Shown: piece after piece, positions 1 through 38,707 of the stretch
Position numbering within the stretch: the first letter of the stretch is position 1
Layout of the letters: every line of letters starts with the position of its first letter
NCBI GenBank assembly: GCA_028280225.1
Contig: JANQMF010000209.1
Location: 1-38,707, forward strand
Length of the DNA stretch: 38,707 bases
Origin: Pseudomonadales bacterium
GTDB lineage: Bacteria > Pseudomonadota > Gammaproteobacteria > Pseudomonadales > Azotimanducaceae
Reading direction: 5' to 3'
Position numbers and translations under genes: made by a program
The notes under the pieces: model-generated
Told to the model about the DNA's origin: nothing
What the model saw: only the letters and a program-made list of their open reading frames with translations
The model's database searches: none

Positions 1-446
1 CTTAAGACTGCATTCAGCAGCAGCACCCCCTGGCTGGCCCAGGGTTTCAGGCAACCCCTTTGTCCGCCCGACAATTGCCGGGATTGCGGTAGATCCAGAT
101 CCGTATCAATTTCCTTAAATATATTGATCAACGAAGGTGGCAAGGGGGTCCCGGGTTGTACCGAAAAACACAGCCCATGCGCCTGGTTGGCACCGTGATA
201 GGGATCCTGGCCAATGATGACAACCTTAACCTGATCCACCGGTGTCAGGTCCAGGGCGGCAAACATTTGTCCCCCGGGTGGGTAAATTCGTTTGCCCTTG
301 CGCTTCTCCTGGCGTAAAAACTGACTCAGAGCCTGCATATAGGGTTGTTCAAATTCTTCCCCCACCAGGGCTTTCCAGGAATCTTCCAGCTTCAGTCGCG
401 TTTGTTCCGGTTGATCTGTTTTGGCTTGGTGTGGGTTTTCAACCAT
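1..446 (-). CDS. ung: Uracil-DNA glycosylase, partial (3' end outside window)
   Basis: Family 1 uracil-DNA glycosylase, which removes uracil from DNA to start base-excision repair. The gene starts at an ATG at 446 and runs off the left edge, so about 148 codons are visible. The N-terminal half contains the water-activating loop GQDPYHG followed by [11 protein letters not shown], which is diagnostic of Ung; the conserved LLLNAVL segment is the last part seen. The start lies 12 bp after the lysS stop codon and is preceded by CGGAG, so it is probably co-transcribed with lysS. In E. coli ung is not next to lysS, so this linkage is lineage-specific. The family call is secure; the C-terminal catalytic His region is not visible. 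Confidence 0.95.
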
Positions 447-458
447 TGGGGGGCTCCG

Positions 459-1937
459 TTATTGTGGCCGCATTAACGGGAACAGCACAACATCCCGGAT
501 GGATGGAGAATTGGTCAGCAACATTACCAGGCGGTCAATGCCTAATCCCTCACCGGCGGTGGGCGGCAAGCCGTATTCCAGCGCATCCACATAGTCCTGA
601 TCAAAGTGCATGGCTTCATCATCTCCGGTGCTTTTCAGATCAGCCTGGGCCTGGAAGCGCTGGGCCTGATCAATGGGATCGTTCAACTCAGAAAAGCCGT
701 TGGCATATTCCCGCCCACCAATAAACAGTTCAAACCGGTCCGTCACCATTGGATTATCATCATTGCGGCGAGCCAGCGGGGAAACTTCCGCCGGATATTC
801 GGTAATGTAGGTCGGTTGCTCCAGGCGGCTTTCCACCTGAGCTTCGAATACCTCCATCTGCAATTTGCCCACTCCCCAATGGGGTTCTACCGTCAAGTTC
901 AGTTGCGTGAGTTTGTCAGCCAGGGCCGTGGGTGAGTCCACCTCCTGTTCGCTCATGCCCGTGTAGCGGCAAATCGACTCCACCATGGTCATCCGCGCCG
1001 GTGGCTGACTCATGTCCAGCGACAGGCCCTGGTAGTCCAGCACCGTATCACCCAACACGTCCTTGCATAACACCATGAGCAGCTCGTCGGTTAATGCCAT
1101 TAAATCGCGATAATCCGCATATGCCTGGTAAAACTCAAGCATCGTGAATTCCGGATTGTGGCGTGTAGACAAACCCTCGTTGCGAAAGTTGCGGTTAATT
1201 TCGAAAACCCGCTCAAAACCACCCACGACCAGACGCTTTAAAAACAGCTCCGGTGCAACCCGCAGGTACAGTTCCATGTCCAGGGAGTTGTGATAAGTCT
1301 CGAAAGGTCTGGCCGTGGCGCCCCCGGGAATGGTGTGCATCATCGGTGTTTCCACTTCCAGGTAACCCAATTGGTTGAAATAGTCCCGAATGCGTTGAAT
1401 GATTTGTGAACGGGTGCGGAACAAAGAGCGGGTGGACTCGTTCATGATCAGGTCCAGGTAACGCCGGCGGTAACGGATTTCCTGGTCGGTGACGCCGTGG
1501 AACTTTTCAGGAAGCGGCCGCAGGGTTTTGTTTAACAGCACAATCTCCTGTGCATTTACCGTAAGCTCCCCCTTATTGGTGCGCATCATGACCCCCTGAA
1601 CACCCACCAGATCACCAATGTCCCAAAGCTTGTTAAACTGCTCGTAAACCTCTTCACCCACGGTGTTTTTGGCCAGATAACATTGTATGCGGCCGGAAAC
1701 ATCCTGCAGGGTAATAAAACTGGCTTTGCCCATTACCCGCCGCAACATAACCCTGCCGGCTACCTTCACAGGGATACTGCGTTCTTCTAACTGGCCTTTG
1801 TCCGCATCAGCATAGGTCTCGTGCAGCGTGCCTGCATAACTGTCGCGTTGGAAGTTATTGACGTAGGTGCCCGCACTTTCCAACCAGGCCTGCATCTTGG
1901 CCTTGCGTATTTGCAACAAATCCCGCTCTTCGCTCAT
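459..1937 (-). CDS. lysS: Lysyl-tRNA synthetase, class II
   Basis: Charges tRNA-Lys with lysine in the cytosol. The 492-residue product has the usual class IIb layout: an N-terminal anticodon-binding OB fold (about residues 55-150) and a catalytic domain with motif 1 (VETPMM, about 195-200), motif 2 ([15 protein letters not shown], about 251-265) and motif 3 (GEGLGIDRL, about 462-470). Length is close to the E. coli enzyme (505). The ATG lies one base after the prfB stop codon, giving the prfB-lysS arrangement known in E. coli, and translation is likely coupled. Nothing appears truncated. Confidence 0.98.
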
Positions 1938-1938
1938 C

Positions 1939-3037
1939 TTATAATCCCGCCTTCAGCGTGGCTTCAATAAAGGTATCCAGGTCCCCATCCAATACACTGG
2001 TTGGGTGAGTTGATTCCACCTGGGTCCGCAGATCTTTTACCCGAGACTGATCCAATACGTAAGAGCGGATTTGGCTCCCCCAGCCGATGTCTGCCTTGGC
2101 ATCTTCAATAGCCTGCTGTTCAGCGCGCCGACTTTGCAGCTCCAATTCATACAGCTTGGCACGCAGTTGCTGATAAGCACGGTCCTTATTCTGGTGCTGG
2201 GAGCGCTCGCTCTGGCATTGGACTACCGTATTGGTGGGCAAGTGGGTAAGGCGCACCGCGGAGTCTGTCCGGTTGACGTGTTGTCCACCGGCACCACTGG
2301 CGCGATAGGTGTCGACCCGCACATCCGCCGGGTTAATCTCAATATCAATGTTATCGTCTATCTGCGGCGAGACAAAAACCGAGGCAAAACTGGTATGGCG
2401 CCGGTTGCCGGAATCGAAGGGTGATTTACGCACCAGGCGGTGGACGCCGGTTTCCGTGCGCAGCCAGCCGTAGGCAAATTCGCCGTTGATCTGCACCGTT
2501 GCACTCTTGATGCCAGCCACCTCCCCGGGGCTGAGCTCTGTTACCGTGCTGCCAAAACCCTTTTTTTCCGCCCAGCGCAGGTACATGCGCAACAGCATAT
2601 CCGCCCAATCCTGGGCTTCGGTGCCGCCGGATCCGGACTGTATCTCAAGATAGGCGTTGGTATTGTCCATTTCACCCTGAAACATGCGGCGAAACTCCAG
2701 GCCCGCAAGTCGCGTATCCAAACCCTCAAGCTCAACCAGCACCTCTGCCAGGGCTGCTTCATCACCTTCATCATTGGCCAGTTCCGCCAAATCAGCATAG
2801 TCTGAAAGCGCCTCAGCAAATTCTCCAAGTACCGAAACAACTTGTTCCAGTTCTACCCGTTCGCGGCCAAGTTGCTGAGCGCGCTCCGGATCATCCCATA
2901 CTGCGCCGTCCGCCAGCTCAAGTTCAACCTCCTCCAATCTTTGGCTTTTTTCCGCAAAGTCAAAGATACCCCCGAAGGGCCACTTCCCGTTCACTCAGGG
3001 CTTTAATGGTTTCACGAACCGCGGTAATTTCAGCCAT
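1939..3037 (-). CDS. prfB: Peptide chain release factor 2, made by programmed +1 frameshift
   Basis: RF2 recognises UAA and UGA stop codons and triggers peptide release. The gene is split: a 25-codon first frame starts at ATG 3037 and ends at an in-frame TGA at 2962-2960, and the rest is read in the +1 frame from GAC at 2961 to the TAA at 1939. After the shift the protein is 365 residues, the length of E. coli RF2. The anticodon-mimicking SPF tripeptide falls at 205-207 and the GGQ catalytic loop at 250-252, the same numbers as in E. coli. The first-frame peptide ends LRGYL, as in E. coli. It lies between recJ and lysS. A plain open-reading-frame call would wrongly start near 2994 and lose the first 25 residues. 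Confidence 0.96.
2959..2974 (-). promoter_or_regulatory. RF2 autoregulatory +1 frameshift site
   Basis: On the minus strand the codons read CGG GGG TAT CTT TGA C. The Shine-Dalgarno-like GGGGG sits three bases upstream of the slippery CTT, which is followed by the poorly recognised stop TGA-C. This is almost identical to the E. coli prfB site and at the same codon number (TGA as codon 26). When RF2 is scarce the ribosome pauses at UGA, the CUU-bound tRNA slips by one base, and full-length RF2 is made, so RF2 limits its own synthesis. Confidence 0.96.
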
Positions 3038-3072
3038 CTTGCTAGTCACTCGACAATGGTTGGAGATCGGAT

Positions 3073-3097
3073 TTTCCGCTGAAGGTACTCAGCGAAA
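3073..3097 (-). other. Hairpin in the recJ-prfB gap
   Basis: A perfect 6-bp inverted repeat (CGCTGA, 3077-3082; TCAGCG, 3089-3094) with a 6-base loop extends by three A/T pairs across one bulge. It lies 36 bp upstream of the prfB start. It has no U tract on the minus strand, so it is not a standard terminator. It could be an RNA-processing or partial-attenuation element, or chance. Confidence 0.3.
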
Positions 3098-3106
3098 CCG
3101 CCTAGT

Positions 3107-4810
3107 TTAAGGCAACGGTTCCAAGTACTCCACTATCAGCTGCAATGTGGGCCACTCACCATAGTGATTAACATCCAACCGATACACGGCACGCACCCGG
3201 CGGGTTGACTGGGGTAAAGGCTGTTGACGGAAGGCGATGGCATCAACTACCCCACCGTCCAGTTTAAGCGCCATTTTCAGGTGCTGCTCACCAACAACCC
3301 GCTGGCTGACCAAGGCAAATTCACCGTGGAAACTGGGTTCCGGGAAGCCATTGCCCCATGGACCGGCATTCGCAATTAACTGGGCCACTTCCAGGTTCAT
3401 ATCAGCAACACCCAGTTCACCATCCGTGACGATTTGTGCGCTAAACATCGCGCTATCGGTAGCCCCGCGGACCGCTTTGTCAAAAATGACTTTGAAGCGT
3501 TGCAGATGCACCCGCTTGATACTCAAACCCGCCGCCATGGCATGTCCGCCAAATTTGATCAGCAACCCCGGGTGTGTTGTGGCAATACCATCAAGGACAT
3601 CGCGAATATGTAATCCGTCAATGCTGCGTGCCGAACCCTTAAGCTCGTCCGGTGCACCGTCCCCGGCATCTGCGAAGGCAATTACCGGCCGGTGGAACTT
3701 TTCCCGCAACCGCCCCGCGACGATGCCAACCACACCCTGATGAAAACTCTCGTGGTAGGTGACCAGGCCCACTAAGTTGTCATCCGCCTGATGGGCAGCC
3801 AACATCAGTTCCGCATCTCCCACCATAGCCTGTTCCAATTGACGACGGGTCTTATTCAACTCGTCCAACGCGGTGGCCAGGGAACGCGCCTGCTTCAATT
3901 CCGTTGCCAGCAGGCATTGGATGCCGATGCTCATGTCCTCCAGGCGGCCCGCCGCATTCAGTCTGGGGCCCAGGGCAAACCCCAGATCCTGGGCGGTTAG
4001 CCGCGCCAGCGGCCGCTTGCTGATTTCAGCCAGCGCCTTGATACCGGGCAGACAATATCCGGCCCGCATCCGGGCCACACCCTGGTGCACCAGGACCCGG
4101 TTGTTGCTGTCCAGGGGCACAACGTCGGCCACCGTGCCCAGGGCAACCAAATCCAGATAACGGGCTAAATTTGGTGCCTGGCGTTGTTCGTTGAACCATC
4201 CCCGCCGGCGCAGTTCTCCACGCAACTGGCCCAGCAGATAATAGGCTACCCCCACACCAGCCAGGTTGCGGCTGCCAAAGGCGGCACCGGGAATATTCGG
4301 ATTAACAATGGCATAAGCCCCGGGCAGTTTCTCACCGGGCAAGTGGTGATCCGTGACAATCACATCAATCCCAGCCTGTTGGGCCCGTTCCACGCCTGCG
4401 TGACTGGAAATGCCGTTGTCCACGGTCACGATAATGTCGGGAGATTGTTGTTCCGCGAGCGCAACAATTTCCGCGGACAAACCGTAACCATATTCAAACC
4501 GGTTGGGTACCAGATAGCTCACCCGTTGGCTGCCCAGAGCCTGTAAGACAAGCATGCACAGGGCAACCGAAGTGGCACCATCCGCGTCAAAATCACCAAC
4601 AATGAGTATGTGCTCGTTTTGCGCCACGGCATCCGCCAGCCGGGTAGCCGCTTTTTCGATGTCGGGCATATTCACCGGAGACAGCAGCCGGGTAAGGCTT
4701 CTTTCCACTTGTACCGTGTCGGTCACACCCCGGGCGGCATAGATACGGCGTAGAACCCGGGGTTGGATGTCGAGGGGAGCGTCAGGGACCGGGCGGGTGA
4801 GAATCTCCAC
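3107..4810 (-). CDS. recJ: Single-strand-specific exonuclease RecJ
   Basis: 5'-3' single-strand DNA exonuclease used in RecF-pathway recombination, mismatch repair and base-excision repair. The 567-residue protein matches the family length. It carries the DHH-superfamily metal motifs DFDADG (73-78) and TDHH (153-156), and the DHHA1 signature GGHAMAAG in the C-terminal half. The start is GTG at 4810 with AAGGAG seven bases upstream, which fixes it well. The order recJ-prfB-lysS matches E. coli. A 113-bp gap separates it from hom upstream, so transcription may be shared. Confidence 0.97.
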   Translation of the reverse strand: MEILTRPVPDAPLDIQPRVLRRIYAARGVTDTVQVERSLTRLLSPVNMPDIEKAATRLADAVAQNEHILIVGDFDADGATSVALCMLVLQALGSQRVSYLVPNRFEYGYGLSAEIVALAEQQSPDIIVTVDNGISSHAGVERAQQAGIDVIVTDHHLPGEKLPGAYAIVNPNIPGAAFGSRNLAGVGVAYYLLGQLRGELRRRGWFNEQRQAPNLARYLDLVALGTVADVVPLDSNNRVLVHQGVARMRAGYCLPGIKALAEISKRPLARLTAQDLGFALGPRLNAAGRLEDMSIGIQCLLATELKQARSLATALDELNKTRRQLEQAMVGDAELMLAAHQADDNLVGLVTYHESFHQGVVGIVAGRLREKFHRPVIAFADAGDGAPDELKGSARSIDGLHIRDVLDGIATTHPGLLIKFGGHAMAAGLSIKRVHLQRFKVIFDKAVRGATDSAMFSAQIVTDGELGVADMNLEVAQLIANAGPWGNGFPEPSFHGEFALVSQRVVGEQHLKMALKLDGGVVDAIAFRQQPLPQSTRRVRAVYRLDVNHYGEWPTLQLIVEYLEPLP

Positions 4811-4923
4811 TTAAAACTCCTTCCACCCGAGACGTTGCCTTGGGCCCCGCCATACCGGCGGCATCTCCTCCAAGCCACAAATGATGCCTGCATCCTGGTC
4901 CGGAATTTTTGCTGGCAGGCGCA

Positions 4924-6216
4924 CTAGTCCAGGTTTTCGACCCGAATACGCGCCACCGGGCCCGATACCTGCTCCAATGCCTGTACTTCATCCAGGGCCG
5001 CGACTATTTTGCTCTCCAACACCCGGTGGGTCAGCATGACAATGGAGACCACATCCTGACCGGCACCCGGCTCCTTTTGAATGGCGGCATCGATACTGAT
5101 GCCATGCCGGGATAACGCCTCGGTGACCTTGGCGAAAACGCCGGGCTCATCGCGCGTAGGAATTCGAATGTAATGTCCGGTGTTAACCTGCTCCAGGGGC
5201 AAAATGACCTTAAGCTGACCATCGTGACGGGCTGTAGAAGGTATGGCCTCACCGGATAGGGATTGAAGTTCCCCAGCCGTGGCCACCACATCTGCAAGCA
5301 CTGCAGATGCCGTTGCCGCACCACCGGCACCCGGGCCACTGAATAAAGTGTCTCCCGCCGAGTCGGATTTAACCAAAACCGCATTCAGCACCCCGTCCAC
5401 ATTCGCCAGCAGCTGATGTTTGGGTACCAGTGCCGGATGTACCCGGGCCTCTAACCCATCGGCGGTTTGCCGGGCAATCCCCAGATGCTTGATCTTATAA
5501 CCCAACTCATCCGCGTAACGGATATCTTCTGCGGTGATCGCGGTTATACCTTCCACGTGCAAGGCTGAAAAGTCGAATGTGGTGTCAAAAGCCAGGGCTA
5601 ACAGTATGGTCAGCTTGTGCGCAGCGTCCACCCCGTCAATGTCGAAACCCGGGTCCGCTTCGGCATACCCCAGGCTTTGCGCCGTACTCAGGGCGTCGGC
5701 AAATTGTGCACCGTCATTCTGCATGGCGGTAAGAATGTAGTTACAGGTGCCGTTGATGATCCCCACCACATGTTCAAACTGGTTGGCAACCAGGCCCTGC
5801 TGAATGGCGGATATGATTGGAATAGCACCGGCAACCGCCGCCTCAAACCGCAAGGGGATACGGCTGTTGCTGGCGAATAATTGATTGCCGTAGTTGGCAA
5901 TAACCGCTTTGTTAGCGGTAACCACCGGCTTGCCGGCGCCAAGGGCGGACTGGATCAGTTCCCTGGCTGCGGTTTCACCGCCAATTAATTCCACAATGAT
6001 GTCCACTTCAGGATCTTCCACCAGATCCTGCAGCTGATCCGAGAAAACCGCCCCCAGGAGATCAACATCCGGTTTTAAGCTGCGGCTGGCTATGCGTTTA
6101 ACAGCCAGCGAGAAGCCGCTACGGCGCCCGATGGCTTCACCATTTTCCTGTAGGATCTGCAACACACCCTGCGCAACAGTCCCCAGTCCGGCGATGCCGA
6201 GACCAATTTCTTTCAC
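4924..6216 (-). CDS. hom: Homoserine dehydrogenase (monofunctional, ACT domain)
   Basis: NAD(P)-dependent reduction of aspartate semialdehyde to homoserine, the branch point to threonine and methionine. The N-terminal Rossmann motif GLGTVAQG, the central catalytic segment with GTCNYI and the DPGFDIDGVDAAHK region, and a C-terminal ACT domain (about the last 80 residues) show a stand-alone enzyme without aspartokinase. I chose GTG 6216 (430 residues) because MKEIGLGIAGLGTV then aligns end-to-end with Pseudomonas-type Hom proteins; a TTG at 6228 would add four residues. The ACT domain suggests threonine feedback. thrC, which follows hom in Pseudomonas, is absent here and recJ follows directly. 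Confidence 0.95.
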   Translation of the reverse strand: MKEIGLGIAGLGTVAQGVLQILQENGEAIGRRSGFSLAVKRIASRSLKPDVDLLGAVFSDQLQDLVEDPEVDIIVELIGGETAARELIQSALGAGKPVVTANKAVIANYGNQLFASNSRIPLRFEAAVAGAIPIISAIQQGLVANQFEHVVGIINGTCNYILTAMQNDGAQFADALSTAQSLGYAEADPGFDIDGVDAAHKLTILLALAFDTTFDFSALHVEGITAITAEDIRYADELGYKIKHLGIARQTADGLEARVHPALVPKHQLLANVDGVLNAVLVKSDSAGDTLFSGPGAGGAATASAVLADVVATAGELQSLSGEAIPSTARHDGQLKVILPLEQVNTGHYIRIPTRDEPGVFAKVTEALSRHGISIDAAIQKEPGAGQDVVSIVMLTHRVLESKIVAALDEVQALEQVSGPVARIRVENLD

Positions 6217-6270
6217 TCGTGTTCCCAAAGTTAATGCGTACCGTCCGGTACGCCAAATGTGCGCGCTATT

Positions 6271-7008
6271 CTACAGACCTACCGCCTGAGCCAACTGGGC
6301 TGCCGGCATATAGCCCGGCAGCAACCGGCCATCCTCAGTAACAATTGCCGGTGTTCCGGTAACGCCGATCTGCTGTCCCAACTGATATTGAGACGCCACC
6401 GGGTTGGAGCACTCCTTGCTTGGGATGTTCAGGCCGGATTTAAGGGCTGTGATCGCGTCGTTCGGATTTTCCGCGCACCATGCGGAAACAATTTTTGCAT
6501 AGGTAGGGGTGCCCAATCCACCACGGGGATAAGCCAAATAACGCACCTCGATGCCCAGGGCGTTTAACTCAGCCATTTCCTGATGCAGTTTCCGGCAATA
6601 GCTGCAATCCACGTCCGTAAATACGCTGACATAGGTTTTAGTTTGACCTGCCGGAGAAAAGACCACCATATCGTCCGCCGGTTGCATGTCCATAAGCCGT
6701 TTGCGTTTCATCGCCCGGCGGTTTTCCGCATAGTTAACAATCTGGCCGTTCGCAATGCTGAACAGGTCTCCGGAAAATAAGTGTTTACCTTCTTTTGTAC
6801 CATACAGGGTTTGGCCGTTTGACAATTCCAGCAAATAAAAGCCCGGCAATTCAGCCTCGGTAACGGCCTCAATCCCCAGGTTGGGAATGGTTTGCTTAAG
6901 CTGCTGCAACAGCGCTTCACTGCCCTTGGGATAATGGTCCGCCGGTTCAGCCCACCCGGGACTTACCGACAACAGCGTTAAGACAATGGCGGTCAGCGCC
7001 TGCTTCAT
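6271..7008 (-). CDS. dsbC: Periplasmic disulfide isomerase DsbC
   Basis: Periplasmic protein-disulfide isomerase that reshuffles wrong disulfides and is kept reduced by DsbD. From ATG 7008 it encodes 245 residues: a signal peptide ending about GWA (residue 20), an N-terminal dimerisation domain, and a thioredoxin fold with the active site CSYC (Cys135, Cys138), a second cysteine pair (Cys178, Cys200) and the cis-proline segment TGTPAI. The frame stays open upstream to a GTG at 7125 that has AGGA at a good distance, but the 39 extra residues would precede a normal signal peptide, so ATG 7008 is preferred. The xerD-dsbC-recJ neighbourhood is conserved in E. coli. Confidence 0.95.
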   Translation of the reverse strand: MKQALTAIVLTLLSVSPGWAEPADHYPKGSEALLQQLKQTIPNLGIEAVTEAELPGFYLLELSNGQTLYGTKEGKHLFSGDLFSIANGQIVNYAENRRAMKRKRLMDMQPADDMVVFSPAGQTKTYVSVFTDVDCSYCRKLHQEMAELNALGIEVRYLAYPRGGLGTPTYAKIVSAWCAENPNDAITALKSGLNIPSKECSNPVASQYQLGQQIGVTGTPAIVTEDGRLLPGYMPAAQLAQAVGL

Positions 7009-7205
7009 TGATATCCGTTGGGGATTTGTTTTCCACCGGAGAATTGTTGCCCACCGGGGCGTTGCGGGCATACCGGTGATCCGCTGGGTACCGGTTGGCG
7101 TGCAGGGTTTAGAATATGTGTTCACTACAGGTCCTGTATCTACTTGGAAAACATTTTAACGTGGGTTAGACCGTGAGATTGGGCATAAGGTCCAAATTTA
7201 GTCAG

Positions 7206-8126
7206 TCAACCTCGGGGATGATGCGTCTCAACAAGAGACTTTAGCCGATGATTGGCAACATGGGTATAGATCTGGGTGGTGGATAAGTCACTGTGTCCCA
7301 ACATCATTTGTACCGCGCGTAAATCCGCACCATTATCCACCAAATGCGTGGCAAAGGCATGGCGCAGGGTGTGAGGAGATATATCCTGACTGATCCCAGC
7401 CCCGGCGGCATACCGTTTGACCGCGTACCAGAAAGTTTGCCGGGTCATCTGCCGGCCGCGCCGGCTGGGAAACAATACCGCCCCTTCGCCGGCCAATAAT
7501 TCACTTCGTCCAGTCTCAACAAACTTTACCAGCCATTGAATGGCGCTCTCCCCCATGGGTACCAGCCGCTCCTTATTCCCCTTGCCAACAACCCGGACCA
7601 CACCCTGCCGCAGGTTAACCTGGTTCACCTGCAAACTGATAAGTTCACTTATACGCAATCCACTTGCATATAAAAGTTCCAGCATCGCCCGATCCCGCAG
7701 CCCTATGGCAGTGTCTGTATCCGGCGCCTGCAACAGGTCCTCAACCTGCTCGGGACTCATGGATTTAGGCAACGGGCGGCCCAGCTTCGGCTGATCCAGT
7801 TGAGCAGTGGGGTCCTCCTCAATATGGCCATGGAGCACCTGGTGACGATAAAAGCCACGTAATGCACTCAACCAGCGCGCGGCGCTGCGCGCCCCAACCC
7901 CAGCTTCAAAGCGATGGGACAAACACTCGGTCAAGTCGAGGTAAGTGGCCTGGCTGAGGGTTTTGCCCCGGCTCGCCAGCCATGCCGATGCCTGGCTCAG
8001 ATCCCGCCGGTAAGCCTGCAACGTATTTTCGCTGAGCCCGCGCTCAAGCCACAATGCGTCCAGATAACGCTGGATATCGGGATTGGTGTTCAACATCGTC
8101 AGTGTCAGCCGGTCACAATGCGTCAC
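7206..8126 (-). CDS. xerD: Site-specific tyrosine recombinase XerD
   Basis: Works with XerC at dif to resolve chromosome dimers under FtsK control. The 306-residue protein has the N-terminal SAM-like core-binding domain and a catalytic domain with all active-site residues: Arg158 (GLRISEL), Lys182 (GKGNKER), His252 and Arg255 (HTLRH), His278 (LGHSDLS) and Tyr287 (IYTHV). The start is GTG 8126, preceded at seven bases by GAGG; an internal ATG at 8096 lacks a ribosome site. Its position next to dsbC supports XerD rather than XerC or an integrase. It faces away from the putative small RNA upstream. Confidence 0.96.
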   Translation of the reverse strand: MTHCDRLTLTMLNTNPDIQRYLDALWLERGLSENTLQAYRRDLSQASAWLASRGKTLSQATYLDLTECLSHRFEAGVGARSAARWLSALRGFYRHQVLHGHIEEDPTAQLDQPKLGRPLPKSMSPEQVEDLLQAPDTDTAIGLRDRAMLELLYASGLRISELISLQVNQVNLRQGVVRVVGKGNKERLVPMGESAIQWLVKFVETGRSELLAGEGAVLFPSRRGRQMTRQTFWYAVKRYAAGAGISQDISPHTLRHAFATHLVDNGADLRAVQMMLGHSDLSTTQIYTHVANHRLKSLVETHHPRG

Positions 8127-8298
8127 TATTTAACCTCAATTTGCGGATGACCAAAATGCCTGGATTCTGGCCGCAATACATACAGCCGGTGCAAAAGAAG
8201 GGCATCTGACCGCCGGTGACGTGACGGTACGGCAGAGGCGGCGCATTTTGACCGCTTGTGACGGAATGCGGCAAACACAATACCCCATACCACAGCCC

Positions 8299-8320
8299 GC
8301 CGGGTGTTTTGCTGCCCGGC
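8299..8320. promoter_or_regulatory. Inverted repeat, possible activator site for the sigma-54 promoter
   Basis: GCCGGG and CCCGGC are separated by 10 bases, a perfect 6-bp dyad. It lies roughly 105-125 bp upstream of the predicted sigma-54 start, where enhancer-binding activators usually bind. It matches no activator site I recognise (not an NtrC-type GCACC/GGTGC site and not the CbrB TGTTAC/GTAACA pair). It could equally be a hairpin in a transcript. Confidence 0.35.
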
Positions 8321-8332
8321 CCGCCCTGAATG

Positions 8333-8345
8333 TAACTTATTGATA
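8333..8345 (-). promoter_or_regulatory. IHF-binding consensus
   Basis: The minus strand reads TATCAATAAGTTA, an exact match to the IHF consensus WATCARNNNNTTR. It sits about 80-90 bp upstream of the predicted sigma-54 start and between that promoter and the upstream inverted repeat. DNA bending by IHF between activator site and promoter is standard for sigma-54 promoters. Overlapping it is an AT-rich palindrome, CTTATT-GATA-AATAAG (8336-8351). Confidence 0.5.
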
Positions 8346-8396
8346 AATAAGCACTATTTTTTAGATTTGGGGATAATTTGGAAAAATCCGCGATAT

Positions 8397-8412
8397 TGGC
8401 ACGTAGTCTGCA
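8397..8412 (+). promoter_or_regulatory. Sigma-54 (RpoN) promoter
   Basis: The plus strand reads TTGGCACG-TAGT-CTGCA, one mismatch from the RpoN consensus YTGGCACG-N4-TTGCA. The invariant GG (8398-8399) and GC (8410-8411) are exactly 10 bp apart, as required for the -24/-12 elements. Transcription should start near 8423. No protein gene follows on this strand; the stem-loop array at 8426-8557 does. On the minus strand a TATAAT hexamer (8412-8417) abuts the -12 element. Confidence 0.7.
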
Positions 8413-8422
8413 TTATATCCAG

Positions 8423-8568
8423 CAAGCTTCAGCGTAGTATGCCAACGTCCCCTCAAGGTAGCTTGAAGCACATCAGGTAATTGGACGTCTCTCCCAATTA
8501 TCTGACCAGCTTGCTAGGTTAATCCCCTCCCTCTCTCTCCCAAACCTAGCAAGCTGGCTCCCCTCTCC
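8423..8568 (+). ncRNA. Putative sigma-54-dependent small RNA with three pyrimidine-loop hairpins
   Basis: Downstream of the sigma-54 promoter three stem-loops follow almost without spacers. Hairpin 1: 8426-8431 with 8464-8469, plus inner stem 8440-8443/8457-8460, loop AACGUCCCCUCAA. Hairpin 2: 8473-8484 with 8494-8505, 12 bp, loop ACGUCUCUC. Hairpin 3: 8506-8520 with 8543-8557, 15 bp perfect, loop containing UCCCCUCCCUCUCUCUCCC. A C/U tail, CUCCCCUCUCC, follows (8558-8568). G-U pairs (8477/8501, 8441/8459) become C-A mismatches on the other strand, so the plus strand is the folded one. Loops share UCCCCUC or ACGUC(C/U)C and could pair with GA-rich ribosome-binding sites or titrate an RNA-binding protein. 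The ends are uncertain: no U-tract terminator is visible before the rplS end, with which the RNA converges. No known RNA family recognised. Confidence 0.5.
8506..8557. repeat. 15-bp perfect inverted repeat with polypyrimidine loop
   Basis: CCAGCTTGCTAGGTT (8506-8520) is exactly complementary to AACCTAGCAAGCTGG (8543-8557), around a 22-base C/T-rich spacer. It is the strongest inverted repeat noticed in the window and forms hairpin 3 of the putative small RNA. It is not followed by a T run on either strand, so it is not an intrinsic terminator. Confidence 0.85.
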
Positions 8569-8642
8569 AGCCTCGTTCCAAGCCCGGTTATGGGGCCGCC
8601 AGGACTTTGGTATGCGCTAAGTCACCGCGTAGAGTGGCAGAG

Positions 8643-8665
8643 CTGGGCCTAACACTGGGCCTAAC
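8643..8665. repeat. Short tandem repeat at the rplS 3' end
   Basis: CTGGGCCTAAC occurs twice on the plus strand, at 8643-8653 and 8655-8665, a 12-bp period. The second copy contains the rplS stop codon. Only two units are present. It may reflect a small duplication in the 3' untranslated region. Confidence 0.6.
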
Positions 8666-9020
8666 GCTGGTTAACCTTTTCCTTGATCCTTGCCGATCGG
8701 CCGGAACGTTCGCGCAGATAGTACAGCTTGGCCTTACGTACGTCGCCGCGGCGTTTGACCTCAATGCCGGCAATCAGCGGACTGTGGGCCTGAAATGTTC
8801 GTTCCACACCAACACCGTGAGAAATTTTGCGCACGATAAATGAAGAATTCACCCCACGATTACGCTTGCTGATGACTACACCTTCATAAGCTTGCAAGCG
8901 TTCCCGGTTACCCTCTTTAACGCGCACTTGCACGCTGACGGTATCGCCGGGGCCAAATTCAGGCATATCCTGATTTATCTGGGCATTTTCCAGTTGCTCA
9001 ATAATTTTGTTTTTTCGCAT
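8661..9020 (-). CDS. rplS: 50S ribosomal protein L19
   Basis: Large-subunit protein at the 30S-50S interface. 119 residues from ATG 9020, which has GAGG six bases upstream; the frame remains open a little further but [11 protein letters not shown] is the proper N-terminus. Recognisable segments are [27 protein letters not shown] and [19 protein letters not shown]. It is the last gene of rpsP-rimM-trmD-rplS and its start lies inside the trmD end (23-bp overlap), so it is translationally coupled. The last codons overlap a tandem repeat (8643-8665). Confidence 0.98.
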
Positions 9021-9759
9021 TGCTAGCCTCATTTTCAAAGCAATCTACCAATAACTTTCGATCTTCAGCAGAAAACACCCTGCAAGTGAGCATTTCCGGC
9101 CTGCGTTCGAAAGTCCTGCGTAACGCCTCCCGGCGTCTGTAACGCTGAATCCGGCCGTGATCCCCGGACAACAGCACTGCAGGGACCGGCAAATCCACCG
9201 TATTCTCGGGGCGCGTATATTGAGGGTATTCGAGCGTTCCATCAAGATGAGATTCATCAATTATTGACCGGCTGTTGCCCAAAACACCGGGAATCTGCCG
9301 CGCAATGGCGTCTATGACCGTCATTGCAGGGAGTTCGCCGCCGCTGACCACAAAATCCCCGATGGACCACTGTTCGTCAACGTAGCGTTGGATAAACCGC
9401 TCATCAACACCTTCGTAACGTCCGCAGACAAATATAAGACTGTCTAACCCGGCACCGGCCTGGGCTGTGGTTTGATCAAATACCCGCCCCTGAGGGCTCA
9501 ACAAAACCACCGGCGCCCGGCCGGGGGCTTGACGTTGTGCTGCGGATACGGCCGCAGCCAGCGGTTCCGCCTGCATGACCATGCCTGCCCCGCCGCCAAA
9601 GGGGCGATCATCAACAGATTGGTATTTGTCCCGGGCAAAGTCCCGGGGATTGACAAACTCCAGATGCAACCGGCCTTCAGCTATACCCCGGGCCACCACC
9701 CCGGAGGTGGTCAGGCCGGCAAAAAGCTCCGGCAGGACACTGATCACGCCAATCCACAT
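8998..9759 (-). CDS. trmD: tRNA (guanine-37-N1)-methyltransferase
   Basis: SAM-dependent SPOUT enzyme that makes m1G37 in tRNAs with G36 and so prevents +1 frameshifting. The 253-residue length matches E. coli (255). Diagnostic segments are [13 protein letters not shown] at the N-terminus, [15 protein letters not shown], the knot loop [13 protein letters not shown] and [16 protein letters not shown]. It follows rimM by 18 bp and its 3' end runs 23 bp into rplS. Same operon order as E. coli. Confidence 0.98.
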
Positions 9760-9777
9760 ATCACGCTCCCTTAACCG

Positions 9778-10308
9778 TTACGTCCAGTCGCGTTGCCAAT
9801 CTACAATAATGACTCGCCTGGCCAGATCAACTTCAATCACGTGTTGTGCCGAAAACGGCACCAGCAGCTCTGCCTGAGCATCCTTGTTGTTCCCGGTGCG
9901 CACACACAGAACATCGTGGGCGCCGGTTTCCAGCAGGTGGCTGACCTGACCCAAGGCATCAGCTTGGGTGTTGAAGACCTCACATCCCACTAAATCCCGC
10001 CAGTAATATTCGTCTTGTGACCCAAGATCCGGCAGATCCTGTGCCCGGATGCCAATCCAGGCGCCCCGAAGCTCGCCGGCCTGTTCTGGGGTATCCACAC
10101 CCTCAAGCTTTGCAATCACCCCTTTTTTGTGACGCTTCAGGTGAACTTCACCAACCGGTGCCCAATCGGATTGCGCCGCGGCGCGTACGCGCCACCGGGT
10201 GTAGTGCAATAGATTTTCCGGGGGATCGGTAAAGGAACGGACATGAACCCAACCCTTAACTCCATAGCTGCCGGCAATTCTGGCCACGACAACTATGTCC
10301 GGGGTCAT
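9778..10308 (-). CDS. rimM: 16S rRNA processing / 30S maturation factor RimM
   Basis: Assembly factor that helps mature the 30S head by binding S19. 176 residues, the usual length. The N-terminal RimM domain has VVVARIAGSYGVKGWVHVRSFTDP, and the C-terminal PRC-barrel has the typical YYWRDLVGCEV segment and ends with VDW. It lies 20 bp after rpsP and 18 bp before trmD, in the conserved operon. Confidence 0.97.
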   Translation of the reverse strand: MTPDIVVVARIAGSYGVKGWVHVRSFTDPPENLLHYTRWRVRAAAQSDWAPVGEVHLKRHKKGVIAKLEGVDTPEQAGELRGAWIGIRAQDLPDLGSQDEYYWRDLVGCEVFNTQADALGQVSHLLETGAHDVLCVRTGNNKDAQAELLVPFSAQHVIEVDLARRVIIVDWQRDWT

Positions 10309-10328
10309 GTGTGCAGCTTGGGCGTAAT

Positions 10329-10613
10329 TTATTCCGCTACAGCTTCAGCGGCGGGTGCCTCGGCGGTTTGAGCCTGCCGGGCCTGTTTAAGCAGTTTTTT
10401 GACCACATCAGACGGCTGAGCACCCACAGACAGCCAGTAATCCGCGCGGTCAAGATCTACCCGCAGACCCTCGGCACGGCCTTGGGCAACCGGGTTGTAG
10501 AACCCCAGGCGCTCGATAAAACGACCGTCCCGGGACCGTGCCCGGTCAGCAACGGTAATGTGGTAGAACGGATTCTTTTTTGAACCATGTCGTGCGAGAC
10601 GGATCGTAACCAT
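10329..10613 (-). CDS. rpsP: 30S ribosomal protein S16
   Basis: Small-subunit protein needed for 30S assembly. 94 residues starting [19 protein letters not shown], the family signature, followed by [14 protein letters not shown] and a short Ala/Glu-rich C-terminal tail typical of proteobacterial S16. First gene of rpsP-rimM-trmD-rplS. A promoter is visible just upstream, so the operon can be expressed apart from ffh. Confidence 0.98.
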
Positions 10614-10650
10614 GAATATATTTCACAAGCTTAAATTTTTAAGGCGCCGT

Positions 10651-10678
10651 ATTTTATAGAAAACGGCGGCTGACGCAA
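10651..10678 (-). promoter_or_regulatory. Candidate sigma-70 promoter of rpsP operon
   Basis: On the minus strand TTGCGT (10673-10678) and TAAAAT (10651-10656) are 16 bp apart, between the ffh stop and rpsP. The spacer and -10 lie inside a hairpin-forming sequence (CGCCGT/ACGGCG arms), which could act as a weak ffh terminator but lacks a continuous T run. Confidence 0.45.
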
Positions 10679-10683
10679 GGCAC

Positions 10684-12060
10684 TTATCGCCGCGGCATGC
10701 CCGGCGGCGCCTTCATATTCTGCATGCCCTGCATACCCCGCATCAGCTTTTGCATACCACCTTTTTTAGTGACCTTTTTCATCATCTTTTGCATCTGTTT
10801 ATGCTGCTTGAGCAACCGGTTGACGTCCGGCACCTCGGTACCACTGCCCTTGGCAATCCGTTGCTTGCGGGAGCCGTTGATAATATCCGGAAATTGGCGC
10901 TCGTGAGGTGTCATGGAATCGATGATCACACCCATGCGTTTGAATTGACCGTCGTCAAGCTGATTCTGAGCCGCCTGGGGGAGCTGATTCATTCCCGGCA
11001 TTTTGTCCAACATGCTGGATATGCCACCCATATTTGCCATTTGATCCAGTTGATCGCGGAAATCTTCCAGGTCAAATTTCTTGCCCCGCTGGATTTTCTT
11101 GGCCAGCCGTTGGGCCTTTTGTTTATCGACCTTGCGCTCAGCTTCCTCAATAAGGGTGAGCATATCGCCCATACCCAATATCCGGGATGCCAGCCGGTCC
11201 GGGAAAAAAGGTTCCAGGGCATCCGACTTTTCCCCCATACCCAGAAATTTGATGGGTTTACCGGTGATGGCCCGCACGCTCAAGGCAGCCCCGCCTCTGG
11301 CATCACCGTCTGCCTTGGCCAGAACCACCCCGGTCAAGTTCAGGGCATCATTAAATGCCTTGGCAGTATTGGCAGCATCCTGGCCGGTCATGGCATCGAC
11401 GACAAATAACGTTTCCTTGGGTTGTAAGGCTGCCTGCAGGCTGCTGATTTCCGCCATCATATCTTCATCCACCGCAAGACGACCCGCGGTGTCGACAATC
11501 AGTACGTCCGCAAACTGCTTTTTGGCTTCCGCCACCGCCCGCTCAGCAATAGCCAGGGGTGCCTCGTCGCTGCTGGACGGAATAAACTGGGCTTGCACCT
11601 CGCCCGCCAGGGTCTGTAGCTGGGTAATCGCCGCCGGCCGGTAAACGTCAGCGCTGACCACCGCAACCTTTTTCTTCTCCCGCTCTTGCAGGTACCGGGC
11701 TAATTTAGCAACGGTTGTGGTCTTACCCGCCCCCTGCAGGCCAGCCATAAGCACAATCACCGGGGGTGCCGCTGCCAGATCCAGCGCGCTGTTTTCTTCT
11801 CCCATGGTGTGCACTAATTCCCCGTGCACAATTTTCACAAATTGTTCGCCGGGATTCAGCGCGTTGGAGATCACCTGGCCAATGGCTTTCTCCTTGACCT
11901 GGTCGATAAAGGACTTGACCACCGGCAGTGCCACGTCGGCTTCAAGCAGCGCCATGCGCACATCGCGAAGGGCAGCACTGACGTTTTCCTCGGACAGGCG
12001 CGAACGCCCGGAAATGCTGCGCAGGGTATCGGTTAAGCGGTCGGACAGATTTTCAAACAT
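10684..12060 (-). CDS. ffh: Signal recognition particle protein Ffh
   Basis: GTPase of the signal recognition particle; binds 4.5S RNA and signal sequences of inner-membrane proteins and delivers them to FtsY. 458 residues from ATG 12060. Domains in order: N-domain helical bundle; G-domain with GLQGAGKTT (107-115), DTAGRL (190-195) and the G4 region AKADGDARGG (248-257); Met-rich M-domain after about residue 300, ending GMQGMQNMKAPPGMPRR. In G4 the usual Thr of TKxD is Ala248. The frame is open 34 codons further upstream, but that part contains the promoter and is not coding. Confidence 0.97.
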   Translation of the reverse strand: MFENLSDRLTDTLRSISGRSRLSEENVSAALRDVRMALLEADVALPVVKSFIDQVKEKAIGQVISNALNPGEQFVKIVHGELVHTMGEENSALDLAAAPPVIVLMAGLQGAGKTTTVAKLARYLQEREKKKVAVVSADVYRPAAITQLQTLAGEVQAQFIPSSSDEAPLAIAERAVAEAKKQFADVLIVDTAGRLAVDEDMMAEISSLQAALQPKETLFVVDAMTGQDAANTAKAFNDALNLTGVVLAKADGDARGGAALSVRAITGKPIKFLGMGEKSDALEPFFPDRLASRILGMGDMLTLIEEAERKVDKQKAQRLAKKIQRGKKFDLEDFRDQLDQMANMGGISSMLDKMPGMNQLPQAAQNQLDDGQFKRMGVIIDSMTPHERQFPDIINGSRKQRIAKGSGTEVPDVNRLLKQHKQMQKMMKKVTKKGGMQKLMRGMQGMQNMKAPPGMPRR

Positions 12061-12090
12061 AGTCGCAGGGTGTGGAAATGAGATCAAACT

Positions 12091-12096
12091 ATTATA
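12091..12096 (-). promoter_or_regulatory. -10 element of the ffh promoter
   Basis: A perfect TATAAT on the minus strand, 31 bp before the ffh start. No good -35 hexamer is seen at 16-18 bp, so the full promoter is only partly supported. Confidence 0.4.
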
Positions 12097-12281
12097 GCCC
12101 TTCCAGGGCATGAACTCTTCAACAACTGTAGGGGTTGTGCGAAACTTTGCGCTACCCAACAAGGCCCATCAAACCCTATGAGCTTGCCCCACCTGGACTG
12201 TGATCCAAGCCAGACCATTGTGCAGCAACACCGCTGGGCAAAGAAACAAGCCAATTCTGTTAGCACTTTTTGTTCTCCGGC

Positions 12282-13091
12282 ATGGTAGCCACGCTTGGCA
12301 TTGTTGCCCTTGGGTGTTACGCCTACGGCCTTTATTTGAGTTGGAAACGGCTGAACGACACCCGCAAGAGTGATCTGGTCGGTCCTCAGGCCGGCGAGCG
12401 GGTCATTGCCGTACTTACCCTGATTGCCTTGATCAGCCACAGTATCGTCTGCTACGGCCTGCTGTTTACCCAGCAGGGTTTTGACCTCAGCCTGGTAACG
12501 GTAAGCAACGTCGTCGCCCTGATCATGCTGTGGGTTGTGGCCCTGGCGAACCTGCGTATCCCCGTCGCAAACCTATATCTGTTTTTGTTCCCCATAGCAG
12601 CCCTTACGCTGGTTGCGGGCCTGACCACTTCCCCCAGCGGAGAAATAGATGACTTCACTCTACCTCTGGTCATCCATATCCTGCTGTCCCTGGCCGCCTA
12701 CAGCACCCTGATGATGGCTGCCTGCCAATCGGGATTAGTGGCTATCCAGGAACGCCAGCTAAAAAGCCATACCATGGGTCTGAACCATATCCTGCCACCC
12801 CTGGAATCCATGGAGCGTTTGTTGTGGACCATGTTGTGGGTGGGTATGGTATTGCTTACCGCGGCGATCCTGAGCGGTTTCCTCTTCCTTGAGGACATGT
12901 TTGCCCAAAGAGTGGTGCATCATACGGTGCTGACCTCACTGTCCTGGTTTGTTTACCTGTTTTTTATCGCCGGACGTTATTTATTCGGCTGGCGCGGCCG
13001 CACCGCGGTGCGCTGGACATTAACGGCATTTGGTTTGCTGGTGCTGGGATACTTCGGCAGTAAGTTTGTGCTGGAATACGTAGTCAGCTGA
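12282..13091 (+). CDS. ypjD: YpjD-like inner-membrane protein of the cytochrome c assembly (CcsA) fold
   Basis: Polytopic membrane protein of the CcsA/CytC-assembly superfamily, with about eight hydrophobic segments spread along the 269 residues. The start is uncertain: ATG 12282 is preferred, TTG 12270 adds four residues, and neither has a clear ribosome site. It overlaps the next gene, a CorB-type transporter, by one base (stop TGA sharing A with ATG), so the two are co-translated. The ffh / ypjD / yfjD neighbourhood is the same in E. coli and Pseudomonas. Function is not firmly known; genetic linkage suggests a partner of the CorB-type protein. Confidence 0.85.
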   Translation: MVATLGIVALGCYAYGLYLSWKRLNDTRKSDLVGPQAGERVIAVLTLIALISHSIVCYGLLFTQQGFDLSLVTVSNVVALIMLWVVALANLRIPVANLYLFLFPIAALTLVAGLTTSPSGEIDDFTLPLVIHILLSLAAYSTLMMAACQSGLVAIQERQLKSHTMGLNHILPPLESMERLLWTMLWVGMVLLTAAILSGFLFLEDMFAQRVVHHTVLTSLSWFVYLFFIAGRYLFGWRGRTAVRWTLTAFGLLVLGYFGSKFVLEYVVS

Positions 13092-14368
13092 TGAGCCTGG
13101 ACGATTTTCCGCTGTGGACGTTGTTTGCCAGCATCGTTTTTCTGACCGCTCTGTCCGCATTTTTTTCCGGTACCGAAACCGCCATGATGGCGCTGAATCG
13201 TTATCGGCTGAGGCATCTGGTTAAGGAAAAACACCGCGGCGCACGCAAGGCCAACCGGATGCTGCGCCGGCCCGACAGGCTGCTTGGGGTTATTCTGGTG
13301 GGGAATAACCTGGTCAACTTTACCGCCGCCACCATCGCCACGATTATCGGCATGCGGATGTTCGGCGATACCGGTGTGCTCCTGGCACCCTGGGTCCTGA
13401 CCTTTACCTTTCTGATATTTGCCGAGGTTGCCCCCAAGACGGTTGCCGCCCAACGCCAGGAAGGCTGGGCTTTTTCAGCGGTATTTGCCCTGGAGCCGTT
13501 GCAGAAGCTTTTTTCGCCCGCGGTTGTGGTCGTGAACTGGTTGAGCAATGCCCTGGTACGTCCCTTTGTACCGCATGCGGACGACCACAACGACCACCTG
13601 TCAACCGAGGAGTTGCGCACCGTGGTGAACGAAGGCGCCATGTCCGTGGGGGAACGGCAACATATGATGGTGCGCCTGCTGGATCTGGAAAGTGTCTCGG
13701 TCAATGACATCATGGTACCGCGCAGCGAAATTGTCGGGATAGATATAGACGATGAAATCGGCAACATTATCAATTTTGCGGCAAACAGCCAGCATACGCT
13801 GTTGCCGGTTTATAAAGACAATATCAACAACGTTCTGGGCATCCTGCACCTGCGGCGGCTGGCACGCCTGTTGCACGCAGATACCTTTAACAAGGCGGAT
13901 ATCATGCAACTGACCCGCGAACCCTACTATGTTCCGGAAGCCACACCGCTGGATACCCAGCTACAGAATTTTCAAAAAGAAAAACAGCGCATTGCCCTGG
14001 TGGTGGACGAGTACGGTGATGTTCAGGGGATTGTCACCCTCGAGGACATACTCGAGGAAATTGTTGGCGAATTTACCAGTGATTTTGCTTCCAGCATGCC
14101 GGAAATCCTGCCCCGGGAGGACGGATCTTACCTGATCGACGGAACTGCGGTATTGCGTGAAATAAACCGGGCCCTGCGTTGGGATCTGCCGACCAACGGC
14201 CCAAAAACCCTCAACGGCCTTGTCCTGGAACACTTAGAAACCATTCCGGAATCCAATTTGTGTCTGCAAATTTCCAACTATCAGATTGAAACATTGCAGA
14301 TCAACGACAACATGATCAAAAACATGAAAATTCGCGCCGTTGATCCCGAAGAAGAAGCCGAAAGATGA
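13091..14368 (+). CDS. yfjD: CNNM/CorB-type magnesium-cobalt transporter (YfjD family)
   Basis: 425-residue membrane protein. The N-terminal DUF21/CNNM domain (about 1-185) has transmembrane segments with the small-residue motifs FFSGTETAMMALNRYRL and GNNLVNFTAA. A CBS pair follows (about 200-335, with DIMVPRSEI and ALVVDEYGDVQGIVTLEDILEEIVGE), then a C-terminal CorC/HlyC domain. This layout is shared by YfjD/CorB proteins implicated in Mg2+ and Co2+ export. It is translationally coupled to ypjD. It ends 48 bp from the convergent leuA. Confidence 0.93.
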   Translation: MSLDDFPLWTLFASIVFLTALSAFFSGTETAMMALNRYRLRHLVKEKHRGARKANRMLRRPDRLLGVILVGNNLVNFTAATIATIIGMRMFGDTGVLLAPWVLTFTFLIFAEVAPKTVAAQRQEGWAFSAVFALEPLQKLFSPAVVVVNWLSNALVRPFVPHADDHNDHLSTEELRTVVNEGAMSVGERQHMMVRLLDLESVSVNDIMVPRSEIVGIDIDDEIGNIINFAANSQHTLLPVYKDNINNVLGILHLRRLARLLHADTFNKADIMQLTREPYYVPEATPLDTQLQNFQKEKQRIALVVDEYGDVQGIVTLEDILEEIVGEFTSDFASSMPEILPREDGSYLIDGTAVLREINRALRWDLPTNGPKTLNGLVLEHLETIPESNLCLQISNYQIETLQINDNMIKNMKIRAVDPEEEAER

Positions 14369-14403
14369 TCAACCGGAGGTGCCCCGGGCCTGAAGCCACC
14401 CCC

Positions 14404-14421
14404 GGTAAGCAGCGGCTTACC
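14404..14421. other. Hairpin between convergent genes
   Basis: GGTAAGC-AGCG-GCTTACC, a 7-bp stem with a 4-base loop, lies at the junction of the yfjD-like and leuA 3' ends and includes the leuA stop codon. There is no T run on either side, so it is only a possible weak bidirectional terminator or 3'-end stabiliser. Confidence 0.35.
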
Positions 14422-16105
14422 CTGCCGTCCAGCGCCGATTCATTGCCGACACAATGGCATACAAGCTGGCGGTGATGGTATTGCGGCTGATGCCGATACC
14501 AAAACAGCGGCTGTCATCTTCATTCTGCAGGGCCAATATACACATGGCCTTGGCATCCGACCCTGTGCCCATGGCGTGCTCATGATAGTCCGCAACCGCC
14601 AGCGGCTCGTTTAAGGTTTCTTCCAGGGCGTTGACAAAGGCTTCAATCGGACCTGTCCCCTCACCGTCAACAGTGACCACATTTTCAGACACCCTGATCT
14701 TGGCCACACAGCGCTGGTCCTGTTCTTTACCGCTGAGCAGATCATAACTTTCCAACTTGTAGGGGCCGGGGGTATCCGAGTAAACGCTAATCAGGTGATC
14801 GTAAATTTCATCGGTTTTGACTTCCCGGTCTAACTGCTCGGTGAGTTTCTGCACCTCAGTGCTGAACTCCACCAGTATGTCCCGGGGCAAGATGACACCG
14901 TAGTGTTCTTCCAACAGAAAACCTATGCCACCTTTGCCGGATTGACTGTTGACCCGCACTGTCTCCTTATAGGAACTGCCGACATCCGCCGGGTCGATGG
15001 GTAAATAAGGCACTTCCCACTCTTCAAACCTGACCGCGGACATGCCTTTTTTGATGGCATCCTGGTGGGATCCGGAAAAGGCGGTGAAGACTAATTCTCC
15101 GGCATAAGGATGCCGTTCCGGCACTGCTAATTTGTTCACCGACTCAACAGTTTGTCTGATTTTTGGCATGGCACGAAAATCCAGGGAGGGATCTACTCCC
15201 TGGCTGAACAGGTTCATGGCCACGGTGACAATGTCACAGTTACCCGTGCGCTCACCATTGCCGAATAACGTCCCCTCAACCCGCTGGGCGCCGGCCATTA
15301 AACCCAGCTCCGTGGCCGCCACCCCGGTACCCCGGTCGTTATGAGTGTGCAGACTGATCACCGCACTGTCGCGGCGCGGGAAATGGCGGCAAAACCACTC
15401 AATCTGATCGGCGTAGATATTGGGTGTCGACATTTCAACAGTGGAAGGCAAATTAATGGTCATTGGATCTTCCGGGGAGGCACCCCAGGTATCCGCCACC
15501 GCGGTACAGATATCCACGGCAAAGTCCAGCTCGGTACCGGTGAAGCTTTCCGGAGAGTATTCAAAGGTCACATCCGCATCAAAACCGGCAAGACCGTCTT
15601 TAACAATTTGTGTGCCTTGCACCGCAAGATCGATGATGCCCTGACGATCCATACCAAAGACAACCCGGCGCTGCAGTTCCGACGTTGAGTTGTACAGATG
15701 AAAAATGACACTGGGGGCACCCTGTAAGGCCTCGACGGTTCGTTCGATCAGTTCTTCCCTGGCCTGGCACAAGACCTGAATACTGACGCCTTCCGGGATC
15801 CGTTGTTCATCGATAATACGCCGGATAAAATCGAAGTCCGGCTGGGAGGCGGCGGGAAAACCCACTTCAATTTCCGCAAAGCCAATCTCCAGCAACAAAT
15901 CCCACAGGCGCAACTTTTCATCAACGTTCATGGGGTCAATCAGCGCCTGGTTACCGTCCCGCAAATCCACACTGCACCATCGAGGTGCTTGCCTGAGTAC
16001 TGTGCCCGGCCATTGCCGGTCGGGTAACTGAATGGGCGTAAACGGCTTATATTTGCCATACGGCATGGCGCCCGCCGCGCGTCCTGATATGTGCTGCTTA
16101 TTCAT
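14417..16105 (-). CDS. leuA: 2-isopropylmalate synthase (long, Pseudomonas-type LeuA)
   Basis: First committed step of leucine synthesis: acetyl-CoA plus 2-ketoisovalerate to 2-isopropylmalate. 562 residues from ATG 16105, which has AAGGA seven bases upstream. The TIM-barrel catalytic domain shows SVDLRDGNQALIDPM (about 45-59), NLPSTVEMSTPN (218-229) and the metal-binding SLHTHNDRG (251-259). The C-terminal part after about 430 is the regulatory domain (leucine feedback). The N-terminus with PFTPIQLPDRQWP is that of the long LeuA type found in Pseudomonas, not the short E. coli type. It has its own promoter about 250 bp upstream and a leucine-rich mini-ORF in the leader. Confidence 0.96.
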   Translation of the reverse strand: MNKQHISGRAAGAMPYGKYKPFTPIQLPDRQWPGTVLRQAPRWCSVDLRDGNQALIDPMNVDEKLRLWDLLLEIGFAEIEVGFPAASQPDFDFIRRIIDEQRIPEGVSIQVLCQAREELIERTVEALQGAPSVIFHLYNSTSELQRRVVFGMDRQGIIDLAVQGTQIVKDGLAGFDADVTFEYSPESFTGTELDFAVDICTAVADTWGASPEDPMTINLPSTVEMSTPNIYADQIEWFCRHFPRRDSAVISLHTHNDRGTGVAATELGLMAGAQRVEGTLFGNGERTGNCDIVTVAMNLFSQGVDPSLDFRAMPKIRQTVESVNKLAVPERHPYAGELVFTAFSGSHQDAIKKGMSAVRFEEWEVPYLPIDPADVGSSYKETVRVNSQSGKGGIGFLLEEHYGVILPRDILVEFSTEVQKLTEQLDREVKTDEIYDHLISVYSDTPGPYKLESYDLLSGKEQDQRCVAKIRVSENVVTVDGEGTGPIEAFVNALEETLNEPLAVADYHEHAMGTGSDAKAMCILALQNEDDSRCFGIGISRNTITASLYAIVSAMNRRWTAG

Positions 16106-16252
16106 CGCACTTTCCTTCGTCTTTGTCATTCGTTTGTTCTGTTGCCAGCAACGATACAAGAAGTAGCTTGCTGACAGGTGCCAAGATAGGGCATCTAACC
16201 CGGTTGAGGGTTGGACGATAACTTGGTTTTGGGTGGGTACAAACCCTGGTGT

Positions 16253-16345
16253 TTAAATATTTTGCCGGGTAACCGGCAGCAGCAGGCCCGCCGCCAGAAC
16301 AGGCAGCAGTGATAGAGAAAAAAGCGTGTAGATACTCTTTTTCAT
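16253..16345 (-). CDS. Leucine-rich 30-residue ORF, possible leuA leader peptide
   Basis: ATG 16345 to TAA 16253, lying between the leuA promoter and leuA. The peptide starts MKKSIYTLF and contains eight leucines in 30 residues, including a run of three CTG codons; the middle reads LPVLAAGLLLPV. The predicted transcript start is about 3 bases before the ATG, so translation would be nearly leaderless and no ribosome site is seen. The three CTG codons lead directly into a hairpin (TGCCGG-TTAC-CCGGCA, 16264-16279). A second stem (AACCC/GGGTT) follows, and the strand ACCCGG of the first can instead pair with CCGGGT of the second. That resembles ribosome-controlled attenuation, but no U-tract terminator is evident. 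The peptide could also be an unrelated small membrane or secreted protein. Confidence 0.4.
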   Translation of the reverse strand: MKKSIYTLFSLSLLPVLAAGLLLPVTRQNI

Positions 16346-16354
16346 GGTGGGCGA

Positions 16355-16383
16355 ACTATAGTCTGCGTTACTTAATTTGCCAA
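16355..16383 (-). promoter_or_regulatory. Sigma-70 promoter of leuA
   Basis: TTGGCA (16378-16383) and TATAGT (16355-16360) on the minus strand are separated by exactly 17 bp, one mismatch in each hexamer from consensus. The start site would be near 16348. The 397-bp gap between leuA and purT (16106-16502) thus holds this promoter, the leucine-rich mini-ORF and about 145 bp of further leader; 16384-16502 shows nothing else recognisable. Confidence 0.65.
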
Positions 16384-16502
16384 GCCCCGATTCCCAGCCT
16401 TGTGACCCTTATCTTCTACCCGTTCCTGCTTGTGGACCCTTATTGCCCAGTCTATTCCCTGTAAGTCTATCCCTCAGGCTTTTCAGGCACCTTGTTTGCA
16501 AC

Positions 16503-17708
16503 CTACAGGGTGACGGTGACCGAGGCTGCCACGTGAGTTGCCAGTTTGCGCGCCTGGTCTATGTTCTCGGCCAGGGCAAGGGCCACCCCCATCCGGCGTT
16601 CCCCCTCAACTTCCGGTTTGCCGAATAAACGTAACTGAGTATGGGGTTGCGCCAGCGCAGTGTGCAGATTGCCGAAACTGATCTGGTTGGATTCTCCCTG
16701 CGCCATAATCACGGCGGATGCCCCGGGACCATGGCTGACAATCCGTGGTACCGGCAGACCCAGGATGGCACGGGCATGCAGAGCAAATTCGCTCAAATCC
16801 TGACTGATCATGGTTACCATCCCCGTATCATGAGGCCGTGGGCTGAGTTCGCTGAAATAGATCTGGTCACCCTTGATAAAAAATTCCACCCCAAACAGCC
16901 CATATCCTCCCAGGGAATCGGTGACCTGGGCGGCAATGTGCTGACAGGCGGACAACGCCTGGTCACTCATCGGCTGTGGCTGCCAGGATTCCTGATAGTC
17001 CCCACCTTCCTGACGATGACCAATAGGTTCACAAAAGACAACACCATCGACGGTTTGTACGGTAAGTAAGGTGATCTCGTAGTCAAAGTCGACAAATCCC
17101 TCGACGATGACTTTCTCCCCCGCACCACGGGCACCCGCGTGGGCGTATTGCCACGCGGGGTCAATATCCACCTCGCTACGGACCGTCGACTGGCCTTTAC
17201 CGGAACTGGACATCACCGGTTTGACCACACAGGGAATACCTACCGCTTCGATCGCCTGGCGATATTCAGTTTCGTCCGCCGCAAAACGGAAGGGTGAGGT
17301 CTTGATACCCAGTTCTTCCGCCACCAGCCGGCGTATGCCTTCCCGGTCCATGGTCAGGCGTGCAGCCCGGGCTGACGGAATAATGCGCCAGCCTTCCGCC
17401 TCCATATCCACCAGGGTCGGTGTGGCAATGGCTTCGATTTCAGGCACCACAAGGTCCGGTTGTTCCGCTTCGATAACGCCACGCAGGGCTGCCGGATCCA
17501 ACATATTAACTACGTGGGCACGGTGCGCCACCTGCATGGCGGGTGCGTGGGGGTAACGGTCCACCGCAATAACCTCCACCCCCAGCCGTTGCAATTCGAT
17601 GACCACTTCCTTGCCCAGTTCACCGCTGCCCAACATCATGACCTTGGTTGCGTTAGCGGCAAGCGGTGTGCCTATCTGCGGATTAACCCGCGTCTTATTC
17701 TCAGCCAT
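16503..17708 (-). CDS. purT: Formate-dependent phosphoribosylglycinamide formyltransferase 2
   Basis: ATP-grasp enzyme that makes formyl-GAR from GAR, formate and ATP, a folate-independent route for step three of purine synthesis. 401 residues from ATG 17708, which has GGGGGTGA just upstream; E. coli PurT has 392. Motifs: [14 protein letters not shown] at the N-terminus, the ATP-binding [14 protein letters not shown] loop, [27 protein letters not shown] for metal and substrate binding, and the C-terminal [17 protein letters not shown]. It lies 45 bp after the carbonic-anhydrase-like gene and is likely transcribed with it. Confidence 0.97.
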
Positions 17709-17753
17709 CGTTGTCACCCCCTGCAAAGACCAAGCATCCATTGAAAAACTATT

Positions 17754-18299
17754 TCAGGTTGCGGCAACCCGATCCGCACCCTCCTGGGTTTGCAACTGAG
17801 CGCGGAAGCGCCGGGCGTTTTCGACGTAGTGCACCGCACCGGTGCGCAGTGCCATGCCCTGTTCTTCGGTTAACGTTCTGACAATATTTCCCGGTGAGCC
17901 CAGCACCATGGAATAGTCCGGAATTTCCTTGCCTTCGGTGATTAAGGCATTTGCACCAATTAAGCAGTTTTTGCCGATTTTTGCGCCATTGAGTACCACG
18001 GCATTAATGCCGATTAACGAACCCTCGCCAATCTCACAGCCGTGGAGCATCACCTTGTGGCCAATGGTGACATGGGCACCGATGTACAGGGGAAAACCCG
18101 GGTCCGTATGCAGCACCGCCCCATCCTGGACGTTGGAACCAACCCCTACCGTAATCAGTTCATTGTCACCCCGTAATACCGCGTTGAACCACACACTGGC
18201 ATCCTGACACAGCATAACCTTACCCATTACCGCTGCGCTGTCTGCCACCCAATAGTCACCCTGGGCTTGGACACGCGCTTGCCCTAACTGATACAGCAA
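17754..18299 (-). CDS. Gamma-carbonic-anhydrase-like hexapeptide protein (YrdA/PaaY family)
   Basis: 181-residue left-handed beta-helix protein with the repeating hexapeptide pattern (for example [26 protein letters not shown] and [31 protein letters not shown]). Zinc-ligand histidines of gamma-class carbonic anhydrases are present in LHTDPG and GHKVMLHG. The start is TTG 18299, supported by AAGGAG eight bases upstream. Members are trimeric and mostly of unproven activity; metal binding is likely, CO2 hydration is only possible. purT follows on the same strand. Confidence 0.9.
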
Positions 18300-18470
18300 A
18301 CCACTTTCTCCTTATTTTTGTACCAGCTTATAAATTGCTTATGCCGGATACAACTTGTTTACATCATGCGCCCCGGCGTGATCGTGTTCACAAAGTCATT
18401 ACAGGGTCCACATATGTCCAGGCGGCAGCCTGCTGCATAGTGGTTGGGCAGTCAATGTAGTAGAAGTCAC

Positions 18471-18953
18471 ATGAAACATAAACTACCAGCGTTTGATGTA
18501 CTGGTAGATCTTGCCCGCAATGACCCGGAACGGCTCGAGCGGCTGCGGCGCAAGCTCACATCCGACATCATCGAAAGTGCCCCAACCGAACAACGGCGGA
18601 AACGTCTGGCGGGCTTGCAGTTTCGTGTGGACATGGAGAGGAAAAAGGCACGCTCGCCGTTGCAAGCGACCATCAAGATCTCTGAGATGATGTGCCAGTC
18701 TCTGGCGGAACTGCACCGCTCAATGGTCACCCCCTTAAGCCCGGACACGGACCATCAGGAGATTCATCTGCAGGATACCGGCCTCACCCTGGCTGAGGCA
18801 AAACCCGGGGCCAAGGGTAATCGTCCACTTGATGCGGACAAACACCCCGCGGATGAACAAACCTGTCCGGGAGACAACAAGACCGGCAATGCCACCAGTA
18901 ATATTGTGCCCTTTCCATCTGGAACTCCGTCTGGAAAAGACACCGATCACTAG
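18471..18953 (+). CDS. DUF3135-type protein of unknown function
   Basis: 160 residues from ATG 18471. The first ~85 residues look like DUF3135: PAFDVLVDLARNDPERLERLR, ESAPTEQRRKRLAGLQFRVDMERKKARSPLQ and IKISEMMCQSLAELHRSM, a charged helical protein without membrane segment or signal. The last ~70 residues are low-complexity, rich in Asp, Pro, Gly and Lys, and look disordered. No function is known to me. It lies 82 bp before the Nudix gene on the same strand and may share its transcript. The upstream gap 18300-18470 is a divergent promoter region in which I see no convincing promoter. Confidence 0.75.
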   Translation: MKHKLPAFDVLVDLARNDPERLERLRRKLTSDIIESAPTEQRRKRLAGLQFRVDMERKKARSPLQATIKISEMMCQSLAELHRSMVTPLSPDTDHQEIHLQDTGLTLAEAKPGAKGNRPLDADKHPADEQTCPGDNKTGNATSNIVPFPSGTPSGKDTDH

Positions 18954-19035
18954 CAGGCTGCTTAAACAAGCAGACCCTTCCCCGGCAAAACCAGGCAACC
19001 TCTGCCCCGGAACGAAATCAGGTATACTGGGGGCC

Positions 19036-19578
19036 ATGAAATTTTGTAGCCAATGTGGCGCGGCTGTAACCTGGCAGATCCCACCCGACGATAATCGAGA
19101 ACGTTTTGTCTGCACCAGTTGCCACCTGGTGCACTACCAGAATCCGCGCATCATCACCGGCTGCCTGCCCATGTGGGAAGACCGTGTTTTGTTGTGTTTA
19201 CGTGCCATCAATCCGCGTAAAGGCTATTGGACCCTGCCTGCCGGATTTCTGGAGAACGGCGAAACCATCGCCGCCGGCGCGGTGCGGGAGACTTTTGAAG
19301 AAGCCCACGCCCGGGTAGACAATTTGCAGCTTTATACTGTATTCAGTCTACCCCACATCTCCCAGGCTTATATGTTTTTTCGTGCTGATCTGAGCGACCT
19401 GGAGTTTCGCTCGGGGCCGGAAAGCCTGGACGTCCGGCTTTTTCACGAACATGAAATTCCCTGGGACAGCCTGGCTTTTCCGGTGATCAAACAGTCTTTG
19501 GAGTTCTACTTTGCTGACCGCCAGAGCGGCAACTATCCGGTACGCTCACGAGACATTCATATTTCCCGCCGGCGCTAG
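19036..19578 (+). CDS. Nudix hydrolase with N-terminal zinc ribbon
   Basis: 180 residues from ATG 19036 (GGGGG just upstream). A zinc ribbon (CSQCG at 4-8, CTSCH near 27-31) is followed by HYQNPRIITGCLPMWEDRVLLC and the Nudix box GFLENGETIAAGAVRETFEE, with the catalytic REXXEE glutamates intact. This is the Nudix_N_2 type common in gammaproteobacteria, in which the box ends EEAxA rather than EExG. Substrate unknown; NADH- or ADP-ribose-like nucleotides are plausible. It ends 23 bp from the convergent purL with no visible terminator. Confidence 0.9.
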   Translation: MKFCSQCGAAVTWQIPPDDNRERFVCTSCHLVHYQNPRIITGCLPMWEDRVLLCLRAINPRKGYWTLPAGFLENGETIAAGAVRETFEEAHARVDNLQLYTVFSLPHISQAYMFFRADLSDLEFRSGPESLDVRLFHEHEIPWDSLAFPVIKQSLEFYFADRQSGNYPVRSRDIHISRRR

Positions 19579-19601
19579 TGCCGGAATGCACCTAAATACC
19601 C

Positions 19602-22600
19602 CTAATTCAGGGCCACCCGGGCGTTCCTGAACAAGCGTAGCCAGGGGCCATCTTCCTCCCAGGTCTCCCCTTGCCAGACGTTCTGGCAACTTCTGAATAC
19701 CCGCTCGGGATGCGGCATCATGGCCAATACCTGTCCGTTGTTTGCGGTAATGCCGGCCAGTCCCTGAGCTGCCCCGTTGGGATTGGCGGGATAAGTTTCC
19801 GTGACCTGGTGAGCTGCATCCACATATTGCAAAGCCACCTGGCCCCGGGCATGGAGGTCATCCATGCCCCGGCCGGACCTGAATTCCGCCCGGCCCTCAC
19901 CATGGGCTACCGCAACCGGGAGCACGCTACCCTGCATACCCGTCAGCCAGGGTGAGGTATTTTCCCCAATTCGGGTGAGGACCGTGCGCCCTTCAAACTG
20001 TTCTGAACGGTTGCGGACAAAAACCGGCCAGGCATCCGCCTGGGGAATCAGCTCCGCCATTTGCGCCAGCATCTGGCAGCCATTACAAATTCCCAGGACC
20101 AGATTGTTTTGGAAAAAGTCGGCAAATTGCTGTCGAACCCGGTTGTTATACAGGGCACTTTTTGCCCAACCACCACCACCACCCAAAACATCCCCGTAAG
20201 AGAAGCCGCCACAAGCCACCATGATCTGAAATTCATCCAGGTGACAACGACCGTCAATTAAATCACTCATGTGCACGTCCACACCGGTGAATCCGGCACG
20301 CTCAAAAGCCGCGGCCATTTCAAGCTGGCCGTTAACACCCTGTTCGCGCAGGATGGCCACCCGCGGGCGGCTACCCAGGTTGATCAGGGGGGCGCAAATG
20401 TCCTCTTGCGGAGCAAAGGTTAACGCAGCAGAAAGACCAATGTCCTCATCCCGGGTATATCGGATAGCGGCAAATTCTTCATCCGCACACACTTCATTGT
20501 CCCTTAAGCGCTGCATAAGGTAACTGGTCTTGGCCCAGACCTGCTGCAAATCCCCCCGACTGTCCACAAATACCGATGCACCCCTGTGCATTATCTTAAT
20601 GGTCTCGTCAGGAGCGGCCCGGCCGATGACCTGGGCAGGGCAAGGGACCCGGTCCAAAAAGGCAGCCAAATCCTGATCCGCCACCTGTACAACAAAACCC
20701 AACTCTTCGTTGAACAGCCAGGTTAACAGGTCCGCATCATCCGGCACCTGAATATCCAGGCCGCAACGTCCGGCAAAAGCCATTTCCAGCAAGGTTGTGA
20801 CCACACCGCCGTCCGAGCGATCGTGCATGGACAGCAGGCACCGGTCACGTTTTTCCGCCAGCACAAAGTCCAGCAACCGCCTTAGTGCCGCCGGATCGTC
20901 CACATCCGGCGCTACCTTGCCCATCTGTTGATCTGTTTGCGCCAGCACACTCCCACCCAGCCGCTGTTGCCCCAAGTGCAGCAACACCAGGCTGGCATCC
21001 GCTTGCGGCTTAAGCTCCGGGGTTAGGGTCAATCTGACGTCGCCGACGGGGGCAAAGGCTGAAACGATCAGGGTGACCGGCGAGACAACTTCCTTATGTT
21101 GGCCGTCCGCCGGATCCTGCCACCGGGTTTGCATGGACAGCGAGTCTTTGCCCACGGGTACCGCAATCCCCAGCGCGGGACACAGCTCCATTCCCACCGC
21201 CGTCACCGCATCGTAAAGGCTTTGTTCTTCCTGGTTTTCGCCTGCGGCAGCCATCCAATTGGCGGACAGCACCACCCGGTCCACACTGTCGATATCCGCG
21301 CTGACTAAATTTGTCAGCGCCTCAGCCACAGCCATTCTGGCTGCCGCCTTGGGATCGATCAGGGCAATTGGACTACGTTCACCCATGGCAAATGCTTCCC
21401 CCCGGTAGGTGGAATAACCTCGAATGGTCACCGCCACATCCGCCACCGGCACCTGCCATGGGCCAACCATGGGCTGACAGCCCACTTGCCCGGTGATGGA
21501 ACGGTCACCTATGGTGATCAGGAACTGCTTGCTGGCCACCGCGGGAAACTGCAGCACACGATTAAGAGCTTCCTCCATCGATAGATGAGCCAAATCCAGG
21601 TCCCGGGCCGGCAGTTGCTGACGAACGAAGCTACGCAACATCTTGGGCGGTTTACCCAGTAAAACAGACAAGGGCATGTCCACCGGTACGTTGTCAAAAT
21701 GCTCATCCGCCACCAGCAGATGGCGTTCCCGGGTCGATTCCCCGACAACCGCGTAGGGACACCGTTCCCGGGCACATATCTGTTCAAAAGCAGCCAACCC
21801 CCGGGGTGCTATACCCAGCACATAACGCTCCTGAGCTTCGTTACACCATATTTCCAGGGGCGACATCCCCAAATCCGCGTTGAGAATATTGCGCAGTTGA
21901 AAGGTACCCCCGGCGTTGGCATCGTTAACCAGTTCCGGCAGGGCATTGGACATGCCACCGGCACCCACATCGTGAATCAATTGAATGGGATTTTTTTCAC
22001 CCATGGCGCAACACTGGTCAATAACCTCCTGACAGCGCCTTTCGATCTCCGGGTTACCCCGCTGCACCGACGCAAAGTCCAACTCCGCGTGGCTGGCACC
22101 GGACGCCACACTGGAGGCAGCACCACCGCCAAGGCCAATCAACATGGCAGGCCCACCCAGAACCACCAGGGCGGTACCCGGTTCAAAGTCAACATGGTGG
22201 ACATGTTCTTCCCGCAGGGTACCCATACCCCCGGCAATCATCACCGGTTTATGGTAGCCGCGAACCCGCTGCGCATGAACAATTTCAAAGGTTCGAAAAT
22301 AGCCGCAAATGGCGGGACGGCCATATTCATTGTTAAAACTGGCACCGCCAATGGGACCCTCCAACATAATATCTAAGGCAGAGGCCGTGTGTTCCGGTTT
22401 ACCGGTAGCCATTTCCCAGGGTTGCGGCAGCCCGGGCAAATTCAGATGCGAGGTGGTAAATCCCGTTAATCCGGCCTTGGGTTTGGAGCCTCTGCCCACC
22501 GATCCCTCATCCCGAATTTCCCCGCCGGAACCCGTTGCGGCACCGGGAAAGGGGGCAATGGCCGTGGGATGATTATGCGTTTCCACCTTCATCAACAGGT

Positions 22601-23459
22601 GGATGGGCTCTTCCCGGTAGACATATTCCCGGCTTTGCGGATCCACCCACAGGCGTTGATCCCGTGCGCCCTCAATGACAGCCGCATTGTCGCTGTAGGC
22701 GCTGAGAATGCCCCGGCCATTGATATGCCGGTGGGTATTTCTGATCATCCCAAACAGCGACCTGGGTTGGGGCGCGTGATCAATTTCCCAGTCCGCATTA
22801 AATATCTTGTGCCGGCAATGTTCCGAATTAGCCTGGGCAAACATCATCAGTTCCACATCCGTTGGATCACGTTGCAGTTGGTGAAATGACCCAACCAGGT
22901 AATCCATCTCGTCCTCCGACAGGGCCAGACCCAGACGCGCATCCGCCTCAACCAGCGCCGGTTTACCGGCTGCCAGAAGATTTATGGTGGTCAGGGGTTG
23001 GGGCTCACCATGGGCAAACAACCCGGCAAAGTCTTCTGTCGTAAGCAGGTCCTCGGTCATGCGGTCGTACAACAGGCTGCTGTCCACCACCTGCGCATCT
23101 TGGGGATTTTTGACATACCAGCGTACCCCGCGCTCCACCCGCAGCACCTGATCAAGTCCACTGATTTTGAAGATATCCGTGGCCTTGCTCGACCAGGCTG
23201 AGATGGTGCCCAGCCGGGGCACCACGGTGGCAAAGTGATGGCCGCAGGATTCAGGCAGTTCCCGGTCCGGACCGTAGGCCAACAGATTAGCCGCCCTGTC
23301 GTACTGAGCTCCCGTGAGGGCCCCGGTCACCTCCAGGATATGGATGTATTGTGCATAACAGACCTGGGGTGCCCTTTGTTGCAACTTGTTTAAGCCAAAT
23401 ACGCTCAGCGCCGCCTTCCCGGGTATGATTACAAGCGGATCTGCTGTCTGGTTGGGCAT
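19602..23459 (-). CDS. purL: Phosphoribosylformylglycinamidine synthase (single-chain PurL)
   Basis: Converts FGAR, glutamine and ATP to FGAM, the fourth step of purine synthesis. The 1285-residue protein is the large single-chain form typical of gammaproteobacteria. It has the N-terminal PurS-like part, two AIRS-like halves (for example VETHNHPTAIAPFPGAATGSGGEIRDE and the second-half VGKDSLSMQT) and a C-terminal class I glutamine amidotransferase with nucleophile Cys in GICNGCQMLA and the His/Glu pair in PHPERVF. It lies 7 bp after tadA and so at the end of guaB-guaA-tadA-purL. Confidence 0.98.
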   Translation of the reverse strand: MPNQTADPLVIIPGKAALSVFGLNKLQQRAPQVCYAQYIHILEVTGALTGAQYDRAANLLAYGPDRELPESCGHHFATVVPRLGTISAWSSKATDIFKISGLDQVLRVERGVRWYVKNPQDAQVVDSSLLYDRMTEDLLTTEDFAGLFAHGEPQPLTTINLLAAGKPALVEADARLGLALSEDEMDYLVGSFHQLQRDPTDVELMMFAQANSEHCRHKIFNADWEIDHAPQPRSLFGMIRNTHRHINGRGILSAYSDNAAVIEGARDQRLWVDPQSREYVYREEPIHLLMKVETHNHPTAIAPFPGAATGSGGEIRDEGSVGRGSKPKAGLTGFTTSHLNLPGLPQPWEMATGKPEHTASALDIMLEGPIGGASFNNEYGRPAICGYFRTFEIVHAQRVRGYHKPVMIAGGMGTLREEHVHHVDFEPGTALVVLGGPAMLIGLGGGAASSVASGASHAELDFASVQRGNPEIERRCQEVIDQCCAMGEKNPIQLIHDVGAGGMSNALPELVNDANAGGTFQLRNILNADLGMSPLEIWCNEAQERYVLGIAPRGLAAFEQICARERCPYAVVGESTRERHLLVADEHFDNVPVDMPLSVLLGKPPKMLRSFVRQQLPARDLDLAHLSMEEALNRVLQFPAVASKQFLITIGDRSITGQVGCQPMVGPWQVPVADVAVTIRGYSTYRGEAFAMGERSPIALIDPKAAARMAVAEALTNLVSADIDSVDRVVLSANWMAAAGENQEEQSLYDAVTAVGMELCPALGIAVPVGKDSLSMQTRWQDPADGQHKEVVSPVTLIVSAFAPVGDVRLTLTPELKPQADASLVLLHLGQQRLGGSVLAQTDQQMGKVAPDVDDPAALRRLLDFVLAEKRDRCLLSMHDRSDGGVVTTLLEMAFAGRCGLDIQVPDDADLLTWLFNEELGFVVQVADQDLAAFLDRVPCPAQVIGRAAPDETIKIMHRGASVFVDSRGDLQQVWAKTSYLMQRLRDNEVCADEEFAAIRYTRDEDIGLSAALTFAPQEDICAPLINLGSRPRVAILREQGVNGQLEMAAAFERAGFTGVDVHMSDLIDGRCHLDEFQIMVACGGFSYGDVLGGGGGWAKSALYNNRVRQQFADFFQNNLVLGICNGCQMLAQMAELIPQADAWPVFVRNRSEQFEGRTVLTRIGENTSPWLTGMQGSVLPVAVAHGEGRAEFRSGRGMDDLHARGQVALQYVDAAHQVTETYPANPNGAAQGLAGITANNGQVLAMMPHPERVFRSCQNVWQGETWEEDGPWLRLFRNARVALN

Positions 23460-23466
23460 ACTTTAT

Positions 23467-23973
23467 CTACGCTCGCGGTGTGAAGTGATCAAGAGGGTCT
23501 GCAGCTTTGCCTTGGGCGGCGCGCCGCTGAACAAAAAAGTCGGTTAACAATCGGCTGCACTGTTGCGCCAGTATCCCCGTGGATACCAGCACCTTGTGGT
23601 TCAGCCAGTCCTGTTGCAGGCTGGGGTGGGTCACAACCGCCCCCGCCTTGCCTTCCAGGGCACCAATAACCAGACGATGTATCCGGGCGTGAACCATGGC
23701 TCCGGCACACATCATGCAGGGTTCCAAGGTCACATACAGGGTTGTACCCGGCAGACGATAGTTACCCTTACAGGCACCCGCCGCGCGCAACGCCACGATT
23801 TCGGCATGTGCTGAAGGATCATGCCGGCTCACGGGCTGATTAAAGCCTGTACCAATCACCTTGCCTTCTTCAACCACTACGGCCCCAACGGGAACCTCGC
23901 CAGCATCCGCCGCCTGGCGTGCCAAGGCCAGCGCTTGCGCCATAAAGTTTTCGTCGGTCTGATCTATTCCCAT
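23467..23973 (-). CDS. tadA: tRNA-specific adenosine-34 deaminase
   Basis: Makes inosine-34 in tRNA-Arg(ACG), allowing wobble decoding of CGN codons. 168 residues with the zinc-deaminase motifs HAE (56-58, catalytic Glu58) and PCMMC (Cys86, Cys89), and the typical EVPVGAVVV and GTGFNQP segments. Start ATG 23973 overlaps the last 10 bp of guaA, so it is translationally coupled; an internal ATG at codon 11 is possible but less likely. purL follows 7 bp later. Confidence 0.96.
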
Positions 23974-25547
23974 TCTATGGTAGCTGGCGGCTTACTCGAA
24001 ATGTCGTAAACCACCCGGGATATGGACGAAATTTCATTGATAATACGGTTGGAGACAAGTTCTATAAATTCATACGGCAGGCGTGCGCTCCGGGCGGTCA
24101 TAAAGTCCACTGTCTCCACCGCCCGCAGGGCAATCACATGTTCATAACGCCGCGCATCCCCCACTACTCCTACGGACTTAACCGGCAGGTAAACGGCAAA
24201 CGCCTGGCTCACCTGATCATAAAGATCTGCATTGCGCAGTTCGGAAATAAAGATGTGATCAGCCTCGCGCAGAACGTCTGCGGCGTTTTTGCTGACCTCA
24301 CCCAAAATCCGCACACCCAGGCCGGGGCCGGGAAAGGGATGCCGATACACTAAGGATTTGGGCAAACCCAGATGCAAGCCAATCTGCCGGACTTCATCCT
24401 TAAACAATTCCCTTAATGGTTCCACCAGCGCCAGATCCATACGTTCGGGTAAACCGCCTACATTGTGATGAGACTTGATGACATGGGCCTTGCCGTATTT
24501 TGATGCCGCGCTTTCGATGACGTCGGGATAAATGGTCCCCTGAGCTAACCATTTTACACCGCTGCCGATGGCCTTGGCCTCCCGCTCAAAAACATCAATA
24601 AAGGTATTGCCGATAATTTTTCGTTTTTCCTCCGGGTCGGCTACCCCGTTGAGCCTGGACATAAATTCTTCTTCCGCGGCAATGGTGACCAGATTCAGCG
24701 GCAGGGCGTTGCCGACCCCGGAAGTGGCAGAAAACGCGGCTTCAACCTCGCTGCGCTCAGCCTTACGCAGCAAGCCGTTGTCGACAAAGATACAGGTCAG
24801 CTTGTCACCAATAGCCCGGGACAACAGGGCAGCCACCACGGATGAATCCACCCCGCCGGATAACCCCAGCAAAACCTCGTCTGCGCCGACCTGAGCCCGG
24901 ACCTGGTTGATGGCATCCTCAACGATGTTGGCGGCTGTCCATTCACCGGCACAGCCGCAAATGTTTTTGGAAAATTTTGCCAACAGCTCACCACCTAACC
25001 TGGTGTGGGTAACCTCCGGGTGAAACTGTACGCCGAATATGGGTTTGCTCGTGTGTTCCATTGCCGCTATGGGTGCGCTGGTGGTGCCTGCGGTGGCTAC
25101 AAATTCAGGCGGCAACCGGCTGACTTTGTCACCATGGCTCATCCACACATCAACATCGTTACCCGGCGCCAGGGTCAGGGCATCCAGCAACACGCTATCG
25201 GCCAGGGCATGGATATTGGCATGGCCAAACTCCCGCTGGTTTGATGAACTGACCTGTCCGCCTAGTTGGCTGGCCAGAGCTTGCATGCCGTAACAAATAC
25301 CCAGGATGGGTTTATCCAGGTCCAGAATTGCCGCGGGTATACGGGGTGTTTCCCCCGCGGTAACGGTTTCCGGGCCGCCGGAGAGAATGACCCCGTGTGG
25401 ATTAAAGGTGTGGATAAAGTGGTCCGGGATGTCGAAGGGGTGGATTTCGCAATAGACCCCGCTCTCCCTGACCCGGCGGGCTATCAACTGGGTGTATTGA
25501 GAACCAAAATCAAGTATCAGCAGCCGCTGATCATGGATGTTATGCAC
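23964..25547 (-). CDS. guaA: GMP synthase (glutamine-hydrolysing)
   Basis: Converts XMP to GMP with glutamine and ATP. 527 residues: N-terminal glutamine amidotransferase with Cys85 in GICYGMQ and the HPEVTHT histidine/glutamate pair near 180, an ATP-pyrophosphatase domain with SGGVDSSV (about 229-236), and a C-terminal dimerisation domain ending KPPATIEWE. It is 9 bp after guaB. The guaBA operon is conserved. Confidence 0.98.
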
Positions 25548-25556
25548 TGGCCGGCC

Positions 25557-27026
25557 TTAACTTAAAGGATAATTTGGGGCTTCTTTGGTGATCGCCACAT
25601 CATGCACATGAGATTCCACCATACTTGCCCCGCTGACCCGGATAAATTCCGGTTGAGTGCGCATGGTGTCGATACTATCGCTGCCGGTATAACCCATGGA
25701 AGCGCGCAGCCCACCCATTAACTGATGCACAATGGGACTGACCGGCCCCCGGTAAGCCACCCTGCCTTCGATACCTTCCGGAACCAGTTTGCGGCCATCC
25801 CCTTCAACCTCCTGGAAATACCGGTCACTGCTGCCGTTACTTTGCGACATGGCACCCAGCGAACCCATGCCCCGGTAGGACTTGTAGGTACGGCCCTGAT
25901 ACAGTTCCACCTCCCCGGGGGCTTCGTCGGTGCCCGCCAACAGACTGCCCACCATAATGGCGCTGGCACCGGCAACAATGGCCTTGGCAATATCCCCGGA
26001 ATAACGAATGCCTCCGTCAGCAATGACGGGTACGTCCGTGCCTTGTGCCGCACGGCTGGCTTCGGCAACGGCTGTGATCTGGGGTACCCCTATGCCGGAG
26101 ACAATTCGCGTGGTGCAGATGGAGCCGGGACCAATGCCAACCTTGACCGCATCAACACCGGAGTCGATCAACGCCTTGGCACCATCATAGGTAGCCACGT
26201 TGCCGCCAATCAAATTAAGTTGAGGATAGGTTTGTTTGATCCAGCCAATTCTGTCCAGTACCGCCTTGGAGTGGCCGTGAGCGGTATCTACAACAACCAC
26301 GTCAACACCCGCCTCAACCAGGGCAGCCACCCTTTCGTCGGTATCCGCGCTGGTGCCCACGCTGGCCCCCACCCTGAGTTGGCCCAACTCATCCTTACAG
26401 GCGGTGGGAAAGGCTTGAGCCTTGGCGATATCTTTGACCGTGACCATTCCCGTCAGCTCAAACCGCTCATTGACCAGAAGCACCTTTTCGATACGGTTGT
26501 CGTGGAGCATGCGGGTAATTTCATCAAAGCCGGTCCCCTCAAGGGCGGTGACCAGACGCTCCTTTGGTGTCATCACATCCCGAACCAGGGCATCCACCCG
26601 GTCTTCAAAACGTAAATCCCGGCTGGTGACAATGCCCACCAACTCATTGCCGGATACCACCGGCACCCCGGAAATCCCATTCTCTAAGGTTGTGGTGTAA
26701 AGGGATTTAAGCGTGGCTTGCGGAGAAATGGTGATTGGATCGCGAATAATCCCGGATTCAAATTTCTTCACCGCCCGGACTTCTCGGGCCTGCTGTTCCA
26801 CGGTCATGTTTTTGTGCACAACACCAATCCCGCCCTCCTGGGCAATGGCAATGGCTAACCGGGATTCCGTCACGGTATCCATGGCTGAAGAGATCAAGGG
26901 GATGTTGAGTTGAATGTTCCGGGTTAACTGGGTTTGCAGCGAAACTTCAGAAGGCAGAACTTGGGAAAAGGCAGGCAGCAGTAAAACGTCGTCGAAAGTA
27001 AGTGCGTCTGTTGCGATACGCAGCAT
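25557..27026 (-). CDS. guaB: Inosine-5'-monophosphate dehydrogenase
   Basis: NAD-dependent oxidation of IMP to XMP, the first step toward GMP. 489 residues with a TIM barrel interrupted by a CBS pair (about 95-205). Catalytic loop [11 protein letters not shown], with the active-site Cys, and the flap region [10 protein letters not shown] are present. It heads guaB-guaA-tadA-purL and is divergent from xseA. It has a good sigma-70 promoter with a very short leader. Confidence 0.98.
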
Positions 27027-27047
27027 TTAGGACCCCGCAAAACCGGT

Positions 27048-27076
27048 ATTCTACTTTGATGCATACGCGTTGTAAA
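27048..27076 (-). promoter_or_regulatory. Sigma-70 promoter of the guaB operon
   Basis: TTTACA (27071-27076) and TAGAAT (27048-27053) on the minus strand with a 17-bp spacer. The start site near 27041 gives a leader of about 15 bases containing GGGG before the guaB ATG. No PurR-type palindrome was recognised here. Confidence 0.6.
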
Positions 27077-27150
27077 TTATCCGCAACTATTTTGCTGCTC
27101 CCCCTCCCCGGGTGCTTACCTTAAGCAAATTATTTGGTTACATTGGTTAA

Positions 27151-28533
27151 GTGCTCCCGCAAACAGAAAACGATAACCGCGACCCCCTGACGGTAAGCCA
27201 GCTCAACCGCCAGGCCAGGGTCACCATCGAGGAACGCTTTGCCCAGGTCTGGGTGATAGGTGAACTGTCGAATTTTGCCCAGCCCCGTTCCGGCCACTGG
27301 TATTTTACGCTCAAGGATGAACATGCCCAGGTGCGCTGTGCGATGTTCGCCAACCGTAACCGCAGCGTCGCACTCCAACCCCGGGATGGCCATCTGGTGA
27401 TGCTGCGCGGGCGGGTCAGCCTTTACGAGGGGCGGGGTGAATTTCAGATTGTTGTCGAACATATGGAAGCAGCCGGGGAAGGTGCCCTGCGCCAGGCTTT
27501 TGATCAGCTTAAGATCAAACTGGCCCGGGAGGGGTTATTTGCTGACAGCTTAAAGCACCCCTTACCTGCCATCCCTCGGCATGTTGCAGTCATTACCTCC
27601 CCCACCGGCGCGGCAATCAGGGATATTCTGGCGGTCTGGCAGCGCCGTTATCCGGCCCTTGTGGTGACCTTAATCGCAACCACGGTACAGGGCAGTTCTG
27701 CGGAGATGGACATTATCCGGGCCATTCATCGGGCTGAGCAGTGTGCGCCGGACCTGATTCTTCTCAGCCGCGGCGGCGGCAGTCTGGAGGACTTATGGTG
27801 TTTTAATCTGGAAAGTGTCGCCCGGGCCATGGCGGCCTGCCAAATACCTATCGTGACCGGTATCGGGCACGAAATTGACATCACGATTGCGGACTTTGTG
27901 GCCGATCACCGGGGGGCTACCCCGTCCGCAGCGGCGGAAATTGTGGTGCCGGACAGATCGGAATTGATACAGCTATTTGCCGGTGCCGAAACCCAATTAT
28001 CCAACCTCTGGACCCAGCAGGTTAACGTCGCCCGGCTGCATCTGCGTAACCTTACCCTGCAACTGAAAACCCCCACCCACCTGGTCAACCAGGCCAGCCA
28101 GCGGATAGATGAACTGCGCGGCCGGCTGGAACACACCGTGCGGATGACCATGCACAACGCCACCCGCAGAGCCGGCATCGCCCGGGAGCAAATTTACCGG
28201 CACGGTCCTCAGCAACAGTTAAATATGTCCCAGCTCAAGACCGTGCAACTGATGGACAAGATGGTCTCCGGCATGGCCCAATCCCTGGCACAACACCATC
28301 GGACCCTGGCTAATCTGGCGCGCATGTTGCAGTCCGTTAGTCCCCTGCCCACCCTCGGCAGAGGTTATGCCCTGGTGCGTAACGCTGAAAACAATGTCGT
28401 TTCGGACATCAGCCGGATTAACGTTGATCAATCGCTGACCACCTATCTGGCCAACGGCAAATTTATCAGCACGGTAACCGCCATTGAGCCCGGGGCTGTT
28501 TTTAATCCACCTGCTGAAGACAAAAGCTCATGA
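27151..28533 (+). CDS. xseA: Exodeoxyribonuclease VII large subunit
   Basis: Large subunit of the single-strand exonuclease used in mismatch repair and DNA-damage processing. 460 residues from GTG 27151. The N-terminal OB fold shows FAQVWVIGELSNFAQPRSGHWYFTLKDEHAQVRCAMF; the catalytic core has AVITSPTGAAIRDIL, LLSRGGGSLEDLWCFN and ADHRGATPSAAAE. A long helical region follows (about 280-420). The ATG of the M23 gene overlaps its TGA. xseB is not in the window. Confidence 0.96.
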   Translation: MLPQTENDNRDPLTVSQLNRQARVTIEERFAQVWVIGELSNFAQPRSGHWYFTLKDEHAQVRCAMFANRNRSVALQPRDGHLVMLRGRVSLYEGRGEFQIVVEHMEAAGEGALRQAFDQLKIKLAREGLFADSLKHPLPAIPRHVAVITSPTGAAIRDILAVWQRRYPALVVTLIATTVQGSSAEMDIIRAIHRAEQCAPDLILLSRGGGSLEDLWCFNLESVARAMAACQIPIVTGIGHEIDITIADFVADHRGATPSAAAEIVVPDRSELIQLFAGAETQLSNLWTQQVNVARLHLRNLTLQLKTPTHLVNQASQRIDELRGRLEHTVRMTMHNATRRAGIAREQIYRHGPQQQLNMSQLKTVQLMDKMVSGMAQSLAQHHRTLANLARMLQSVSPLPTLGRGYALVRNAENNVVSDISRINVDQSLTTYLANGKFISTVTAIEPGAVFNPPAEDKSS

Positions 28534-29393
28534 AGAAGATCTGTTTATTTCCTGTCCGAAAACCGGCATCCCTGATCAGCATTATTGTTGCCGCGTTATC
28601 TACCGGGTTTGTGGCAGCGGCCCCCGGCTTTGCCGAGGACACCGTGGTACCCGGAGGGATTTACATCTGGCCCGTGCCCCCGGAGGCGGACAAGGTTCGT
28701 TTTGGTAACAAGCCGGTTATGGTCTATCAACAACATGCGGTGGTGGGAATTCCCATCAAACAACCGGTTGGCCCTGCGCGGCTCACCTATACCCATCAGG
28801 GCCAGAGCCGGACCCATACCTTTACGGTCTCCGGAAAACAGTACTCCGAACAGCACATCACCCTGGAAAACCAAAATATGGTCACACCGCCGGAAGAAAC
28901 CCTGGTTCGTATCCGCCGGGAGGCCAGCCGCCAGCGGGCGCTTTACAACCAGCAACTGCCCAGCCAGGACTTGTCCGCGGGCTTCGTCAAACCGTTGCAA
29001 GGGATTACCACAAGTTTGTTTGGCCATCAGCGTTTTTTTAACGGCCAGCCGCGCAACCCCCACAGTGGCCTGGATATTGCCGCGGACACCGGCACCCCGA
29101 TTCAGGCGGCGGCCAACGCCACAGTCAGCTTGGCGGATGATCTTTACTTTAACGGCAAAACACTGTTTCTGGACCACGGAGACGGCCTGGTAACCATGTA
29201 CTGTCACATGAGCGAATTGTTGGTAAAGGAAGGAGACCGGGTGGTTCAGGGCCAGAATATCGGTAAGGTTGGAACCACAGGCAGGGTCACCGGACCTCAC
29301 CTGCACTGGAGTGTCAGTTTAAACGGTTCAAGAGTTGACCCGCTAACCTTTCTGGCAGAATTCAACAGCCTGGTTAAACAAGCCGGCCGGTAA
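28530..29393 (+). CDS. Periplasmic M23-family metallopeptidase (LytM-type)
   Basis: 287 residues with a signal peptide (hydrophobic stretch about 13-30, cleavage after GFA near 35), a beta-rich N-terminal domain, and a C-terminal peptidase M23 domain. The zinc ligands are intact: His178 and Asp182 (HSGLD) and His259 (HLHW), with His226 and His257 also present, so it should be an active peptidoglycan endopeptidase. It overlaps xseA by four bases (ATGA), so the pair is co-translated. The same gene occurs near xseA in Pseudomonas. It ends 3 bp from convergent der. Confidence 0.92.
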   Translation: MKKICLFPVRKPASLISIIVAALSTGFVAAAPGFAEDTVVPGGIYIWPVPPEADKVRFGNKPVMVYQQHAVVGIPIKQPVGPARLTYTHQGQSRTHTFTVSGKQYSEQHITLENQNMVTPPEETLVRIRREASRQRALYNQQLPSQDLSAGFVKPLQGITTSLFGHQRFFNGQPRNPHSGLDIAADTGTPIQAAANATVSLADDLYFNGKTLFLDHGDGLVTMYCHMSELLVKEGDRVVQGQNIGKVGTTGRVTGPHLHWSVSLNGSRVDPLTFLAEFNSLVKQAGR

Positions 29394-29396
29394 CGC

Positions 29397-30794
29397 TCAG
29401 GAGTTTTTTTTGCGGTGCCTGATCATCCGCCGGCGTCTGTTTTGCTGGCGGTCCGACAGCTTATTGCGCCTGCCCGCAAATGGATTGTCACTGGCCCGAA
29501 GCTCCAGTTTAACCGGGTTGCCAATCAGATTGAGCGCCTCGCGAAAACCATTTTCCAGATACCGGGTATAACTGGCGGGCAAGGCCTCAAGTTGATTACC
29601 GTGGATAACAATGCGCGGTGGATGATGGCCGCCACGGGTCGCCACCTTCAGTTTAATCTGCCGGCCACGCACCGATGGCGGCGGATGATTAGCCACCAGA
29701 CGATCCAACAAACGGCTTAACAACGACGTGGTCACGGCAAATTCGCCCGCTGCATAAACCTCATCCACCATATCCCACAGGTGACCCACACCAGTACCGT
29801 GCAAGGCGGAGATGTGCCGTAAGGGTACCCAGGGTAGAAAGCTGAGTTTGCGGTCGATGGACAGTTTCACCCGCTCGCGTTGATCAGCGTCCAGGCCATC
29901 CCACTTGTTAACCGCCACCAGCAACGCCGCACCCGCCTGGGCCGCATACTGAAGTACATGCAAATCCTGATCCACAACACCTTCGTTAGCATCAACAACC
30001 AGTATGGCCACCTCAGCGCGGTCCATGGCCTGCAGCGCTTTGACCACCGAAAACTTTTCCGTGATCTCGGCAACCTTACCCTTGCGGCGCACACCCGCCG
30101 TATCGATCAGAACATAGTGGCTATCGTTGCGGCTAAAGGGAATGTCGATGGCATCCTTGGTGGTGCCAGGCATATCAAATACGACCTGGCGCTCTTCGCC
30201 CAACAGCCGGTTGACGAGCGTGGATTTACCCACATTGGGGCGCCCGACAATGGCTACCCTGACACCCCGGATATCCGCCAGGCCATCATCCCCGGACGGT
30301 TTAATCCGTTCCAGTTCGGTACAAAGCTTTTCCGCCAAACTGCGTAAGCCCCGGCTGTGGCTGGCGGAAATATGCAGCGGATCCGCAAAACCAAAGCGGG
30401 AAAATTCGGCTTCAACCAGATCAAGATTGACCCCATCCACCTTGTTGATCACCGGAACAAAGGGGATATTCTGACGGCGCAGGTAACGGACAATGTCTTC
30501 ATCCGCCGGTGTAATGCCCGCCCGGCCGTCCAGCAAAAGGACCACGACATCCGCCTCCTGAACCGCAACCTGGGTTTGTTGGGTCAGTTCGTCCGCCAGC
30601 GCATGATCGCCAAAGAGACCGCCGGTATCGATCAACATCGCGTCAGCACCCGCCAGGTCACAACGGCCATACCGACGGTCCCGGGTGAGGCCCGGTACGT
30701 CTGCCACCAGGGCATCCCTGCTCTTGGTCAGTTTGTTGAACAATGTGGACTTGCCCACATTAGGACGGCCCACCAATGCCACGGTGGGAATCAT
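29397..30794 (-). CDS. der: Ribosome-assembly GTPase Der (EngA)
   Basis: Essential GTPase of 50S subunit assembly with two G-domains. 465 residues: first G-domain with GRPNVGKSTLFN (about 8-19) and DTGGL, second with GRPNVGKSTLVN, DTAGVRRKGKV and NKWDG, then a KH-like C-terminal domain ending in a basic tail (QNRRRRMIRHRKKNS). It follows bamB by 2 bp in the hisS-yfgM-bamB-der order known from E. coli. The run of eight T on the plus strand here is simply its lysine codons. Confidence 0.97.
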   Translation of the reverse strand: MIPTVALVGRPNVGKSTLFNKLTKSRDALVADVPGLTRDRRYGRCDLAGADAMLIDTGGLFGDHALADELTQQTQVAVQEADVVVLLLDGRAGITPADEDIVRYLRRQNIPFVPVINKVDGVNLDLVEAEFSRFGFADPLHISASHSRGLRSLAEKLCTELERIKPSGDDGLADIRGVRVAIVGRPNVGKSTLVNRLLGEERQVVFDMPGTTKDAIDIPFSRNDSHYVLIDTAGVRRKGKVAEITEKFSVVKALQAMDRAEVAILVVDANEGVVDQDLHVLQYAAQAGAALLVAVNKWDGLDADQRERVKLSIDRKLSFLPWVPLRHISALHGTGVGHLWDMVDEVYAAGEFAVTTSLLSRLLDRLVANHPPPSVRGRQIKLKVATRGGHHPPRIVIHGNQLEALPASYTRYLENGFREALNLIGNPVKLELRASDNPFAGRRNKLSDRQQNRRRRMIRHRKKNS

Positions 30795-30796
30795 GG

Positions 30797-32077
30797 TTAT
30801 ATCCGGTCTATGGTCAGGGCGTGCAGGCTACCGGAATTCCCCAACACGTATAATGTGCCGTCAGCATACGTCATATTGCTGCGAATCCCCTTGCCGTCCA
30901 GTTTCCGGCGGCCCACCAGGCGCCCATCACGTTGGGCAACAATGTGCAGATAACCTTCGCTGTCCCCAAAAGCAACATAGTTCGAAAAGGCGATGGGCGC
31001 ACTGAGCTTGCGTTTGCTGAACAGATCCAGGGACCAGACTTCTTCGCCGGTCGTGTGATCAAAGGCCAACACCTTGTCATCTTCGTCAATGACATAGATC
31101 TGGTCGTAGCCTTCCGCCATATCCAGAAAGGTGGAGGTTTTTTGTTCCCACAGCGGCCGGCCATCGCGGCGGGAGACCGCCTTGACCCGGCCTTGAAAGG
31201 CACCCGCATAGATGGTGGGGCCTAAAATGATGGGCCGGCTGTCCACATCAACCATACGCTCCAGTTCCGAGCGCCCTTCAGGCAACATGACCCGATGTTC
31301 CCATATGGGTTCGCCGTTGCTGGCACGCAAGGCGCTGAGCTTGCCGTTGGCAAAACCGGCATAGACAATTTCATCCCGCAGCACGGGAGAACTGGTGCCC
31401 CTCAGGGTGAGAATGGGCAGCTGATTGTCGTAGCGCCACGCCAACGCCCCGCTGGCATCGTCCAGGGCCACCAGGCGTCCGTCAATGGTCTGGGCAAAGA
31501 CAAATCCCTCTCCGGCAATGGGTGTGGATAATACCTCGGTGCCTAAGTCCGCCCGCCACACATCCGTTCCATCCGCTGCATTTAAGGCCACCACTTCACC
31601 AAAGGTGGTGCCCAGGAAAACCATGCCGGCGCCAACACCCACCCCACCACCAACAAAGCTGGGGTCGCGCCGGTCGATAAAGTTGAACCGGGAGAAAAAT
31701 CCCTCGTCCAGGTTGTGCGTGTTGCGTACCCATTCACGTTTGCCGGTAAATCTATTACGCGCTTCAACACGTCCATAACCATCCGCGGCAATAATGGTAT
31801 CGGCCAAAATGACAGGCGCCAGGCGCAGATATTTTTTGCCCAGGCCTTCACCAATGGAGGCCCGCCATTCGCGCTTGATTTTGACCTCTTCTTCAAACTT
31901 GACCAACTCCGCGGGTTTGCTGGTATCTACTTTCTTTTCCACCCAGGGCAACCAGGTGAACCAACTGCAGCCCCCCAAGGTGAACAACAGCACAACCAGA
32001 CTCAGGCGCTTGAATATTCCAGCCAACGGATCGGTTTCAACCCGGACAAAGGTGCTATTTATGCGGTGCTTAACCAT
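30797..32077 (-). CDS. bamB: Outer-membrane assembly lipoprotein BamB
   Basis: Beta-propeller lipoprotein of the BAM complex, which inserts outer-membrane proteins. 426 residues from ATG 32077, four bases after the yfgM stop. The lipobox LGGC places the lipidated Cys at 37, after an unusually long polar N-terminus (about 22 residues before the hydrophobic stretch). A TTG about 19 codons in would give a shorter, more normal signal peptide, so the start is not certain. Repeated PQQ-like blades follow (for example GRVEARNRFTGKREWV and GRLVALDDASGALAWRYD). Confidence 0.95.
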   Translation of the reverse strand: MVKHRINSTFVRVETDPLAGIFKRLSLVVLLFTLGGCSWFTWLPWVEKKVDTSKPAELVKFEEEVKIKREWRASIGEGLGKKYLRLAPVILADTIIAADGYGRVEARNRFTGKREWVRNTHNLDEGFFSRFNFIDRRDPSFVGGGVGVGAGMVFLGTTFGEVVALNAADGTDVWRADLGTEVLSTPIAGEGFVFAQTIDGRLVALDDASGALAWRYDNQLPILTLRGTSSPVLRDEIVYAGFANGKLSALRASNGEPIWEHRVMLPEGRSELERMVDVDSRPIILGPTIYAGAFQGRVKAVSRRDGRPLWEQKTSTFLDMAEGYDQIYVIDEDDKVLAFDHTTGEEVWSLDLFSKRKLSAPIAFSNYVAFGDSEGYLHIVAQRDGRLVGRRKLDGKGIRSNMTYADGTLYVLGNSGSLHALTIDRI

Positions 32078-32081
32078 GCTG

Positions 32082-32855
32082 TTATTCAGTCTCCGCGGGG
32101 GCACTTTGCCCACCATCCGATGCGCTTGTGTCCTCCGCTGTTACATCGGGTACCGTAACCTCTTCATCATCCTCAAGGACCCGGGTTGCGTCGCGCAGGG
32201 CGTCTTCCAAAGAATCCTGGAGTTGGACAAATTCCCCGGCAAAAGGTGCCGTATTGTCCAGCTTCATCTTCAGCAGGGGCCGGTCGTCTCCATCAGCCAG
32301 CGCTTCTACCGCAGCGGCATACGCCTGATGGGCTACTTCTACCTCACCTTCAGACATGTGGATATCCCCCTTGGTTTCCAAGGCCAGTGCCCGGTAGCCC
32401 TCGTGCTTGATGCCGGTCAACAGGGCTAAGGCCTCACCAGTCTGATCCAGGCCATGTTGCACCCGGGCCAGACGCAGGCGCGCCAGATCCACCAGCAAAC
32501 TGTGATCCGACGTACTGACAACGGTTTTCAGGCGTTCTGCCGCGGCGGCTAAGTCTCCGCCCTCCACCGCCTGTCTGGCTTGATCAAACAAGGTCAGGCT
32601 GTGATAACCGCCCCCCGGATGCTCCGCCGCCAGTTGCTGCACAATCTGCTGCTGCTGCGCGGCATCCCCGTCGAGATAGGCTGAATACAGTTCCGCAGCA
32701 GCAGCGGTCTGTTGCTTACTGTGGCTGCCATACCATTGCCAGCCCACAAGGCCAACCACCGCAATAACCACACCCGCTATGACCGACGTACCATATTCAT
32801 CCCACCAGGATTTCATACGCGCCATTTGCTCTTCATCACTCAGGTATTCAGACAC
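32082..32855 (-). CDS. yfgM: YfgM-like ancillary SecYEG translocon subunit
   Basis: 257-residue membrane-anchored TPR protein. A cytoplasmic N-terminus (YLSDEEQMARMKSWWDEYG, typical of the family) is followed by one transmembrane segment (about 24-42) and a periplasmic TPR-like domain. In E. coli YfgM joins PpiD at the Sec translocon and may pass clients to periplasmic chaperones. It is about 50 residues longer than E. coli YfgM because of an acidic, probably disordered tail (EDDEEVTVPDVTAEDTSASD). It lies between hisS and bamB as in E. coli. Confidence 0.93.
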   Translation of the reverse strand: MSEYLSDEEQMARMKSWWDEYGTSVIAGVVIAVVGLVGWQWYGSHSKQQTAAAAELYSAYLDGDAAQQQQIVQQLAAEHPGGGYHSLTLFDQARQAVEGGDLAAAAERLKTVVSTSDHSLLVDLARLRLARVQHGLDQTGEALALLTGIKHEGYRALALETKGDIHMSEGEVEVAHQAYAAAVEALADGDDRPLLKMKLDNTAPFAGEFVQLQDSLEDALRDATRVLEDDEEVTVPDVTAEDTSASDGGQSAPAETE

Positions 32856-32891
32856 CTGTTACCTCTCTTAAATGTCATCGTTGGCTCATCG

Positions 32892-34163
32892 CTAACCATG
32901 GGATTCACTTGAAGCTAACAAGGTAACTCCAGCGTCAAGGTCAAGCTGTTGCTGTTCGCCATTGGTCAGATTTTTAATACTCATGGTCTGGGTCTGTACT
33001 TCCTCATCACCCAGAATCACCGCCCAGGTTGCGCCACTGGCATTAGCCCTTTTGAGCTGTTTTTTCAAATTACCCCCACCCATGTGCAATCGCACCCGCA
33101 GCGCTTGTGCACGCAACCGCTGGGCTATGCCAAAGGCAACCTCAAGACTATCCGAGGCCGGGCAGCAAATGTACACATCCGCGGGTGTATCAGCAAAACC
33201 GGTGCTGCCGGGATCAACCGTCTCATGGAGCAACAACAAGCGATCCAGACCAATGGCAAATCCTACTGCCGGTGTGGCACGTCCACCCAAGCGCTCCACC
33301 AGGCCGTCATATCGTCCGCCCGCACAGATGGTTCCCTGGGCACCCAGGTCGTTGGTAATCCACTCAAATACGGTATGGGTATAATAGTCCAAACCGCGCA
33401 CCAGCTTGGGGTTGTGGGTAAAGTTAATACCCAGCTGCTCCAGCAGGGAGCAAAGCTGCCGGAAGTGCTGCCGGCTGGCTTCGTCCACAAAATCCGGCAA
33501 CTGCGGCGCATCCGCCAGCAGTTTCTGCGTCTGCTCGGATTTGGCATCCAGTATCCGCAGCGGATTGGTTTTCAAACGCCGCCGGCTATCCGGATCCAAC
33601 TGATCTGATAAGGGGTTCAGATAGGTCACCAGGGCATCGCGATAAGCCTGCCGGGCCCCACCATCGCCCAAGGTATTGAGTTCAAGCCGCACATGCTCCA
33701 ACACACCAAGCTCACGCCAAATCTGCGCACACAGTAAAATGAGCTCTGCATCAACATCGGGACCCGGAAAACCAAAGACCTCAGCACCAATCTGGTAAAA
33801 CTGGCGGTACCGCCCCTTCTGCGGCTTTTCGTAGCGGAACATGGGGCCCGCGTAAAAAACCTTCTGGGTCTGATTGTACAGCAGGCCATTTTCCTGCAAA
33901 GCACGCACACAACTGGCAGTCCCCTCCGGGCGCAAACTCAGGCTGTCACCGTCCCGGTCCGCCAGGGTATACATCTCTTTTTCAACAATATCCGTTGCCT
34001 CTCCCACCCCCCTGGCAAAAAGCTCGGTAAATTCCAGCAAAGGCAGGTGAACCTCTTCATAGGCAAAACCCGACATCACCCGCCGCACAACAGATTCTAC
34101 ATGCCGCCAGCGCCTGGCCTGCGCCGGCAGCACATCACGCATTCCTCGTACCGCTTGTATCAT
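32892..34163 (-). CDS. hisS: Histidyl-tRNA synthetase
   Basis: Class II synthetase charging tRNA-His. 423 residues from ATG 34163 (MIQAVRGMRDVLP, the family N-terminus). Motif 2 is in GPMFRYEKPQKGRYRQFYQIGAEVFG, the histidine-binding motif LVRGLDYYTHTVFEW is intact, motif 3 is VGFAIGLDRLLLL, and the C-terminal anticodon domain is present. rodZ lies 40 bp upstream; ispG, which usually sits between them, is missing. Confidence 0.97.
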   Translation of the reverse strand: MIQAVRGMRDVLPAQARRWRHVESVVRRVMSGFAYEEVHLPLLEFTELFARGVGEATDIVEKEMYTLADRDGDSLSLRPEGTASCVRALQENGLLYNQTQKVFYAGPMFRYEKPQKGRYRQFYQIGAEVFGFPGPDVDAELILLCAQIWRELGVLEHVRLELNTLGDGGARQAYRDALVTYLNPLSDQLDPDSRRRLKTNPLRILDAKSEQTQKLLADAPQLPDFVDEASRQHFRQLCSLLEQLGINFTHNPKLVRGLDYYTHTVFEWITNDLGAQGTICAGGRYDGLVERLGGRATPAVGFAIGLDRLLLLHETVDPGSTGFADTPADVYICCPASDSLEVAFGIAQRLRAQALRVRLHMGGGNLKKQLKRANASGATWAVILGDEEVQTQTMSIKNLTNGEQQQLDLDAGVTLLASSESHG

Positions 34164-34203
34164 AAGGGATCCCGCTGACGTTCCATGAGGTAACTGGCCA
34201 CGC

Positions 34204-35217
34204 TTATTGGCCAATCACCAGCTTGGCCACGTTATTTCTGGTATGCGGCGCCAAGGCAATGGGCTCAGCGTTGTACAACATGATCACCCCGGAGGCATAA
34301 CCCAAAAGTACCCGGAACGGGCCCGCGCCGACAAACTCCATGACCTCCCCGGGTTTGCCCAGATCACCGAACAGAACCTCCCCGGAAGAGGACGAAATTT
34401 CTACCCAACACTCATCGGTAAACTGCAAGGTTAACGAATCCTCCCCTGAGGCGGTCAGCCGCCGAACGGATGGCTCCGCCGGTTCAGCCTCCGCAACAAC
34501 GGCCTGCGGTACCACCAATGCAGCCGGCTCATCACCTTCCGGAGCATTTCCGCTGAACTCATCACCACCGGCCGCAGATACCGGGCTGTCCTCCCGGGGT
34601 TGTTCCTCACCGGCGGCGAGTGCAACCTCCCCGTTGACAGGGCCTTGGCCGGTCACAGGGGCCTGAACAGCAACTCCGTCCACGGTTGCTGAAGAATCCC
34701 CGGCAACGTCGTCCAGACGGGTCTGCAGGTTGTCGGCCATTTGCGGATTTGCCTTGGAATCCGGCGCTTGTGGATCATCCGCGGACATCACCCACAACAT
34801 AAGGACAACGATCACCAGGACTGCGGCCACACCCGCCGCCAGCCCCGGTGTTGGCACACCGCGCAGGTATTTGTTGGCGTCTTTTGCCGCCAGCAATTTT
34901 GCCTTCAAGCCGGTTGCGGGCACAGATGAAGGCACAGCCTGACTGCCGGGCTCATCCATGGGATTGCCGTATTCAAAACTCAGGGCAACAACCAGAGGAT
35001 CCGGTTCCAGATCCAACAGTTTTGCATAGGCTCGCACATAACCCCGGGTAAATACATAGGCCGGCAGCCTACTTTTATCCCCCCGTTCAATAGCATCAAT
35101 CACATGTACGGGTAGATGCAGCGCATCAGCAACATCCCGCTGACTTACTCCGGCAGCGTCCCTGGCTTGAACCAGAGTGGCCCCACAGCCTTCGCCGGCT
35201 AGATCTTCGGCAGACAT
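34204..35217 (-). CDS. rodZ: RodZ cell-shape protein
   Basis: Bitopic membrane protein that links MreB filaments to the elongation machinery. 337 residues: cytoplasmic HTH_25 domain (about 14-80, with QRDVADALHLPVHVIDAIERGD), a transmembrane segment (125-144), a long Ala/Glu/Pro/Gly-rich periplasmic linker, and a C-terminal DUF4115 beta domain (about 258-337, with FTDECWVEI). Its ATG lies 19 bases inside the pilW end. The order pilW-rodZ is that of Pseudomonas and E. coli relatives. Confidence 0.94.
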   Translation of the reverse strand: MSAEDLAGEGCGATLVQARDAAGVSQRDVADALHLPVHVIDAIERGDKSRLPAYVFTRGYVRAYAKLLDLEPDPLVVALSFEYGNPMDEPGSQAVPSSVPATGLKAKLLAAKDANKYLRGVPTPGLAAGVAAVLVIVVLMLWVMSADDPQAPDSKANPQMADNLQTRLDDVAGDSSATVDGVAVQAPVTGQGPVNGEVALAAGEEQPREDSPVSAAGGDEFSGNAPEGDEPAALVVPQAVVAEAEPAEPSVRRLTASGEDSLTLQFTDECWVEISSSSGEVLFGDLGKPGEVMEFVGAGPFRVLLGYASGVIMLYNAEPIALAPHTRNNVAKLVIGQ

Positions 35218-35966
35218 GTTTCCGCTCGTTTCGGGTACAGGTTTTTTAGCGCCAACGCATTACTTGCGCGTTGGTTCTCATCCCCCAGGGCAACCCCTAA
35301 TTTTACCCCCAGGCACAAACTCCGTGCATTCGGGCGTGCATAGGTGCGGAAGGATATCAGTTGCGATTGAGCCAGTTTGTAATCACCGGCATCGTAGGCA
35401 AGATGGGCCAGTTCCAGATTCGAACGCGGCTGCCGAAAATTCAATTCCAATGCCCTGCGAAAGGATCTTTTGGCCGCCGCCGCGTCTTCCACCTTCAGCT
35501 GGGCCAGACCAAGATTCTCAAAAGCCTGGGCCCGGGCCCGGTAACCGGTATCCTTGACCAGTTCTGACAACGGCACCAACGCATCCGCATAGCGCCCCCG
35601 GGCGTACAGAAAACTGCCATAGTTATTTAACGCCTGTGCATTTTGCGGTTCTGCGGACAAGGCACGCTTGTAGTAGGTTTCCGCAATGTCGTATTCGTTC
35701 TCTGCCGTCAGCACAACCGCATTAAGTACCAGGGCCTCAACATGCCGGGAGTTAATTTCCAACGCTTTGCGCAAGGGTGGCCGCGCGCGCTTAAAGTCCC
35801 TTTGTTCGATATATCCGCGTGCCAGGTCCAACTGGGCCTGGATTCGTTCTTCTTCGGGCTTGGGGCCGGGCAAGCCCCCGGTGACTTCGGTGACACAACC
35901 GGTGCTCACCAAAATACAGGCAACTAACCACAAATGCGCCCACGATCCTGCTGATGGCCTTTTCAT
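35199..35966 (-). CDS. pilW: Type IV pilus assembly lipoprotein PilW/PilF (TPR)
   Basis: Outer-membrane lipoprotein that helps PilQ secretin assembly. 255 residues from ATG 35966 (AGGA eight bases upstream). Signal peptide with lipobox VSTGC (Cys24), then about six TPR units (for example QLDLARGYIEQRDFKRARPPLRKALEINSRH and LNNYGSFLYARGRYADALVPL). Called pilF in Pseudomonas and pilW in Neisseria. Its 3' end overlaps rodZ. It implies type IV pili, although no other pil gene lies in the window. Confidence 0.93.
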   Translation of the reverse strand: MKRPSAGSWAHLWLVACILVSTGCVTEVTGGLPGPKPEEERIQAQLDLARGYIEQRDFKRARPPLRKALEINSRHVEALVLNAVVLTAENEYDIAETYYKRALSAEPQNAQALNNYGSFLYARGRYADALVPLSELVKDTGYRARAQAFENLGLAQLKVEDAAAAKRSFRRALELNFRQPRSNLELAHLAYDAGDYKLAQSQLISFRTYARPNARSLCLGVKLGVALGDENQRASNALALKNLYPKRAETCLPKI

Positions 35967-36012
35967 ACTGTCAATCCTGTTACGCTTCGGGGTTGGGATA
36001 GCCATGCTCCTG

Positions 36013-37161
36013 TTACGTTGACACAGCCACCGGGGCCATCTTTAACCTGGCCAGATAGCGGCTTTGACGTTTGGTACGGTCTTGTACCCTGCCGACCAGT
36101 TGTCCACACGCTGCGTCAATATCATCTCCCCGGGTGGTACGCAACATAGTGGTATATCCGGCCCTCATCAAGAGGGTCTGAAAATGGTAGATTTCTCTAT
36201 TCCCGGGACGTTCGTAACCGGAGCCGGGAAAAGGATTAAAGGGTATCAGGTTGATTTTGCAGCGCACATCCCGGAGTAACCCGGCTAAGGCTTCGGCATG
36301 TTCGGCCTGATCGTTAACCCCCTTGATCAAGGTATATTCGATAACCAGCTTTCTCTTCTCACCCAATTTGTCCACATAGGTGCGACAGGCCGCCAACAGC
36401 TCGGCAATGGGATATTTTCTGTTGATGGGTACCAATTGATCCCGCAAATCGTCAAAGGGAGCGTGCAGAGAAATGGCCAGGGAAACATCTGTTGTTTCGG
36501 CCAGACGCACAATACCAGGGACCACACCGGCTGTGCTGATGGTGACTCGACGCTTGGACAGACCAAAAGCCAAGTCGTCCATCATAATATTGGTGGCACT
36601 GATCACCGCATCAAAGTTCAGCAGCGGCTCACCCATCCCCATAAGGACAATGTTGGTCACCCGCTGGCCCTTGGCGGCAAGAAACTGGTTGGCAATCAAT
36701 AGTTGTCCAATAATGTCAGCACATCCCAGGTTTCCGTTAAACCCCTGTTTGCCCGTGGAACAGAAACTGCAATCAAGGGCACAACCCACCTGGGAAGAAA
36801 CACACAGGGTATTGCGCATGTGACCGACCACCTCATCGTCCTGAACGTCCTTGGTGATCCGCTCCGGGATTAGTACCGTTTCAACCAGATTGCCGGGACT
36901 CACCTCCAACAGCCACTTACAGGTGCCGTCCTTGGACACTTTGTGACTGTGCACCACGGGCAAGGCAAGCCCGGTGTTTTCCGCAAGCCAGGTGCGCATG
37001 GATTTAGGCAGATCCGTCATTTGCGCAAAATCCGTGAGCTGTTGATGGTACAGCCATTTCATCAACTGGCGCCCACGAAAAGCCTGCAAACCCTGTTCGA
37101 CAAACATCGCCTCCAGGCCGGACCGGTCCAACCCGTACAAGTTGACGATCTTGGTAGTCAT
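36013..37161 (-). CDS. rlmN: Dual-specificity rRNA/tRNA adenine-C2 methyltransferase RlmN
   Basis: Radical SAM enzyme that makes m2A2503 in 23S rRNA and m2A37 in some tRNAs. 382 residues from ATG 37161. The 4Fe-4S cysteines are C127, C131 and C134 (CALDCSFC); the SAM-binding MGMGEPL and the C-terminal catalytic Cys region (DIDAACGQL) are present. ndk ends 8 bp upstream. The order ndk-rlmN-pilW-rodZ matches Pseudomonas. Confidence 0.97.
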   Translation of the reverse strand: MTTKIVNLYGLDRSGLEAMFVEQGLQAFRGRQLMKWLYHQQLTDFAQMTDLPKSMRTWLAENTGLALPVVHSHKVSKDGTCKWLLEVSPGNLVETVLIPERITKDVQDDEVVGHMRNTLCVSSQVGCALDCSFCSTGKQGFNGNLGCADIIGQLLIANQFLAAKGQRVTNIVLMGMGEPLLNFDAVISATNIMMDDLAFGLSKRRVTISTAGVVPGIVRLAETTDVSLAISLHAPFDDLRDQLVPINRKYPIAELLAACRTYVDKLGEKRKLVIEYTLIKGVNDQAEHAEALAGLLRDVRCKINLIPFNPFPGSGYERPGNREIYHFQTLLMRAGYTTMLRTTRGDDIDAACGQLVGRVQDRTKRQSRYLARLKMAPVAVST

Positions 37162-37169
37162 CGTGGCGG

Positions 37170-37598
37170 CTAGCCGCGAGGGCAAATCTCGTTGTCGCTG
37201 AAGAAGAAGGCAATTTCCCGCGCCGCCGATTCCGGCGCATCGGAGCCGTGCACCGCGTTCGCGTCGATGGATTCCGCAAAGTCAGCGCGAATGGTGCCCG
37301 GGTCAGCTTCCGCGGGGTTGGTGGCACCCATCAGGCGGCGGTTTGTGGCAATGGCATCCTCACCCTCCAGCACCTGGACCATCACGGGACCCGAGCGCAT
37401 ATAGGTACACAAATCCGCATAAAACGGACGCCCCTCGTGTTCTGCGTAAAACCCGGCAGCCTGCTCCTCGGTGAGATGCAACATTTTAGCGGCAACAATG
37501 CGCAAGCCACCCTTTTCAAAACGTGAATAAATCTCCCCAATCAGGTTTCGGGCAACCGCGTCGGGTTTAACAATGGAAAAGGTGCGTTCAAGCGCCAT
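37170..37598 (-). CDS. ndk: Nucleoside-diphosphate kinase
   Basis: Balances nucleoside triphosphates through a phospho-histidine intermediate. 142 residues starting [15 protein letters not shown], with the active-site His117 in [10 protein letters not shown] and the family length. GGAGA lies just upstream of the ATG. It directly follows iscS (112-bp gap), without the isc genes that separate the two in Pseudomonas. Confidence 0.98.
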
Positions 37599-37697
37599 TA
37601 TAATTCTCCAAGCACATACGCATTTTGCGTTGTTGTTTACAGTGTAGAAATTCGACGAAAGCCGCAGCAGATCAGCTGCGAAACTCAGCGGGCGCGT

Positions 37698-37725
37698 ATT
37701 ATACCCGTGCCTAGGCCCCGCGCAA
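37698..37725 (-). promoter_or_regulatory. Candidate sigma-70 promoter of ndk
   Basis: TTGCGC (37720-37725) and a perfect TATAAT (37698-37703), 16 bp apart on the minus strand. The -35 lies in the last codons of iscS. The start near 37691 gives a leader of about 90 bases that contains a small hairpin (CGCAGC/GCTGCG). Confidence 0.5.
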
Positions 37726-38707
37726 TCGCTCTACAACCTCACACACCCGGCGCCCAGCCTGATCAATTTCCGCGTCGGTGGAAAAACGCCCGAAGCTGAA
37801 ACGCAGGGAGGCATGGGCTATATCATCCGGCACACCCAGGGCACGCAGCACATAGGAGGGCTCAACCGAAGCCGAAGTACAGGCTGAGCCGCTGGACACC
37901 GCCAAATCATCCAGGGCCAGCAGCAGGGTTTCACCATCCACATCAGCAAAGCCAACATTGACTATGGACGGCAGGTTGTGCTCCGGGTGACTATTCATCG
38001 TCACCCCGGGTAATTGCTGCACATGGGCCAAAAACCGCCGGCGCAAACTGGACAGGCGCGCCTGCTCTTCATGCATGTGTTCGTGGATCAACTCAGCCGC
38101 TTCCCCTATGCCGACAATCTGATGGGTGGCCAGGGTACCCGAACGCATACCCATTTCGTGTCCACCACCATGAATCAGCGGTGCAATCCGCAAAGGCGGC
38201 TCCCGCCGCACATAAAGGAAACCAACCCCCTTGGGGCCGTATATTTTGTGCCCGGACACCGACAACAGATCAATGCCGAGGGTTTTGACATTTATCTCTA
38301 ATTTTCCGTAACTTTGCGCTGCATCTACATGAAAAGTAACGTTATTTTCTTTAAGAAGCTGCCCTATGCCAGCAATGTCGTTGATGGTACCGAGTTCATT
38401 GTTCACATGCATGATCGACACGATCAAGGTATCCGGGCGCAGGGCCCGGGCCACCTCTTCCCGGGTTACCCGGCCATGGGCATCCCCAGGCAGATAGGTG
38501 ACTTCGAAACCCTTGGTCTGCAGATATTCACAGGTATCCAGCACCGCCTTATGTTCGGTGGCACTGGTGATGATGTGCCTCTTATCCGCGTACTCCGCCA
38601 CCCCCTTGATCGCCAGATTGTCCGATTCCGTGGCACCGGAGGTCCAGACAATCTCCCTGGGATCCGCGTTGAGGCTATTGGCAATCTGCACCCGGGCGGC
38701 TTCCACG
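37711..38707 (-). CDS. iscS: Cysteine desulfurase, IscS type, partial (5' end outside window) and short at the C-terminus
   Basis: PLP enzyme that moves sulfur from cysteine for Fe-S clusters and tRNA thiolation. The visible 332 codons match IscS closely: [27 protein letters not shown], the PLP lysine in [22 protein letters not shown] and the catalytic-Cys loop [21 protein letters not shown]. The protein ends at VVERLRGA, about 20 residues before the E. coli end, so the C-terminal tail that contacts IscU is absent. An in-frame TAA lies three codons after the TAG, so this is not a simple single stop mutation. iscU, iscA, hscBA and fdx do not follow; ndk does. It may be a member of a SUF-using or otherwise scattered Fe-S system. 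Confidence 0.93.

Follow-up and report, generated by a model that had tools for sequence, protein, structure and literature searches.

Small RNAs (sRNAs) that depend on sigma-54 occur in the Pseudomonadales, as illustrated by CrcZ/CrcY and NrsZ of Pseudomonas; CrcZ carries CA-rich motifs that bind Hfq-Crc, and its activation is mediated by CbrB. In enterobacteria, GlmY is described as expressed from a sigma-54 promoter with the assistance of an enhancer-binding protein and IHF, the QseF/GlrR site being TGT-N12-ACA (PMC6075780). Other sRNAs are characterized by the arrangement of their loops. One example is alpha-r14/NfeR1 of rhizobia, which is described as three hairpins that expose a fixed anti-Shine-Dalgarno motif, the identical CCUCCUCCC in each hairpin, on differing stems; these motifs work redundantly, and the gene has a sigma-70 promoter with LsrB/NtrC (PMC10746234). 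Another example is sX13 of Xanthomonas, whose three stable stems carry three C-rich loops (4C/5C) that act on G-rich motifs near starts; its gene is located downstream of polA, and RpoN goes unmentioned in the paper's text (PMC3771888).

The window, i.e., the whole stretch of 38,707 nucleotides analysed here, almost certainly contains a real RNA gene that combines features of these systems. Its fold and its covariance-model homologues place it at 8423..8569 on the plus strand, which corresponds to a predicted transcript of 147 nt with a putative 3' end (128-185 nt across relatives). The gene lies between xerD (minus strand, 7206-8126), which is divergent, and rplS (minus strand, 8661-9038), which is convergent with it. 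Both flanking genes are found at 32 of the 36 loci examined; the remaining four have one of them each, at least one of these loci (L055) being a cut stretch. None of the Rfam 15 covariance models matched the window at the gathering threshold, and a search of 8128-8700 up to an E of 10 returned only three matches at chance level; likewise, no description of this RNA gene was found in the literature searched. A small protein was rejected as an alternative product, as ORFs of at least nine codons from ATG differ among copies and are absent in many, and comparison of the ORFs between copies found none that is conserved at the RNA loci. Judged by comparison, the locus is a conserved RNA gene and represents a new RNA family absent from Rfam, in agreement with the undescribed sigma-54-type RNA proposed in a preliminary description of this DNA.

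The near-consensus RpoN promoter noted in that description is present as TGGCACGTAGTCTGC at 8397..8411 on the plus strand (TGGCAC-N6-TGC, with GG-N10-GC exact), upstream of a predicted start at about 8423. Taken alone, this string is not beyond chance, since the pattern has two matches in the whole window against 0.69 expected and 17 of 100 shuffles contain at least two. The second match, CTGGCACGCCTGTTGCA at 13860-13874, lies within an ORF of 425 aa, has no mismatches to the pattern and is most likely due to chance, a caution against promoter calls made from a single genome. Among the 32 loci that were oriented and folded for comparison of their anatomy, a sigma-54 string is found at every one, always with a span of 15 bases, and the TGGCAC hexamer is kept at 29. 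A sigma-70-like match at 8340-8367 reaches chance level only. Control of the RNA gene by sigma-54 is very probable.

Upstream of the promoter, an IHF-like box, TAACTTATTGATA (8333..8345, plus strand), matches the IHF consensus at -90. In the 31 loci with enough upstream sequence, which are related to one another and were compared with shuffles preserving base composition only, this consensus occurs exactly between -111 and -27 at 9 loci (shuffle mean 0.27) and within one mismatch at 23 (shuffle mean 3.84); farther upstream there are no exact matches and one within one mismatch. Boxes of one orientation, present at 22 of the 31 loci, fall at -68/-69 (10 loci), -79 to -82 (6) and -89 to -92 (6), position classes separated by approximately one helical turn. 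No phasing as strong was obtained in 20,000 uniform draws at periods of 10, 10.5 or 11, with 5e-5 at period 13 and 0.27 at period 8; ten hand-picked representatives led to the same outcome at 10.5 and 11. Comparison of the loci leaves the sigma-54/IHF-like anatomy strongly supported.

A candidate activator site is the TGAC-N6-TGAC direct repeat at 8249..8262 (plus strand, approximately -174). Of the 31 upstream regions, 12 contain a TGAC-N6-YGAC repeat, compared with a mean of 0.24 and a maximum of 2 in shuffles. Seven of the repeats lie at -172 to -175, six of those seven in the host genus; these repeats might instead belong to the divergent xerD. By analogy with what has been published for GlmY, the RNA gene may be controlled by an enhancer-binding protein together with IHF. 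GlrR, CbrB and NifA gained no support as activators, as their consensus sites do not exceed shuffles in the 31 upstream regions. Specifically, the GlrR/QseF site, scanned in the form TGTC-N10-GACA only, versus TGT-N12-ACA in the text of PMC6075780, has no exact match and one match with one mismatch (shuffle mean 2.35), and the CbrB consensus has none within two mismatches. The NtrC consensus has no exact match in these regions and is found within two mismatches in four (shuffle mean 0.1, maximum 1), where it overlaps the xerD start at three loci (L037, L041 and L043) and is clear of it at one (L042). The window copy has no such site, and the nitrogen link suggested in the preliminary description is unsupported.

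The predicted transcript folds into three back-to-back hairpins near its start, as had been noticed from the window alone. Hairpin 1 (8426..8469) has the loop AACGUCCCCUCAA at 8444-8456; hairpin 2 (8473..8505) has the loop ACGUCUCUC at 8485-8493, which is followed by CC and is the most conserved of the three; and hairpin 3 (8506..8557), all on the plus strand, has a C/U-rich loop of 22 nt on what is a terminator stem in most relatives. The fold of 8423-8600 scores -61.9 (z = -5.86), with none of 200 shuffles as low, and across the 32 loci (60 shuffles each) the median z-score is -5.1, 30 loci falling below -3. The C/U-rich character of the loops, also pointed out previously, is conserved: pyrimidine runs of at least six are unpaired at a fraction of 0.79 versus 0.42 overall at these 32 loci, UCCCC occurs within the first 100 nt at 27 of them, and CUCUC occurs at 46-125 at all 32, where it constitutes the hairpin 3 loop in the degenerate copy L020. 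Two further claims of the preliminary description fared less well. Folding on the plus strand only, attributed to G-U pairs, is not confirmed, with scores of -50.6 (plus) versus -48.8 (minus) for the window copy and a better plus-strand fold in 22 of 32 loci. The fourth copy of the loop motif, at 8558-8568, is present in the window but is not a conserved motif, the tail bearing instead a U-run (at least three U) at 24 of 32 loci. The window copy is without a U-run, which counts against the account proposed below, and no terminator-like site was scored in it by a scan that excludes loops longer than 8.

Conservation is unevenly distributed over the hairpins. In hairpin 2 the loop carries 1.52 bits per column versus 0.75 in the stem, its core UCUCUCCC being twice as conserved as stem 2; the values are 0.89 and 0.79 for hairpin 1, and 1.04 and 1.53 for hairpin 3. 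Thus, conservation of a seed within a loop is evident in hairpin 2 and slight in hairpin 1, and the pattern is reversed in hairpin 3, where the stem equals loop 2 and exceeds its own loop. Stem 3 is similar to CCAGCTTGCTGG repeats in genome G305.

The stems also covary. Eight clear copies align across the promoter and the hairpins, and RNAalifold applied to their sequence-only alignment yields the same three hairpins. In this alignment, 11 of 36 pairs are changed on both sides, a count not reached in 500 shuffles and based on a structure derived from the same eight sequences; within the helix of hairpin 2, both-side changes affect 7 of 11 pairs. A model-fitted alignment of 26 copies (A9) shows both-side changes in 30 of 36 pairs, and 92.7% of its cells pair versus 22-43% when it is slid; it leans to its own structure and misplaces stems in at least four rows (L028, L032, L035 and L040), for which reason the count of 11 of 36 is the cleaner one. 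Conservation among relatives, on which the preliminary description had staked its reading, was therefore found for promoter, loops and covarying stems, which places the feature above chance. Additionally, stems that covary around fixed loops point to selection on the RNA itself.

As far as the cited papers describe those systems, the new RNA resembles alpha-r14/NfeR1 in its three hairpins, its unpaired pyrimidine motifs and its variable stems, a likeness that again is evident in hairpin 2 and slight in hairpin 1, with hairpin 3 showing the reverse. However, whereas each hairpin of alpha-r14/NfeR1 presents CCUCCUCCC, the window loops (AACGUCCCCUCAA, ACGUCUCUC and the longer C/U loop) are all different, and the sigma-70 promoter is replaced by one of sigma-54 type, with no Rfam match. 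It shares with sX13 the three stems with C-rich loops, but its place is between xerD and rplS at 32 of 36 loci rather than downstream of polA. Similar to GlmY/GlmZ, it would combine a sigma-54 promoter with an IHF site, as read from sequence only; unlike GlmY, it has other loops, another locus, no Rfam match and no site for the GlrR consensus. It differs from CrcZ in having C/U loops rather than CA-rich motifs, as the preliminary description had recognized, in lacking the CbrB consensus in all 31 upstream regions, and in the absence of an Rfam match. A similar loop design in distant bacteria, with no detectable kinship between the RNAs, would point to repeated emergence of RNAs of this type.

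At the DNA level, a search recovered the region from 9 of 58 genomes, the host genome included. A covariance model built from eight copies (R1) matched 10 of 40 genomes of the host genus, 23 of 150 in a sample of the host family (14 of 37 genera) and 1 of 390 in a sample of the order. A second model built from 26 copies (R2) matched 44 of 206 genomes of the family (16 of 37 genera), a count that includes the training copies, which match by construction, as well as genomes outside the training set; in the order sample it matched 6 of 390 genomes, three in the host family and three outside. The R2 matches outside the family (two in G305, one each in G153 and G197) were rejected, as they have no adjacent sigma-54 string and by eye are repeats or chance. 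The match in G197, a genome of another family, comprises a hairpin with the loop CTCTCTCCCTCTCTCCCC and a T-run (L088, 1501-1627; E 0.0056), without an adjacent sigma-54 string, and may be due to chance or represent a distant analogue. The order-wide searches scored seven candidates per genome and missed G313, found by the family-wide R2 search; because of this insensitivity, the RNA is best described as known so far from one family. Beyond the host order, the search used the hairpin-3 pattern only, which in 84,980 species genomes returned 12 contigs, all of them with titles naming MAGs of Gammaproteobacteria or Pseudomonadales. The host genus probably consists of uncultured Pseudomonadales.

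Within the host genus, rplS was found in 29 of the 30 genomes without an R1 match. Up to 520 bases downstream of it, a sigma-54 string with loops is present in two (G428 and G432). No such string was found in the other 27; pyrimidine runs occur in some of these, and one (G332) has an RNA copy on another contig. Seven R1-negative regions were read, and in one of them (L071) xerD and rplS abut. The G432 locus (L076) shows a two-hairpin version with a sigma-54 string, the loops CGTCTCTCCCC and CTCCCCCTCCCCT, and hairpin 1 missing. Loss of rpoN was rejected as the reason for absence, RpoN being present in 37 of the 40 genus genomes. Carriers differ in genome size: 9 of 10 reach at least 4.0 Mb and none of the 30 non-carriers, several of which are incomplete MAGs, exceeds 3.4 Mb (Mann-Whitney p 9e-6), a contrast that shared descent may explain. 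In G010 (L018), the RNA gene is followed by two partial copies of hairpins 2-3 in tandem (1668-1778 and 1798-1904) separated by a repeat-like GGCTAAAGCCGCTCCTACAGAGG, which suggests spread or duplication through repeat elements.

Comparison delineates the gene, its promoter, its fold, the conserved loops and the upstream boxes, and from these we infer transcription, an activator, IHF binding, pairing and repression. By analogy, a trans-acting sRNA under sigma-54/IHF control, with loops pairing to purine-rich mRNA starts, is a reasonably probable account of the whole. An enhancer-binding protein, for which the TGAC repeats may be the site, would activate the promoter, and IHF would bend the DNA at -69, -80 or -90. 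The RNA would then fold into three hairpins presenting pyrimidine seeds in open loops (UGUCCCC; GUCUCUCCC; CUCUCUCCCC..GGUCCC in many relatives), hairpin 3 probably serving also as terminator in most relatives. Translation of several mRNAs would be lowered by pairing of these loops with purine-rich stretches located at the ribosome-binding sites or close to them, a step proposed because of the analogy with alpha-r14/NfeR1 and sX13.

Such pairing was examined for loop 2 only, as the exact complement of the loop before ATG. This motif gave 93 hits versus 24 for the reversed pattern in 23 carriers (~105 Mb) and 65 versus 21 in 23 non-carriers (~75 Mb), i.e., no carrier-specific enrichment before start codons, and a motif with one mismatched base gave 71 versus 19 in the same carriers. 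At least one of the 93 carrier hits (G031:C254) is the complement of the RNA gene itself, and no single orthologue recurs among them. Hits opening ORFs of at least 100 codons are more frequent for the true motif (57/90) than for the mismatched one (25/70; p 8e-4) in carriers, and amount to 34/62 for the true motif in non-carriers (p 0.32). As hits are similar in carriers and non-carriers, GGGAGAGAC is a common start context in these genomes with or without the RNA. Many sites of this kind may be within reach of the RNA, or its partner may be a protein. A catabolic regulon of acyl-CoA dehydrogenases and enoyl-CoA hydratases, named by eye, was dropped, since non-carriers show the same flavour. 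Pairing with GA-rich ribosome-binding sites, as the preliminary description proposed, therefore stays plausible but gained no carrier-specific signal. The equal density of the loop-2 complement in non-carriers counts against pairing, and the conservation of stem 3 is not explained by simple seed pairing.

The same observations favour a possible, if rather unlikely, alternative in which the RNA is a protein decoy, its pyrimidine loops sequestering an RNA-binding protein (cold-shock-type, Hfq or other) and freeing the mRNAs of that protein. Several unlike C/U-rich open loops would suit this role, stem 3, being conserved, might be where a protein binds, and the loop-2 test found no specific mRNA signal; however, what loop 2 retains is an exact core, UCUCUCCC, and not some short degenerate motif. 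A wider proposal, also rather unlikely, is that a sigma-54/IHF switch, on some signal, releases either a broad translation damper or a protein decoy. The unlike loops would jointly cover the common purine-rich start context (GGGAGAGAC), and the RNA would act on the general initiation signal or on a pyrimidine-binding protein instead of a few mRNAs; this proposal includes the retention of the RNA mainly by large genomes in the host genus. It is improbable that the C-rich loops act on Rho or RNA turnover, or that the transcript is a by-product and transcription alone matters: loop 3 is indeed C-rich and G-poor, but the covarying stems and fixed loops point to selection on the RNA. Under a last alternative, the xerD-rplS interval would hold no separate gene but a bidirectional terminator or repeat palindrome, its sigma-54 string having arisen by chance. 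This would fit the convergent rplS, the chance occurrence of such a string elsewhere in the window and the likeness of the hairpin-3 arms to the G305 repeats, but is very improbable given that the promoter, the IHF-like box and the first two hairpins keep a similar spacing across genera.

With the sRNA gene described here, a branch of the Pseudomonadales that among the named records is seen here only as MAGs gains an RNA family with good comparative support. It would join two designs that the cited papers report separately, multi-loop pyrimidine-seed RNAs (alpha-r14 and sX13) and sigma-54/IHF-controlled RNAs (GlmY), and it lends itself to direct tests, its promoter, its seeds and a candidate activator site having been delimited.
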